From assembly GCF_016841685.1 (NCBI RefSeq), contig NZ_JAENYR010000003.1, positions 1 through 64,000 of the forward strand: a DNA stretch of 64,000 nucleotides, given 5' to 3'. Shown here piece after piece: positions 1 through 64,000 of this stretch (its first letter is position 1; each line of letters opens with the position of its first letter). This stretch comes from Thiohalomonas denitrificans (GTDB lineage Bacteria; Pseudomonadota; Gammaproteobacteria; Thiohalomonadales; Thiohalomonadaceae). The notes beneath the pieces were generated by a model, which worked only from the letters and a program-made list of their open reading frames with translations, was not told the origin of the DNA and searched no databases. The position numbers and the translations under genes are program-made.

Positions 1-197
1 TCGCTGTGGCTCCTCGCAATGACGGCTAAAGGTTCGTCACTGATTCGGGTCTGCGGAGCGGCGGGTAGTGCTCGCAATGCCATCCCCGTTCTCTCGGGTC
101 GCTTGGTGGATGCGCTTCGCTTATCCACCCTACGGGTGATTACCTCTTTCATTCCGCCTTCGTCGCTTGGGCTCATCCTGAAGAACTTGCCCCCGCT

Positions 198-282
198 GTC
201 ATTACGAGGAGCCTGAGCGACGAAGTAATCTTCTGCTCCCAAAGCCCCAGATTGCCGCGTCGCTGGGGCTCCTCGCAATGAC
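198..282. repeat. Inverted-repeat intergenic element (GTCATTACGAGGAGC...GCTCCTCGCAATGAC)
   Basis: gtcattacgaggagcctgagcgacgaagtaatct is an imperfect inverted repeat of agattgccgcgtcgctggggctcctcgcaatgac. The window start carries the right end of a similar element (gctcctcgcaatgacggc). Confidence 0.75.
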
Positions 283-500
283 GGCTGAACGTTCGTCACC
301 GATTCGGGGCCGCGCGCCGGCGGGTACGGCTCGCAATGACGGCTAAATCTTCGTCACTGATTCGGACCTCGCAGCAGGGGGTACGGCTCGCAATGACGAC
401 TAAAGGTTCGTCACTGATTCGGACCTGCAGCAGGGGCTGCGGCCCGCAATGAGGCGTCACTGATTCGGGACCGCGGAGTGGCAGGTAGGGCACTTAATGA
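280..500. repeat. Degenerate tandem repeat, period about 50-60 bp (GACGGCTAAA..TTCGTCACTGATTCGG..GGGTACGGCTCGCAAT)
   Basis: Four consecutive units each containing CGTCAC(T/C)GATTCGG; a related unit lies at about 19-80. Confidence 0.7.
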
Positions 501-883
501 CGAATCGCCTGTCGTGAAGCTGAGAGGTACTCACGGCTTTTAGTCAGGACGGTTTGGGTTTCGTTGGTCTCCGATGCCCTATGCACTTCTTCGAGTGTGT
601 CGGCCACTAGTTCCAGTTCGGCCTGGATTTTCTCCAGGGCGTTTTCGAGCGTGTAGGTGTATTCGTGGATGGTTGCCAGTGAAGTGGCATTCAGCTCACC
701 TCCCGATAACATCGCGTCCAATCTTTGGTTGTATTCGGCAAAGTTCTCCAGCGCCTGCTCAATGGTTTTGGCCGGTTTTCCTTTGAAGTGATCGATCGGT
801 TCAGCATGAGTGATGCCGGTCATGCCCAGCCCGAGAATGCCCCCGAGTATCATGGATGTCAGATGGGAGTTGCGCTGGTTCAT
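494..883 (-). CDS. Small predicted periplasmic protein (DUF6746-like)
   Basis: 129 aa ORF with N-terminal signal peptide (MILGGILGLGMTGITHA) and helical body EQALENFAEYNQRL...YTLENALEKIQAEL. Confidence 0.6.
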   Translation of the reverse strand: MNQRNSHLTSMILGGILGLGMTGITHAEPIDHFKGKPAKTIEQALENFAEYNQRLDAMLSGGELNATSLATIHEYTYTLENALEKIQAELELVADTLEEVHRASETNETQTVLTKSREYLSASRQAIRH

Positions 884-1509
884 ATTCGTCTCCTTTGTTA
901 AGAATCTAAATGATAATGCGTATCAGTTACGTCGTCAAGCTCGCTGGTATTCGCATTTTGTCTACAAGGGGCTTGAGCATCGGCGTCCGGTTCGGGATAT
1001 AATCACTGGTCCCTGGCTAGCCATATCACTGGAAAAGCCGCGGTACTCCTCTGAACTCCAAGGTGCAGTCAAACGTAAGACAGCGTCCTTGGTCCTATTG
1101 AATTAGCGATTCAATGTTCTCTCGGGATGCCCGTCATCACGCGTTTTAAGCCTCAGGGGTAACGGTTTGGTGATTCCACAAAAATGAGCATCTGTGGACC
1201 TCCCGTCCGGACCGTCGGCGCATCATTTAGTGATTGAACGTAACGCGCTTTCTGATATCAAATCCGATAGCGGCTTGTCGTTGCTCGATAAATCGTTGCT
1301 CCCCTCCAAGAGAAAACGGCCCAGCCCCGCAGCCATCTTCCCGCTGACATGGCGGGTCAACATTGACACAGGTGTGGCAAATGACATACTTAGATCCGCG
1401 CTCGTGGTATTTCACGCACGTTCAGAACCCGCCGGTTCGCAAGCAGGAAACAGCAGAGCACCGAGTACATCCGCCGCATGCAGTCGCATCAAGACATTCC
1501 GTATTTTCG

Positions 1510-3708
1510 ATGAAAGCTTCTGACTATCCGCCAGTGATGGGTCACTGGCTCCGTTTCGTGGCGCTATCAGTCCTGATACTGCTGATGGCCTTTGGCTCGG
1601 CGCAGGCTCAGACGGCTGACGAACTCTATCCCCGGGCGCATGAATTCTTTCCCCAAGCCGATCGATTTTCGGAATTCTCCGGAGAACCCCCCGCTGCAGA
1701 GGTTTATCGCGATGATGAACTGCTCGGCTATCTCCTGGTAACCGATGATGTAGTGCGCATACCCGCCTATTCCGGAAAACCGGTCAATCTATTGGTGGGT
1801 ATGGACACCTCCGGGGTAATCACCGGCGCGGAAGTGCTGGAACACCACGAACCGATCCTGCTGGTCGGTATCCCGGAACAGAAGCTATTTGATTTCGCCG
1901 ACCAATACGTTGGCCTGAGCGTCAGTGATCGTGTTCGTGTCGGTGGCGGCGGCAAGGAAACGGACATCAATGTGGATGCGGTCAGTGGTGCTACGGTAAC
2001 CGTCGTAGTGGTCGGCCAGAGCATCATGCGCAGTGCGCGCAAGCTTGCCATCTCGCGGGGTATCATCGAACCGACCCAACAGGTCACCGCGGAGCCGGGC
2101 CGGGTGCTCGAGGATGTCTATCGGGATGCCGACTGGGCCACCCTGACCGGTGACGGCAGTATCCGTCGCCTCTATCTTGATTTCGAATCCGCCGAGGCGG
2201 CCTTTGCGGGGACCGAGGCCGAGGGCAGAGGACCCAAGCCGGAGCCCGGTTGTGCCGAACTGCCGCAGGACCACCCCTGTCACGCCTTTATCAGTCTGTA
2301 TTACACCCACCTCAATCCGCCGACCATCGGAAAGAATCTGCTGGGTGATTCCCAGTACGAATGGCTGATGGGCAAGTTGGAGGAGGGCGAGCATGCCATC
2401 GCGTTGATGGCCAACGGTGCATACTCGTTCAAGGGATCCGGCTACGTGCGCGGCGGCATTTTTGATCGCATACAGGTAGAGCAGGACCGGAAGACGATCA
2501 GTTTTCGCGATACCGACTATCACCGCCTGAGTGATGTGGATGCGGAGGGGATCCCGGACTTCCGCGAGATGGGGATCTTCATCATCCGCGAGGAGAGTGA
2601 CTTCGACCCGGGCCGCGATTGGCAACTGGAACTGCTCGTCATGCGTGAAGTCGGTCCCCTGGACCGAATATTCAGCACCTTCGGCGCCGAGTACCGGCTT
2701 CCCGACGAGTATGTTGAACGGCCGGAACCGGTGGCGGCCGGTATGGGCGATGAAGAGGAGGCGATTTGGGTCTCCATCTGGCAGGACAAACCGTTCCAGA
2801 TCGGGGTCCTGGCTGTTGCCCTTCTGCTGCTCACCACCATTCTCTTCTTCCAGGATTGGCTGGTGCGCCGCGCACGCCTGTTCTGGTGGGTGCGTAACGG
2901 ATTCCTGGTCTTTACGGTCTTTTTCATCGGCTGGTACACCCTGGCCCAGCTTTCTATCGTCAATGTATTGACCTTTACCGATGCGGTGTTCCATGGCTTC
3001 AGTTGGGACACGTTCCTTCTGGATCCGCTGATGTTCATCCTCTGGTCATATGTTGCCTTGACGCTGCTGCTGTGGGGGCGCGGCGTATATTGCGGCTGGC
3101 TGTGTCCCTTCGGGGCATTGCAGGAGCTGCTGAACAAGATCGCGCGCTATGTCGGGATCAGGCAGTTCGACTTCCCGCAGCTGGTGCATGAGCGCCTGTG
3201 GGCGGTGAAGTACATCATTCTGGTGGTGCTGTTCGGGGTCTCCCTGCAGTCCATTGGCGCTGCCGAGCGCATGGCAGAGGTGGAACCGTTCAAGACCACC
3301 ATTATGCTCAAGTTCCAGCGGGAATGGAGTTATGTCTTTTATGCCGTGATTCTGCTTGCCATATCGGTCTTCAACCGGAAATTCTACTGCAAGTATCTCT
3401 GTCCGCTGGGCGCGGCATTGGCGGTGCCGGCACGGCTGCGCCTGTTCGACTGGTGGCTGCGCCGGCGCAAGGAGTGCGGCAAACCGTGTCAGGTCTGCGC
3501 CAAAGAGTGTGAGGTGCAGGCCATTCATCCCACTGGCGAGATCAATCCCAATGAGTGTCACTTCTGCCTGGACTGCCAGGCCACTTACTGGAATGACCAC
3601 AAGTGCCCACCCCTGGTGGAGCGGCGTAAACGTAAAGAGATGAGAATGGCAAAGCGAGAGGTCGCGGTGGAACTGCCGAAAAAGCACAAGGCGGACATCG
3701 GGACCTAG
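1510..3708 (+). CDS. nosR: NosR, regulatory/electron-transfer membrane flavoprotein for N2O reduction
   Basis: Signal peptide, FMN-attachment-type motif [11 protein letters not shown] segments with CxxxCP motifs ([18 protein letters not shown]), Fe-S cysteines ([25 protein letters not shown]). Start taken at MKASD; the ORF extends upstream to 1363. Confidence 0.93.
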
Positions 3709-3737
3709 TTTCTATCGATCGACGAGGACCAATAATA

Positions 3738-5615
3738 ATGAGCCACAATAACGAAAATAACGAAAACGGAAAGGTCTCCCGGCGCGCATTTCTGGGTGCC
3801 ACCGCTTTTTCCGGCGTTGCCGGTGCAGGTCTGGCAACGGGCCTGCTGCCGAGAGCAACCTTTGCCGCCAACAACGAAAACGGTGTAGCCGTCCATCCCG
3901 GCGAGCTGGATGAGTACTACGGCTTCTGGAGCGGCGGTCAGTCGGGCGAGGTGCGTATTCTCGGTGTCCCCTCCATGCGTGAGCTGATGCGCATCCCGGT
4001 GTTTAACGTCGACGGGGCCTCCGGCTGGGGAGTCACGAACGAGAGTAAACGTGTGCTCGGGGATACTGCCCACTTCCAGAACGGGGATACCCATCATCCC
4101 CATATGAGTTTCAAGGATGGTACCTACGACGGCAAGTACGTGTTCATCAACGACAAGGCCAACAGCCGCGTCGGACGTATTCGCTGCGACGTAATGGTGA
4201 CGGACAGGATTACCCGCATCCCCAATATCACCTCCGTGCATGGCCTGCGGCCGCAGAAAGCGCCCTACACCAAATACATCTTCTGCAACGGCGAGTTCGT
4301 GATCCCGCACCCCAACGACGGCCGTGACCTGGATGACCCGTCCAAGTACTTCACGGTGTTCAGCGGCCTGAACGCCGAGACCATGGAAGTGGATTGGCAG
4401 GTCATCGTCGACGGCAACCTGGATAACACCGACGCCGACTTCAGTGGCAAATATGCGGCTTCCACTTGCTATCAGGGCCGTGGCGAAGGGATCTCCCTGG
4501 CGGAGACCATGCGCAATGAGCGTGACCATGCGGTGATTTTCAACATCGAGGCGATCGAAAAGGCCGTGGAGGCCGGTGACTACATTACCATCGATGGCTC
4601 CAAGGTGCCGGTGGTGGACGGCCGCGGCGATAATACGCCGTTCACCCGCTATATCCCCGTACCCAAGAGTCCGCATGGCCTGAACACCTCACCGGACGGT
4701 AAGTACTTTGTGGCCAACGGCAAGCTGTCGCCGACCGTGACCGTGATCGCCATCGACAGGCTGGACGACCTGTTTGCCGGCAAGCTGGAAAATGAACGCG
4801 ATGTGGTGGTGGCGGAGCCGGAGCTCGGCCTGGGGCCGCTGCACACTGCCTATGACGGACGCGGCAACGCCTACACCACGCTGTTTATTGACAGCCAGAT
4901 GGTCAAATGGAACATTGAGGACGCCATTCGCGCCTACAACGGTGAGAAGGTCAACTACGTTCGCCAGAAGCTGGATGTGCACTATCAGCCCGGCCATTGT
5001 CACACCAGCATGGGCGAGACCAAGGAAGCGGACGGCAAATGGCTGGTTGCGCTTTGCAAGTTCTCCAAGGACCGTTTCCTCTCCACCGGTGTGCTCAAGC
5101 CCGAGAATGATCAGCTGATCGACATCTCCGGCGATGAGATGAAGCTGGTGCATGACGGCCCGGCCTTTGCCGAACCCCACGACTGCGTCATCGTTCACCG
5201 CAGCAAGATGAGAAACGTACAGAGCCTGTGGACGCGTGATGATCCCTTCTTTGCCGAAACCGTCGCGATGGCCAAAAAAGATGGCGTTACGCTGGAGGCG
5301 GATAACAAGGTCATTCGTGACGGTAACAAGGTGCGCGTCTACATGATCGCAGTGGCGCCTGTGTTTGGTATCGAGAAATTCACGGTGAAGCAGGGTGACG
5401 AAGTGACCGTGGTGATCACCAACCTGGACCGCATCGAGGATCTGGCCCACGGTTTCGTGATGACTAACCATGGCATCGGCTTCGGCATTGGACCGCAGCA
5501 GACGGTCTCTGCAACGTTCATCGCTGACAAGCCGGGGGTGCATTGGTACTACTGCTCCTTCTTCTGTCATGCGATGCACATGGAAATGCGCGGACGTATG
5601 TTGGTCGAAGCCTGA
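3738..5615 (+). CDS. nosZ: Nitrous-oxide reductase NosZ, copy 1 (Tat-type, clade I-like)
   Basis: Tat motif SRRAFLG, CuZ-type histidines ([44 protein letters not shown]) and C-terminal CuA motif [20 protein letters not shown]. Confidence 0.97.
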
Positions 5616-5637
5616 GTAGATGCTCCTGATGCCATTC

Positions 5638-5665
5638 GGCCCATCCGGCCCGGATGGCTTTTTAC
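5638..5665 (+). terminator. Rho-independent terminator-like hairpin between nosZ1 and nosD
   Basis: ccatccggcccggatggcttttt: 6 bp stem plus T run, within the operon; equivalent hairpin after nosZ copy 2. Confidence 0.65.
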
Positions 5666-5685
5666 CCTTCCGCATTCGGCAATCC

Positions 5686-6987
5686 ATGAACCTGGACTCA
5701 CTCAAGGGCCGCGCCCTCGTTGCGCTGGTCATCATGCTTATATCCGCTCCGCTCTCCGCGGCCGAGATCCGGCTGGAGCCCGATCAACCTTTACAAGAAG
5801 TACTGGATAACGCCCGGGCGGGGGATCGCATCGTACTTGCAGCCGGGAAATACCAAGGTAACTTTCGCATCGAAAAGCCCCTGGAGTTGGTCGGCGAGCC
5901 GGGGGCAGTACTCGATGGTGGCGGTATCGACAATGTGCTTTATGTGGACGCCCCCGGGGTGCGTGTCGAGGGGCTGACCATAAGGGGCTCCGGTGTCAAT
6001 CTCACCGATCTTGACTCGGCTATCTTCATCACTCCCGAGGGAGAGGGGGTCCACATCATCGGCAACCGCATCGAAGAGAGTGCGAGCGGTATCTGGCTCG
6101 ACAGCTGTGACAATTGGCGAGTGGTAGGTAATCGCATTAGTGGCCGTATCGACCTGCGCTCCCAGGATCGGGGCAATGGTATCCATCTCTCCAACACCCA
6201 CGGCGGCTACGTCGCCGATAACGAGATCTGGCAGGTGCGGGACGGCATCTATATCGAAACCTCCGATAACAGCACTCTGCACGCCAATGAAATGTACGAC
6301 TTGCGCTACGGCATCCATTATATGTACGCCCACGACAACGCCGTGACCGATAATTATACCCACGACACCCGCACCGGCTATGCCCTGATGCAGTCGCGTC
6401 GGCTCACGGTCACGGGCAACCGCTCCGAGCGGGACCAGAACTACGGCATGCTGCTGAATTTCATTACGGATAGCACCATCTCCCGAAACCGGGTGAGTGA
6501 TGCGCGCATCGGGACCAATCTGGCCGGTGGAGATATCGAGGGGGCGGATGGCAAGGCGCTGTTCGTCTACAACGCTCCCTACAACGAGATCCAGGGCAAC
6601 CTTCTTGCCCGCAGCGATATTGGCATACATCTGACCGCCGGCTCCGAAGGCAATCAGTTTTGGGAGAACGCCTTCGTTGGTAACCGCACCCAGGTCAAGT
6701 ATGTCGTTAATCGCGAGCAAGAGTGGTCACGTGACGGACGCGGCAATTACTGGAGCGACTATCTGGGTTGGGACCGGGATGCCGACGGTGTCGGCGACCG
6801 GCCCTATGAACCCAATGACGCGGTAGACGCGCTGTTCTGGCGTTTTCCGCTGGCGCGCATGCTGATGAACAGCCCGGCGGTGGAGATACTGCGTTGGGTT
6901 CAGCAGCAGTTCCCGGTTCTGAAACCCCAGGGGGTTCGCGACAGCTATCCGCTGATGGTGCCCCCCGAATTTGTGGAAATACGATGA
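5686..6987 (+). CDS. nosD: NosD, periplasmic right-handed beta-helix copper-maturation protein
   Basis: Signal peptide and parallel beta-helix repeats (GNRIEESASGIWLDSCDNWRVVGN...), syntenic in nosRZDFYL. Confidence 0.92.
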   Translation: MNLDSLKGRALVALVIMLISAPLSAAEIRLEPDQPLQEVLDNARAGDRIVLAAGKYQGNFRIEKPLELVGEPGAVLDGGGIDNVLYVDAPGVRVEGLTIRGSGVNLTDLDSAIFITPEGEGVHIIGNRIEESASGIWLDSCDNWRVVGNRISGRIDLRSQDRGNGIHLSNTHGGYVADNEIWQVRDGIYIETSDNSTLHANEMYDLRYGIHYMYAHDNAVTDNYTHDTRTGYALMQSRRLTVTGNRSERDQNYGMLLNFITDSTISRNRVSDARIGTNLAGGDIEGADGKALFVYNAPYNEIQGNLLARSDIGIHLTAGSEGNQFWENAFVGNRTQVKYVVNREQEWSRDGRGNYWSDYLGWDRDADGVGDRPYEPNDAVDALFWRFPLARMLMNSPAVEILRWVQQQFPVLKPQGVRDSYPLMVPPEFVEIR

Positions 6988-7913
6988 GTACACCCGCAGT
7001 CCGGCTTCAAGATGTTCACAAGCACTACGGTTCACTGAGGGCACTCGATGGCCTCAGCCTGGAGGTGGGCGCCGGTGAGGTGCTGGGTCTGCTTGGCCAT
7101 AACGGCGCCGGCAAAAGCACCACGATCAAGTTGATCCTCGGGCTTATCGAGGCGACCGGCGGTGACGTGCAGGTGCTGGGGCGCTCTCCCTGCGGACAGG
7201 ACAACCAGAAGCTGCGCATGATGCTGGGTTACCTGCCCGAAAGCGTCCGTTTCTACGAACAGCTCTCCGGCCGTGAGGTGCTGGATTACTTTGCCCGCCT
7301 GAAGGGAGTGGATCGGAAACAGGGTGGAAGACTGTTCGAACAGGTGGGACTGGCCCATGCCGCAGACCGGCGGGTCAAAACCTACTCCAAGGGGATGCGG
7401 CAGCGCCTGGGCCTGGCTCAGGCACTGTTGGGACAACCCAAGCTGTTGCTGCTCGATGAGCCGACGGTGGGCCTCGATCCACTGGCAACCCGGGAGTTTT
7501 ACCAGCGTGTCGATGAATTGCGCCGACAGGGCACCACCGTCATTCTCTGCTCCCATGTTCTGCCGGGGATCGAAGAGCACATCGATCGGGCCGTGATCCT
7601 TGCCGAGGGAAGGTTGCGGGCGGCAGGAAGTGTTGCCGAACTGCGCCGACAGGCGGAGTTACCACTCACTATCAAGGTGAGCGGCCGCTGGCCCGACGGG
7701 GTCTGGGATGATCTGACATCGCAATACGCAGTGAGCGAGACGGCCCCTGGCCACGTGACTATCAGCGGCGCAATGGCATCCAAGATGGAGTTGTTGCGGC
7801 GCGTCACTGCGCAGCAAGGGGTGGAGGATATTGAAGTGATGCCCCCTTCTTTGGAAGCGCTCTATGCCTATTTCAGCACTCAATTCAGCAATGAAGGGAA
7901 CGTGCCGACATGA
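6984..7913 (+). CDS. nosF: NosF, ABC transporter ATP-binding protein
   Basis: Walker A GHNGAGKST, signature YSKGMRQRLGLAQAL, Walker B LLLLDEPTVGLDP; position between nosD and nosY. Confidence 0.93.
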   Translation: MSTPAVRLQDVHKHYGSLRALDGLSLEVGAGEVLGLLGHNGAGKSTTIKLILGLIEATGGDVQVLGRSPCGQDNQKLRMMLGYLPESVRFYEQLSGREVLDYFARLKGVDRKQGGRLFEQVGLAHAADRRVKTYSKGMRQRLGLAQALLGQPKLLLLDEPTVGLDPLATREFYQRVDELRRQGTTVILCSHVLPGIEEHIDRAVILAEGRLRAAGSVAELRRQAELPLTIKVSGRWPDGVWDDLTSQYAVSETAPGHVTISGAMASKMELLRRVTAQQGVEDIEVMPPSLEALYAYFSTQFSNEGNVPT

Positions 7914-8740
7914 ACGCCATCCTCAACGTAGCCCGGAAGGAATTCCGCGACGGCTGGCGCAACCGCTGGGTAGTGGCCATTACTGCCGTATTCGCCCTGT
8001 TTGCGCTCGGCATCGCCTACTTTGGTGCCGCCGCCTCGGGGATGGTGGGCTTTACCTCACTCTCCACGACCATCGTCAGCCTCTCCAGCCTGGCCGTCTT
8101 TCTGATCCCGCTGATCGCCCTGCTGCTGGGTTATGACAGTATCGTCGGCGAGGATGAACAGGGGACTCTGTTACTGCTCCTCAGCTATCCGCTGACCCGG
8201 CCGCAGCTCCTGCTTGGCAAGCTGTTCGGTCAAGGGGGGATCCTGGCAGTCGCCACCGTCATCGGCTTCGGTGCGGCGGCGGTGGTGATCACGCTGTTCA
8301 GCGACCAGGTAGCCGGTGTGGAGCTGTGGCGAGCTTTCGCCTATTTCATTTTCTCCGCCATCCTGCTCGGGTGGGTCTTTCTCACGATCGCCTACCTGAT
8401 AAGCGTGGTGGCCACGGAGAAGGCGCGGGCGGCCGGTGTGGCACTGCTGGTCTGGTTCTTCTTTGTCCTCGTCTTCGATCTGGCCATGCTTGGTGCACTG
8501 GTGGCGGCAGGCAGTGGCGCTGCCGCGGACTGGCTGCCGTGGCTGCTGCTGCTGAATCCCACCGACGTTTTCCGTTTGATTAACCTGACCGGTTTCGAGT
8601 CGGCCAAGGCCTATTCCGGCCTCACCGCCATCGCCGGCGCCGATCTCTTTTCACCCCGGTTGCTGACTGTTGTCCTGCTCGCCTGGGTGATCGTACCGCT
8701 CGGCGCCGCTATCTGGTTCTTCCGGGGCCGCAACCAATAG
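7910..8740 (+). CDS. nosY: NosY, ABC transporter permease
   Basis: Multi-TM ABC-2 type permease with DSIVGEDEQGTLLLLLSYPLTRPQLLLGK, overlapping nosF. Confidence 0.92.
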   Translation: MNAILNVARKEFRDGWRNRWVVAITAVFALFALGIAYFGAAASGMVGFTSLSTTIVSLSSLAVFLIPLIALLLGYDSIVGEDEQGTLLLLLSYPLTRPQLLLGKLFGQGGILAVATVIGFGAAAVVITLFSDQVAGVELWRAFAYFIFSAILLGWVFLTIAYLISVVATEKARAAGVALLVWFFFVLVFDLAMLGALVAAGSGAAADWLPWLLLLNPTDVFRLINLTGFESAKAYSGLTAIAGADLFSPRLLTVVLLAWVIVPLGAAIWFFRGRNQ

Positions 8741-8749
8741 GGAGATCAC

Positions 8750-9262
8750 ATGAACGCAGTACGCACTTACCCCGCACGGCTGCTGATGGTGGCTCTGGTC
8801 CCTCTCCTTCTGGCCGGCTGCGGCGATGAAGCCGAGCAGCGCGCGCAGACGCGTGAACCTGTGCCCATCGAACACGGTGACGAGTGTCACGTGTGTGGCA
8901 TGATCATCACCAACTTTCCCGGCCCCAAGGGGGAGACCTTTTTGCGCGGTAGCGACCGGGCACGGAAGTTTTGCTCTACCCGCGATCTGTTCGCCTTTTT
9001 GCTACAACCGGAAAACGCCACGATCGTGCGCGAGATCTACGTCCACGACATGGCCCAGACCGATTGGGAGCATCCCGAAGATACTGCCCTTATCGATGCG
9101 CGTAGCGCCTGGTACGTAGTGGGCCATCCGTTAAGCGGCGCCATGGGACCGACGCTTGCTCCTTTCGCCGAGCGGGCGGATGCCGAGGCGTTTATTGCGG
9201 AACACGGCGGCGAGCGGTTGCAGTTCGACGAGATTACCCTCGATGTGATGGGCGAGCTTTAG
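8750..9262 (+). CDS. nosL: NosL, copper chaperone lipoprotein
   Basis: Lipobox LLAGC, CHVCGMII copper-site motif, end of nos operon. Confidence 0.92.
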   Translation: MNAVRTYPARLLMVALVPLLLAGCGDEAEQRAQTREPVPIEHGDECHVCGMIITNFPGPKGETFLRGSDRARKFCSTRDLFAFLLQPENATIVREIYVHDMAQTDWEHPEDTALIDARSAWYVVGHPLSGAMGPTLAPFAERADAEAFIAEHGGERLQFDEITLDVMGEL

Positions 9263-10075
9263 ATCTTCCTGTCGATTGTGAGACCACAGAGAATGGCGGC
9301 TTAGCTACGGTGCACGGGGCATACGACCGGGTTGCCGGGTCGCGGCGATGCAAAGGCAGGGGCCGACTACGGCAGCCCATTTTTTGCATCCCCGTGTCCC
9401 AGTGGTTTATCCGTCACTTCGTCGGGTCGGCCTTCAGGCCGTCGGTTTTGACAGCTCAAGCCCGACCCGCCGCAAACTTGAGCGGATCTGTGCCCGAGGC
9501 ATAGCCCTCCGTGGCCGCCACATGCCCTTCGCTTCCTTGTCCACCTGTTGCAGATCTTGTTCGGATCCGGCGGATCGCGGAGCAGGTTTGCCATGCACAT
9601 GTCTTCGTGTCCCGCTGCGTCCCTGACCATGCCGTAGGCCATCGACTCCGTGTATCGAAGCCCACTCAAGCGTTCGCGCTATCTTTTACGAAAGTCAGGA
9701 TCGCCGGCTTTGATGATTTCATATGGATGAGCATCTGTGGACCTCCAGTCGGTCTATCGACACATGATTCCTTCGAAATAATGGGTTGAATGCAACGCCT
9801 TTCCTGATGCCAAACGGTTTGCGCGAATGAGGGCGATAGCGGCAGTTTGTCGCTCGTAAGCCATTGCTCCGCGCCGAAAAAACCGGTCCAACCCTTTCTG
9901 ACATATCCCGTTGATAGTGCGGGTCGACATTGACAGGTGAGGCAAATGACCTAATGTAAATTCTATAAGCGGCATTTCACACAGTCGCAGAACGCGCCGC
10001 TTCGCAGCCACGCAATAGCAGCCAACGGAGTACATCCACCGCAGACAACCGCATCAGGACATAAAAATTTTTTCG

Positions 10076-10527
10076 ATGAAAGCCTCAGACAGTCCGTTGG
10101 TGTTCGGAAGATGGCTGCGCTTCGTGGCGTTTCCGTTTTTATTGCTGCTGTTGAGCTTTGGTCCGGTGCAGGCCGGTTGTGACGAACTGCCGCAGGACTA
10201 CCCTGCCACACCTTTATCAACCTTTATCAACCTTTATTACACCCAGCTCAATCCGCCGACAATCGGGAAGAGTCTGCGCGGTGATTCCCGGTATGAGTGG
10301 TGGATGGGCAAGCTGGACGAGGGCGAGCATGCCATTGCGCTGATGGCCAACGGTGCAGATTCGTTCAAGGGCTCCGGCTACGTGCGTGGCGGTATTTTCG
10401 ATCGCATCCAGGTGGAGCAGGCCCCGCTCCCCTGGTGGAGCGGCGTAAACGTAAAGAGATGAGAATGGCAAAGCGGGAGGTTGCGGTGGAACCGCCGAAG
10501 AAGCACAAGGCGGACATCGGGGCCTAG
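10076..10527 (+). pseudogene. Collapsed second nosR copy (signal peptide, short central segment and C-terminal tail remain)
   Basis: MKASDSPLVFGRWLRFVAFPF.. aligns to the nosR N-terminus, jumps to [21 protein letters not shown] (nosR ~2250-2483), then to the C-terminal [30 protein letters not shown] out of frame. All TM and Fe-S regions are deleted. Confidence 0.9.
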
Positions 10528-10556
10528 TTTCTATCGAACGAAGAGGATCAATAACA

Positions 10557-12440
10557 ATGAGCCAGGACAGCGAAAACAACGAAAGCGGGAAGGTCTCCCG
10601 GCGCGCGTTTCTGGGTGCCACGGCTTTTTCCGGCGTCGCCGGTGCAGGTCTGGCAACGGGCCTGCTGCCGAGAGCAACCTTTGCCGCCAACAACGAAAAC
10701 GGTGTAGCCGTCCATCCCGGCGAGCTGGATGAGTACTACGGCTTCTGGAGCGGCGGTCAGTCGGGCGAGGTGCGTATTCTCGGTGTCCCCTCCATGCGTG
10801 AGCTGATGCGCATCCCGGTGTTTAACGTCGACGGGGCCTCCGGCTGGGGAGTCACGAACGAGAGTAAACGTGTGCTCGGGGATACTGCCCACTTCCAGAA
10901 CGGGGATACCCATCATCCCCATATGAGTTTCCAGGATGGTACCTACGACGGCAAGTATGTGTGGATCAACGACAAGGCCAACAGCCGTGTCGGTCGCATT
11001 CGCTGCGACGTAATGGTGACGGACAGGATCACCCGTATCCCCAATATTACCTCCGTGCACGGCCTGCGGCCGCAGAAGGCGCCCTACACCAAATACGTTT
11101 TCTGCAACGGCGAGTTCGTGATCCCGCACCCCAACGACGGCCGTGATCTGGATGACCCCTCGAAGTACTTCACCGTATTCAGCGGCCTGAATGCCGAGAC
11201 CATGGAAGTGGACTGGCAGGTTATCGTCGACGGCAATCTGGACAATACCGACGCCGATTACACCGGCAAGTACGCAGCATCCACCTGCTATCAAGGTCGT
11301 GGCGAAGGCGTCACCTTGGCGGAGACCATGCGCAATGAGCGTGACCATGCGGTGATCTTCAACATCGAGGCGATCGAAAAGGCCGTGGAGGCCGGTGACT
11401 ACATTACCATCGATGGCTCCAAGGTGCCGGTGGTGGACGGCCGCGGCGATAATACGCCGTTCACCCGCTATATCCCCGTACCCAAGAGTCCGCATGGCCT
11501 GAACACCTCACCGGACGGTAAGTACTTTGTGGCCAACGGCAAGCTGTCGCCGACCGTGACCGTGATTGCCATCGACAGGCTGGATGACCTGTTTGCCGGC
11601 AAGCTGAAAACCGAGCGCGATGTGGTCGTAGCGGAACCGGAGCTCGGCCTCGGGCCGTTGCACACCGCCTATGATGGCCGCGGCAACGCCTACACCACGC
11701 TCTTCATCGATAGCCAGATAGTCAAATGGAACGTCGAAGACGCCATCCGCGCCTACAACGGTGAGGAGGTCAACTACGTCCGCCAGAAGCTGGATGTGCA
11801 CTATCAGCCTGGCCACAATCACACCACTATGGGCGAGACCAAGGAAGCGGACGGCAAGTGGCTGGTTGCACTCTGCAAGTTCTCCAAGGACCGTTTCCTC
11901 TCCACCGGCGTACTCAAGCCAGAGAACGATCAGCTGATCGACATCTCCGGCGATGAGATGAAGCTTGTGCACGATGGCCCCGCTTTTGCCGAGCCCCACG
12001 ACTGCACCCTGGTCCACCGCAGCAAGATGAGAAACGTGCAGAGCTTGTGGACGCGTGATGATCCCTTCTTTGCCGAAACCGTGGCGATGGCCAAGGAAGA
12101 TGGCGTTACGCTGGAGGCGGACAACAAGGTGATTCGCGACGGTAACAAGGTGCGCGTCTACATGACCGCAGTGGCGCCTGTGTTTGGTATCGACAAATTC
12201 ACGGTGAAGCAGGGTGATGAAGTGACCGTGGTGGTCACCAACCTGGACCGCATCGAGGATCTGGCCCACGGTTTCGTGATGACCAATCATGGCGTTTCTT
12301 TTAATATCAGTCCGCAGCAGACGGCCTCTGTCACGTTTGTGGCCGACCAGCCGGGGGTGCATTGGTACTACTGCTCCTTTTTCTGTCATGCGATGCACAT
12401 GGAGATGCGCGGACGCATGTTGGTCGAGCTGCCTGAGTAG
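10557..12440 (+). CDS. nosZ: Nitrous-oxide reductase NosZ, copy 2
   Basis: Full-length 627 aa ORF, highly similar to 3738-5615, with Tat signal, CuZ histidines and CuA motif retained. Confidence 0.96.
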
Positions 12441-12452
12441 ACGCCCCGTAAT

Positions 12453-12486
12453 GCCGTCCGGCCCGTTTGGGCCGGAAGGCTTTTTA
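12453..12486 (+). terminator. Rho-independent terminator after nosZ copy 2
   Basis: tccggcccgtttgggccggaaggcttttt: 8 bp GC stem followed by a T run. Confidence 0.75.
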
Positions 12487-12626
12487 TCCTTCCGCATCGG
12501 CAATCCATGAAACCGGACTTACTAGTCGGCCATGCGGAAAATAATGTAACTCTCAGCCGTTCCATAAAGCCCATAGGCAAGGCGCGCTGAAAGCACTGCC
12601 AAGCATGCAACAGTACACTGGAGGTT

Positions 12627-12885
12627 GTGCAGCGGTTGCGGGTAAAAGAGGGCAAGCCCTGGCGGCTTCCCAACGTAAACGAGCTCGAACTGCTGGTGGA
12701 CTGTGACCACAGCAACCCGGCACTGCCGGCCGGCGAACTTCGACGACCCGGGAGAGGGATATTGGAGTGCCACCACCGCGTCTATGAACCGGACTGGGCA
12801 TGGGGCCCTCTACATGGCCAAGGGCGCGATCGGCGTTGGGCAGAAGCGGGATCCGCATTTCCAGGTGATGGCGGTCCGCGTGATG
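12627..12885 (+). pseudogene. Frameshifted DUF1566/Lcl-domain gene fragment
   Basis: Frame 1 gives PWRLPNVNELELLVDCDHSNPALPA; another frame gives FDDPGEGYWSATTASMNRTGHGALYMAKGAIGVGQKRDPHFQVMAVR. Together these are the classic DUF1566 pattern across a frame change. Confidence 0.6.
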
Positions 12886-12974
12886 GGTCTTCGGGCATGC
12901 GCGACTCCGGTCTCAGCGATTACCGCGAAAGTCGTACCGCTCTGTAGACGCTCCCGGGCACCCGTGCGCGTGGT

Positions 12975-13253
12975 ATGCTCGAGGCCATGAGCAACAATCC
13001 TTTCAAGGCAGACCCCAATGCCATGCATTTCGCCGCCGGTGCCTTTATGGGCGGTATGACCGGCCTTGCCTTGAGCTTTGTCGGTTACCCCCAGGAGACG
13101 GCTGCGATGATCGGCTTGGCGGCAACAACCGCAGTCGGACTCGCAAAGGGGGCGCGTGATATATCCCGCTACCCTGCGTCGCGTGCATTGAAGAACGGCC
13201 TGTTGATCGCATCGGGCGGCCTGATCACGCCGATTATGCTCACTCTGCAGTAA
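12975..13253 (+). CDS. Small hypothetical protein with hydrophobic segments
   Basis: 92 aa ORF; HFAAGAFMGGMTGLALSFVGYPQETAAMIGLAATTAVGLAKGARD. Confidence 0.5.
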   Translation: MLEAMSNNPFKADPNAMHFAAGAFMGGMTGLALSFVGYPQETAAMIGLAATTAVGLAKGARDISRYPASRALKNGLLIASGGLITPIMLTLQ

Positions 13254-13262
13254 CAGCCGCGG

Positions 13263-13480
13263 AGTGCAGTCGAAGCCCACGCCCTCGGTATCCTTCTGCA
13301 GGAGATCGTCCTGGTGCAATTCGATATTGGGGAGTTCGGCCTGTGCGATCAGCCACTGCCCGTCTGACACCTGGGTAGCGGAAGGCTCGATGCCGACGAA
13401 GTGTGCATCCGGAAGCCGGAACGCGATGGGGATGAGATTGCCGCCGCTGGCACAGCCGAGTTCTGGAATGTGTCTACGAG
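13263..13480 (-). pseudogene. Truncated SAM-dependent methyltransferase fragment
   Basis: Minus-strand translation HIPELGCASGGNLIPIAFRLPDAHFVGIEPSATQVSDGQWLIAQAELPNIELHQDDLLQ contains SAM motif I (ELGCASGGN) and following motifs, but both ends are missing. Confidence 0.65.
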
Positions 13481-13633
13481 AACGGGCTGCTTTCGTAGGG
13501 TATTTCGTCGTAAAGACTTACCGCTCCAGAAAAGTAGGCAGTTGCCCTGAAGACAGAGATGGGGGCGGTTACCCCAACTGGCAAGTCCAGCCAGGTTCGG
13601 GAGTATCGCGTCTCGACGGGGTCTCGCAGATTG

Positions 13634-13672
13634 TAAGCGAGCGGCTGTGAAAGCCCGCTCGCTATTTTTCAT
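13634..13672. terminator. Hairpin terminator between remnants and the SnoaL-like gene
   Basis: agcgagcggctgtgaaagcccgctcgctattttt. Confidence 0.6.
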
Positions 13673-14044
13673 TTAGCGCTTGGGTGATTCGTCCCACGCC
13701 TGCACATCAATTTCACGGATGATCTTGTCGTCCTTTAGCTCGGCCAGACTGTTCATGAACACATGCGTGCCATCCGGGTACTCGCACTCCTCGGAAAAGG
13801 CCAGACTTCCGTCGCTCGTCAGTTCCCGGGTCACGTGGTGATTCAGCTGCCGGCTGAAGATGTCCCGATAGTAGTTCCCAATGGCATCTTTACCTTTGAG
13901 TTCCAAAGGGCTGCTTGGCGGGTGACTGTGATCGATAACCCGTAGCTCGGCATTTTCGTCGTACATGCTGAGCAACCGGTCCAGATCGTGTCCTTCGATT
14001 GCGCTATGCAGCGTGCTGCAAACCATCTCACTTGCCCCTTTCAT
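13673..14044 (-). CDS. SnoaL/NTF2-like fold protein
   Basis: 123 aa; SAIEGHDLDRLLSMYDENAELRVIDHSHPPSSPLELKGKDAIGNYYRDIFSRQLNHHVTREL is typical of SnoaL-like proteins. Confidence 0.75.
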   Translation of the reverse strand: MKGASEMVCSTLHSAIEGHDLDRLLSMYDENAELRVIDHSHPPSSPLELKGKDAIGNYYRDIFSRQLNHHVTRELTSDGSLAFSEECEYPDGTHVFMNSLAELKDDKIIREIDVQAWDESPKR

Positions 14045-14157
14045 GACAACCTCCTTTCCATGAATTGGATGCCCTTGAGTCTAAGCCAGAATGTATCGAG
14101 TGCAAGGGGTCAAAAGCACAGCGTTTTGGATCGGCTACGCGGCAGCCTGCCGGACTT

Positions 14158-15393
14158 CTATGAGGTATTCTCCATGCGAAACCAGCAGCGGGGACGCGCC
14201 TCCTCGTCGTATCCGGCCCCTCGGGTGCAGGCGCCTGTACGGGAGCTGTTGTCGGAGAACGGGGCGTTCTCGTCGACAGGGCACAGTGCTCCGGCGATAA
14301 AGGTATCGAGGCGACACTGAGGACCGGGGTAGCCATGTATCAGGGTGGTGGGCCGCTGCCGGGTATCGCGCGCGGTAAGCTCCGTCGGCTCCATCTCCCT
14401 GGCGTACGCAAACCATCGGGAAAGCGTGAGTCCGGCGAGGATGTTTCGCCGGCAAACCGAACGTTCGTCGGCGTTACGGTAATTGGCCACACAGCTCGCT
14501 TCAAGATCTTCGGGCACCGCTTCGGTCTGGTGTTGAGGATACCTGGTTACCTTCAGGTAAAGTTTCATGCACTTCGTTGCGGCAAAGTAGTCCGCCTGTC
14601 CCTCGGAACTGTACCCGAGCGCGCGGGGGGCGCCGCCCAGGTGATGTCCTATCTCATGACAGATGACCATGGCGTAGGCATCCCGATTCAACATCGGGTG
14701 ACGAGCCAGCCCGCCGTCCAGTTCAATCTCGCGGATCTGGTTGATTTGCTCTTCTTCCCGGTCATACTCCTCCATCAGCCACGATACCGCCCCCTCTCTC
14801 TGTTCTCTCCACTGTCTCTTCACGACGAGTTGCTTTTCATGGTCTGCAAAGGCTCTGGCATAGAGGCCGGAGATGGTGTCAATGATGTAGCTGAAGCTCT
14901 CTTCGTCGACATCATTGATGTCGTAGGGATAAGTGGTTTGGCTGTCCCGTTTGCGGTTGCTGGGCAGTATGCAGCGTGTATGAAGCTTTTCGTCGCTGCC
15001 GTAATACCCGATCTGGCCATCGAAAAAGTCGATGTAGCGGAATACCCCGTCGTTATAGCGGGCTGAAGTCCAGTAGCGTCCTTTTTCCTTGAAGTTGGAA
15101 AACGTGTCGTTCGTTCCGTTTTTCGCACACCCCCCGTCGACCTGCGGGAACTCGGGGACTATCTCCCTGAGTTCAAGTTCGGCATGGCAGAATATCTTCG
15201 CCATCTCCTCCATCGAGGGCAGGGTCATGCCCTTGTCTTTGCACGCCTCCAGGGCTTCATGCCACGTGTAGGCGGCGCCGCCCGGTTCGTCCGCCGGGGC
15301 CAGCTGGAAGTCGAAATCCTCGGGAAGGGCATCGGCGGGAAGAGTCGGGGAAGCCAAAAAAATGACGGTAGCAAGGCTGAACAATCGTTTCAT
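14158..15393 (-). CDS. Predicted secreted protein: N-terminal DUF1566/lectin-like region plus C-terminal HExxH metallopeptidase-like region
   Basis: Start at MKRLFSLATVIFLASPTLPADA (signal peptide); YTWHEALEACKDKGMTLPSMEEMAKIF...GRYWTSARYNDGVFRYIDFFDGQIGYYG; then AYAMVICHEIGHHLGGAPRALGYSSEGQADYFAATKCM. Confidence 0.65.
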   Translation of the reverse strand: MKRLFSLATVIFLASPTLPADALPEDFDFQLAPADEPGGAAYTWHEALEACKDKGMTLPSMEEMAKIFCHAELELREIVPEFPQVDGGCAKNGTNDTFSNFKEKGRYWTSARYNDGVFRYIDFFDGQIGYYGSDEKLHTRCILPSNRKRDSQTTYPYDINDVDEESFSYIIDTISGLYARAFADHEKQLVVKRQWREQREGAVSWLMEEYDREEEQINQIREIELDGGLARHPMLNRDAYAMVICHEIGHHLGGAPRALGYSSEGQADYFAATKCMKLYLKVTRYPQHQTEAVPEDLEASCVANYRNADERSVCRRNILAGLTLSRWFAYAREMEPTELTARDTRQRPTTLIHGYPGPQCRLDTFIAGALCPVDENAPFSDNSSRTGACTRGAGYDEEARPRCWFRMENTS

Positions 15394-15504
15394 GGGTCCT
15401 CCGTGACTCATGAAGAATGGGGCCAGTTCGCTTTGACCATGCCGGGCACCCGGGTGGAGGCCGTGCTGAGAGAAAAGCACAGCAGACGCTTTTTGCCATG
15501 GTCT

Positions 15505-15883
15505 GAAGGTCGTGGTAGCGGCGGTGGCCGAAGAGTTCCGGCTGAGCAACTGGGCCGCCGTCTCCATCGTGATAGCCGTTATGCTGTTCCTGGGCAGCGC
15601 CTCCGCGTTCAGCTTTAGCCCCATGGAGTGGACCATTGCCGGTGAACCGGTGCTTGGGGTACTGGATCGACTGTCCGGCGGCAATGCCATCATCTTCTCG
15701 TGTAGTCGGTGCGGCGCTGTTTTGCTGATTTATTCGGCCGCATCGGATCCGTACCGTACTGGGTACCGAAAACCGCTGGTGGGAGTGGCGTATCTATCTG
15801 ATTGGGCGTTATCTGCCGCTTTTGATGGCCGTCTGGATTCTGCTGACTTACGCCTTCGCCCAGCTGGAGCTGGTGCCTTGACC
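15505..15883 (+). pseudogene. C-terminal remnant of a neurotransmitter:sodium symporter-type transporter
   Basis: VVAAVAEEFRLSNWAAVSIVIAVMLFLGSASAFSF...GEPVLGVLDRLSGG, then in another frame LGTENRWWEWRIYLIGRYLPLLMAVWILLTYAFAQLELVP; no N-terminus. Confidence 0.5.
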
Positions 15884-16004
15884 GTGGCAGCCCGTGGAAT
15901 GCCTGCCGGTGCAGGTGTTGCGCCGGACGAATTGATTCAGCTCAATGTTGGTTCGGGCTGGTTGTGAGACAATCGGACTCCATTCCACAAGCACTCGAGC
16001 CTTC

Positions 16005-16295
16005 ATGCCTACACTCCTTGGTCTTCCATTACGCGCCGGGCGCGGCGTGGGGCGCACTCTCGGCCAGCAGATAGCCTTTGGCTTTGCGCTGCTGTTTTAT
16101 TTGTTGGCTGCGGGCTGTCTGGTGTCGTTCTTCGTTTATACACCCCAATCCTCCATTGACCCGATTCATGCCAGCCTTGTGGCCTGTGTGATCTTTTTCG
16201 TGGGGGCCGGTTTTGTGCTGCACATTGTTGGCTCGGCACGCCTGAAAGGGATTCTCTCCGGTCGCGACGACTACGTCGTCGACTCCGATTCCTGA
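16005..16295 (+). CDS. Small membrane protein, hypothetical
   Basis: MPTLLGLPLRAG...IAFGFALLFYLLAAGCLVSFFVY...FFVGAGFVLHIVGSARLKGILSGRDDYVVDSDS; its 3' end is duplicated at about 18770-18843. Confidence 0.55.
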   Translation: MPTLLGLPLRAGRGVGRTLGQQIAFGFALLFYLLAAGCLVSFFVYTPQSSIDPIHASLVACVIFFVGAGFVLHIVGSARLKGILSGRDDYVVDSDS

Positions 16296-16342
16296 AACCG
16301 ATTCACCGGGGATGTACATCTTCGGGATCGATGGTCACCGGA

Positions 16343-16867
16343 TCATCGGCCCCGCGGCTCGTCCGTGTACTCTTGCCGCAGCAGCACTTTCCGCGGGTGT
16401 TTCCAGGCAACCAGCCAGTAGGTGATGCCCAGTGCAATCAGTAATGCGCCGGTTGCCCAGATATATCCCGGGTCGAGCGTCTGGTAGTCGAAAACGATCA
16501 CTTTCCGCGCCACCGCCATCAGTGCGGTGGCGATCACCAGCTTGACGTGGATGACATCATCGCGCAGGTAGAGCGTGATATTAATGAAGATCTCGATGGC
16601 GATGAGCACGGCCAAAAAGGCGCCGAAGGTAGCCAAAAGGTCCTGGATTTCCAGCATGAGCAAGGGTGGCTGGACCAGCCGCTGGTAAAGCACATACACC
16701 ACGTCGGCAACCCCCCACAGGATCACCAGCGCCATCAGCACCGAGAGGGCCCGCACCGCATAACTGATGATCCGGTGCAGCACCTTGATCAGGGGATCTT
16801 GCTGGGTAGTGGTAAGTCCAGCGTGGTCGTTTTCCTCGACGTCTTCCCGGTGACGGTTCGGCTGCAT
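16343..16867 (-). CDS. Phosphate-starvation-inducible PsiE family protein
   Basis: Four-TM pattern with LLATFGAFLAVLIAIEIFINITLYLRDDVIHVKLVIATALMAVARKVIVFDY. Confidence 0.8.
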   Translation of the reverse strand: MQPNRHREDVEENDHAGLTTTQQDPLIKVLHRIISYAVRALSVLMALVILWGVADVVYVLYQRLVQPPLLMLEIQDLLATFGAFLAVLIAIEIFINITLYLRDDVIHVKLVIATALMAVARKVIVFDYQTLDPGYIWATGALLIALGITYWLVAWKHPRKVLLRQEYTDEPRGR

Positions 16868-16973
16868 GGGTTTTTTTCCTGGCTAAGAAGAGAAGCGCGT
16901 GTTCGTCGCAGCGTGCAAGAGCTGAAAGTCTGTCTGGAAGCGTTTGCTCCGGTCAAGGATTAGGCCTGTAAAG

Positions 16974-17242
16974 ATAGCAACCGCATACATTTGGTGACGA
17001 ACCCGGAATCAGGGACCACTACAGGGATAAAAGATGATGCAGGAGCATCGTCTTTCATCCCTGTAGGCTGGACGGCAGCATCCCTCGAAGACTGCTCACT
17101 TGACAATACGCTCCATGCACTGTCTACCACCGCCTTGCATGGCGGTGTGCATTGTTCTACCTCCTGCATCCATGCAGTCGTGCTGCCGACGACCCGATAT
17201 CGAGCACTTGCATCACTCGTCTCAAAGTATGCGGTTGGCCTG
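16974..17242 (+). mobile_element. Foldback/MITE-like element, copy A (most diverged)
   Basis: Ends agcaaccgcatac...agtatgcggttggcc are inverted repeats; the inner region matches copies B and C (gatgcaggagcatcgtctttcatcc, ggacggcagcatccctcga, caccgcc..ggcggtg, gtgctgccgacgacc). Confidence 0.75.
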
Positions 17243-17263
17243 CCTGCCCCCGCCCATGGGCTG

Positions 17264-17345
17264 GCGATTACCAGCTTGACGTGTATTATGTCATCCGCAC
17301 AGATCAGCAATGGCCTCTATGAGGATGGCTATCGCTATGGGTCGG
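17264..17345 (-). pseudogene. Remnant of a psiE-family gene
   Basis: ggcgattaccagcttgacgtgtattatgtcatccgcacag matches ggcgatcaccagcttgacgtggatgacatcatcgcgcagg inside the intact gene at about 16530-16570. Confidence 0.65.
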
Positions 17346-17404
17346 TATGACAGGACCGGCAAACGAAACAAGATCGGACATGGTCCGTTGAGCAATACTG
17401 CAAT

Positions 17405-18688
17405 TTGAAGGGGCCGTCGGAGATAACTACGTGCACCTCCCGACCCCTGCTAACCCCTACTGAGGAGCCTTTTTTGGGATTTTCCACCGGCCGCAGAGTC
17501 ATATCTTTTTTGCTGCCCGGAGGGTTACTGTTCCTGGGTACACTTATCGCGGTACGCTATCCCGCGTTTCTTCACTGGAGCGAACCTCTCGCCGGCCTTT
17601 TTGCTGCCGCCGCGCTTGTGAGTGCGCTGCTTCTCGGCTGGCGCTTTGACCGCAGCCGCCTGGTATTCGCCGCAGTGATTGTTGCCATCGCCGGGTGGGT
17701 GCATGGACACTTCGGTATTCCGTACGGCCATCTCCTGGAGCAGGTAACGGAGGCGGTGGCGATCCTGCTGCCCATCAATATCGCGCTACTGGCATTGCTC
17801 AAGGAGCGCGGCATCTTCACCTGGCACGGCTCCGTTCGCTGGGCGTTCGTCCTCGCTCAGCTCCTGGCGGTGTGGGGGTTGTTCCATTACCAGCAGTACC
17901 AATGGCTGGACCTGCTTGATACCCGCATCATCAGTTTGAAGCAAGTCCCTGATTTCAGCTTGGGACAGCCGGCGCTGCTGGCCTTTGCCATTGGCTTGAC
18001 TGTCACCGGGTATCGCGGACTGCGCCACCACAGCGCAATGGACAATGGCCTGTTCTGGGCGCTGGCACTGATGCTCTACGCGCTACTCGTGCCAGCAGCG
18101 CCGCAAACAATCACCAACCTGTTTACCAGCACCCTGCTGATCCTGATTCTGGCGGTGCTGGAGGTCTCTTACAGCATGGCCTTCCACGATGAGCTGACGG
18201 GGCTACCGGGCCGTCGCGCCCTCAATCAGGCGCTGCTGAAGTTGGGCGGCCGCTACACCATCGCCATGCTCGATGTGGATCACTTCAAGAAATTCAACGA
18301 CAGCTATGGTCATGATGTCGGGGATGAGGTACTGAAGATGGTGGCCGCGCGCTTGTCCAGGGTTACCGGTGGCGGAAAAGCCTATCGCTATGGTGGCGAG
18401 GAGTTCACCGTCCTCTATCCGGGCAAGTCGATGGAAGCTACCCTCCACCACCTGGAGCAGCTGCGCGAGACGATCGCCTCATCGCCGTTCACCGTGCGTG
18501 GTAAGGGGCGCCGCCGCAAAAAGGGTGCAAAGCCAGGGAAAGGCAGCAACCGGACCGTGAACATCACCGTAAGCGCCGGAGTCGCCGAGCGCGAGGGGAG
18601 TGGCCGAAATCCCCAAGCTGTTATTAAGGCGGCGGATAAAGCGCTCTACCGCGCCAAAACAGGTGGCCGGAATCGCGTGGCCAGCTAG
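17405..18688 (+). CDS. Membrane-anchored diguanylate cyclase (GGDEF domain)
   Basis: Multiple N-terminal TMs; FHDELTGLPGRRALNQAL...AMLDVDHFKKFNDSYGHDVGDEVLK...AYRYGGEEFTVLYPG. Confidence 0.9.
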   Translation: MKGPSEITTCTSRPLLTPTEEPFLGFSTGRRVISFLLPGGLLFLGTLIAVRYPAFLHWSEPLAGLFAAAALVSALLLGWRFDRSRLVFAAVIVAIAGWVHGHFGIPYGHLLEQVTEAVAILLPINIALLALLKERGIFTWHGSVRWAFVLAQLLAVWGLFHYQQYQWLDLLDTRIISLKQVPDFSLGQPALLAFAIGLTVTGYRGLRHHSAMDNGLFWALALMLYALLVPAAPQTITNLFTSTLLILILAVLEVSYSMAFHDELTGLPGRRALNQALLKLGGRYTIAMLDVDHFKKFNDSYGHDVGDEVLKMVAARLSRVTGGGKAYRYGGEEFTVLYPGKSMEATLHHLEQLRETIASSPFTVRGKGRRRKKGAKPGKGSNRTVNITVSAGVAEREGSGRNPQAVIKAADKALYRAKTGGRNRVAS

Positions 18689-18769
18689 CAGACGTCGACT
18701 TAGGTATGGTGTCCGCTGGACAGCTTTCTTTTTCCCGGTATCGGGGACCCTGGTATTGCCGATCTGCAT

Positions 18770-18843
18770 CCGGCATCGTCGGCTTGGCACCGCCTCAAAG
18801 GATCCTCTCCGGGCGCGACGACTACATTATCGACTCCGACTGA
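18770..18843 (+). pseudogene. Duplicated 3' fragment of the gene at 16005-16295
   Basis: catcgtcggcttggcaccgcctcaaaggatcctctccgggcgcgacgactacattatcgactccgactga versus attgttggctcggcacgcctgaaagggattctctccggtcgcgacgactacgtcgtcgactccgattcctga. Confidence 0.75.
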
Positions 18844-18912
18844 AACGTTGCATTCCGATCACCGATATGGATTTCGCTGCATGTATTTCCCGGGAGAAGG
18901 GCGGCGATGTAT

Positions 18913-20121
18913 TCAGCCGCCAAGCAGGTGATCATAAATACGGAATCCGGCCAGATAGGTTCCCAGAGAGGAGCCCAGGCCGGCCAAAAAGAACACCAGC
19001 AGGGTGCGTGAGACGCGGTTGCGCCACCAGCCACGGAGCGAGGTGACATCGGAGCGCAGGGTGCCGAAGTCGGCCACACGCGGTTTGCGCAGCCACACCT
19101 CGACCGCCCCGGCCACCATGCTCGCGCCAATCATCGGGTTGAGCGAGGTCCAGGGTGCGGCGATAAAGGCTGCGAGGATGGTCAATGGGTGGGCGCCGGC
19201 AATCAGGGTGCCGACGGCTGAAAGTGTGCCATTGATGAGAATCCACTCCCACACCAGTAGTCCGCCCAGTTCGGGACTGCGGGAAAAACCGATGGCGAAG
19301 CCGGTCAGTATGACCGCAACGATAATCCAGGGCAGTACGCGCGGCCAGCGCGCAGGTGGCGGCAGCGCTTCCAGTTCTGCAATCGTCGCCTGTGGATCGA
19401 TACATCCTTCGCCCCGGGAGAGATAGTCGGCGAGCCCCTTCAGGTGACCGGCTCCGATTACTACCAGGACCCGGCGGTAGTTCTCCGCGTCGGCCTCTTC
19501 GCACAGGCGGGCCGCCATGTAGCGATCGCGCTCGTCGATGAGCGGTCCCTGGAGAGTGGCGGAGCGCTCGGTGAATTCCGCGAAGGTGGTTTCAAGGATA
19601 TCGCCCTCTTTCAGCCGCTCTATTTCCTCCTCACTCACCTTTTCCCGGGAAAGAACACTGGCCAGTAGTCCGCCCAACAGGGTAAACCTCTGCGAGCGGG
19701 GTGTGCTGCGGTAGGTGCGCTTCAGCGTGATACCAATGTCGCGATCCACCAGCAGAACGGGGATGCTGTGGGCCAGCGCCCGTTCCACCGCCGCCCGCAT
19801 CTCTGCACCGGGCTCCACACCGAACTGGTCCGCGAGGCGCTGCTGATAGGCGCCGAGAGCCAGGGAGGCGGCCAGCATCCCCGCCTTGCCGTCGCGGATG
19901 AGCCGAAAGAGATTGGTCTGCCCCCAGACATCCGGCGTGGTCAATGCCGCGTGGCGGGAGGGACAGAGCTCCACGGCCACCGCATCATATTGCCCGCCAT
20001 CGAGCTGTCTGGTGACCTCTTCGGCGCTGGCCCGCGAGACATGGGCGGTGCCGAGCAGGGTGAATTCGACATTACCGCGCCGGACGACGCGGATGGGTTC
20101 CTGGCTGAGGGATGTAGGCAT
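18913..20121 (-). CDS. TraB/PrgY family protein
   Basis: VEFTLLGTAHVSRASAEEVTRQLDGGQYDAVAVELCPSRHAAL and C-terminal TM region typical of TraB/PrgY homologues. Confidence 0.88.
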   Translation of the reverse strand: MPTSLSQEPIRVVRRGNVEFTLLGTAHVSRASAEEVTRQLDGGQYDAVAVELCPSRHAALTTPDVWGQTNLFRLIRDGKAGMLAASLALGAYQQRLADQFGVEPGAEMRAAVERALAHSIPVLLVDRDIGITLKRTYRSTPRSQRFTLLGGLLASVLSREKVSEEEIERLKEGDILETTFAEFTERSATLQGPLIDERDRYMAARLCEEADAENYRRVLVVIGAGHLKGLADYLSRGEGCIDPQATIAELEALPPPARWPRVLPWIIVAVILTGFAIGFSRSPELGGLLVWEWILINGTLSAVGTLIAGAHPLTILAAFIAAPWTSLNPMIGASMVAGAVEVWLRKPRVADFGTLRSDVTSLRGWWRNRVSRTLLVFFLAGLGSSLGTYLAGFRIYDHLLGG

Positions 20122-20294
20122 GGGTTCCGGGCGTTGTGGTGGCTAGGGGGAATTATCGACCACCCGTGCAGTGGGAAACAACCGCCACGTTCGATTGCCG
20201 GTGAATGGAGGCGTGAAAGCCGTATAGGGATGTATCCTTTCTGCATGGCAAGATTTTTGTCTCCCTTGCCCGCCGGCTTCAAAGAGGAGCACCG

Positions 20295-21227
20295 ATGCGC
20301 ATAATCGCCCCCTTGTCACGACGACGCTTTCTCGGCGCACTGGGTTGGGCCATCGCTCTCGGCGGAATCTCCAGCGGTTTTGGTGCCAATCGGGAACGGC
20401 CGGTAAACACCAAACCTGTCCCCGGTACGGGCGAACCCCTCGCTGTCATCGGCATGGGGACCTGGATTACCTTCAACGTCGGAACCGACCCGCTCCTGCG
20501 TGATGAGCGCACCGAAGTACTGCGCACCTTCTTCGAGCTCGGCGGTGAGGTGATCGACTCCTCGCCCATGTATGGATCGGCGGAGGCGGTGCTCGGCTAT
20601 GGCCTGGAGAAGCTCGGTTATCCGCCGGACCTGTTTGCGGCTACCAAGGTGTGGACCTCGTCGGGGGCCGAAGGGCGCTCCCAGGTTGCCGAGTCGCGGC
20701 GCTTGTGGGGTGTCGAACGTTTCGATTTGCTGCAGGTGCATAACCTGGTGGCCTGGCGAGAGCATCTGCAGACGCTGTTTGCCATGAAGGAGGAGGGCAG
20801 GGTTCGTTACGTTGGCATCACCACGTCCCATGGACGCCGGCACAAGGATCTGGAGGCGATCATGCGCAGCCACCCTGTCGATTTCGTTCAGGTGACCTAT
20901 AACGCCGTCGATCGTGAAGTGGAATCGCGCATTCTGCCGTTGGCAGCAGAACGCAATATCGCTGTGATTGCCAATCGTCCCTATCGGGGCGGGTCGCTCA
21001 TCGACAAGGTACAGCGCCACCCACTGCCGCCTTGGGCAGAGGATTGCGGCTGCCGCAATTGGCCGGAATTTCTGCTCAAGTACATCGTCTCCCATCCGGC
21101 CATCACCTGTGCCATACCGGCGACCACCCAGGTTGAGCATATGCGCGAAAACATGGGTGCCGCCACCGGTTCTTTGCCCGGTGCAGCGATGCGTGAGCGC
21201 ATATCGGCCTACGTCCGGGATCTGTGA
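20295..21227 (+). CDS. Aldo/keto reductase with Tat-like N-terminus
   Basis: SRRRFLGALGWAIALGGISSGFGA leader; VIDSSPMYGSAEAVLGYGLEKLGY, DLLQVHNL, VAVIANRPYRGG. Confidence 0.85.
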   Translation: MRIIAPLSRRRFLGALGWAIALGGISSGFGANRERPVNTKPVPGTGEPLAVIGMGTWITFNVGTDPLLRDERTEVLRTFFELGGEVIDSSPMYGSAEAVLGYGLEKLGYPPDLFAATKVWTSSGAEGRSQVAESRRLWGVERFDLLQVHNLVAWREHLQTLFAMKEEGRVRYVGITTSHGRRHKDLEAIMRSHPVDFVQVTYNAVDREVESRILPLAAERNIAVIANRPYRGGSLIDKVQRHPLPPWAEDCGCRNWPEFLLKYIVSHPAITCAIPATTQVEHMRENMGAATGSLPGAAMRERISAYVRDL

Positions 21228-21898
21228 TGGGCGAGTGGCAGGGCTACCGGCTGGAAGACCTGCTGATGTTTACGCCGGAGGTCTACTTCCGGTTGTTCGA
21301 GCGTTACAACGGAATGGTGTGGCCCGGCCATTTAGTGGCTTTTTCGGTCGCGATCTGGATGTTCGTCGGCACCCGCGATAGCGGGCCGCGGCAAAGCCGC
21401 TGGATTGCCGGCGTACTCGGTGCCGTCTGGCTGTTCATCGCCTGGGCCTTCTTTTTACGTTACTACGCCGAGGTCTTCCTGGCCGCGCCCTGGTTCGCTG
21501 CGGGGTTCGCATTGCAGGGTTTGCTGTTGGTTGTGGCCGGCGGCTCGGGGCGACTGCGTTTTGCCTGGCGGGTGGATGCGGTCGCAGGCGTGGGAATTAC
21601 CCTGCTGCTTTATTCCGCCCTCGGTCACCCGCTGGTCGGAATTTTCGCCGGGCGTGACTGGAATGGCGTCGAACTATTCCTGTTAGCCCCTGATCCAACC
21701 GCTATAGGAACTCTCGGCCTTTTGTTGATGAGTTCCGGCCGGAACCATTGGGTGCTGGCCGTGGTGCCGCTACTATGGTGCCTGATCAGCGGTGCGACCT
21801 CTTGGGTCATGGGGGCGTACTCGGGCTTGGGTATTCCCCTTGCAGCGGTGGTCGCCCTGGCGTCAATGGCCTGCCGGAGCTTGGGGCCGTGCCGTTGA
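21224..21898 (+). CDS. DUF6064-like membrane protein
   Basis: LEDLLMFTPEVYFRLFERYNGMVWPGHLVAFSVAIWMF, multiple TMs; overlaps the stop of the aldo/keto reductase. Confidence 0.7.
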   Translation: MMGEWQGYRLEDLLMFTPEVYFRLFERYNGMVWPGHLVAFSVAIWMFVGTRDSGPRQSRWIAGVLGAVWLFIAWAFFLRYYAEVFLAAPWFAAGFALQGLLLVVAGGSGRLRFAWRVDAVAGVGITLLLYSALGHPLVGIFAGRDWNGVELFLLAPDPTAIGTLGLLLMSSGRNHWVLAVVPLLWCLISGATSWVMGAYSGLGIPLAAVVALASMACRSLGPCR

Positions 21899-22003
21899 TT
21901 CCTGTTCAGCGGCTCATGTTGTCGATGGGCAATTCCAGACCTGGGCTCAACCGCATCGATTCCACGTGAGCCATAAGGCCGACTCGATTAGAATGGCGGT
22001 ACG

Positions 22004-23818
22004 ATGATAACTCGAGCGAGCTTTTTACGTGTCCCGCTGCTGATCGGACTTCTGACACTTCTGTTCGCCTCCTCGGTGGTTGCCGCCGAGGTTCGTATCG
22101 GCGTACTCGCCTACCGCGGTGTCGAGCAGGCGGTCGAGACCTGGGGCGGGACTGTCGAATATCTGCGGCGGACCCTTCCCGGCCATGAGTTCCGGTTGCT
22201 ACCTCTCGAGTTTATTGCACTGGATGCGGCGCTGTCCGCCGGAGAGCTGGACTTCGTACTCACCAATCCCGGCAATTATGTGCAGCTGGAGGCCGCATAC
22301 GGGATCTCGCGCATCGCCACTGTAGAGTCGCGCATCACCGATGACCCGAATTACAGCATTGGCTCGGCTGTGGTCGTACGCCGGGACAATCAGGCTCTGC
22401 AAGAACTGGATGATCTGAAGGACCGTTCTCTGCTGGCCGTGGACCGCGGCGCGTTCGGCGGCTATCAGGTGGCGGAGGCATCGCTGCGGGCAGCCGGGGT
22501 TGAACCCGAGGACCTTCGGCTTCGTTTCATCGGTTTCCCCATGGACCGTGTGGCCCATGCGGTCGCTGCCGGGGAGGCAGACGCCGGTATCCTGCGGGCC
22601 TGTCTGCTCGAAAGGATGGTGGCTGAGGGACAGCTGCCCCCAGGAGAATTGCGGGTGCTGGCGCCGCAAAACCACTACGGCTTCCGCTGCGCCGCTTCGA
22701 CTCCCCTCTATCCGGACTGGCCATTCGCGAAGGCCCGGCACACGTCGCGCGAGTTGGCGAAACGGGTGACACAGGCACTGTTTGCCCTCGAATCCGATGA
22801 AGCTCCGGCCGCATTTACGGGTTGGACCATCCCCGTGGACTATCAGCCGGTCCACGACCTGTTTCACCGTCTGGAACTGCCGCCCTACAGTCGTGATTCA
22901 CAGATGACGCCGGTGGAAATGGTTCGACGCTATTGGCCGTGGCTGCTGGGCCTGCTTCTGTCGGCGCTATGGGTGGTGTGGCATACTGCTCGGGTGGAGC
23001 AGCAGGTGCGGGTTCGCACGGCGCAGCTTTCTGCGGCCAATGAACAATTGAAACAGGCGATGCAGGAACAGGCAGCGGCGGAGAGGGTTATCCGCCAGCG
23101 GGAGGCGGAATTGGCCCACGCAGCGCGGGTGAATACCGTGGGTGAACTGGCGGCCGGAATGGCCCATGAAGTCAACCAGCCGCTGGCGGCCATCGGTAAC
23201 TACGCCGAAGGGTGTCTGGTACGGCTGCGGCAAAAGGAAGCCGCGCCGGAGCTGATCGATGCACTGCGGGAGATCGACACTCAAGCGGCCCGCGCCGGAG
23301 CCATTGTTCACCGTTTGCGTAGCTTCCTTCGCAAGGAGGAGCCGAGGCCCGTGCCGATCGATTTGAACGATGCGGTAATCGAGGCGGTTTCACTATTTGC
23401 GCCGGAGGCGCATCGGCATGGAGTGGCTTTGCAGACTGTTCTGGCGCCGTCGCTGCCGCGGGTATGCGGCGAATCGATTCAGCTCGAGCAGGTCGTTTTG
23501 AATTTGATGCGCAATGCGGTGGAGGTGCTGGAGGAGGCCGAGTGCGAGCGGAGAGAGATCGAGGTCATCTCCGCCCGCGTAGCCGATGGCGTTCGGGTTA
23601 CGGTGATGGACTCCGGTCCCGGCCTGAGCGAAGAAGCGCGGCAGCATCTGTTCGAGCCGTTTTTTACCACCAAGCCGCAAGGCATGGGTCTGGGGCTTTC
23701 CATCAGTCGCAGTATTATCGAGGCGCATGGTGGTGGGCTGGCGGTGGCCGATGCTCCGAACGGTGGTGCCGCCCTGGAATTTACGCTGCCCGTAGCGGAA
23801 GACGATGATGAACTTTGA
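22004..23818 (+). CDS. ttrS: TtrS, tetrathionate sensor histidine kinase
   Basis: Signal peptide, PhnD/TtrS-like periplasmic domain (VRIGVLAYRGVEQAVETWGGTVEYLRRTLP...LDFVLTNPGNYVQLE), H-box GMAHEVNQPLAAIGNYAEG, ATPase MDSGPGLSEEARQHLFEPFFTTKPQGMGLGLSISRSI. Confidence 0.92.
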   Translation: MITRASFLRVPLLIGLLTLLFASSVVAAEVRIGVLAYRGVEQAVETWGGTVEYLRRTLPGHEFRLLPLEFIALDAALSAGELDFVLTNPGNYVQLEAAYGISRIATVESRITDDPNYSIGSAVVVRRDNQALQELDDLKDRSLLAVDRGAFGGYQVAEASLRAAGVEPEDLRLRFIGFPMDRVAHAVAAGEADAGILRACLLERMVAEGQLPPGELRVLAPQNHYGFRCAASTPLYPDWPFAKARHTSRELAKRVTQALFALESDEAPAAFTGWTIPVDYQPVHDLFHRLELPPYSRDSQMTPVEMVRRYWPWLLGLLLSALWVVWHTARVEQQVRVRTAQLSAANEQLKQAMQEQAAAERVIRQREAELAHAARVNTVGELAAGMAHEVNQPLAAIGNYAEGCLVRLRQKEAAPELIDALREIDTQAARAGAIVHRLRSFLRKEEPRPVPIDLNDAVIEAVSLFAPEAHRHGVALQTVLAPSLPRVCGESIQLEQVVLNLMRNAVEVLEEAECERREIEVISARVADGVRVTVMDSGPGLSEEARQHLFEPFFTTKPQGMGLGLSISRSIIEAHGGGLAVADAPNGGAALEFTLPVAEDDDEL

Positions 23819-24422
23819 GCCGACGCTATTCGTAGTGGATGACGACGAGGCCATGCGCCGTTCGTTGAAATGGTTGCTGGAGACGCTGCGGCTCCCGCTG
23901 CAGACGTTCGACTCTGCGGAGGCTTTTCTGGAGGGTTACCGGGGTGAACCTGGAGTTCTGATCCTGGATGTACGCATGCCGGGAATGAGTGGGCTGGAAT
24001 TGCTGGAGCGGTTGGCTGAAAGTCATCCCTCCCTGCCCGCAATCCTGCTAACAGCCCACGGCGATGTGCCGATGGCGGTACGGGCCATGCGTGCCGGTGC
24101 CTTCGATTTCGTACAGAAGCCCTACAATGGTCAGGCACTTCTCGAGCGGGTACAGGCCGCGACAGGAGAGGCTCGGCATCGGCACCAGCGGCAGGGTGAA
24201 CGCGATTCGGCCGCTGCCCGGCTGGAGTCGCTGACACCGCGGGAGTGCGAGGTACTGGAGCTGGTTGCGGCTGGCGAACCCAACAAGCGTATTGCCCGGG
24301 AGCTCGGTATCAGCCTCCGGACCGTTGAGGTTCACCGTCACAATCTAATGGAAAAGCTGGATGCCCATACCGTTGGGAACGTGATTCGACTCTATCTCTC
24401 CGCCACGAAGGGGATCCCTTAA
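23805..24422 (+). CDS. ttrR: TtrR, FixJ/LuxR-type response regulator
   Basis: Receiver domain LFVVDDDEAMRRSL..LILDVRMPGMSG and LuxR HTH LTPRECEVLELVAAGEPNKRIARELGISLRTVEVHRHNLMEKL; overlaps ttrS. Confidence 0.92.
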   Translation: MMNFEPTLFVVDDDEAMRRSLKWLLETLRLPLQTFDSAEAFLEGYRGEPGVLILDVRMPGMSGLELLERLAESHPSLPAILLTAHGDVPMAVRAMRAGAFDFVQKPYNGQALLERVQAATGEARHRHQRQGERDSAAARLESLTPRECEVLELVAAGEPNKRIARELGISLRTVEVHRHNLMEKLDAHTVGNVIRLYLSATKGIP

Positions 24423-24428
24423 GTAAAA

Positions 24429-24459
24429 ACCACAATACGCCTGCGGTTAACCACAATAC
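24429..24459. promoter_or_regulatory. Two direct repeats ACCACAATAC, 21 bp apart, upstream of ttrB (candidate TtrR operator)
   Basis: accacaatac at 24429-24438 and 24450-24459. Confidence 0.45.
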
Positions 24460-24485
24460 CCTCGTGATCGTGACGGGGGTTAGCC

Positions 24486-24499
24486 TTGATGTGCATCAA
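24486..24499. promoter_or_regulatory. Perfect FNR/ANR-type box TTGAT-N4-ATCAA upstream of ttrB
   Basis: ttgatgtgcatcaa, 24 bp upstream of the ttrB start. Confidence 0.7.
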
Positions 24500-24522
24500 G
24501 CATACGAGACGAGGTTGGCCCC

Positions 24523-25242
24523 ATGGATACATCCCGCCGTAACTTCTTCAAAGGTATCGCCGTCGGAGCAGCGGCGACAGCCGTTGCTCCGAGCCACGCC
24601 GCCACCGAACGTCCCACGGGCGACTCCCGCCAGCGCTGGGGTATGGTCATCGACCTGCGTCGCTGCATCGGCTGTCAGGCCTGTACCGTTGCCTGTGGTA
24701 CCGAAAATCGCACTCCGCTTGGCAGCTATCGCACCGTGGTCTCCCAGTATGAGCTCAGCGAGGGCGGCCGGCCACGCCGCGCCGTACTGCCGCGTCTTTG
24801 CAATCATTGCGAGGACCCGCCCTGCATCCCGGTCTGCCCGGTGGATGCCACCTTTCAACGTGCCGACGGCATCGTGCTGGTGGATAACACCCGCTGCGTC
24901 GGTTGCGGCTACTGCGTTCAGGCCTGTCCCTACGATGCGCGCTTCATCAATGCAGAGACCGGTACGGCCGACAAGTGCACCTTCTGTGCGCACCGTGTCG
25001 ATGCGGGACTGCTGCCGGCCTGTGTCGAGACCTGCGTCGGCGGGGCCCGCGTGTTCGGTGACCTCAATGACCCCAAGACTGCGGTCTCGCAGTTGATCGC
25101 AGAACATCGCGTCAGCCGTCTCAACGAACAGGCCGGCACCGAACCGCAGGTTCGTTACATCGGCCTCGACGGGAGGCTGCAAAGCAAGGTGGAGGGAGTG
25201 CCGGCCCCGCTGCGTGCATCCCTTGAGGAGGTGATGTCATGA
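24523..25242 (+). CDS. ttrB: TtrB, tetrathionate reductase Fe-S subunit
   Basis: Tat-like leader SRRNFFKG; 4x[4Fe-4S] motifs CIGCQACTVAC, CNHCEDPPCIPVCP, CVGCGYCVQACPYD, CTFCAHRVDAGLLPACVETC. Confidence 0.9.
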   Translation: MDTSRRNFFKGIAVGAAATAVAPSHAATERPTGDSRQRWGMVIDLRRCIGCQACTVACGTENRTPLGSYRTVVSQYELSEGGRPRRAVLPRLCNHCEDPPCIPVCPVDATFQRADGIVLVDNTRCVGCGYCVQACPYDARFINAETGTADKCTFCAHRVDAGLLPACVETCVGGARVFGDLNDPKTAVSQLIAEHRVSRLNEQAGTEPQVRYIGLDGRLQSKVEGVPAPLRASLEEVMS

Positions 25243-26294
25243 ATCCCGAAGTGCTTCAGTTGACTGGCTTCAGTCAGCAACCCGCCTGGTTGCCCTGGGC
25301 CGTACAGTACTTCTTCATCATCGGCCTCAGTGTCGGTGCCTTTCTGATTACGCTGCCGGCCTACGTGCTGCGATGGTCACCTGATCAGCGGGCAGCCCGA
25401 GCTGCGCTGCTGGTTGCCCTGACTACTGGTCTGGCGGCGCCGGTTGCGCTCCTCGCCGACCTGCATCAGCCGGATCGGTTCTGGCATTTCTACGCCTTTG
25501 GACAGGCCGGTTCCTGGATGGCGTGGGGATCGTTCTTCCTGCCGGCCTATGTAGGACTGCTGACTCTCTACGGCTGGCTGGCACTGCGGCCGGAGTTGGC
25601 TCAGCGGGCCCGGGACCCTGGTCCGGTTGGTCGCGTTGCCGGATTGCTGGCAGGCTCCGGGGTCGAATTGCCACGCGCACGGCGTAGTGTGGGCTGGGTG
25701 ACTGCAGTCGCTGCAGCCCTGGTTGCCCTCTATACCGGCGCGGAAGTGGCGGTGGTTGCAGCCCGACCCCTTTGGCATTCGGCGCTGCTGCCGGTGGTCT
25801 ATCTCACCACCGGGATCGCCGGCGGTGCCGGGTTGGCACTGCTGTTTGTCGGCCGCTTCGAGACACCGAGACGGACACTTTTTCGCTGGCTATGGGCTGC
25901 TCTGGCGCTTACCGGGCTCACGGTGCTCGCCTGGATGCTGGGGGTCAGCGGTAGCGGCACGGCTCACGCGCTGTTGCGACTCGCTACCGAATACCGCCCG
26001 GTGTCCTTCGGACTCTGGCTGCTGTTCGGCTTGCTACTGCCGCTGGTGCTGGCCTGGTTCCATCGTGCGCCGATAGCAGCCGGCTTGCTGGCAATTTCCG
26101 GCGCCTGGATGTGGCGCTGGGAGATCTTCATGGCCGGACAAGGTATTCCGAAAAACGACGTCGGATTTTATGGCGTTCACCTGTCGCTCGGGCCCGAAGG
26201 CCTGTTGGGTATCGTCGGTACGCTTGGACTATGGGTGCTGATCGCGCTGGCGTTGACCGCGCTGCTGCGTCCCACCGCTAATGTACAAGGTTGA
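25239..26294 (+). CDS. ttrC: TtrC, NrfD-family membrane subunit
   Basis: 351 aa polytopic protein of NrfD type (IIGLSVGAFLITLPAYVL..., GAEVAVVAARPLWHSALLPVVYLTTGIAGGAGL), overlapping ttrB. Confidence 0.88.
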   Translation: MNPEVLQLTGFSQQPAWLPWAVQYFFIIGLSVGAFLITLPAYVLRWSPDQRAARAALLVALTTGLAAPVALLADLHQPDRFWHFYAFGQAGSWMAWGSFFLPAYVGLLTLYGWLALRPELAQRARDPGPVGRVAGLLAGSGVELPRARRSVGWVTAVAAALVALYTGAEVAVVAARPLWHSALLPVVYLTTGIAGGAGLALLFVGRFETPRRTLFRWLWAALALTGLTVLAWMLGVSGSGTAHALLRLATEYRPVSFGLWLLFGLLLPLVLAWFHRAPIAAGLLAISGAWMWRWEIFMAGQGIPKNDVGFYGVHLSLGPEGLLGIVGTLGLWVLIALALTALLRPTANVQG

Positions 26295-26304
26295 GGAGTC
26301 TCCC

Positions 26305-29300
26305 ATGAGCAAGAATCGTCGTCAGTTCATCAAGGGTATGGGTGCAGTGGGTGCCCTGGCTGCTTTCGGTATCGGTTACAGCCACACTGCCGATCAATTT
26401 CTGAAGGGCTTCCTGGATCGCACCCGCGCCAATGATCCCTTCGCGGGTAATGCCCCCCAACCCGAATACCAGGTTGACCCGGTGACCGGTCAGGTCCGGC
26501 TCAATCCGGCGCAGCAGGTGTCGTACACGGTATGCATGGGGTGCACCACCCTGTGCGGTGTTCGGGTTCGTATCGACAAGGCCAACGACCAGGTTTTGCG
26601 GGTTAGCGGCAATCCCTACCACACCCTGTCCGCTGATCCGCACCTGCCGTACGAGACCTCGGTGCTGGAGAGCTTCGCCGGGGTGAGCCGGCACAAGGAA
26701 CGGGGGCTGGAAGGCCGCGCCACTGCCTGTGCCCGCGGCAATGCGGTGTTGGCCAAGCTCGACAGTCCACAGCGGGTGCGCGTACCGCTGAAGCGGATTG
26801 GCAAACGCGGCGCCGGGCTATGGGCACCGATCTCCTTCGAACAGCTGGTCGAAGAGGTAGTCGAGGGCGGTGACCTGTTCCGGGAAGGCGACGTCGGGGG
26901 GCTGCGGGCGATTCGTGATGTGGAGACCCCGCTCGACCCGGAGCAGCCCGAATTGGGGCCGAAGTCGAACCAGATGGTGTTCATGTCGGCCTTCAACGAT
27001 GGTCGTCTGGCCTTCGCCAAGCGCTTTGCCATCAAGAGCTTCGGCACTCGTAATTTCGCCGGCCACCGCTCCTACTGCGGGCTGTCGATGCGCTCGGGCT
27101 ATGCCGCGCTGCTCGACAACTGGAAGGCGCAGCCGCACCTGAAGCCGGATTTCGCCAACTCCGAATTTCTGCTGTTCATCGGCACCTCACCGGGCAATGC
27201 CGGTAACCCGTTCAAACGCCAGGGTCACCTGATCGCGAAAGGACGCAGCCGTGGCCTCAAGTACGTGGTGGTCGATCCGGTGCTGACCAATGCCGACAAT
27301 ATTGCAGCCGAGGACAACGGCCGCTGGTTGCCGATTCGGCCCAACACCGACGGCGCCCTGACCATGGGCATGATCCGCTGGATCATGGAACAGGACGCCT
27401 ACGACGCCAGATTCCTGGCCAGCCCCAATCCCGCGGCCGCGACCAGGGTGGGCGAAGCAAGCTGGTCCAACGCCACTCACCTGGTGATCGTCGAGCCGGG
27501 CGCTGATTTCGGGCGCATGCTGCGTGGCTCAGACCTCGGCCTCGAGCCGAAAGGAGGTGATGACGATCCGTTTGTGGTGGCGGACGAGATGGGGAAACTG
27601 CACTCCCACACGGCAGGTGATCGCGGCGAGCTGTTCTACCAGGGGCAAGCTCCGTTGGCCGAAGGCGGTGAGGTGGCGGTTGCCACCAGTCTGGCGCTGC
27701 TGCGTGAGGCCGCCTTCGAGCACACACTGGCGGAATACGCCGATGCCTGTGATATTGCCGAGGCCGAGATTGCCGAACTCGCCCGTGAGTTCACCAGTCA
27801 CGGAAAGCGCGCCGCGGTGGATACCCATGGCGGTACCATGGGCAGCAACGGCTTCTATGCCGCCTATGCCATCGTCATGCTCAATGCCCTGATCGGCAAC
27901 CTCAATCATCAGGGTGGTACCAGTGCCGGTGGTGGTCGCTTCAAGGATGTGGCGCCGGGGCCACGCTACAACCTGGCCACTTTCAAGGGCATGCAGAAGC
28001 CCAAGGGTGTCGGTCTCGGCCGCAACGGTTTTCCGTACGAGAAAACCACCGAGTTCAAACGCAAGCAGGCGGTTGGCAAGCCCTACCCGTCGGAGGCACC
28101 CTGGCTCCCTCTCAGCCCGAACATGAGTTCGGAGTTCCTGCCGGCCATGCTCAATGGTTATCCCTACAGCGCCAAGGCACTGATCCTCTGGAGTACCAAC
28201 CCGGTCTATGGGGTGTCCGGCATGACGGAACAGGTAAGGGAGCGGCTCGCCAATCCAAAGGTCGTGCCACTCATCGTTTCCATCGATCCGTTTATCAATG
28301 AGACGAACCAGTACGCCGACTATATCGTTCCCGATTCGGTACTCTACGAGAGCTGGGGCTGGGCGAGCGCCTGGGGTGGCCATCTGGCCAAGGTCAACTC
28401 TGCCCGCTGGCCTGTGGTCGAACCGCGTCAGGCGCGTGCGGCTAACGGGCAGGTAATGGAGATGGAAAGCTTCCTTATTGCGGTCGGCAAGCGTATGGGG
28501 CTGCCGGGCTATAGTGCCGGTGCGATTACCGATAGTGACGGTAACGAGTATCCGATCGAGCGGGCTGAGGACTGGTATCTGCGGGCAGCGGCCAACATTG
28601 CATTCGACGGCACGCCGGTACCCGATGCCGACGATGACGAGATCGCCGCCACCGGTGTTACCCGCCTCTTGCCGGAACTGAAACGGGTGCTCAAGCGCGA
28701 GGAGTGGCGCAAGGTGGCTTACCTCTATGCCCGCGGTGGGCGCTTCGAGGACCCGGAAGCGGCCTATGATGATAAATTTCTCCGCAAGCGCTACCCGCGG
28801 GCGATGCAGCTATACAATGAGCAATTGGCTCTGGCGCGCAATAGCCTTACCGGCAAGCGCTATCGGGGCACCCCGTATTGGCAGCCACCCGTGCTTGCCG
28901 ATGGAACGCCACTGGAAGAGGTCTACCCGGCTGAGGTATGGCCGTTGCGGGTTGTCAGTACCAAATCGCAGTTGCAGTCATCGCACACCATCGGGACCGC
29001 ACGGCTGCAGCAAATCCAGCCGGCCAATCCTATCGGGTTGCACTACGACGATGCCGCGAAGCTCGGCGTAAAAACCGGCGACCACATCCGGGTAGTCAGC
29101 CCCGAAGGCAGTGTGGAGGGGGTTGTCCTGGTCCGTGGCGGGATACAGCGCGGCGTGATCGGGATCGAGCACGGTTTCGGTCACCGGGAGCTCGGAGCAC
29201 GGATGCATCGGCTGGGTGAAAACCCGTTGCCGAAGGCAGTCGCCGCCGGAGCCGGCGTCAACCACAACGAACTCGGCTGTCCGGAACCGCACCGCCCCGG

Positions 29301-29376
29301 AGTCACCTTCCTGACCGACTGGGTAGTGGGCAACGTCGCCAGGCAAGGGTTGCCGGCACGTATCGAGTTCATTTGA
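26305..29376 (+). CDS. ttrA: TtrA, tetrathionate reductase molybdopterin catalytic subunit
   Basis: Leader KNRRQFIKGMGAVGALAAFGIGY; Fe-S motif CMGCTTLCGVRVRIDKANDQVLRVSGNPYHTLS; large molybdopterin oxidoreductase; order ttrS-R-B-C-A. Confidence 0.92.
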   Translation: MSKNRRQFIKGMGAVGALAAFGIGYSHTADQFLKGFLDRTRANDPFAGNAPQPEYQVDPVTGQVRLNPAQQVSYTVCMGCTTLCGVRVRIDKANDQVLRVSGNPYHTLSADPHLPYETSVLESFAGVSRHKERGLEGRATACARGNAVLAKLDSPQRVRVPLKRIGKRGAGLWAPISFEQLVEEVVEGGDLFREGDVGGLRAIRDVETPLDPEQPELGPKSNQMVFMSAFNDGRLAFAKRFAIKSFGTRNFAGHRSYCGLSMRSGYAALLDNWKAQPHLKPDFANSEFLLFIGTSPGNAGNPFKRQGHLIAKGRSRGLKYVVVDPVLTNADNIAAEDNGRWLPIRPNTDGALTMGMIRWIMEQDAYDARFLASPNPAAATRVGEASWSNATHLVIVEPGADFGRMLRGSDLGLEPKGGDDDPFVVADEMGKLHSHTAGDRGELFYQGQAPLAEGGEVAVATSLALLREAAFEHTLAEYADACDIAEAEIAELAREFTSHGKRAAVDTHGGTMGSNGFYAAYAIVMLNALIGNLNHQGGTSAGGGRFKDVAPGPRYNLATFKGMQKPKGVGLGRNGFPYEKTTEFKRKQAVGKPYPSEAPWLPLSPNMSSEFLPAMLNGYPYSAKALILWSTNPVYGVSGMTEQVRERLANPKVVPLIVSIDPFINETNQYADYIVPDSVLYESWGWASAWGGHLAKVNSARWPVVEPRQARAANGQVMEMESFLIAVGKRMGLPGYSAGAITDSDGNEYPIERAEDWYLRAAANIAFDGTPVPDADDDEIAATGVTRLLPELKRVLKREEWRKVAYLYARGGRFEDPEAAYDDKFLRKRYPRAMQLYNEQLALARNSLTGKRYRGTPYWQPPVLADGTPLEEVYPAEVWPLRVVSTKSQLQSSHTIGTARLQQIQPANPIGLHYDDAAKLGVKTGDHIRVVSPEGSVEGVVLVRGGIQRGVIGIEHGFGHRELGARMHRLGENPLPKAVAAGAGVNHNELGCPEPHRPGVTFLTDWVVGNVARQGLPARIEFI

Positions 29377-29496
29377 GACTGAGCGGGGGCGCCAGGAGGG
29401 TGGAACCCTCCCTGGCGTTCCGACAGGTCGATTGCGACACCCACTGACCCATCGTATACTTTACTTACCAACTGGGAATTCGGCTGATTTGCCTGA

Positions 29497-29898
29497 ATGA
29501 AGTCTACGCGAAACATATGCTGGCCCTTTGCTCTCCTGGCCTATCTCTTCACGGGATTGGCCCTGGCCGGTATCGCCTTGCCCGGACTGCCGACCGTGCC
29601 GTTTCTGCTGGTGGCTGCATGGGCCGCCAGCCGTGGCTCCAAAAGACTGCGGTGTTGGCTGGAAGCGCACCGCCATCTGGGGCCTCTGTTGTACTGCTGG
29701 GAGCAGGAGCGCGCGATACCGCGGCGTGCCAAGCAGATGACGGTACTGCTACTTTTCCCGAGTTGGTTCTGGATCGCCTGGGTCAGTAGTGGGACGGCCG
29801 TGCCGGTCGCCATGGCGGTTCTGTTTATGACGGTGGCAGTGTACGTGGTGACGCGGCCCAATCCGACTCAACCCGTCCGCTTGTCTGCAGGAGAATAG
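29497..29898 (+). CDS. YbaN/DUF454 family inner-membrane protein
   Basis: LAGIALPGLPTVPFLLVAAWAASRGSKRLRCWLEAHRHLGPLLYCWEQERAIPRRAK. Confidence 0.85.
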   Translation: MKSTRNICWPFALLAYLFTGLALAGIALPGLPTVPFLLVAAWAASRGSKRLRCWLEAHRHLGPLLYCWEQERAIPRRAKQMTVLLLFPSWFWIAWVSSGTAVPVAMAVLFMTVAVYVVTRPNPTQPVRLSAGE

Positions 29899-29920
29899 CC
29901 CTCCGCAGCGGCTGGTCGTT

Positions 29921-30604
29921 TTACGACGGCCGAGTGGCCAACCAGATGGTGTGCCGGGCGCCCTTTTTCGGGCCGTGGGCCCGCGCTATCGTCTCCTCGA
30001 CATCGAACCCGACCTGTCGCAGGCGATCGGCGAAAGCCCCGTCGGGACCTGCCGACCAGATAGCCAGTACCCCCGCAGACCGCAGCGCGTCGAAGGCGGC
30101 TTCCAGTCCCTTGAAGGAGTAGAGCCAGTCGTTTTTACGACGGGTCAGGCCCTCCGGGCCGTTGTCCACGTCGAGCAGGATGGCATCGAATGCACTCTTC
30201 TCGCGTTTCAGAACCACCCCGACATCGCCGCCATGCACGACAGTGCGCGGATCCTCGAGCGGGTGTCCGGCCAGAGCGCCCAACAGTTCCCGGTTCCATT
30301 GCACCACCGCCGGCACCAGTTCGGCCACCGTCACTTCGGCACCGGGCGGGAGCTGCTTCAGTGCCGCCGCGAGGGTGAAGCCCATGCCCAATCCACCGAC
30401 CAGCACCCGCGGTCTGGCCCGATCGGCCACCTGCGAGCAGGCCCGTTCGGCCAAGGCGTCCTCGGAACCATGGAGCCGACTGTTCATCAGCTCACCACCG
30501 CCGCCGGATACCAGAATCGAGTACTCTTCGCGACGCCGGTAAAGCCGAAGTTCACCCCGTTCGCCGGTAACGGGCGCGGTATCCAGCAGTTCCCAGGGGG
30601 TCAC
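29921..30604 (-). CDS. Spermidine synthase-like methyltransferase
   Basis: VLVGGLGMGFTLAAALKQLPPGAEVTVAELVPAVVQWNRE...AFDAILLDVDNGPEGL. Confidence 0.8.
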   Translation of the reverse strand: MTPWELLDTAPVTGERGELRLYRRREEYSILVSGGGGELMNSRLHGSEDALAERACSQVADRARPRVLVGGLGMGFTLAAALKQLPPGAEVTVAELVPAVVQWNRELLGALAGHPLEDPRTVVHGGDVGVVLKREKSAFDAILLDVDNGPEGLTRRKNDWLYSFKGLEAAFDALRSAGVLAIWSAGPDGAFADRLRQVGFDVEETIARAHGPKKGARHTIWLATRPS

Positions 30605-30702
30605 GAGGAAGTCCGGTCGATACAGCAGAGGCTGCTCGATCCTTGCGGACCGGCAGTTCCGGTGGAGTGGCGCATTTGGGGATGGACGTCCACAGTGGGC
30701 TC

Positions 30703-31143
30703 TTACCAGCTTTTGTAAGGCAGGAATTTTCCGTTCATGGTGACCACCACGCGGTCACCGGCCGGGTTCTCCTCCTTGTCGATGTCCATTGAAAAATCGA
30801 TGGCGCTCATGATCCCGTCACCGAACTTCTCGTGGATCAGTTCCTTGATGGTCTCTCCATAGACACCGACGATCTCGTACCAGCGATAGATCACCGGATC
30901 GGTCGGGATAGCCTGGTCCCACCGCTTGTGCGGGAACGCCTGCAGCGCAGTGGATACCTCGGCGGGCAGATTCAGTACCTCACAAAGCTTGTCGGCAAAT
31001 TCCGGCTTGAGGCTGTTCATGCCCAGACAGGCCGAGGTGAGGAATACCGGGGCCAGACCGGCCTCTGCGGCAATGGCCTCCCACCCCAGGCCGGACCGGG
31101 CTTTGGCGGCCATGATCACTTCGGTCATTTCCAGTTTTTTCAT
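30703..31143 (-). CDS. cynS: Cyanate hydratase (cyanase)
   Basis: 146 aa; AKARSGLGWEAIAAEAGLAPVFLTSACLGMNSL...DPVIYRWYEIVGVYGETIKELIHEKFGDGIMSAIDFSMDI. Confidence 0.93.
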   Translation of the reverse strand: MKKLEMTEVIMAAKARSGLGWEAIAAEAGLAPVFLTSACLGMNSLKPEFADKLCEVLNLPAEVSTALQAFPHKRWDQAIPTDPVIYRWYEIVGVYGETIKELIHEKFGDGIMSAIDFSMDIDKEENPAGDRVVVTMNGKFLPYKSW

Positions 31144-31202
31144 GGTTTATCTCCTGGTTGCAACCTGATGGGAGCACCTTCGCAGATTTCCGGCGCCATT
31201 CA

Positions 31203-31931
31203 TCAGCGATCGGTAAGGACGAAAAATTCCTCCTCCAGCTCATCGAGGATATTGTCGACCTTGCAGAAGCGGCGAAGCGCATCGATATCGTGGATGTGAA
31301 CTTCATCTTCCGTCACATCGACACCTTCATTGCGCAGGGTGACAATGGCCCGGGACATGCTCTCCGGTGTCATGTGCAGGCGGGCGGCAATCAGCTTCTT
31401 GACAAAGGGAAGTGCCAGCGTGTTGCTGTCGCCTTTTTCCACCAGGCCCAGCAGGTAGATCCCCAGCCGCTGTGCCGCCGTCCTCAGGCGCAGGTCCTTT
31501 ACGTGCCGGACCATTTGCCGATACTGGTTTGCCAGCGAGGCGACCATGGTCAGCGCCAGTTGCGATTCGTCCGATACCAGCTGGCGCAACAGTGCACTCG
31601 GGACCAGCAGGACTTCGACATCGGTGATGGCCTGGGCCGACATGAGGTACGGCTTGGAGGTCAGTACGGCCGCCATCAGGAAGCAGTCGACAGGTTGCAG
31701 CAGCTCGATGATCGTCTCCCGGCCATCGAGAGAGCTGGTTGTCATTTTAACGGTTCCGTCGAACAGCACATGCAGGTGATCGGGCTTGTCGCTGGCCTTG
31801 AACAGGAAGTTCTTGGGACCGTAGGAGGCAGGAACCGCCTCCTGGCTAAGTGCTTTTAGCACCCCGGCGGAGAGGTCGCAGAAAAGCGGTACGCGACGTA
31901 GCGCCAGTTCGATATCACTCGGGTTTTGCAT
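31203..31931 (-). CDS. Crp/Fnr family transcriptional regulator
   Basis: cNMP-binding-like domain (DHLHVLFDGTVKMTTSSLDGRETIIELLQPVDCF) and C-terminal HTH (FVKKLIAARLHMTPESMSRAIVTLRNEGV). Confidence 0.88.
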   Translation of the reverse strand: MQNPSDIELALRRVPLFCDLSAGVLKALSQEAVPASYGPKNFLFKASDKPDHLHVLFDGTVKMTTSSLDGRETIIELLQPVDCFLMAAVLTSKPYLMSAQAITDVEVLLVPSALLRQLVSDESQLALTMVASLANQYRQMVRHVKDLRLRTAAQRLGIYLLGLVEKGDSNTLALPFVKKLIAARLHMTPESMSRAIVTLRNEGVDVTEDEVHIHDIDALRRFCKVDNILDELEEEFFVLTDR

Positions 31932-32082
31932 ACCATGAGCCCTTATAAGGCGGTTATAGTGTGGCGTTATGATGCAGTAATCTCAACAAAGAACAAGGAC
32001 AGTCTTTGACTGTGACAGGATCCATTGGTGCCCCCGTTTCGCCGTCTCTCAGCCCTGCGGTATACTTGTAGCCAATGAAAAC

Positions 32083-32102
32083 GCCCGCGTTGCGGGCTTT
32101 TT
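32083..32102 (+). terminator. Intrinsic terminator-like hairpin in the argG leader
   Basis: gcccgcgttgcgggcttttt immediately upstream of argG, between divergently oriented genes. Confidence 0.65.
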
Positions 32103-32127
32103 GCATCTTTAGCCATCGGGAGTCCCC

Positions 32128-33339
32128 ATGTCCGAGATCAAGAAAGTCGTGCTTGCCTATTCCGGCGGCCTCGATACCTCCATTATCCTCAAATGGCTCG
32201 AGGATACCTACCATTGCGAGGTGGTGACCTTTACCGCCGATATCGGTCAGGGCGAGGAGGTCGAACCGGCACGCGCCAAGGCCCAGGCCATGGGCGTCAA
32301 GGAGATCTACATCGAGGACCTGCGTGAGGAGTTTGCGCGCGATTACGTCTTCCCGATGTTCCGGGCCAATGCTATCTACGAGGGTGAGTATCGGCTTGGT
32401 ACCTCCATCGCGCGGCCGTTGATCGCCAAACGCCTGGTGGAGATTGCCAACGAGACCGGGGCCGATGCGATCTCTCACGGCGCGACGGGCAAGGGTAACG
32501 ACCAGGTGCGTTTCGAACTGGGCGCCTATGCGCTGAAGCCGGATGTGAAGGTGATTGCACCCTGGCGGGAATGGGACCTGCTCTCGCGTGAAAAGCTGAT
32601 GGCCTACGCCGAGGAGCACGGCATTCCGGTAGACTTCAAAAAGGGCAGGAAGTCCCCCTATTCCATGGACGCCAACCTGATGCACATCTCCTACGAGGGC
32701 GGCATCCTGGAGGACCCGTGGGCCGAACCGGAAGAGGAAATGTGGCGCTGGACAGTCGCACCGGAGGCAGCACCGGACAAGCCAACCTTGCTGGAGTTGA
32801 CCTACGAGAAGGGTGATATCGTCGCCATCGATGGCAAGCCGATGACACCCGCCCAGGTAATGGAGTCCCTCAATAAGGTGGGCGGCGAGAACGGCATCGG
32901 GCGGGATGATCTGGTCGAGAACCGCTACGTCGGCATGAAGTCCCGCGGCTGCTACGAAACCCCCGCCGGAGCAATCATGTTGCGTGCCCATCGGGCCATG
33001 GAGTCCCTGACCCTCGACCGTGAAGTGGCGCACCTGAAAGATGAACTCATGCCCAAGTATGCCGAGATCATCTACAACGGTTATTGGTGGAGTCCGGAGC
33101 GGCAGATGATGCAGAAGATGATCGATGCCTCGCAGGAAAACGTCAACGGCAAGGTTCGCGTCAAGCTTTACAAGGGCAACGTCATCATTGCCGGCCGCCA
33201 GTCCGACAGCGACTCACTGTTCGACGAGAGCATCGCCACCTTCGAGGATGATGCCGGCGCCTACGATCAGAAAGACGCCGAAGGCTTCATCAAGCTGAAC
33301 GCCCTGCGCCTGCGCATCGCAGCCCGTAAACGCGGCTAA
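32128..33339 (+). CDS. argG: Argininosuccinate synthase
   Basis: [40 protein letters not shown]; 403 aa. Confidence 0.97.
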
Positions 33340-33369
33340 ACTGCATTTCTAACCGCCAAAGAAATGATT

Positions 33370-33530
33370 TGGACCGCGGAGACGCGGAGTGCGCTGAGAT
33401 TCGCAGAGGATTACAGTTAACGGAACCGTAGCCCGGTTTATTTCCTCTGCGGTCCTCCGCGTACTCTGTGCCTCTGCGGTGAATCTGTCAGTTGTTCTTT
33501 GCGCTCTTGGCGTCCTTTGCGGTAAATCGC
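33370..33530. repeat. Intergenic CCGCAGAGACGCGGAG/CTCCGCG..CTCTGCGGTG repeat
   Basis: ggaccgcggagacgcggag...ctccgcgtactctgtgcctctgcggtgaa inverted halves, followed by tgcgctcttggcgtcctttgcggt. Confidence 0.7.
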
Positions 33531-33544
33531 TTTTGGAGGTTCTG

Positions 33545-33928
33545 ATGCGGATTTTGCACACCATGCTACGGGTAGGCGATCTCACTCGCTCCATCGATTT
33601 CTACACCAACGTGCTCGGGATGAAGCTCCTCCGGCAAAAGGAGTATCCGGAGGGGGAGTTCACCCTTGCGTTCGTTGGCTACGGGGAGGAGTCGGAGCAG
33701 GCGGTTATCGAATTCACCTACAACTGGGGCGTCGATCATTACGACCTCGGCGACGGGTACGGCCACATCGCCCTGGAGGTGGAGGATGTCTATCAGGCGG
33801 CCGAGGCGATCCGGGAGCGTGGCGGCAAGATCCTGCGCGAACCCGGCCCCATGCATGCCGGCACCACCATTATCGCCTTCGTGGAAGACCCCGACGGCTA
33901 TGCCATCGAGTTGATCGGCAAGAAGTAA
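33545..33928 (+). CDS. gloA: Lactoylglutathione lyase (glyoxalase I)
   Basis: [46 protein letters not shown]...GHIALEV. Confidence 0.95.
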
Positions 33929-33939
33929 CGGCGATATCT

Positions 33940-34085
33940 CACCGCAGAGACGCGGAGAGCGCAGAGGAACGCAGGGTTTTTGAAAGGGTGAGCGCGAGCG
34001 CCGTCTGGCTTCCCTCTGAATTCGATTCTTGTGGCTTGATGGGGTTCGTTGTACTCACCCCATCCTACGCGCCTCTGCGGTGCAA
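33940..34085. repeat. Intergenic CCGCAGAGACGCGGAG repeat
   Basis: caccgcagagacgcggagagcgcagagg ... gcctctgcggtgcaa. Confidence 0.65.
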
Positions 34086-34098
34086 CAGCTGTTGACGT

Positions 34099-34533
34099 TT
34101 ACTTACCCTTGGCCACCCGCCGGATGCAGTCGAGGTAGGCACGTTCGTCGGGTTCACTGCCGTGGCGGTGGGCGGACCAGAGCATTTGCCCCAGGCACTC
34201 CATCAGGCGATGTTCCGCCTCATGGATGTCTCCCACTTTCTTTAGCGCCTTTTTGTACAGCCGGGCGATACCCTCGGGCCGGTCGGTACTGATCTGCTCA
34301 TGGATGGCCAGGTGCATGCCCATGTGCAGGAAGGGGTTGGACTCGCCGCTTTCGGGCGTGTAATCGCGCTCCAGCACACCGGCGCTCTCCAGCGCTTTCT
34401 GATACTCCGGGTGCATTTCCACCACCGCTACGATCTGCGCCTCCAGCGGCTCCAGGGGAGCTCCCTCACGCCGTTTTTGCCACGCCTCCCGGTAGGCGGC
34501 CCGCATCGTGTTTCTGTCGTTTCCGAAAATCAT
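34099..34533 (-). CDS. DUF1841 family protein
   Basis: MIFGNDRNTMRAAYREAWQKRREGAPLEPLEAQIVAVVEMHPEYQKAL...NPFLHMGMHLAIHEQI. Confidence 0.88.
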   Translation of the reverse strand: MIFGNDRNTMRAAYREAWQKRREGAPLEPLEAQIVAVVEMHPEYQKALESAGVLERDYTPESGESNPFLHMGMHLAIHEQISTDRPEGIARLYKKALKKVGDIHEAEHRLMECLGQMLWSAHRHGSEPDERAYLDCIRRVAKGK

Positions 34534-34574
34534 GGTGCGGAAGTTAACCGCAAAGCCGTAAAGAAAAAAGAAAT

Positions 34575-34955
34575 TTCACCGCAAAGGCGCAAAGAGCGCA
34601 AAGGGGCGCAGAGATCTTTGAATTATGTTCAGCTGCTTTCACCGTCGGCGATATGCAATCGCGGCGAGCGCCGCTCCTACCAAGCAGCCTTTCGATTCTC
34701 CATGCGAATCTCCGCGTACTCTGCGCCTCTGCGGTGCAATCGGGGGTGTCTAGTCCTCGGTCTAAAGAAAAGAATCTGCACCGCAGAGACGCGGAGAGCG
34801 CAGAGGGGCGCAGAGTTCCTTGAAATAATGGTCAGTTGCTTTCACCGTCGGCGATATGCAATCGCGGTGAGCGCCGCTCCTATCGAAGCAGCCCTTCGAT
34901 TTTTCCCTGCGAAACTCCGCGTACTCTGCGCCTCTGCGGTGCAGGTTTAGTGTTC
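34575..34955. repeat. Two tandem ~170 bp copies of a composite intergenic element (CACCGCAGAG ends with an internal REP-like hairpin)
   Basis: Units ~34575-34740 and ~34779-34945 share tttcaccgtcggcgatatgcaatcgcgg(c/t)gagcgccgctccta and terminal ctccgcgtactctgcgcctctgcggtgca. Confidence 0.8.
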
Positions 34956-34979
34956 TTTGCGCCTTTGCGGTTCGAATTT

Positions 34980-35615
34980 TCAGTCCTCGGTCTTGTGTTT
35001 GTATTCGCAGAGGTCTTCGATGAGGCAGGCTCCGCAGCGAGGTTTGCGGGCAACGCAGACGTAACGGCCGTGAAGGATGAGCCAGTGGTGGGCGTCGTGC
35101 AGGAACTCTTTGGGGACCAGGCGCAGCAGGCGCTTTTCCACTTCCAGAACGTTCTTTCCGGTGGCGATGCCGGTGCGGTTGGATACGCGAAAGATGTGTG
35201 TATCCACCGCAATGGTGGGTTCACCAAAAGCGGTATTGAGCACCACATTGGCGGTCTTGCGGCCGACGCCGCGGAGCGCTTCGAGGGCGTCGCGGTTGTC
35301 CGGCACCTCGCCGCCGTGTTTCTCCACCAAAGCCCGGCAGGTCTTAATGATGTTGGCAGCCTTGGAATTGAACAGGCCAATGGTCTTGATGTACTCCTTC
35401 AGCCCCTCTTCCCCCAGCTCGAGGATGGCGCCGGGTGTGTTGGCCACGGCAAACAGTTTGGCCGTGGCCCTGTTGACGCCGCGGTCGGTGGCCTGGGCCG
35501 ACAGAATGACGGCAATCAGCAGCTCGAAGGGGGTGGAGTAGTTCAGTTCGGTCGTGGGGCTGGGGTCGTTGTCCCGCAGGCGACGGAATATCTCGGTACG
35601 TTTTTCGCGGTTCAT
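34980..35615 (-). CDS. nth: Endonuclease III
   Basis: HhH motif LRGVGRKTANVVLNTAFGEPTIAVDTHIFRVSNR and C-terminal CVARKPRCGACLIEDLCEY Fe-S loop. Confidence 0.96.
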   Translation of the reverse strand: MNREKRTEIFRRLRDNDPSPTTELNYSTPFELLIAVILSAQATDRGVNRATAKLFAVANTPGAILELGEEGLKEYIKTIGLFNSKAANIIKTCRALVEKHGGEVPDNRDALEALRGVGRKTANVVLNTAFGEPTIAVDTHIFRVSNRTGIATGKNVLEVEKRLLRLVPKEFLHDAHHWLILHGRYVCVARKPRCGACLIEDLCEYKHKTED

Positions 35616-35710
35616 CGGGGATCGGGTCGGTCAGAAAGCGAGGTGTCATCATAAATGTAAAATCGTGCGACTGCCCCGGTTTCATGCAGGACGTGCCCAA
35701 CGCCCCCTGT

Positions 35711-36832
35711 TCACTCCTTGCCATGCTGCGTCGAATCCTCTCCATCTTTTTCGCCACCCGGATACAGTGCTTCGCTGTCAGCGAGGGGTACCTGGGAGCG
35801 GGGGATTCCTCGATCTCCGAGGACCTGTTCCACATAAAGCATCTTTACCAGCACGATCGTCAGTGCCATCAGTGGCGTGGCCAGGATCAGCCCGATCGCT
35901 CCGGCCATCGCCAGAAGAATGACCTCTGCCAGGATGGTCAGTGCCGGCGGCATATAGACAGTGCGATGGTAGATCACCGGCGAGATCACGAGGCTCTCCA
36001 GCTGCTGCACGATCAGGTAGACCACAGCGACCCAAAATGCCAGCTCAAGGCCCCCGGTAAACCCGATCAGGATAGCCGGCAATGCAGCGACAATCGGACC
36101 GATGTAGGGCACGAAATCGAGCAGGCCGGCAATAATGGCGAGCAGCATCGCCAACGGCACGTCCAGGGCCCACAGGCCAACGAAAGTCAGCAAGCCGACG
36201 GCGATCATCTTGAGGAGGGTCCCGAATAGCCACCAGCGCAGGGTCGCCCCGGTGGCCGCCAGCACCTCGGCGGCACGGGGACGACGGGACAGTGGGACCA
36301 GGTGCAGTATCCCGTTGATATACAGCCGGGGGTCGAACGACAGGTAGATGGTAACGAAGATCAGAATAACGATGCCGGCGAAGACCTGAACGGCTGTATA
36401 GGCAAGCCCGGTGGCTCGTCACAGCACCTTTCCCATTCCGTTCTGCTCTTCCAGCTCCTCTTGCGTCGGCAGGAGATCCAGCAGCCATTCTCCCCAGGCG
36501 CGTTCACGCAGCGCTTCATGGATGGCCCCAATCGCCTCTGGCAGGCGCTGCTGTAATTGTGCGGCCTGTTCGGTAACTTGAGGCGCCGCCAGAACCATCA
36601 CCCCCGCTAGCATGAACAGGCCCCCGCCCAGCACCAGCATGAGGGCCCATTTGTCGCCCATTCCGGTGTGAGTGGCCACCCAATCCGATGACGTGCGCAG
36701 GACGATGGCCGCCAGTATGGCGGCAAAGGTCAACAGTAGCGCTTCCATTGCCCACCACAGCAGCAGCAAGAGCAGCAAGAGCCCGATGACAACGCTTGCG
36801 CCGATCAGGACGCGGAGTGCAAAGGGTTGCAT
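35711..36832 (-). pseudogene. AI-2E family transporter interrupted by a single in-frame TGA
   Basis: ORFs 36419-36832 and 35711-36265 are in the same frame; the intervening in-frame segment reads ...EEQNGMGKVL*RATGLAYTAVQVFAGIVILIFVTIYLSFDPRLYINGILHLVPLSRRPRAAEV-MLAATGATLRWW.., homologous in style to the intact AI-2E protein at 53411. Confidence 0.85.
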
Positions 36833-36986
36833 CTGGTGGCGGTCCTTTCGCTTCGTGTGGCACCTGCGACCGCAAATCCTTGCGACTGTAAAGGAGGACA
36901 GGCGACGCTCTCTTCAAGATGGTAGCCGCGTTTTCCGCGATCCCCGATCGGCGGAGTCTGCAAGCTGATAGGCTATAGGCATCAAA

Positions 36987-38285
36987 GTGGACATCGTTCA
37001 AAGCATGGTTAGCAAAACGGAACCCGTAGATCGATTTGATCAGGCCGAGGCGTTACGGCGCATGGAGCCACCCGAGCGGGCGGACCGAATCTCCCGCATG
37101 CCGCCGGAGCAGGCACGAGCTGCCTTCGAGCAGCTTGAGGCGCCCTTGCAGGAAGAGCTCCTTGCGCACCTGCGGGATGCTCAGGTGTACCGGTTCATGG
37201 AGGATCTTGATCCTGATGACCGGGTCCGGCTGCTGGATCAGCTACCAGAGCCGGTGAGCAGGGCACTCATCGCCCGACTGAGCCCCCGGGAGCGGCGCTT
37301 CACCCATAAGCTCCTCTCATTCCCGCAAGAGACCGCGGGACGGATCATGACGCCGGAATACCTCTCGCTTGACCCCGCGTTGACCGCGGCGGCGGCTCTG
37401 GACAGGGTCCGAAGGGAGGGGGCCGGGGTGGAAACCGTCAACGCACTGCCGGTGCTGGGGCCGGGCGAGCAATTTGTCGGACTGGTGATGTTAAGTGATC
37501 TGGTCATGGCGGAAGCAGATCGGACGGTCAGCGAACTGCTGGATGCCTCGGTTCCCACGGTGGGACCGGACACTGATCAGGAGCAGGTGGCGCGGTTGAT
37601 CCAGGTTGCGGACCTGCTGGCACTTCCAGTGGTCAGCGCCAGCGGGCGCCTGCTCGGGCTGATTACCGTCGATGACGCCATGGATGTGCTGCAGTGGGAG
37701 CAGGAGGAGGATATTGCCCGCGCCGGTGCCCGGGAGCCGCTCGACCGACCCTATTTCGCCACCACGCTCATGGGCCTTACCCGTGCCCGACTCCTGTGGC
37801 TGGTGCTGCTGGCGCTGGCCGGTGCCGTCACGGTCCAGGTGCTGAACGTGTTCGAACCACTGCTGGAGCAGGTGGTCACGCTCTCCCTGTTCATTCCGCT
37901 GCTGATTGGTGTGGGTGGTAATAGTGGTGCCCAGTCGGCGACTACGGTGATTCGCGCTATGGCTACTGGCGAGATGAACAGAGGGCATGGAATGCAGGTG
38001 ATTTTCCGCGAAACCCGCGTTGGTTTATTGCTCGGTACCGCCGTTGCGCTGCTGGCCTACTTCCCCGTGGCCTTTGTCTTCAGCTTTCCGCTGGCGGCAA
38101 CCGTCGCCCTGGCTCTTACTGTCATTTGTACCGGAGCCACCTTCGTCGGTGCCGGCATGCCCCTGCTCGCCAGTCGACTCGGTATTGATCCGGCCGTGGT
38201 GAGTGCTCCGGTGGTTACCACGATCGTCGATGCCGGCGGCCTGCTGCTCTATTTTCTCATCGCCCGGGTGATCATGGGGCTTTGA
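36987..38285 (+). CDS. mgtE: MgtE-family magnesium transporter
   Basis: MgtE N domain, CBS domains (AGRIMTPEYLSLDP..., LGLITVDDAMDVLQWEQEEDI) and TM region PLLIGVGGNSGAQSATTVIRAMATGE. Confidence 0.94.
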   Translation: MDIVQSMVSKTEPVDRFDQAEALRRMEPPERADRISRMPPEQARAAFEQLEAPLQEELLAHLRDAQVYRFMEDLDPDDRVRLLDQLPEPVSRALIARLSPRERRFTHKLLSFPQETAGRIMTPEYLSLDPALTAAAALDRVRREGAGVETVNALPVLGPGEQFVGLVMLSDLVMAEADRTVSELLDASVPTVGPDTDQEQVARLIQVADLLALPVVSASGRLLGLITVDDAMDVLQWEQEEDIARAGAREPLDRPYFATTLMGLTRARLLWLVLLALAGAVTVQVLNVFEPLLEQVVTLSLFIPLLIGVGGNSGAQSATTVIRAMATGEMNRGHGMQVIFRETRVGLLLGTAVALLAYFPVAFVFSFPLAATVALALTVICTGATFVGAGMPLLASRLGIDPAVVSAPVVTTIVDAGGLLLYFLIARVIMGL

Positions 38286-38381
38286 TGTGACCCGAATGTT
38301 TGACGAATTTACCGCGAGACGTAAAGAGAGCTAAGTAGCCTGGCTTGGTGCTCGTTGCGTCTTTGCGGTTGCTGTTTCCAA

Positions 38382-38612
38382 TCAGTCCCGCTCCTCTTCG
38401 TCTTGGGGTGCGGAGTGGGTAGTGATGTCGCCGCGAATGGTGTGATACCAGATCAGCGGTTCGTCACGGAGCAGAGCGGTGAATGCCCCCAAATCCTGGC
38501 TGGAGAGGTGATTTAGAATGCCTTCACTCCCGTCTTCCAGTTTGAGATGGATGGCGCCCCGGCGCTCCTGGTGATGCCAGGTGAGGTTATAATTTTGGAC
38601 CTTTTTCCACAT
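38382..38612 (-). CDS. Hypothetical small protein
   Basis: 76 aa ORF between mgtE and the rnf operon. Confidence 0.45.
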   Translation of the reverse strand: MWKKVQNYNLTWHHQERRGAIHLKLEDGSEGILNHLSSQDLGAFTALLRDEPLIWYHTIRGDITTHSAPQDEEERD

Positions 38613-38664
38613 GGTGTTTCTCCTTTGGCCTTATAGGGGTGTTGGGCTGAAGCCGACCCACGGC

Positions 38665-39360
38665 TCAGGCGGTGGGTTCTGCCGCGGGTTCTACAGGTGC
38701 GGGAGCTGTTTTGCTGCGTTCGGTAATCTTTTTATCAACCACATTTTTCAAGGCGATCAGCAGGCCCAGGCCAATAAAGGCTCCGGGCGGCAGGATGGCG
38801 AGCAGAAAACCCCGGTAGTCGGTAATGACTGTGATGGCCAGGTCGCGGGCGCCTTCACCGAACATCAGGTGGGCTTGGGCAAAGAGGGTGCCGGAACCGA
38901 CGATCTCCCGCATGCCACCGAGCAGGACCAGGGCCATGGTAAAGCCGAAACCCATGGTGAGGCCGTCGACCAGGGCCGGGCCGGCGGCGTTTTTGGAGGC
39001 GAACGCCTCGGCGCGGCCGAGGATTGCGCAATTGGTGACGATGAGCGGGATAAAGATGCCGAGAATCTTGTAGAGGTCGTGGAACCAGGCGTTCATGGTC
39101 AACTCCACCGCGGTGACAAAGGAGGCGATGACCAGAACGAATACGGGAATCCGCACCTCGGGTCGAACCAGATGCCGAATCAGCGAAACCGTGACGTTCG
39201 AGGAGACCAGTACCAGTGTGGTCGCCAGCCCCAGTCCGAGACCGTTGACGAAGGTCGAGGTAACCGCCAGCAACGGGCAGAGTCCCAGAATCTGTACGAA
39301 CGCGACGTTATTTTTCCAGAAACCATCGGCGGCGATCTGACCGTAGGCGCTATCAGCCAT
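38665..39360 (-). CDS. rnfE: RnfE/RsxE electron transport complex subunit
   Basis: [38 protein letters not shown]. Confidence 0.94.
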
Positions 39361-40012
39361 GCTCCTCGTCCTCCTCCTGCTCGTCTGCCTCCGCTGCGCT
39401 GTTCCGTTCGAATAGCATCTCGCGGTTGTTTTGGAAATAGATCAGGGTGTCGTGAACCGCATTCACTACTGCCCGAGGGGTAATCGTGGCTCCCGTGAAC
39501 TGATCGAATACCCCGCCGTCTTTCTTTACCGCCCAGTTGGAGGGTCGCGGTTGCTCCAGGGAGCATCTGTCGAACTGCAGGATCCAGTCGGAGCGTTCGG
39601 CTTCGATTTTGTCACCCAGCCCCGGGGTTTCCTGGTGGCCCAAAACCCGTACCCCCGCGAGGGTGCCATCGATATTGATAGCCACGAGAAGCCGAATATT
39701 GCCCCCATAGCCTTCCGGGGCAACGGGAGCAAGAACCGCAGCCACCGGTTCACCGTCACGGCGTGCCCGATACACAGGCACCGGCCGCGAAGTGCCCAGA
39801 CGCGGGTCCGTGACATAGGTGACATCCTCAAACAGATCATTGTCATGGCGTTTGGGAGGAACCAGTTGGTGAAGCAAACTCAGCAGTGCTTCCCGCTCGT
39901 TTTGAGCAATACGCTCCACTGTCACGCTATGGGTGAGCGCAACCAGGCCGGTTCCCGCAATGGCGAAAACCCCCAGCAGGAAGGCACCGAGCAGCATGTT
40001 CTTTAGCGGCAT
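39353..40012 (-). CDS. rnfG: RnfG/RsxG electron transport complex subunit
   Basis: N-terminal TM; FMN motif [17 protein letters not shown]. Confidence 0.93.
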
Positions 40013-40015
40013 CGC

Positions 40016-41056
40016 TCAGTCCTTTCGAATATGGCCGTAAACGCGGGGCTGGGTGTAATAGTCGATGGTCGGTGCGGCCATATTCATCAACAGTACTGAA
40101 AACGCGACAGCATCGGGGAAGCCGCCAAAAGTGCGGATGAGATAGATCAGTGCGCCGGCCCCGGCCCCGAACACCAGGCGCCCTTTGTTGCTGGTGGCGC
40201 CGGATGTTGGATCGGTGGCGATAAAAAAGGCGCCTAGCAACACACCGCCGCTGGCGATATGGAACACCGGTCCCGGATATTGACCGGCATCGAAAAAGTG
40301 GAAGAAGCCCGCCAGCAGAAACAGCATGCCGAGCAGGCCGACCGGCGCATGCCAGGTGATGACGCGCCGTGCGAGCAGCCACAGCCCGCCGAGCAGGAAG
40401 AGACCATTGATGACCTGCCAGCCGGTACCACCGAATTGGGCAAATAGGGGGCTTGCGGAGCGGATTTCATTGACCGTTTGACCCAGGCTCAACTGGGTTT
40501 TCATCTCGTCCAGCGGCGTGGCGGCAGTAATGCTGTCGAGAGTGAGTCCGACGGGAAGATTGCCGGTGAATACGTAACTGAGCATGGCGCCGAAGCCGAG
40601 CTCGCCGCTACGCAGCGACTCCGGCGCCAGCCAGGTGGTCATCTCGACCGGAAAGGAGATGAGCAGCGCCACGTAACCCACCATGGCAGGGTTGAAAGGA
40701 TTAAAGCCGAGGCCGCCGTAAAGTTGCTTGGCGATAATGATGGCGAACAGAATGCCGACCGTTGTCAGCCACCAGGGGGAGAGTGGTGGCAGAGCGAGCC
40801 CCAGGAGCAAGGCGGTCACCAGCGCGCTGCCGTCGCTGAGGGCCGGCCGCACCGGTGCGCCTCGCCAGGCGAGTATGGTGGCCTCAGCGCTCAGGGCGAA
40901 CACCGCGGCGATGCCGATGTTGAGCAGCACGCCCGGCCCGAATAGCCAGACATAGGCGAGGGTCGCCGGAATCAGTGCATAGACTACCGCCAACATTACG
41001 CCCGTGACGTTTTGAGGATTGTGGGCGTAGGGTGAACTGGAATTAATCTCGGCCAT
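40016..41056 (-). CDS. rnfD: RnfD/RsxD electron transport complex subunit
   Basis: SSPYAHNPQNVTGVMLAVVYALIPAT..., multi-TM, GGLGFNPFNPAMVGYVALLISFPVEMT. Confidence 0.94.
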   Translation of the reverse strand: MAEINSSSPYAHNPQNVTGVMLAVVYALIPATLAYVWLFGPGVLLNIGIAAVFALSAEATILAWRGAPVRPALSDGSALVTALLLGLALPPLSPWWLTTVGILFAIIIAKQLYGGLGFNPFNPAMVGYVALLISFPVEMTTWLAPESLRSGELGFGAMLSYVFTGNLPVGLTLDSITAATPLDEMKTQLSLGQTVNEIRSASPLFAQFGGTGWQVINGLFLLGGLWLLARRVITWHAPVGLLGMLFLLAGFFHFFDAGQYPGPVFHIASGGVLLGAFFIATDPTSGATSNKGRLVFGAGAGALIYLIRTFGGFPDAVAFSVLLMNMAAPTIDYYTQPRVYGHIRKD

Positions 41057-41061
41057 TGGGG

Positions 41062-42723
41062 CTATTTTTCCTCTTTTCCGCCGGATGCGCCGTTCGGTGC
41101 CTGGTCCTTGAGTGCTTTTTCGCGACGGGCCTTGGCTTCGGCCAGCTTGCGTCGTTGCTCTTTCGTCAGATCCTCGGTGTTTTTGGGTTGGGTTCCGGCA
41201 CCCTCTTTTTTGGCCTTTGCGCGCTCCATGGCGGCCTTGATGGCATCTTTTTTCGCATTGTCGCCCGTGCCCTGGTCTCCTTTCACGGCGGCCTTTTTTC
41301 TGGCCATACGTGCGGCCCGTTCGGCCTTCTCGCGCTCGATGCGGGCGGTGCGGAATTCATGGCGCTCGCGTGCCAGGTCGGACGCCTTCTTCTCCCGCTC
41401 CTGGGACCAGATCTCGGTTTTGGCGAAGCGATAGAATTGCACCAGCGGCAGATTGGAGGGGCAGACATAAGCGCAGCAGCCGCATTCGATACAGTCGAAC
41501 AGGTTGTAATCCTGAACCTTGTCGAAATCCTTGGCGCGGGCATACCAGTAGAGTTGCTGTGGCAGCAAGCTCACCGGGCAGGCCTCGGCGCAGGCACCGC
41601 AGCGGATGCAGGGGCGGACCGGGCCGCGGGAGGCGTCCATCTCCCGCGTGGCGGCGAGAATGCAATTGACCGTCTTGACGACCGGCGCCTCGCGATGTTG
41701 GAGGGTAAAGCCCATCATCGGGCCCCCGACAATGAGGCGCTCGACATTGGCGGAGAGGCCGCCCGCTTGCGGAAGGAGTTCTTCTATCGGGGTGCCTATG
41801 CGGACTTCAAGGTTGCGCGGGCGTTCTACGCCGCCGGTCAGGGTGACAATGCGCGAAATGAGCGGCTCGCCCAACTCCACCGATCGGTGCACGGCGGCTG
41901 CTGTGGCCACATTGTGACAGACGACGCCGATATCCAGAGGCAGTCCCTGGGAAGGGACCTCCTTGCCCGTGACTACCTTGATGAGCTGCTTCTCTCCGCC
42001 CATCGGATAACGGGTGGGGACTTCAACGACCTCGATGTCATCGATGTCCAGCCGCTCAAGGGCCTCACGTACGGAGGCGATTGCCTCCGGTTTATTATCC
42101 TCAATGGCGATCAGGCTTTTGCTCGCCTGCAGGGCGTGGCGCATGATGCGTGCGCCGGCGATGATTTCGTCGGCACGCTCGCGCATTAACCGGTCGTCGC
42201 AGGTGATGTAGGGCTCGCACTCGGCGCCGTTAAGGATCAGTGTATCAACGGCGGTACGGGCGCCGGGGTTGAGTTTGATATAGGCCGGGAATCCCGCTCC
42301 ACCCAGACCGACGATGCCGGCATCACGGATGATGTTCCGCAGGGCGCTCGGATCGAGAGAGTGATAATCCTCGACCGGATGGCGTTCGCACCAGACATCC
42401 TCACCGTCGGTTTCGAGCACAATGCACAAGGCCGGCAGTCCGGAAGGGTGGGCGACCGGGCGATCTTCGATCGCAAGGATGGTCCCGGAGCTGGAGGCGT
42501 GCACGGCAGCGCTGACAAACCCCTTGGCCTTGGCCAGCATTTCGCCCTTCAGTACCTTCTGTCCCGCTTCGACCAGAGGCTCGGCGGCCGCGCCAATGTG
42601 TTGATGCAGGGGGATGATCAGCCGATTGGGGATTTCGGCCGCAGCAACGGCCTCACCGACCGACAGCTCTTTATGCCCCGGCAGGTGAAGACCTCCGGGG
42701 AAATTCGACAGCTGGCGGCTCAT
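41062..42723 (-). CDS. rnfC: RnfC/RsxC electron transport complex subunit
   Basis: [74 protein letters not shown]. Start at [11 protein letters not shown]. Confidence 0.95.
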
Positions 42724-43277
42724 CGCTTCCGCTGCTCCACGACCACCGGATAGGGCCACTTCCAGGTTTGGATGGTCTCCTCCAACGGCTTCATCTCGAT
42801 ACAGTCGACCGGGCACGGATCGACGCAGAGTTCACACCCGGTACACTCGCTTTCGATGACGGTGTGCATTTGCTTGGCGGCCCCGAGGATGGCGTCCACC
42901 GGGCACGCCTGCACGCACAGGGTACAACCGATACAGGTATCCTCGTCGATGACCGCAACCATCTTGGGCTGCGGCTTGCCTTCTTCGTCCAGCGCGATCG
43001 GGTCGCGCCCGAGCAGATCCGCCAGGGCCAGCATGGTGTTCTCGCCCCCCGGCGGACACAGGTTGATCTCCGCTTCACCCGCCGCAATGGCCTCGGCATA
43101 GGGGCGACAGCCGGCATAGCCGCACTGCCCGCACTGGGTTTGCGGCAGGATGGAATCGATCTGATCCACCACCGGGTCTTCCTCGACCTTGAAGCGCACG
43201 GCCGCATAGCCGAGCAGCAGCCCGAAGACGATGGCGAGACCGGCGATGGCGAGAATGGCAGTCAGCATGTCCAGCAT
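42720..43277 (-). CDS. rnfB: RnfB/RsxB electron transport complex subunit
   Basis: [71 protein letters not shown]. Confidence 0.96.
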
Positions 43278-43408
43278 TGCACCGCAGAGACGCAGAGTAC
43301 GCGGAGATTCGTAGAGGTTTGCTGAAAGGAAGCCAAGGTTTCGCTTCCCTGATATGTTGATTTTTCTCTGCGTCTCTCAGCGCCCTCCGCGCCTCGGCGG
43401 TGCATCTT
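43276..43408. repeat. Intergenic CACCGCAGAGACGCAGAG repeat between rnfA and rnfB
   Basis: caccgcagagacgcagagtacgcggag ... tctctgcgtctctcagcgccctccgcgcctcggcggtgc. Confidence 0.7.
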
Positions 43409-43441
43409 TTTTTCTCCGTATTCCCTGTGGTTCATCGAAGT

Positions 43442-44023
43442 TCAACCTTTGACCAGACCCGAGAAGCCCATGAATGCCATCGACATCAGGCCGGCGGTAA
43501 CCAGGGCAATGGCCGGCCCGCGAAAGGCGACCGGAACATCCGCCACCGCAATGCGTTCGCGCATGGCGGCAAACAGTACCAGCACCATCGAGAACCCCGC
43601 AGCGGCACCAAAGCCGTAGACAGCCGATTGCAGGAAACCGTGCTGCGCCTGGGTGTTCAGCAGTGCCACGCCCAATACTGCACAGTTGGTGGTAATAAGC
43701 GGCAGAAAAATACCCAGCACCTGGTAGAGAAGCGGTGAGGTCTTGTGCACTACCATCTCGGTAAACTGCACAACCACCGCAATCACCAGAATGAAGCTGA
43801 TGGTGCGCAGGTACTCCAATCCCAGCGGTGCCAGCAAATATTCGTTCACCAAATAGCTGCACACGGAGGAGAGGGTCAGCACAAAGGTGGTGGCGAGCCC
43901 CATGCCCGTGGCCGTTTCGAGCTTCCGGGATACGCCCATGAAAGGGCACAGCCCCAGGAATTTCACCAGGACGAAGTTGTTGACCAGCACCGTGCTGACC
44001 AGGATGAGAGCGTATTCAGTCAT
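43442..44023 (-). CDS. rnfA: RnfA/RsxA electron transport complex subunit
   Basis: [53 protein letters not shown]. Confidence 0.96.
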
Positions 44024-44077
44024 ATGGGAATGACAATACCTGACTAGTTTAGTAAAGCAAGCATGGGCAAGAGTTCC

Positions 44078-46123
44078 CTATTTTACCCGCATACCCGGTT
44101 CGGCGCCGTCGTCCGGTTGCAGGATGAATAGATCTTTACCGCCCGGCCCCGCGGCCAGCACCATCCCTTCGGAGACGCCAAAACGCATCTTGCGCGGGGC
44201 CAGATTGGCCACCATCACGGTCAGGCAACCCACCAGCTCCTCCGGCTGATAGGCGGACTTGATGCCCGCGAAGACGTTGCGGGTCTCGCCTCCCAGGTCA
44301 AGCGTAAGGCGGAGCAGTTTGTCCGCGCCCTCCACAGGTTCAGCCTTGGCGATCCGCGCGATACGCAGGTCCACCTTGGCGAATTCGTCGAAAGTGATCG
44401 TCTCCGCGATGGGGTCCTTGGCCAAAGGTCCCGACGCCGGCCGGGGCTTTTCGGTCGGCTGGGCAGCAGCCAGATCCTCTCTCGAAGCCGCGATGAGGGC
44501 GTCCACCTTGTCCTTTTCCACCCGTGTCATCAATGGCTTGAATTTCCCGATGGCGTGGTTCACTAGTGGTGTCTCGAAGTTGTTCCAGGTCAGCGGGCTG
44601 ATGTGCAGGAAGGCTTCCGCCTTCCCGGCCGTTTCCGGTAGCACCGGCTTGAGGTAGTTCATCAGTACCCGGAACAGGTTGATGCCGACAGAGCAGATAT
44701 CGTGTAGTTCCTGCTCGCGTCCCGCCTCCTTGGCCACCACCCACGGCTTTTTGTCGTCGATGTACTCATTGGCGCGGTCCGCTAGCTGCATGATGGTACG
44801 CATGGCGTGACTGAACTCGCGGGCTTCGTAGTGGGCGGCGATCGACTCGCCGGCGGTGACGAAATCCCGGTAGAGTTCCGGCTCGCTCAGATGTGCGGAG
44901 AGTCTCCCATCGAACCTCTTGGCAATGAACCCGGCGCACCGGCTGGCGATATTCACCACTTTGCCCACCAGGTCCGAGTTGACCCGCTGCTGGAAATCTT
45001 CGAGGCTGAGGTCCAGGTCCTCGATGCCGTCACTGAGTTTGGCCGCGAAGTAGTAGCGCAGGTATTCCGGATTCAGATGGTCGAGATAGCTGCGAGCCAT
45101 GATGAAGGTGCCGCGCGATTTGGACATCTTCTGTCCGTCTACAGTAAGAAAGCCGTGACACCAGACGGCGTTTGGTAACCGGAATCCGGCGCCATGCAGC
45201 ATCGCCGGCCAGAATAGCGTGTGAAAGTAGGCGATATCCTTGCCGATGAAGTGGTACAGCTCGCAGTTGGCATGGGGACCCCACCAGTCGTCGAACTCCA
45301 GGTCCTCACGTTTGCTACAGAGGTTTTTGAAGGATCCCATGTAGCCAATCGGCGCATCCAGCCAGACATAGAAGAATTTGCCCGGCGCGTCGGGGATCTC
45401 GAAGCCGAAATAGGGGGCGTCCCGAGAGATATCCCAGTCCTGCAGCCCGGCATCAAACCACTCCTCGAGCTTGTGGGCGATAGCCTCCTGGAGGTGTCCG
45501 CTGCCGATCCAGTAGCGGAGCATGCCTTCGAAATCCGCCAGCTTGAAAAAGAAGTGTTCCGATTTCTTTTCAATCGGCTTGGCGCCGGAGATGGCCGAAA
45601 CGGCATCTTTGAGCTCCGTCGGCGTATAGGTGGCGCCGCAGACCTCGCAGGAGTCGCCGTATTGCTCTTTCGCAGCGCAGCGCGGGCAGGTCCCCGTGAT
45701 GAAGCGATCCGGCAGGAACATCTCCTTTACCGGATCGAATGCCTGGGTGATGGTGCGGGTTTCGATATGCCCGGCGTCACGCAGTCGTGTGTAGATGATT
45801 TCGGCACATTCCCGATTCTCGTCGGAATGGGTGCTGTGATAGTTGTCAAAGCCGATATTGAAGCCGGCGAAATCCTCTTGATGCTCCCGGCTCATGCGTG
45901 CCACGAGCTCTTCCGGAGAAATTCCCTCCCTCTGGGCTCGCAGCATGATCGGTGTGCCGTGGGCGTCGTCGGCACACACGTAGAGGCACTGGTGCCCCCG
46001 CTGGCGCTGAAATCTCGCCCAGATGTCGGTCTGGATGTATTCCACCAGGTGGCCAAGGTGGATCGGACCATTGGCGTAGGGAAGGGCGCTGGTCACCAGG
46101 ATTTTGCGATGTTTGTCGGCCAT
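44078..46123 (-). CDS. metG: Methionyl-tRNA synthetase
   Basis: HIGH-type [35 protein letters not shown]; zinc cysteines CPRC..CEVC; KMSKSRG; C-terminal EMAP-like tRNA-binding domain. Start at MADKHRK. Confidence 0.96.
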
Positions 46124-46210
46124 CGGGGTGGGGAGATTTCCGTTGCTTGAAAAAGAGGGATACAGTACCAAATTATGGGTTACGACCGCCAGCGAGCGGG
46201 TGAGACAAGC

Positions 46211-46471
46211 AGGGTAAACGCATACTCACATTTTTTGATGCCGGCGAGCGAACTGAGTCCTTGTAGCAGGTACGCTGTGAATACGACCTACAGGGATGCA
46301 GGAAGCGAAGATTATGCAGGAGCAATCATCTTTCATCCGTGTACACTCGACGGCAGCATCCCTCGACAAGTGGGCTCCTGCATTGTCTGACACCGCCGTC
46401 CGTGGCGGCGTGCTGCCGACGACCTGCTATCAAGGACTTACACCGCTCGTTTTTAAGGATGCGGTTGCCCT
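46211..46471 (+). mobile_element. Foldback/MITE-like element, copy B
   Basis: agggtaaacgcatactcac...aaggatgcggttgccct inverted ends; subterminal tccttgtagcaggtacg versus ctgctatcaaggactta inverted; flanks tgagacaag/tgaggcaag. Confidence 0.85.
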
Positions 46472-46568
46472 GATGAGGCAAGGTGAGTGAACCTCTAGCC
46501 TTCGATCGTAGGACGTGGAAGAGGCAGAAGCCGCGAACCGATCACGGCTCAGACTTGGGGATAATCGC

Positions 46569-46601
46569 CCCTCAGGCCGCTACTACGCGGCCCTGAGGAA
46601 T
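46569..46601. other. Strong inverted repeat upstream of apbC
   Basis: cctcaggccgctactacgcggccctgagg: about 12 bp near-perfect stem. Confidence 0.55.
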
Positions 46602-46743
46602 ATCGTTATTGTCGATAATCGCGGCAAAGGCTTCCGTACCGGCCGGTGGTTTGCGACACTAATGAATCTCTGCGATAATTTCCGATTGAATTACTCAGTT
46701 ATTATGTCCGGGCGCATGGCGCCGGCAAAAAACCCAGGAGAGA

Positions 46744-47841
46744 ATGATGGCACAGGTGTCGCAGTCGCAGGTTGAAGAGGCGCTCAAAGGCTACTCCGAT
46801 CCGTACCTTGAAAAGGACGTGGTCTCCGCCAGGGCCGTGAAAGACATCCAGATCGACGGCGGCAAGGTGAAAATCGTCGTCGAGTACGGTTTCCCGATGA
46901 ACGGCTACCGTGACGAGGTTTCCGGCAAGCTGAAGGGGCTTGTCGAACAGGTGGAGGGCGTTGATAGCGCCGAAATCGAGATCGATACCCGCATCGTCTC
47001 CCATGCTGCCCAGAAGGGTGTCAAGCACATCAAGGGCGTAAAGAACATCATCGCCGTCGCTTCCGGCAAGGGCGGCGTCGGCAAGTCCACCACTTCGGTG
47101 AATCTGGCGCTGGCGCTCGCCGCCGAAGGCGCTACCGTGGGTCTGCTGGATGCGGATATCTACGGCCCCAGCCAGCCGCGCATGCTCGGCGTTCACGACA
47201 AAAAGCCGGATTCGCCGGACGGCCATACCCTGGAACCCATCGTGAATCACGACATCCAGTCCATGTCCATCGGCTATCTGATCGACGAAGATACGCCGAT
47301 GATCTGGCGTGGCCCGATGGTGACGCAGGCCCTGGAGCAGCTGCTGAACGACACCAATTGGCGTGAAGTCGATTACCTGGTAATTGATCTGCCACCGGGT
47401 ACCGGTGATACGCAGCTGACCCTGGCGCAGAAGGTCCCGGTCTCGGGCTCGGTGATCGTCACCACCCCGCAGGATATCGCTCTGCTGGATGCCCGCAAGG
47501 CCTACAAGATGTTCGAGAAGGTAGAGGTGCCGGTGCTGGGCGTGGTGGAGAACATGTCCATCCACATCTGCTCCAATTGCGGCCACGAGGAACACATCTT
47601 CGGCGAGGGCGGCGGCCAGTCCATGGCGAAGGAGTATAACGTGAACTTCCTCGGTGCCCTGCCGCTGGACATCTCCATCCGTGAGGAGACCGACAGCGGC
47701 ACGCCGACCGTAGTGGCCCATCCCGACGGCCGGATTTCCCAGATCTACCGGGATATCGCTCGCAAGGTGGGTGCCAAGCTTGCCGGCCAGGCGAAGGATT
47801 ACAGCGCCCGTTTCCCGAAGATCGTCATCCAGAACGACTGA
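46744..47841 (+). CDS. apbC: Mrp/ApbC-type P-loop Fe-S carrier ATPase
   Basis: VASGKGGVGKSTTSVNLALALAAEGATVGLLDADIYGPSQPRMLG; CSNCGH. Confidence 0.94.
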   Translation: MMAQVSQSQVEEALKGYSDPYLEKDVVSARAVKDIQIDGGKVKIVVEYGFPMNGYRDEVSGKLKGLVEQVEGVDSAEIEIDTRIVSHAAQKGVKHIKGVKNIIAVASGKGGVGKSTTSVNLALALAAEGATVGLLDADIYGPSQPRMLGVHDKKPDSPDGHTLEPIVNHDIQSMSIGYLIDEDTPMIWRGPMVTQALEQLLNDTNWREVDYLVIDLPPGTGDTQLTLAQKVPVSGSVIVTTPQDIALLDARKAYKMFEKVEVPVLGVVENMSIHICSNCGHEEHIFGEGGGQSMAKEYNVNFLGALPLDISIREETDSGTPTVVAHPDGRISQIYRDIARKVGAKLAGQAKDYSARFPKIVIQND

Positions 47842-47867
47842 CACCGATCTGAAGCTAACGGCCTTAA

Positions 47868-47945
47868 CCACAGAGGGCACAGAGACACGGAGAACGGCCT
47901 GGTTGCGTGAAGGCCTCCGTGAACTCTGTGTTCTCTGTGGCTCAT
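47868..47945. repeat. Intergenic ACCACAGAG..CACGGAG / CTCCGTG..CTCTGTGG repeat
   Basis: accacagagggcacagagacacggag ... ctccgtgaactctgtgttctctgtggct. Confidence 0.7.
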
Positions 47946-48059
47946 CCCTTTTGGGAACCATCTCCTCGCTCGCTCCCCGGGGTCAAAACTCAGGCTTGTC
48001 CGGGCTCCCCTTTTCCCTGTATCTTTGATGCCTTTCCCTTGGGCGTTTCAAATTTTCCC

Positions 48060-48626
48060 ATGAGCATCAAGTGCGACAAGTGGATCCGCCGCATGGCGGC
48101 AGAGCAGGGCATGATCGAGCCGTTCGAGGCCGGTCAGGTCCGGGAGGTGAACGGTAACCGGATCGTTTCCTACGGAACTTCCAGTTACGGCTATGACGTG
48201 CGCTGTGCCGATGAATTCAAGATCTTCACGAATATCAACTCGGCGATTGTCGATCCGAAAGGATTCGACGAGTCCAGCTTCGTCGACGTGAAGTCGGACG
48301 TCTGCATTATCCCGCCCAACTCCTTCGCACTGGCCCGCACGGTGGAGTATTTCCGCATTCCACGCAGCGTACTGACCATTTGCCTCGGTAAGTCGACCTA
48401 TGCGCGCTGCGGCATCATCGTCAACGTAACGCCATTGGAACCCGAGTGGCAGGGGCATGTGACCCTGGAATTCTCCAATACCACGCCGCTGCCGGCCAAG
48501 ATCTACGCCAACGAGGGCATTGCGCAGATGCTGTTTCTCGAATCGGATGAAGTATGCGAGACCTCCTACCTGGATCGAGGCGGCAAATACCAGGGACAGC
48601 GCGGTGTAACGCTGCCCGTCACCTGA
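48060..48626 (+). CDS. dcd: dCTP deaminase
   Basis: [28 protein letters not shown]...[22 protein letters not shown]...[52 protein letters not shown]. Confidence 0.96.
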
Positions 48627-48647
48627 AGCGGCTTTCGACGCTAGGGC

Positions 48648-48748
48648 ACTTCTATAAATTCGTCATTCCCGCGAAAGCGGGAATCCAGCCATTGATTTAC
48701 TGGGCTCCCGCTTTCGCGGGAGTGACAAAAAATGAATTTTTAGAGGTT
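48648..48748. repeat. Palindromic intergenic element with paired CCCGCGAAAGCGGG hairpins
   Basis: cttctataaattcgtcattcccgcgaaagcgggaatccag...ctgggctcccgctttcgcgggagtgacaaaaaatgaatttttagagg forms an overall ~100 bp inverted repeat. Confidence 0.8.
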
Positions 48749-48770
48749 CCCGGTAGACTGCGGGAGCGGA

Positions 48771-49511
48771 TTATTCCTGGCGTTCCAGTTTGGTGATATA
48801 ACTGGTGGCCGTGTAATCCTTCTTTTCCTGGACGAGCTGTACCAGCGTGTAGTCGAGCGCCGGAGCAACCCAGAGGGTGACATCCTCCCTTTGGACCTTC
48901 AGTGTCTGATAGGTACCGAGAGGGGTCTCCAACTGCTCCTGCCCGATCACATCGAACCGATAGGTCTTGATCTCTCCCCGATCGGCGAAGGTGTACTCGA
49001 GGTGCTTCTCCCCCTCCGAGAGGTCGCGCTCAAGTGCGACCTGGTATAGCAGCTTGTCGAGAATCCCCGGTCGCACGGCCACCTTCGTCTCTTTACCTTC
49101 GCGGAGATAGGTGACGACCTCTTCCTTCCAGTCGAAGCGCATGCGCTCGACAGAGTCGTCATTGCCGCCCGTGTGTTTCGCCTGAAAGTCCAGGGGGATG
49201 AGGGTGCTATTCTGAGAGCGCCAAAGGCTCCTTTCGGTAAGTCGGTGATCCTTGAAAAGGGCAACCAGCCCTGTGGTGTAGAGCGATGACTCCATCAACC
49301 AGGTATCGTCGGGGCGCTTCTCGAGTTTGCGGGTCATTTCGCCAACCTTGAGTCCGTTGGCATGAACCGTGTACAGGGCCTCGTAGGGCTCGGGCGCATA
49401 AGTGGGCTTGGCCCCGGCGGGACTCGCCAGCAGTGCCACCAACAGAGCCGTCGTCAAAGCAAAATATGCCACGTTCAGGGTCAACTCCCATTTGAGGTCC
49501 AACTCGGGTTG
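48771..49511 (-). CDS. DUF3108 domain-containing periplasmic protein
   Basis: Signal-like LNVAYFALTTALLVALLASPAGA; YTVHANGLKVGEMTRKLEKRPDDTWLMESSLYTTGLVALFKDHRLTERSLWR. True start uncertain: the long ORF reads into the MITE (ORF to 49718). Confidence 0.75.
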   Translation of the reverse strand, partial: QPELDLKWELTLNVAYFALTTALLVALLASPAGAKPTYAPEPYEALYTVHANGLKVGEMTRKLEKRPDDTWLMESSLYTTGLVALFKDHRLTERSLWRSQNSTLIPLDFQAKHTGGNDDSVERMRFDWKEEVVTYLREGKETKVAVRPGILDKLLYQVALERDLSEGEKHLEYTFADRGEIKTYRFDVIGQEQLETPLGTYQTLKVQREDVTLWVAPALDYTLVQLVQEKKDYTATSYITKLERQE

Positions 49512-49517
49512 TATCAC

Positions 49518-49790
49518 AGGGTAACCGCATACTCCCACTTTTGATGCCGGCGAGCGAACCAAGTCCTTGATAGCCGGTACGCTCTGAATACGACCTACAG
49601 GGATGTAGGAAGTGAAGATTTTGCAGGAGCGATCATCTTTCATCCGTGTACGCTCGACGGCAATATCCCTCGACAAGTGTGCTCCTGCATTGTCGAACAC
49701 CGCCATTCCCATTCCCATTCCCGGCGGCGTGCTGCCGACGACCTGCTATCAAGGACTTACACCGCTCGCTTCAAAGTATGAGGTTGCCCT
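49518..49790 (+). mobile_element. Foldback/MITE-like element, copy C, with 12 bp target-site duplication
   Basis: AGGGTAACCGCATACT...AGTATGAGGTTGCCCT ends; direct repeat GGGTTGTATCAC at 49506-49517 and 49791-49802. Confidence 0.92.
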
Positions 49791-49884
49791 GGGTTGTATC
49801 ACATCTCCGACAACCCGTCCGGTATTTAGGCTACGGGTTCATGAATGGTTCCGATTCGGCCGTAGATTATCCTGCCGGTCGCTG

Positions 49885-50517
49885 CTAATCACGCTGAAGT
49901 GCGGGCTGTCCATCCAGCAGGGCATGTCCGTTCTCGAGCTTGAGTCGTCCCTCCGCGAACCAGCGAATGGCCCGGGGATAGATCCGGTGCTCCTGTTCCA
50001 GGACCCGCGATGCGAGGTCCTCCGGGCTGTCGTCAGGCGATACCGGGACTCGGGCTTGAAGGATAATGGGCCCGGCGTCCAGCTCCGGGGTGACGAAGTG
50101 TACCGAGGCGCCATGTTCGGCATCACCCGCTTCGAGGCAACGGCTATGGGTATTGAGTCCCCGGTGTCTGGGGAGCAGTGAGGGGTGGATATTGAGCATT
50201 CGGCCCTGGTAGTGGCGAACGAAATCATCGCCGAGAATGCGCATAAACCCGGCCAGCACTACCAGTTCCGGATTAAAACCGTCGATGCACTTCATCAGTG
50301 CGGCATCGTAACTGTCGCGATCGGTAAACTGCCGATGCTCGACCACTTCGGTCGGAATATCCGCACGGCGGGCCCGCTCCAGGCCGAACGCATCGGCCCT
50401 ATTGCTGATGACGGCCCGGATTTCCACGGGCAGATCGGCCCGGGCGGCGTCGATGATGGACTGCAGATTGGTGCCACCTCCAGAGAGTAGTACCACAATG
50501 GGCAGCTTTGCACTCAT
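49885..50517 (-). CDS. purN: Phosphoribosylglycinamide formyltransferase
   Basis: [25 protein letters not shown]...[32 protein letters not shown]. Confidence 0.95.
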
Positions 50518-51569
50518 CGAATCACGACCCGCTCTCCGCTGCCCGCCTCGATATGACCGATGATCATGGCTTCTTCTCCCACCTCGCGAAGCCGTTCGGC
50601 AGCGAGTTGTGCCTGTCCACCGGGCACGCAGATTGCCATGCCTATGCCGCAGTTGAAGGTGCGATACATCTCTTCGTCGCCGATACTGCCCGTACTCTGG
50701 AGCCAATCGAATATGGCGGGGCGAGTCCAGCTGGCGGCGTCGATGATGGCCTGCGTCTCTTCCGGTAGCACCCGGGGCAGGTTCTCCGTGAGGCCGCCTC
50801 CGGTGATGTGGGCCAGGGCGTGGACTTCAATATCCGCATCCTGAAACAACTTCAGTAGCGGCTTGATGTAAATCCGCGTCGGCTCCAGCAGGACCTCACC
50901 GATGAGTCGGCCACCAAAATCGGCGTCGAGCCCGGTACCGCTCACCTCGAGCACCTTGCGAATCAGCGAGTAGCCGTTGGAGTGGGGACCGGAGGAGGCA
51001 AGTCCGATAATCGCATCTCCTTCTGCAACCCTGCTGCCATCAATGATTTCGCTCTTTTCGACCACGCCGACGCAGAACCCGGCCAAATCGTAGTCTTCGC
51101 CCTGGTACATACCGGGCATTTCCGCCGTTTCGCCGCCGGTCAGGGCGGCACCGGCCTGTGCGCAGCCGGCGGCGATCCCTTTCACCACGTCAGCCGCGGC
51201 ATCCACGTTGAGGCGGCCGGTCGCGTAGTAATCCAGGAAAAACAGCGGCTCGGCACCCTGGACGATAAGGTCGTTGACGCACATGGCCACCAGATCGATG
51301 CCGATGGTGTCGTGCTTGTTCAACTCCATTGCCAGCTTGAGCTTGGTGCCCACGCCATCGGTACCGGCCACCAGCACCGGATTGCGGTAGCGATCGAGCG
51401 GAACCTCGAACAGGGCACCGAAACCGCCCAGGCCGCTCAGAACGCCGGGTCGTAAGGTACTTTTGGCGAACGGCTTGATGCGTTCGACCAGGGTATTGCC
51501 AGCGTCGATGTCGACGCCGGCATCACGATAGCTGAGGCCTTGTGGGCCGGTTTTTGGGTCGCTGCTCAC
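50514..51569 (-). CDS. purM: Phosphoribosylformylglycinamidine cyclo-ligase
   Basis: [22 protein letters not shown]...[52 protein letters not shown]. Confidence 0.97.
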
Positions 51570-51690
51570 TGGGGAATCCTGAGTCGGTTGAGAAAGAGGG
51601 CCTGCGAGTCTATTTTACCAGTCCCGCCGTGGGCTTGGAATCGGCTCTATTTGCTTGACTTGCTGCAGTTACTCGCATAGTTTGCGCCGG

Positions 51691-52848
51691 ATGATGCGGT
51701 TACGTGTATTTCTTTTTTCTCTATCACTTTTTCTGCCCGGGATCGATGTCCTGGCGGGGGAGCACCTCGGTTTCTACGAGGCCGAGGTGCCCGTGGCTAA
51801 TCAAAGCCGCGCTGCGCGACAGGATGCCACTGCCCGTGCCCTGGCCCAGGTCCTGGTGAAGGTGAGTGGCTCCGGTCAGGCCGAAAACAGGACTCCGGCC
51901 AAAGTCGCCAAGTACGTTCAGCAGTATCGTTATCGGCAATCACCCTCGACCGATGAACTCGTCCTGTGGGTCCGCTTTGACGCTCGGGCAGTCGACGACC
52001 TGTTGCGGGATCAGGACATTTCCGTATGGGGCGCCGCCCGTCCTGTCACGCTGGTCTGGCTCGCGGTAGAGCACGGTGGGAATCGTGAACTGGTGGGCAC
52101 CAATGACGAAGGCGTCGCCCGCGACATGCTGACCACTACTGGAGAGCGCCGCGGGTTGCCGGTGCGCCTGCCGCTGCTGGATCTGGCCGAGCAGTCACGG
52201 GTCAGACCGGCGGATATCTGGGGTGACTTCCATCAGCCCATTGTGGAAATCTCCGAACGCTACGACCCCCAGGCAGTGCTGGTCGGCAGGCTCTATCCAC
52301 TGCGAGGTTCCCGCTGGGCGGTGCGCTGGTCGCTGTATCAGGGAGACACGACTTTCCGCTGGAGCGGAGAGAGCGAAGATCAACGGTCATTGGTGGCCCT
52401 GGGGATCGAAGGGGCAGCGGATCGGTTGTCTGCAGCCTTTTCCAGCTTACACGAAGGGATGCCGGGCGACCGACTGGAACTGGATGTGGCCGGGATAGTC
52501 GACTTGGAGGGATTACAGCGGGCCCTGGGTTACCTGACCGGTCTCAACATCATTGCCGATATCGATGTGGTCCGGGTGGAGGCCGATACGGTGGGCTTTA
52601 GTCTGCAAGTGGATGGCGGCACAGAGAGGCTGGTGAACACGCTTTCTCTCGGTGACGTGTTGACGTCAGTCGCAGCGCCACAAGCACGAACAGCGCCACA
52701 AGTAAGAATAGCGCCACAGCCTGGAATAGCGCCACAGCCTGGAATAGCGCCGCAGTCAAGAATGAAGCCCGAACGGGAACAGGTAGGATTCGAAACAGAC
52801 GCAGAACAAGGAAGCCGTAGGGCCTTGCTCTACCGTCTGGTGCCGTGA
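51691..52848 (+). CDS. DUF2066 domain-containing protein
   Basis: Signal peptide MMRLRVFLFSLSLFLPGIDVLAGEHLGFYEAEVPVANQSRAARQDATARALAQVLVKVSGS; purM-adjacent synteny. Confidence 0.82.
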   Translation: MMRLRVFLFSLSLFLPGIDVLAGEHLGFYEAEVPVANQSRAARQDATARALAQVLVKVSGSGQAENRTPAKVAKYVQQYRYRQSPSTDELVLWVRFDARAVDDLLRDQDISVWGAARPVTLVWLAVEHGGNRELVGTNDEGVARDMLTTTGERRGLPVRLPLLDLAEQSRVRPADIWGDFHQPIVEISERYDPQAVLVGRLYPLRGSRWAVRWSLYQGDTTFRWSGESEDQRSLVALGIEGAADRLSAAFSSLHEGMPGDRLELDVAGIVDLEGLQRALGYLTGLNIIADIDVVRVEADTVGFSLQVDGGTERLVNTLSLGDVLTSVAAPQARTAPQVRIAPQPGIAPQPGIAPQSRMKPEREQVGFETDAEQGSRRALLYRLVP

Positions 52849-53414
52849 GTCCGAAGGCTATACCCAATCTCATCACGCTTTTTCGAATACTGCTCGTCAT
52901 TCCGCTGATCGGGTTACTCATTAATCGGCAATACGGCATGGTCCTGGGGCTGTTCGCAGTCGCCGGGGCTTCCGATGCGCTGGACGGCTTTCTGGCAAGG
53001 CGCTTCGGGTGGTCGAGCCGGCTGGGAGCGCTACTCGATCCGCTGGCCGACAAACTCTTGATGGTCTCTTCTTATATCACGATGGGCCTGCTCGGCATGC
53101 TTCCGGCCTGGCTGGTGATCCTGGTTATTCTCCGCGATATCGTCATCGTCAGTGGGGCGACGGCCTACCAGTTCTTGATAGGGCGGGTGGAAATGGAACC
53201 CACCCTTATTAGCAAGGCCAATACGGCGCTTCAGGTGCTGCTGGTATTATTGGTACTTTTTTCCCTCGCAATGCAGGCGCTGCCCGAAGCGATGATCGAC
53301 GGGATGGTTCTGGCCGTGGCCGTTACGACCGTCTGGAGTGGGCTTAAATACGTCGGAATTTGGGGAAGGCGTGCACATTACCTCTACTCGAGTGAACGCA
53401 AGGGAGTTCGATGA
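52845..53414 (+). CDS. CDP-alcohol phosphatidyltransferase family protein
   Basis: SDALDGFLARRFGWSSRLGALLDPLADK CDP-alcohol motif (DG-AR-G-D-D). Confidence 0.92.
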   Translation: MSPKAIPNLITLFRILLVIPLIGLLINRQYGMVLGLFAVAGASDALDGFLARRFGWSSRLGALLDPLADKLLMVSSYITMGLLGMLPAWLVILVILRDIVIVSGATAYQFLIGRVEMEPTLISKANTALQVLLVLLVLFSLAMQALPEAMIDGMVLAVAVTTVWSGLKYVGIWGRRAHYLYSSERKGVR

Positions 53415-54478
53415 CGGAATCGCAAAAGTGGTACCGGCTCGCTGCGCTGGCGGCGGGTGGGTATTTACTTTACCTGCTGTCCCCGGTCCTGACGCCATTC
53501 GTGGCAGGGGCGGTATTGGCTTATATTGGTGATCCGGTCGTCGATCGTCTGGAGAGCCGTGGTCTGTCACGTTTACTCTCGGTGGTCCTGGTATTCGTAG
53601 TGCTGCTGGCCGCTATTTTTGCGCTGATGCTGGTGCTTATTCCACTGCTCGAACGGCAGATCGTGCTCTTTATATCGAAGCTGCCCACCTACATCGACTG
53701 GGTGCAAAGGGAGGGTCTGCCGGCGCTTGGAGCCCTGCTGGGTATCGACTTGGGCGGGCTCGAATTGGGTGCACTGAAAACGGCGGTCAGTGACTACTGG
53801 CAACAGGCCGCCAGTTCGGCTCGCGGGGTGGTTAGCGCGCTCTCCCGTTCCGGGGCTACGCTGCTTGGCTGGCTGGCCAATCTCATCCTCATTCCGGTGG
53901 TGACCTTTTACCTGTTACGTGACTGGGACGTGATGGTGGGTCGAATACGGGAGCTGCTGCCGCGCCGTTTCGAGCCGGATGTCGTCCGCCTGGCCCGCGC
54001 CTCCGACGAGGTGCTGGGGGCCTTCTTCCGCGGGCAACTGATCGTGATGCTCGCGCTGGGATTTATCTATTCACTGGGGCTTTCGCTGGTGGGGTTGGAG
54101 CTGGCCCTGCTGATCGGTGTGCTGGCCGGGCTCGTCAGTTTTGTGCCCTACCTGGGCTTTATCGTCGGCATCATGGCGGCCGGCATCGCGGCCATAATGC
54201 AGTTTCAGGATGCCGTGCACCTGTTGTACGTGGTGGCCGTATTCGGAGTGGGTCAGGCTATCGAGGGCATGGTACTGCAGCCGCTGTTGCTCGGTGAACG
54301 CATCGGCCTGCATCCGGTGGCGGTGATCTTCGCGGTCATGGCCGGAGCCCAGCTGTTTGGATTTATCGGCGTGCTGCTGGCATTGCCGGTGGCCGCCATT
54401 GTGATGGTCCTCCTGCGTTATGCCCATGAACATTACATGGACAGCGAGCTGTTCAATCAATCAACGGATCGATCGTGA
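53411..54478 (+). CDS. AI-2E family transporter (intact)
   Basis: 355 aa polytopic, LVGLELALLIGVLAGLVSFVPYLGFIVGIMAAGIAAIMQF. Confidence 0.92.
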   Translation: MTESQKWYRLAALAAGGYLLYLLSPVLTPFVAGAVLAYIGDPVVDRLESRGLSRLLSVVLVFVVLLAAIFALMLVLIPLLERQIVLFISKLPTYIDWVQREGLPALGALLGIDLGGLELGALKTAVSDYWQQAASSARGVVSALSRSGATLLGWLANLILIPVVTFYLLRDWDVMVGRIRELLPRRFEPDVVRLARASDEVLGAFFRGQLIVMLALGFIYSLGLSLVGLELALLIGVLAGLVSFVPYLGFIVGIMAAGIAAIMQFQDAVHLLYVVAVFGVGQAIEGMVLQPLLLGERIGLHPVAVIFAVMAGAQLFGFIGVLLALPVAAIVMVLLRYAHEHYMDSELFNQSTDRS

Positions 54479-55150
54479 GCGCTCAACTGCCGCTCGGGAT
54501 CGGATTGCGCGACGGAGCGACCTTCGATAATTTCTTTGCCGGCCCCAATACGGAGGTCGTTGTTCAGCTCGAGAGGGGGGATGAGCCTTTCCTGTTTCTC
54601 TGGGGCAGCAGCAGCAGCGGCCGCAGCCATCTGCTGCAGGCAGCCTGTCAAGGGATGAGTGGCGGGGGTGGCGGTGCCGTCTATCTGCCACTTTCCGACA
54701 ACGTAGAACTTGCGCCGGAGATGCTGGAGGGGCTGGAAACCATGGCCCTGGTGGCTGTCGATGACCTTCAGCAGGTGGCGGGAGATACCGAGTGGGAGCT
54801 TGGCCTGTTCCACCTCTATAACCGGGCCCGGGAGAGTGGCTGCCGGATTATCGTGGCGGCCGATGCCCCGCCGGGGGCCTTAGGTATTTTGCTGCCCGAC
54901 CTGCGTTCGCGCCTCGGTTGGGGACCGGTCTATCAACTGCTGCCGCTCGCCGACGGCGACAAGCGCACCGCCCTGCAGTTGCGCGCCCGCCGCAGGGGGA
55001 TGGCGCTTTCGGACGAGGTGGCCAACTATATTCTGCAACGCAGCCCACGGGACCTGCATTCGCTGTTTTCGATGCTTGAACACCTGGACCGCGCCTCGCT
55101 CGCTGCCCAGCGGCGGCTCACCATCCCTTTCGTCCGCGAACAGCTGGCGG

Positions 55151-55164
<14 letters not shown>
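54475..55164 (+). CDS. hda: DnaA regulatory inactivator Hda
   Basis: QLPLGIGLRDGATFDNFFAGPNTEVVVQL...LWGSSSSGRSHLLQAACQ; DnaA-like AAA+ without domain IV. Confidence 0.92.
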
Positions 55165-56223
<1,059 letters not shown>

Positions 56224-56544
56224 TTACGTGTCGAGATGGTCGATTGTAGCGTTTCAGCCGGAGTCGGGGTGATACTTTTCACCTTGACAGTTTTTTCAAT
56301 TCGGTGTTAGTTTGGACTTATCCTAGCAGAAACAAGAGTGTACGGTGATTTTGAGCTCTCGAGCAAGGAGCGTCCGGCCTCAGCCTGCTGTTCGTTCCCG
56401 TTCCCAATCGGGCAGCTATCATCCAGTGCCCGAATACGATATCTTCGCGCGAGATGTTAGGGAAACAGAATGACTATGCGTATAAGATACTGCGACCCGA
56501 ACCTGCGGAATTTGGAAGGCTCTCGGAACGGCACCCGTTTGTGG

Positions 56545-56835
56545 ATGGAAACGACAATCCGATTGATGCCGCTTCTGTTTGTGATGGTCCTGGTGGCTTG
56601 TGCCAGCATGCCTCCGGCACAGGAAATGAGCGATGCTCGCCAAGCCATCCATGCAGCTCGGGAAGCCCATGCCGAACGCCATGCCTCCGAATACCTGGAC
56701 CAGGCGGAAACCTTCCTGGAGCAGGCTGCCCGTGATCTGGAGCATGGCGAATACGAGCGAGCTCGCCGCAATGCTACCGCTGCCAAGGCGGCTGCTGTCG
56801 TTGCGCGAGACCATGCATTGGCCACGGCACAATAG
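56545..56835 (+). CDS. DUF4398-like lipoprotein
   Basis: Lipobox LLFVMVLVACAS; ARQAIHAAREAHAERHASEYLDQAETFLEQA. Confidence 0.7.
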   Translation: METTIRLMPLLFVMVLVACASMPPAQEMSDARQAIHAAREAHAERHASEYLDQAETFLEQAARDLEHGEYERARRNATAAKAAAVVARDHALATAQ

Positions 56836-56989
56836 CCGTTGTCCCTAACCTCTGATTCTTGTTAGGGAATTTGAGAACTGGGTCGCATTGACGTGGGCAG
56901 TAGCCGGTGCTAGTTTGGCCTCGAAGCAAACGGTCCAAAAATTAGAATTTTTTTTCGACAAAAATCAATCGTCCCGGAGCACAAGAACG

Positions 56990-57622
56990 ATGAAAATCTT
57001 GACGGTAATGAAGCACTCGGCGCTATTGGCGCTCATCCTTGGATTTATGGTGGGCTGCGCCACCGCACCACAGCAGGAAGAGCCTGAGGCGCCTACAGTC
57101 GCCGAAGCACAGGCTGCGATCGATGCGGCCCACGCTGCGGTTGAAGAAGCCCAAGCCGCGGGCGCAGTCTGGCGGGATAGCGCCGATATGGTTAAGGAAG
57201 CCGAAGCGGCTCTCGCAGATGGTGACACCACTAATGCCGTGGAGTTGGCCAATCGTGCTCGCCGTCAGGCCGAAAATGCCCTCGCGCAGAAGCAGCTCGA
57301 AGATGAACGCCTGGCCCAGCAGCAGGCAGAGCAGGAGCGGCAGCAGGCCGCCGATGAATATACGGTTGAACGTGGTGATAGCCTGTGGAGCATCTCCGGC
57401 AAGAGCAGCGTTTACAACAACCCCTACAAATGGCCGCTGATCTATAAAGCTAACCGTGACAAGATCAATGATGCGGACCTGATTCATCCGGGACAGAACT
57501 TCACGATCCGGAATGACTGGTCCGATGGTGACATCGATGCCGCTGTCAACCATGCCCGCACCCGCGGTGCCTGGTCGGTGGGAGTTGTTGAAGAGTCTGA
57601 CAGAGCCTACCTGGCACGTTAA
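56990..57622 (+). CDS. LysM domain lipoprotein with DUF4398-like helical N-terminal region
   Basis: Lipobox LGFMVGCAT; helical AEAQAAIDAAHAAVEEAQAAG; LysM YTVERGDSLWSISGKSSVYNNPYKWPLIYKANRDKINDADLIHPGQNFTI. Confidence 0.82.
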   Translation: MKILTVMKHSALLALILGFMVGCATAPQQEEPEAPTVAEAQAAIDAAHAAVEEAQAAGAVWRDSADMVKEAEAALADGDTTNAVELANRARRQAENALAQKQLEDERLAQQQAEQERQQAADEYTVERGDSLWSISGKSSVYNNPYKWPLIYKANRDKINDADLIHPGQNFTIRNDWSDGDIDAAVNHARTRGAWSVGVVEESDRAYLAR

Positions 57623-57642
57623 GACCTCGGCACTTCCTGGGA

Positions 57643-57672
57643 AAAAAGCCCCGCTTCGGCGGGGCTTTTTTC
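57643..57672. terminator. Rho-independent terminator
   Basis: aaaaaagccccgcttcggcggggctttttt. Confidence 0.92.
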
Positions 57673-57742
57673 GTTTCCGGCTTAGCCGCACAGAAACTGC
57701 GAGATTGGCTGTAAACGTAGAGTATTTCGCTTAAAAAGTCCG

Positions 57743-58273
57743 TTGCGCATCGGTGCGAGTGCTGGCAATGTATCCCTACATCCGTCGGAGGCGAGTTCCT
57801 TGCGCAAGCTTTTTTTCCTGCTTTTTGCCGTTTCTTCCAGTCTGACCGCACTGGCTGACGTCCAACTTACGTTCGAGGATGTCAGTAGCGGTCAGGCCCA
57901 CAATCTGTCTGATTACCGGGGTAAATGGGTAGTGGTGAACTACTGGGCCACCTGGTGTCCGCCGTGTCTCGAAGAATTACCCGAACTGGTCCACTTTCAC
58001 GACGAACACAAGGATGTTGATGCCGTCGTGGTCGGCATCAACATGGAAGATTTGGAGGTGGATCGTCTGGGGCGCTTCCTCGAAGAGAATCTGATTACCT
58101 ACCCGGTTGGCGTTCGTAGTTCCGATGCCCAGATGCTCGGTCCGATTCCCGGCTTGCCGACGACCTATCTGGTTTCCCCGAACGGGACAGTGGTTGCACG
58201 GGAAGTCGGGGCTATTACCAGCGAAGGACTCGAGGAATTTATTGACGGCTTCGATCGGCAGGCCCGTCGCTAA
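57743..58273 (+). CDS. TlpA-like exported thioredoxin-fold protein (start may be TTG at 57800)
   Basis: WATWCPPCLEELPELVHFHDEHKDVDAVVVGINMEDLEVDRLGRFLEENLITYPVG; signal-like LRKLFFLLFAVSSSLTALA. Confidence 0.88.
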   Translation: MRIGASAGNVSLHPSEASSLRKLFFLLFAVSSSLTALADVQLTFEDVSSGQAHNLSDYRGKWVVVNYWATWCPPCLEELPELVHFHDEHKDVDAVVVGINMEDLEVDRLGRFLEENLITYPVGVRSSDAQMLGPIPGLPTTYLVSPNGTVVAREVGAITSEGLEEFIDGFDRQARR

Positions 58274-58349
58274 ACGGCATTTTTCGGAGTGCACTCGCGA
58301 CAGGAAAAAGTGCTGTTTATCCCGAGAACCCTATAATAATTAAACGAGG

Positions 58350-58883
58350 ATGGAGGTCAGTATGCGTCGCCTAATGCCCGTATTCGTATTGCTGTTTGGA
58401 TTGGTCGGACCAACTTACGCGGTGGGTGAGCGTGATCCCTATGAATATTTTTTCAATGAGACCTTCGGGGACTTTACTGAAGAGTTACAGCTTGCCCGCG
58501 ATGAGGGCAAACGGGGGATTCTTCTCTTTTTCGAGATGGATGAGTGCCCGTTTTGCCACTGGATGAAAGAGCACGTTCTCAATCAGCCGGATGTGCAGGC
58601 GTTCTATCGGGAACACTTTCTCAGCTTTCCCGTCGATATCGAAGGTGAAATCGAGGTAACTGCATTCTCGGGCGAACTCATGACCCAGAAGGATTTCGCC
58701 TTCAAGAAGCACCGCGTACGTGCCACTCCGGTCTTTGCATTTTTTGATCTGGACGGAGAGAGAATCCATCGGTTCACCGGTCGTACGCGTGACGCCGAAG
58801 AGTTCATGCTGCTGGGCCGTTATGTTGCAGAGGGCCATTACCGGGAAACCTCCTTCACCCGGTTCAAACGCCAGCATCGGTAA
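58350..58883 (+). CDS. Exported thioredoxin-like protein (SoxW-like)
   Basis: RGILLFFEMDECPFCHWMKEHVLNQPDVQAFYREHFLSFPVDIEGE...VRATPVFAFFDLDGERIHRFTG. Confidence 0.85.
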   Translation: MEVSMRRLMPVFVLLFGLVGPTYAVGERDPYEYFFNETFGDFTEELQLARDEGKRGILLFFEMDECPFCHWMKEHVLNQPDVQAFYREHFLSFPVDIEGEIEVTAFSGELMTQKDFAFKKHRVRATPVFAFFDLDGERIHRFTGRTRDAEEFMLLGRYVAEGHYRETSFTRFKRQHR

Positions 58884-58888
58884 GGGTT

Positions 58889-60196
58889 ATGAAGAAGAGA
58901 GTTCCGGACCGTTGCGTCGCAGCGGTGGCCCTGTTGTTGATGGTCGGGGCCTCGACGGCTGATACTGGTTCGCTTCCCCGGCCACTCACGCTCGAACATG
59001 CCCTGTCTCTGGCAGAGAGCGTTCCGACGGATGTGGCGCAGGCCCGCGCCGACTTGGCCTATAGTCAGGCGGAAGAGAGATTGGCGCAATCGCGCACCGG
59101 CGTGAACGTTGGGTTGGAGGGACGCCTGCGCTGGATCGAACCATCCGCAGTTGCCGCCGACCAGTCCAATGACGATCACCGAGGCAGTCTGTTCGTCCGC
59201 AAAAACCTCTACGATTTTGGTCGTAGTGCCGCCGAGGAAGCGGCGGCCAAGGGTACTAGCAAGGCCAGCCGGCTGAAATATGCCGATATCGTACGGCAGC
59301 GGCGCATCGCCATCATGGAAGCCTATTTCGATGTTCTGCTGGCAGACCTGGAGTTTGCGCGGGACAACGAGGAGATGGCCGTCGTCTATGTCAACTTCGA
59401 CCGATTGCAGGACCGCCACGAACTGGGCCAGGTTTCCGACATCGACCTGTTGGAAATGGAGGCTGAGTACCAGGCGGTACGCAAGCGGCGTGCTACCAGT
59501 CAGGCGCGACAGCGGTCGACGCGTTCCCATCTGGCTATTGCCTTGGGCCGCCCGGGAGAGCTCTCATCCGAACTCGTTCGTCCCGATCTCCCGCAGTTGG
59601 AAGAGGAGTTACCCGAATATGGGGTCTTGTTGAAGAAGACACTGGCGGAGAATGTCGCTATCCGGGCGCTGCGGGCGGAAGTGAAAGCAGCCGAAAGTCG
59701 AGTGGCAGGGGCGCGTGCCGGCCGTCGGCCCTATCTGGACGGCGAGATCGAGGCGTCTACTTATGCCCGGGAAGCCGGTTCGTATGATGATTGGCGCGCC
59801 GGTGTGGTACTGAGCGTGCCTTTGTACAGCGGTGGCGCCGTTGGTGCCCAAATTGCCAGGGCGAAAGCGGATTTGAACCGGACCCGGGCCTCACTTGCCG
59901 CGGTAGAGGATGCGGTTCGGCAGGCATTGCTGGATAATTATCTCGACCTGGAGACACTGCGAGTGGATGCGGACCGGATACTGGCGCTGCAGGACTACCG
60001 TGACCTCTACCTCGACCGTAGTCGTGCGATTTACGAATTGGAAGTAAAGACCGATCTCGGCGATGCCATGGTGCGACTTTCGGAGGCTCAACTTGATGCC
60101 GCGAAGAACCGCTTTAACCGTGCTTTGGCTTGGGAGCGCTTGAAAGCGCTGGCGGGTGGATTGCCGAACGCGCCCATATCCGGCGATGGAGGTTAG
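58889..60196 (+). CDS. TolC-family outer membrane factor
   Basis: PLTLEHALSLAESVPTDVAQARADLAYSQAEERLAQSRTGVNVGLEGRL... coiled-coil duplicated architecture. Confidence 0.87.
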   Translation: MKKRVPDRCVAAVALLLMVGASTADTGSLPRPLTLEHALSLAESVPTDVAQARADLAYSQAEERLAQSRTGVNVGLEGRLRWIEPSAVAADQSNDDHRGSLFVRKNLYDFGRSAAEEAAAKGTSKASRLKYADIVRQRRIAIMEAYFDVLLADLEFARDNEEMAVVYVNFDRLQDRHELGQVSDIDLLEMEAEYQAVRKRRATSQARQRSTRSHLAIALGRPGELSSELVRPDLPQLEEELPEYGVLLKKTLAENVAIRALRAEVKAAESRVAGARAGRRPYLDGEIEASTYAREAGSYDDWRAGVVLSVPLYSGGAVGAQIARAKADLNRTRASLAAVEDAVRQALLDNYLDLETLRVDADRILALQDYRDLYLDRSRAIYELEVKTDLGDAMVRLSEAQLDAAKNRFNRALAWERLKALAGGLPNAPISGDGG

Positions 60197-60203
60197 GGGA
60201 GAA

Positions 60204-60977
60204 ATGAGCATGAATAGGGTTTCCGTAACGTTCCTGGGTGCCGGCCTGGTAATGGCCGCTGCTCAGGCGGCCGCTGAGTCGTTCGAAGGCCAGGTGCGTT
60301 GGCTTCAGCGTGTGGAACTGAGCACGCTGGTTTCCGGTGTGGTGGAGCAGGTTGCGGTAGCACCGGGGGACCGTGTGACGAAAGGCGATCTGCTCGTGCA
60401 ACTGGACCAGGGGGCCTTGCGCGCGGGGGTCCAGCAGGCCGAGGCAGAGCGGGCATTTCAGCTTGCAGCCCTGCAAGAAGCTAGACGTGAGCTGGAGCGC
60501 ACCGAGGAACTCTACGACCGTACACTGCTTTCGGATCACGACCTGGAACTGGCCAGGATCAACTCTTCCCGAACTACAGCGGCTTACCAGCGGGCACAAG
60601 CACAATTGGTCGATGCTCGCGAGCGGCTGCGTTACAGCGCAGTGCGGGCTCCCTTTGATGGTGTGGTGTTGAACCGTAATGCCGAGCCGGGACAAACCGT
60701 CGTTACCCGGCTTCAGAGCGTTCCGCTGGTGACGATGGCCGGGACCGGAGAGCTGCTAGCCCGGATGGAGGCACGTGCGGAGCAGCTGGCCGGCATTGAG
60801 ACGGCGGAGGAGATCCGAGTGCGGGTGGGGGACCGGCAGTATCGTGGGGAGCTTTACCATATCGGCGTGGAGCCGGTTGCTGCCGGCAGCGACCGTTACC
60901 CCGTGGATGTGGTGTTTTCACCCGACTCGGAGCGACCTCTCAGAGTCGGTCAGCCGGTGGACATGGATTTTCCATGA
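60204..60977 (+). CDS. HlyD/RND-type periplasmic adaptor subunit
   Basis: ELSTLVSGVVEQVAVAPGDRVTKGDLLVQLDQGALRAGVQQAEAE...RYSAVRAPFDGVVLNRNAEPGQTV. Confidence 0.87.
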   Translation: MSMNRVSVTFLGAGLVMAAAQAAAESFEGQVRWLQRVELSTLVSGVVEQVAVAPGDRVTKGDLLVQLDQGALRAGVQQAEAERAFQLAALQEARRELERTEELYDRTLLSDHDLELARINSSRTTAAYQRAQAQLVDARERLRYSAVRAPFDGVVLNRNAEPGQTVVTRLQSVPLVTMAGTGELLARMEARAEQLAGIETAEEIRVRVGDRQYRGELYHIGVEPVAAGSDRYPVDVVFSPDSERPLRVGQPVDMDFP

Positions 60978-61243
60978 GCCAGTGTCTGCGATGCCGCGTG
61001 AGCGGCCGGGTCCAAGGGGTCTGGTATCGGGCTGGCACCCGTCGTCAGGCGCAGGCCTTGGGCGTGACGGGCTACGCCCGTAATCTCTCTGACGGCCAGG
61101 TGGAAGTACTGGCTTGTGGTGAAACGAGTGACCTTGAGCAATTGAAGGCGTGGCTGTGGGAAGGACCCGATGCCGCTGATGTGAGGTCCGTGGAATGCCA
61201 AGCGGCAGAAGAGACGCCACCCCAGGATTTCTCAACGCGCTAA
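60974..61243 (+). CDS. acyP: Acylphosphatase
   Basis: CLRCRVSGRVQGVWYRAGTRRQAQALGVTGYARNLSDGQVEVLACGE. Confidence 0.95.
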   Translation: MSQCLRCRVSGRVQGVWYRAGTRRQAQALGVTGYARNLSDGQVEVLACGETSDLEQLKAWLWEGPDAADVRSVECQAAEETPPQDFSTR

Positions 61244-61249
61244 AGCATC

Positions 61250-61440
61250 GCCTCCCCGAGTAGGTACGCCTTCAGGGCCGTCACAGACTCCGGCCAACTC
61301 GGCCCCTCCCCGCAGATCGCCCGTCAGCCCGCCACAGGAATCTGGCCAGAGCCCCCGTGGAGAGATACAAGGTCGGCCTTCGGGTCGTCAAAGCTCCGTT
61401 CAGCCCCGCAGGTCGCCCTTCAGGCCGTCACCAAGAGTCC
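61250..61440. repeat. Degenerate intergenic repeat region (GTCG(G/C)CCTTCAGG(C/T)CGTCA units)
   Basis: cgccttcagggccgtcacagactccggcc, gtcggccttcgggtcgtcaaagctccg, gtcgcccttcaggccgtcaccaagagtccggtc. Confidence 0.5.
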
Positions 61441-61442
61441 GG

Positions 61443-61997
61443 TCAGCGATACCAACTCGCCCGAAGCTTGGTATAAACCCGCTGCGGGTACCAGACCTTG
61501 CCGAGACTCCCGTTATAGCGGGCCAGAGCCGGGGTGAGATCACCGTCCTCGTGATCCAGGTAGTACTTCAGGATGGTGCAGCCGAAGCGCAGGTTGGTGG
61601 CGATATCGAACAGGTTGTCATCCGGCCTGCCGAGCTCCTTCAGCCAGAAGGGCATGACCTGCATCAGCCCGCGGGCCCCGGCCTCGGAGATGGCAAAGCG
61701 GTCGAAGTTGCTTTCGGTGTCGATGACGGCCAGCACCAGTTCCGGGTCGAGGCCCGCCTGGTGGGCTTCGATGTAAGTGTGCTTGAGAATGGTGAGCCGC
61801 TCCTCCCTGTCGGTTACGCGGTTGGACAGTCGCGTAGCCATATCGGTGACCCAGACCTCTACATCCCACCGATCGCCGTAATCAAATCCTTCCGCCAGTG
61901 CGTCCACCAGCCGATTTCTGAGTCGCGGGTCGACGGTATCCCCCCAACCGGTCCCGGAAAGAAGTAGCAGCAGGAGTAGGAGGATGAAAGGGCGCAT
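61443..61997 (-). CDS. Lytic transglycosylase domain protein
   Basis: Signal peptide; LVLAVIDTESNFDRFAISEAGARGLMQVMPFWLKELGRPDDNLFDIATNLRFGCTILKYYLD. Confidence 0.93.
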   Translation of the reverse strand: MRPFILLLLLLLLSGTGWGDTVDPRLRNRLVDALAEGFDYGDRWDVEVWVTDMATRLSNRVTDREERLTILKHTYIEAHQAGLDPELVLAVIDTESNFDRFAISEAGARGLMQVMPFWLKELGRPDDNLFDIATNLRFGCTILKYYLDHEDGDLTPALARYNGSLGKVWYPQRVYTKLRASWYR

Positions 61998-62229
61998 ACC
62001 GGTAGCAAGGGGTGGAGCATCAAACCCCATTATACCGGTTAGTTCTCTCTGTGCACGGTGGCTGTTTTCACCGAAAAAAGCCGCTAAAGAAAGGAGCCAC
62101 AAGTCGCACGAAAACTCGTAAAGCAGTTGGTTCTGACCAACTCTGATCCTGATTATTCCCTGACCCTGATTATCCCGCTAAAAGCATTGGCTGAGCGTCG
62201 AGTCAGCAACGACTTGGAACTGTGAGCGA

Positions 62230-63801
62230 CTACTCCGCCAGTTCCGCGGCCAGCTTGCGGGCATGGGATAGCTGTTCCTTGGCAAGGTGATAGTACCGGG
62301 GATGGCTGGCTTCATGGAAAACCTCCGCAACGGCCTCAAAATCGGCAACCGCTTGGAGAGATATCTCGACGTCCCGTGTCCGCTCGGCCAAGCCCCGCCG
62401 CGCACTGCCCAGGTTTGCGCAGGTCATGGCCCAGGCGAGGGGATTGTCCTCGCGGGACAACTCCTGCAGTGCGTTTTCGTAGGCGGTGACCGCCTCGTCC
62501 AGGGAACCGGTGCCATTCTCGTGTTCGCCGAGCTTGTGGAGTGCGGCGCCCAGGTTGTTCTGGATCAGGGTCCACTCTGCAGGCCACTGTTCGCGGGTCA
62601 ACAGCGTCAGCGCGCTCCGGTAGGCGGAGACTGCTTGCTCCAGTTCCTGCGGGTCAGCGTTCTGCTCGCCGCGCACCCGTAACGCGGACGCCAGGCTGTT
62701 CTGGGTCCGGGCCCAATCGAGCGGCGCCCGTTCCCGGGTCCACTCCTCCAGCGCCTGCTGATAGGCGGCGACAGAGCGCGCCACGAAGGCGCTGTCGTGC
62801 TTGAGCTGGCCCAGGGTCAACAGGGCCGTGCCCAGATGGTACTGGGTCATTGCCCAGTCCCGAGGGGTTTGTTCCCGGTCGCGCGCCTCGAGCGCACGCT
62901 CGAATTCCGAGACCGCGCGCTCCAGCATGTGGAGGTCCTGTTGGCGCTGGGCAAGGAGGCCGAGTGCATTGGCGAGACCGTGCCGGCTTGCGGCCCACCC
63001 CATCGGTGTCTGCTCCAGACTGCGTTCACCCAAAGCATTCTCGAACGCCTCCACGGACCGCTCCAACAGACGGGTGCCTCGCCCGCGCTGGCCAAGGATG
63101 CCGAACGCATTGCCGAGCGCATGTTGCGTCGCCGACCAGTCGGCCGGTCGTTCGGTTCGGGGAGCCAGCGGCAGCACGCGGCTCTCGTAGAGTTCGACCG
63201 CTTCTCGCAGGGCCTCGTCTTGGCCGTATTCCCGGCCCAACTCATCCAGCACCGCGGCCCGCCCATATTCGAACTGCCACTGTGTCGCCGCGTCGAGGCC
63301 CGGCACCTCCGCCACTTTGGCATACAGTTCAGCGGCCTTGCGGTGGAGCTGCGCCGCCGCGGCCACTTCTGCCTGCCCGGCGGCGATGGACGCCACCCTG
63401 TCGGGCGTTGCGGCACTGTCCTGCAGACTGTACGCAAGGGCTTCGCCGAATGCCTGCTCGGCCGCTTCCAGCGAGAAGGACGGACCGGCCTGCAGTGCCT
63501 GCCGGGCACGTGCTACCGCAGCGGCGGTTTCACCGGCCGGGAGTTCGCCTGCCAGATCGCGAAAGGCGTGGGAACGGAGGTTGTCGAGTCGGGAACACGC
63601 CTGTCGCAGCACGCCGGGCAGTTGCTGACGGGTTGCACCACTGGCGCGAGCACAGGCAACAAGAGAAGCCAGCTCGGGGGGCTCGAGCCCCTGCTCTTTC
63701 CCAAGGGCTTCGATATCCGCGTGTTGCTCTGTCGAGCCGGTGTTTGCACGACCGGGTTCGCTGGATTCGGTCGTCGATAGGGAAGCAGTATCAATGGTCA
63801 T
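62230..63801 (-). CDS. Tetratricopeptide-repeat protein
   Basis: Repeated (R/E)xxPxxWAxTQxxLGxAL..LGx...xxxLExAVxAYxxALxxxx units of about 45-50 aa. Confidence 0.85.
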   Translation of the reverse strand: MTIDTASLSTTESSEPGRANTGSTEQHADIEALGKEQGLEPPELASLVACARASGATRQQLPGVLRQACSRLDNLRSHAFRDLAGELPAGETAAAVARARQALQAGPSFSLEAAEQAFGEALAYSLQDSAATPDRVASIAAGQAEVAAAAQLHRKAAELYAKVAEVPGLDAATQWQFEYGRAAVLDELGREYGQDEALREAVELYESRVLPLAPRTERPADWSATQHALGNAFGILGQRGRGTRLLERSVEAFENALGERSLEQTPMGWAASRHGLANALGLLAQRQQDLHMLERAVSEFERALEARDREQTPRDWAMTQYHLGTALLTLGQLKHDSAFVARSVAAYQQALEEWTRERAPLDWARTQNSLASALRVRGEQNADPQELEQAVSAYRSALTLLTREQWPAEWTLIQNNLGAALHKLGEHENGTGSLDEAVTAYENALQELSREDNPLAWAMTCANLGSARRGLAERTRDVEISLQAVADFEAVAEVFHEASHPRYYHLAKEQLSHARKLAAELAE

Positions 63802-63854
63802 CGGTACCAACGTTGATCTGTTTTGGGGTTAGGCGGGGCATTAGCCGGACTTCT

Positions 63855-63945
63855 CACGGCCCAACCGCAAAGCCGCCAAGAGCGCCAAGAAACCAATGAC
63901 TTGTAAGTCAGTCTTTGCGTACTTTGCGCCTTTGCGGTGAGAAAT
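63855..63945. repeat. Intergenic ACCGCAAAG..CTTTGCGGT repeat
   Basis: caaccgcaaagccgccaagagcgccaag ... ctttgcgtactttgcgcctttgcggtgag. Confidence 0.65.
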
Positions 63946-63950
63946 AGGGG

Positions 63951-64000
63951 CTAGTCCACGATGTGGTAGACCGGGGCCTTCTCCATGGTCCACTCGCCGG
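63951..64000 (-). CDS. C-terminal end of a CDS running off the window (product unknown)
   Basis: Minus-strand frame reads ...GEWTMEKAPVYHIVD-stop with stop at 63951-63953. Confidence 0.4.
   Translation of the reverse strand, partial: GEWTMEKAPVYHIVD

Follow-up and report, generated by a model that had tools for sequence, protein, structure and literature searches.

Related mobile repeats

The YPAL/RU-2 repeat of Yersinia pestis, a copy of which is printed in PMC2759123, is intergenic, recently mobile as judged by empty-site comparison and expressed with upstream genes (PMC2229807). It inserts beside dyad symmetries and is bounded by duplications of 3-26 bp (PMC2229807). The RUP element of Streptococcus pneumoniae and other MITEs that share IS ends are non-autonomous, with termini that resemble the ends of a resident IS (PMC2229807), while the Correia/NEMIS and ERIC repeats are short, structured and mobile and can alter mRNA stability if transcribed (PMC2229807). 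Insertion sequences of the ISAs1 family, ISRm21 among them, have CAGGG ends and generate 10-bp duplications, and the TwoAYGGAY and CsrA-sponge RNAs contain paired GGA-loop hairpins for which CsrA binding has been proposed (PMC4333381).

The element described here, copy C, lies in a window of 64,000 nucleotides from Thiohalomonas denitrificans (contig NZ_JAENYR010000003.1, positions 1 to 64,000) and resembles each of these systems in part. Its core shares with YPAL/RU-2 a three-way junction, the same apical consensus and an intergenic, multi-copy, mobile character, whereas YPAL is without ISAs1-type ends and its duplications vary in length. Because the MITE has CAGGG ends and fixed 10-bp duplications, it is described as carrying a YPAL-like core and is not filed as YPAL. 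It has the end motif and duplication length of the ISAs1 insertion sequences, with similar terminal sequences (ISRm21, CAGGGCTATCGCATAT), but contains no transposase and has only its ends in common with the resident ISAs1 copy. RUP is likewise non-autonomous but is driven by IS630 and targets TA, and a YPAL-like core is not known in it. Correia/NEMIS and ERIC, which share the short structured mobile form, are set apart by description through their TA termini and another target pattern. TwoAYGGAY (RF01731), similar to the core in its paired GGA loops, gave no Rfam match even at E 10. The element is assigned with high confidence to the ISAs1-type MITEs with a YPAL-like core, and the combination of such ends with such a core is new.

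Bounds of copy C and its family in the genome

Copy C occupies the gap between purN and the DUF3108 gene, both on the minus strand, and is short, with 17-bp ends and no transposase-sized ORF inside (Table 1). A sequence-only reading had described a 273-bp element whose inverted ends match at 14/16 positions and which is flanked by a perfect 12-bp duplication. The inverted ends are present where that reading placed them and the element is real, but comparison of copies shifts both termini one base outward, to CAGGG...CCCTG, giving 275 bp. Both copies of the 12-bp GGGTTGTATCAC are also there (49506-49517 and 49791-49802), but the true duplication is the 10-bp GGTTGTATCA; the repeat appears longer because the terminal C and G of copy C equal the adjoining bases by chance. 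The length of 275 bp rather than 263 bp is due to a CCATTC expansion that is absent from other copies.

Table 1. Copies of the MITE in the window and the parts of copy C
Feature	Positions	Strand	Remarks
MITE copy C	49517..49791	+	CAGGG...CCCTG, 275 bp; bounds from copy comparison and 10-bp duplications
Left target duplication GGTTGTATCA	49507..49516	+	copy C
Right target duplication GGTTGTATCA	49792..49801	+	copy C
Left terminal inverted repeat CAGGGTAACCGCATACT	49517..49533	+	copy C
Right terminal inverted repeat	49775..49791	-	family consensus CAGGGCAACCGCATACTTT, equal to IS end at 19/19
Left arm of subterminal inverted repeat (core outer stem)	49550..49578	+	partner 49741-49769; stem covaries
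YPAL-like structured core	49555..49763	-	covariance model R1, 48.9 bits, E 3.3e-10; GGA loops interrupted
CCATTC tandem expansion	49703..49722	+	copy alignment; only in copy C
Second complete copy, 263 bp	46210..46472	+	between metG and Mrp-like gene; decayed duplication, 8/10
Core of second copy	46249-46444	-	YPAL-like core match
Third copy, diverged, 270 bp	16973..17242	+	duplication gone
Right-end remnant of a further copy	13505..13549	+	left edge approximate

The genome, a draft of 3.79 Mb in 160 contigs, contains many related copies. The 16-bp end has 127 matches at no more than 2 mismatches, compared with 3 for a reversed-pattern control, and the MITE returns 56 blastn matches; the ends amount to about 60 copies' worth. 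The family consensus ends are CAGGGTAAACGCATACT and CAGGGCAACCGCATACT, bounded by CAGGG...CCCTG, and the copies fall into nested size classes of about 263, about 213, 165 and 46-95 bp (about 60 bp), the ~213-bp class comprising two kinds that each lack a different internal block. Perfect 10-bp duplications flank 18 of 45 candidate end pairs and at least 9/10 positions agree in 22 of the 45, against 1/1980 in a control in which flanks were exchanged between copies; a further two of the 45 fit a 9-bp duplication and two an 11-bp one. At C8:19222-19562 a 165-bp copy lies directly behind a 166-bp copy, and the duplication GGCTGCCCTG of the former is the last 10 bp of the latter. Relative to gene orientation, 7 of the family's own copies are co-directional and 3 are against, small numbers without clear bias, and a spanning-ORF count was uninformative about intergenic preference at this G+C. 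The MITE was not found in the plasmids searched.

Fold and identity of the core

Copy C has the core on its minus strand, as a long outer stem and two apical hairpins that meet in a three-way junction. Across 16 sequences, 93.7% of paired cells hold standard pairs (31-43% in slid-alignment controls, which span 31-44% over both alignments) and 20 of the 40 pairs have changed on both sides. For 27 copies from other gammaproteobacterial genomes the corresponding values are 95.1% and 35 of 40, in an alignment (A3) fitted to the covariance model, which biases both pairing and loop invariance upward. Invariant columns are concentrated in the linker and in the two apical loops, each CANGGANG. The motif is nearly invariant in both loops of 70 copies, in which the N positions and the stems are variable, but this invariance is inflated, since the copies were found with a model that already included the loops. 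Paired hairpins with ANGGA loops are seen in other genomes and in the 165-bp class; in copy C and the rest of the 263/275-bp class, inserts interrupt both. Since the size classes differ in their internal inserts, an RNAalifold consensus over a mixture of them was poor. Further genera of the host family also contain the inner part of the MITE; CAGGG-type ends bound several of these copies, and a duplication can be recognised in some (L136, L140).

The printed YPAL/RU-2 sequence (PMC2759123) folds into a junction of the same type as the core and contains the apical consensus TCGAGCCTACANGGANGTATTNACGGCGT with 0 mismatches, where the best of 20000 shuffles has 6. The comparison links the Yersinia YPAL repeat, which Rfam lists among Yersinia sRNAs, with a wider gammaproteobacterial core, and points to a MITE family that carries a homolog of YPAL, with its three-way junction, between transposon ends. 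An Rfam search of the element returned no family at gathering score; the best match, Ysr224 (RF02770), was weaker and on the opposite strand, at 37.8 bits against a gathering score of 70. The many miRNA matches in Rfam were rejected as plain long-hairpin likeness. Ysr224 itself appears to be the core of a YPAL-like repeat; it is among the most prevalent bacterial sRNAs (PMC9029176), which may reflect repeat copies.

Distribution of the core

In a class-wide sample of 274 gammaproteobacterial genomes the covariance model finds matches in 45, many of these genomes with at least 15 each, and it finds 40 places in the element's own genome. The core was absent from the phages and from the E. coli genomes searched, and on plasmids only one place, in Shewanella aestuarii, was convincing. 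In other genomes the stems of the core are extended or its outer inverted repeats differ (e.g., L161/L197/L198 and L163/L201-L203), which suggests that several MITE families have been built round one YPAL-like core. The core sits on ISAs1-type ends in the host lineage and, in other Gammaproteobacteria, has extended stems alone or lies within other inverted ends. Roughly one sampled gammaproteobacterial genome in six has this core, which can ride on different transposon ends; this breadth is the part most worth following, and a partial search of the literature found no report of a wider YPAL distribution. The outer repeats at L161, L197 and L198, at L163 and L201-L203, and at L164 and L206 are TCATCTAA..TTAGATGA, ACTAA..TTAGT and AGTTCCGAATA..TATTCGGAAC, respectively.

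Position relative to genes and possible roles of the core

Among the 70 copies in other genomes, most tandem neighbours lie on the other strand from the GGA loops (29 vs 8, p 7.5e-4), and the neighbour 3′ of that strand presents its stop-codon end in 44/63 cases at a median of 53 bp, with neighbours called from ORF length alone and copies within one genome not independent. This position at 3′ ends fits insertion at terminators, as in YPAL, or a role at the 3′ ends of mRNAs. Two explanations of the core may be weighed, both of which concern function only and are compatible with an ISAs1-type MITE that carries a YPAL-like core.

The first, which is a reasonable candidate though it falls short of being the expected outcome, places the function at the DNA level, where some recombinase or nuclease would recognise the apex of the hairpin in YPAL movement and the position just after stop codons would follow from insertion near terminators. 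It draws on the frequency with which right neighbours present their 3′ ends, on the mobility of YPALs and their insertion beside dyad symmetries with duplications of varied length (PMC2229807), and on the presence of the same core inside elements with different ends. Against it, the recombinase is hypothetical, and a DNA-level role alone leaves the very strong fixation of the GGA loops unexplained.

The paired CANGGANG loops resemble the consensus of CsrA/RsmA sites. In such sites GGA lies in the loop of a short hairpin, and the hairpins generally come in pairs (PMC4383904, PMC4333381), and csrA is present in the genome. The second explanation, on this basis, is a mobile CsrA/RsmA-binding RNA whose loops serve as a sponge or as sites within mRNAs, so that the loops are selected while the stems drift, in agreement with the near-invariant loops and variable stems of the 70 copies. 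It is unlikely, as the neighbours lie mostly opposite to the GGA strand and read-through mRNA would mostly contain the complement, the strand on which Rfam has modelled Ysr224. In addition, the loop invariance is inflated by a model that contains the loops, and both loops are interrupted in the 263/275-bp class. The broader proposal of a class-wide gammaproteobacterial structured element, probably an RNA with a paired-GGA platform of CsrA type, repeatedly captured by unrelated transposon ends and spreading as a mobile regulatory module, is similarly doubtful.

In copy C the core lies in the purN-DUF3108 gap and, given that gene order, would form part of a transcript, where a long stable hairpin could affect mRNA processing or stability. 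As the loops are fixed and the stems covary freely, the function of the core is open to direct test.

An ISAs1-family insertion sequence as the likely driver

The search for a full IS with matching ends, which the sequence-only reading had proposed, identified one near-full ISAs1-family copy in the genome (L084:446-1738, contig C8; 1293 bp), which terminates in CAGGGCAACCGCATACTTT and CAGGGCAAGATCGTACT and is flanked by a duplication, ATCGTTAATG, matching at 10/10 positions. Its transposase, divided over two reading frames, scores 280 bits against NF033564 (cut-off 70) and contains the Pfam domains DDE_Tnp_1_assoc and DDE_Tnp_1; no intact ISAs1 transposase was seen in the draft assembly. The right end of the MITE is identical to one end of this IS over 19/19 bp and its other end matches the other IS end at about 13/17. 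A relative of the IS in a MAG of another gammaproteobacterium keeps the same two end types. As likeness between the IS and the MITE is limited to the ends, an origin of the MITE by plain internal deletion of the resident IS was rejected. The annotated ISAs1 controls (ISRm21 at two sites and one copy on a Citrobacter plasmid) have CAGGG ends and 10-bp duplications in 3/3 cases, so that the MITEs, the resident IS and all three annotated copies agree in a duplication length of 10 bp. From these similarities in sequence, the autonomous partner of the MITE is likely to be an ISAs1-family IS.

The sequence-only reading had tentatively suggested an IS4-like transposase that makes 12-bp duplications, which is now very improbable. 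The suggestion took its appeal from the seeming 12-bp repeat around copy C, and the DDE_Tnp_1 domain is indeed common to ISAs1 and IS4 transposases; however, the IS whose ends match is placed by its score in ISAs1, a family separate from IS4 despite that domain, and the other copies of the MITE have duplications of 10 bp, not 12. An IS4-family MITE was therefore rejected, as 12-bp duplications do not extend across the copies, and the driver is placed in ISAs1 rather than IS4 because three annotated ISAs1 copies share the CAGGG ends and 10-bp duplications. A DDE transposase of the ISAs1 family, encoded at present or in the past by an IS that shares the CAGGGYAANCGCATACT ends, would recognise the MITE ends and act on them in trans, and staggered cuts at insertion would give rise to the 10-bp target duplication. 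A likely driver is hereby named, and the duplication length corrected, for a large MITE family; no report of an ISAs1-driven MITE was found in a partial search of the literature.

Two arrangements in the genome bring MITE and IS sequences together. A 59-bp element with MITE-type ends adjoins the ISAs1 IS in L084, with target sequence common to both, and three near-identical 10-bp targets lie between and around the two (L084:377-1738), as if one site had been used. At L085:886-1442 (contig C134), a decayed ISAs1 fragment, 91-92% identical to the full copy, runs straight into the right half of a MITE.

An empty site in a congener

The DUF3108-purN-purM block is syntenic in a congener (G001), in which the purN-DUF3108 gap is without the element and keeps a single copy of the target, GGTTGTAACA (L121, contig C7), between flanks that can be aligned on both sides. 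The empty site anticipated by the sequence-only reading thus exists, and its view of copy C as a non-autonomous MITE placed by transposition is borne out by the multi-copy ends, the 10-bp duplications and this site. Copy C is a real transposition product, an ISAs1-type MITE with a 10-bp duplication; that its inverted ends and duplication arose by chance in an ordinary intergenic region is contradicted by the copy number, by the many copies with duplications and by the empty site, and has a negligible probability. A search of the congener for ISAs1 gave no match, though MITE copies are present there; like the split reading frame of the resident transposase, this counts against an ISAs1 driver.

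Another short palindromic repeat in the window (48661-48735; CGTCATTCCCGCGAAAGCGGGAATCCAG ... GCTTTCGCGGGAGTGAC) is unrelated to the MITE. It lies downstream of a gene that ends near 48626 and attracts spurious Rfam miRNA matches.
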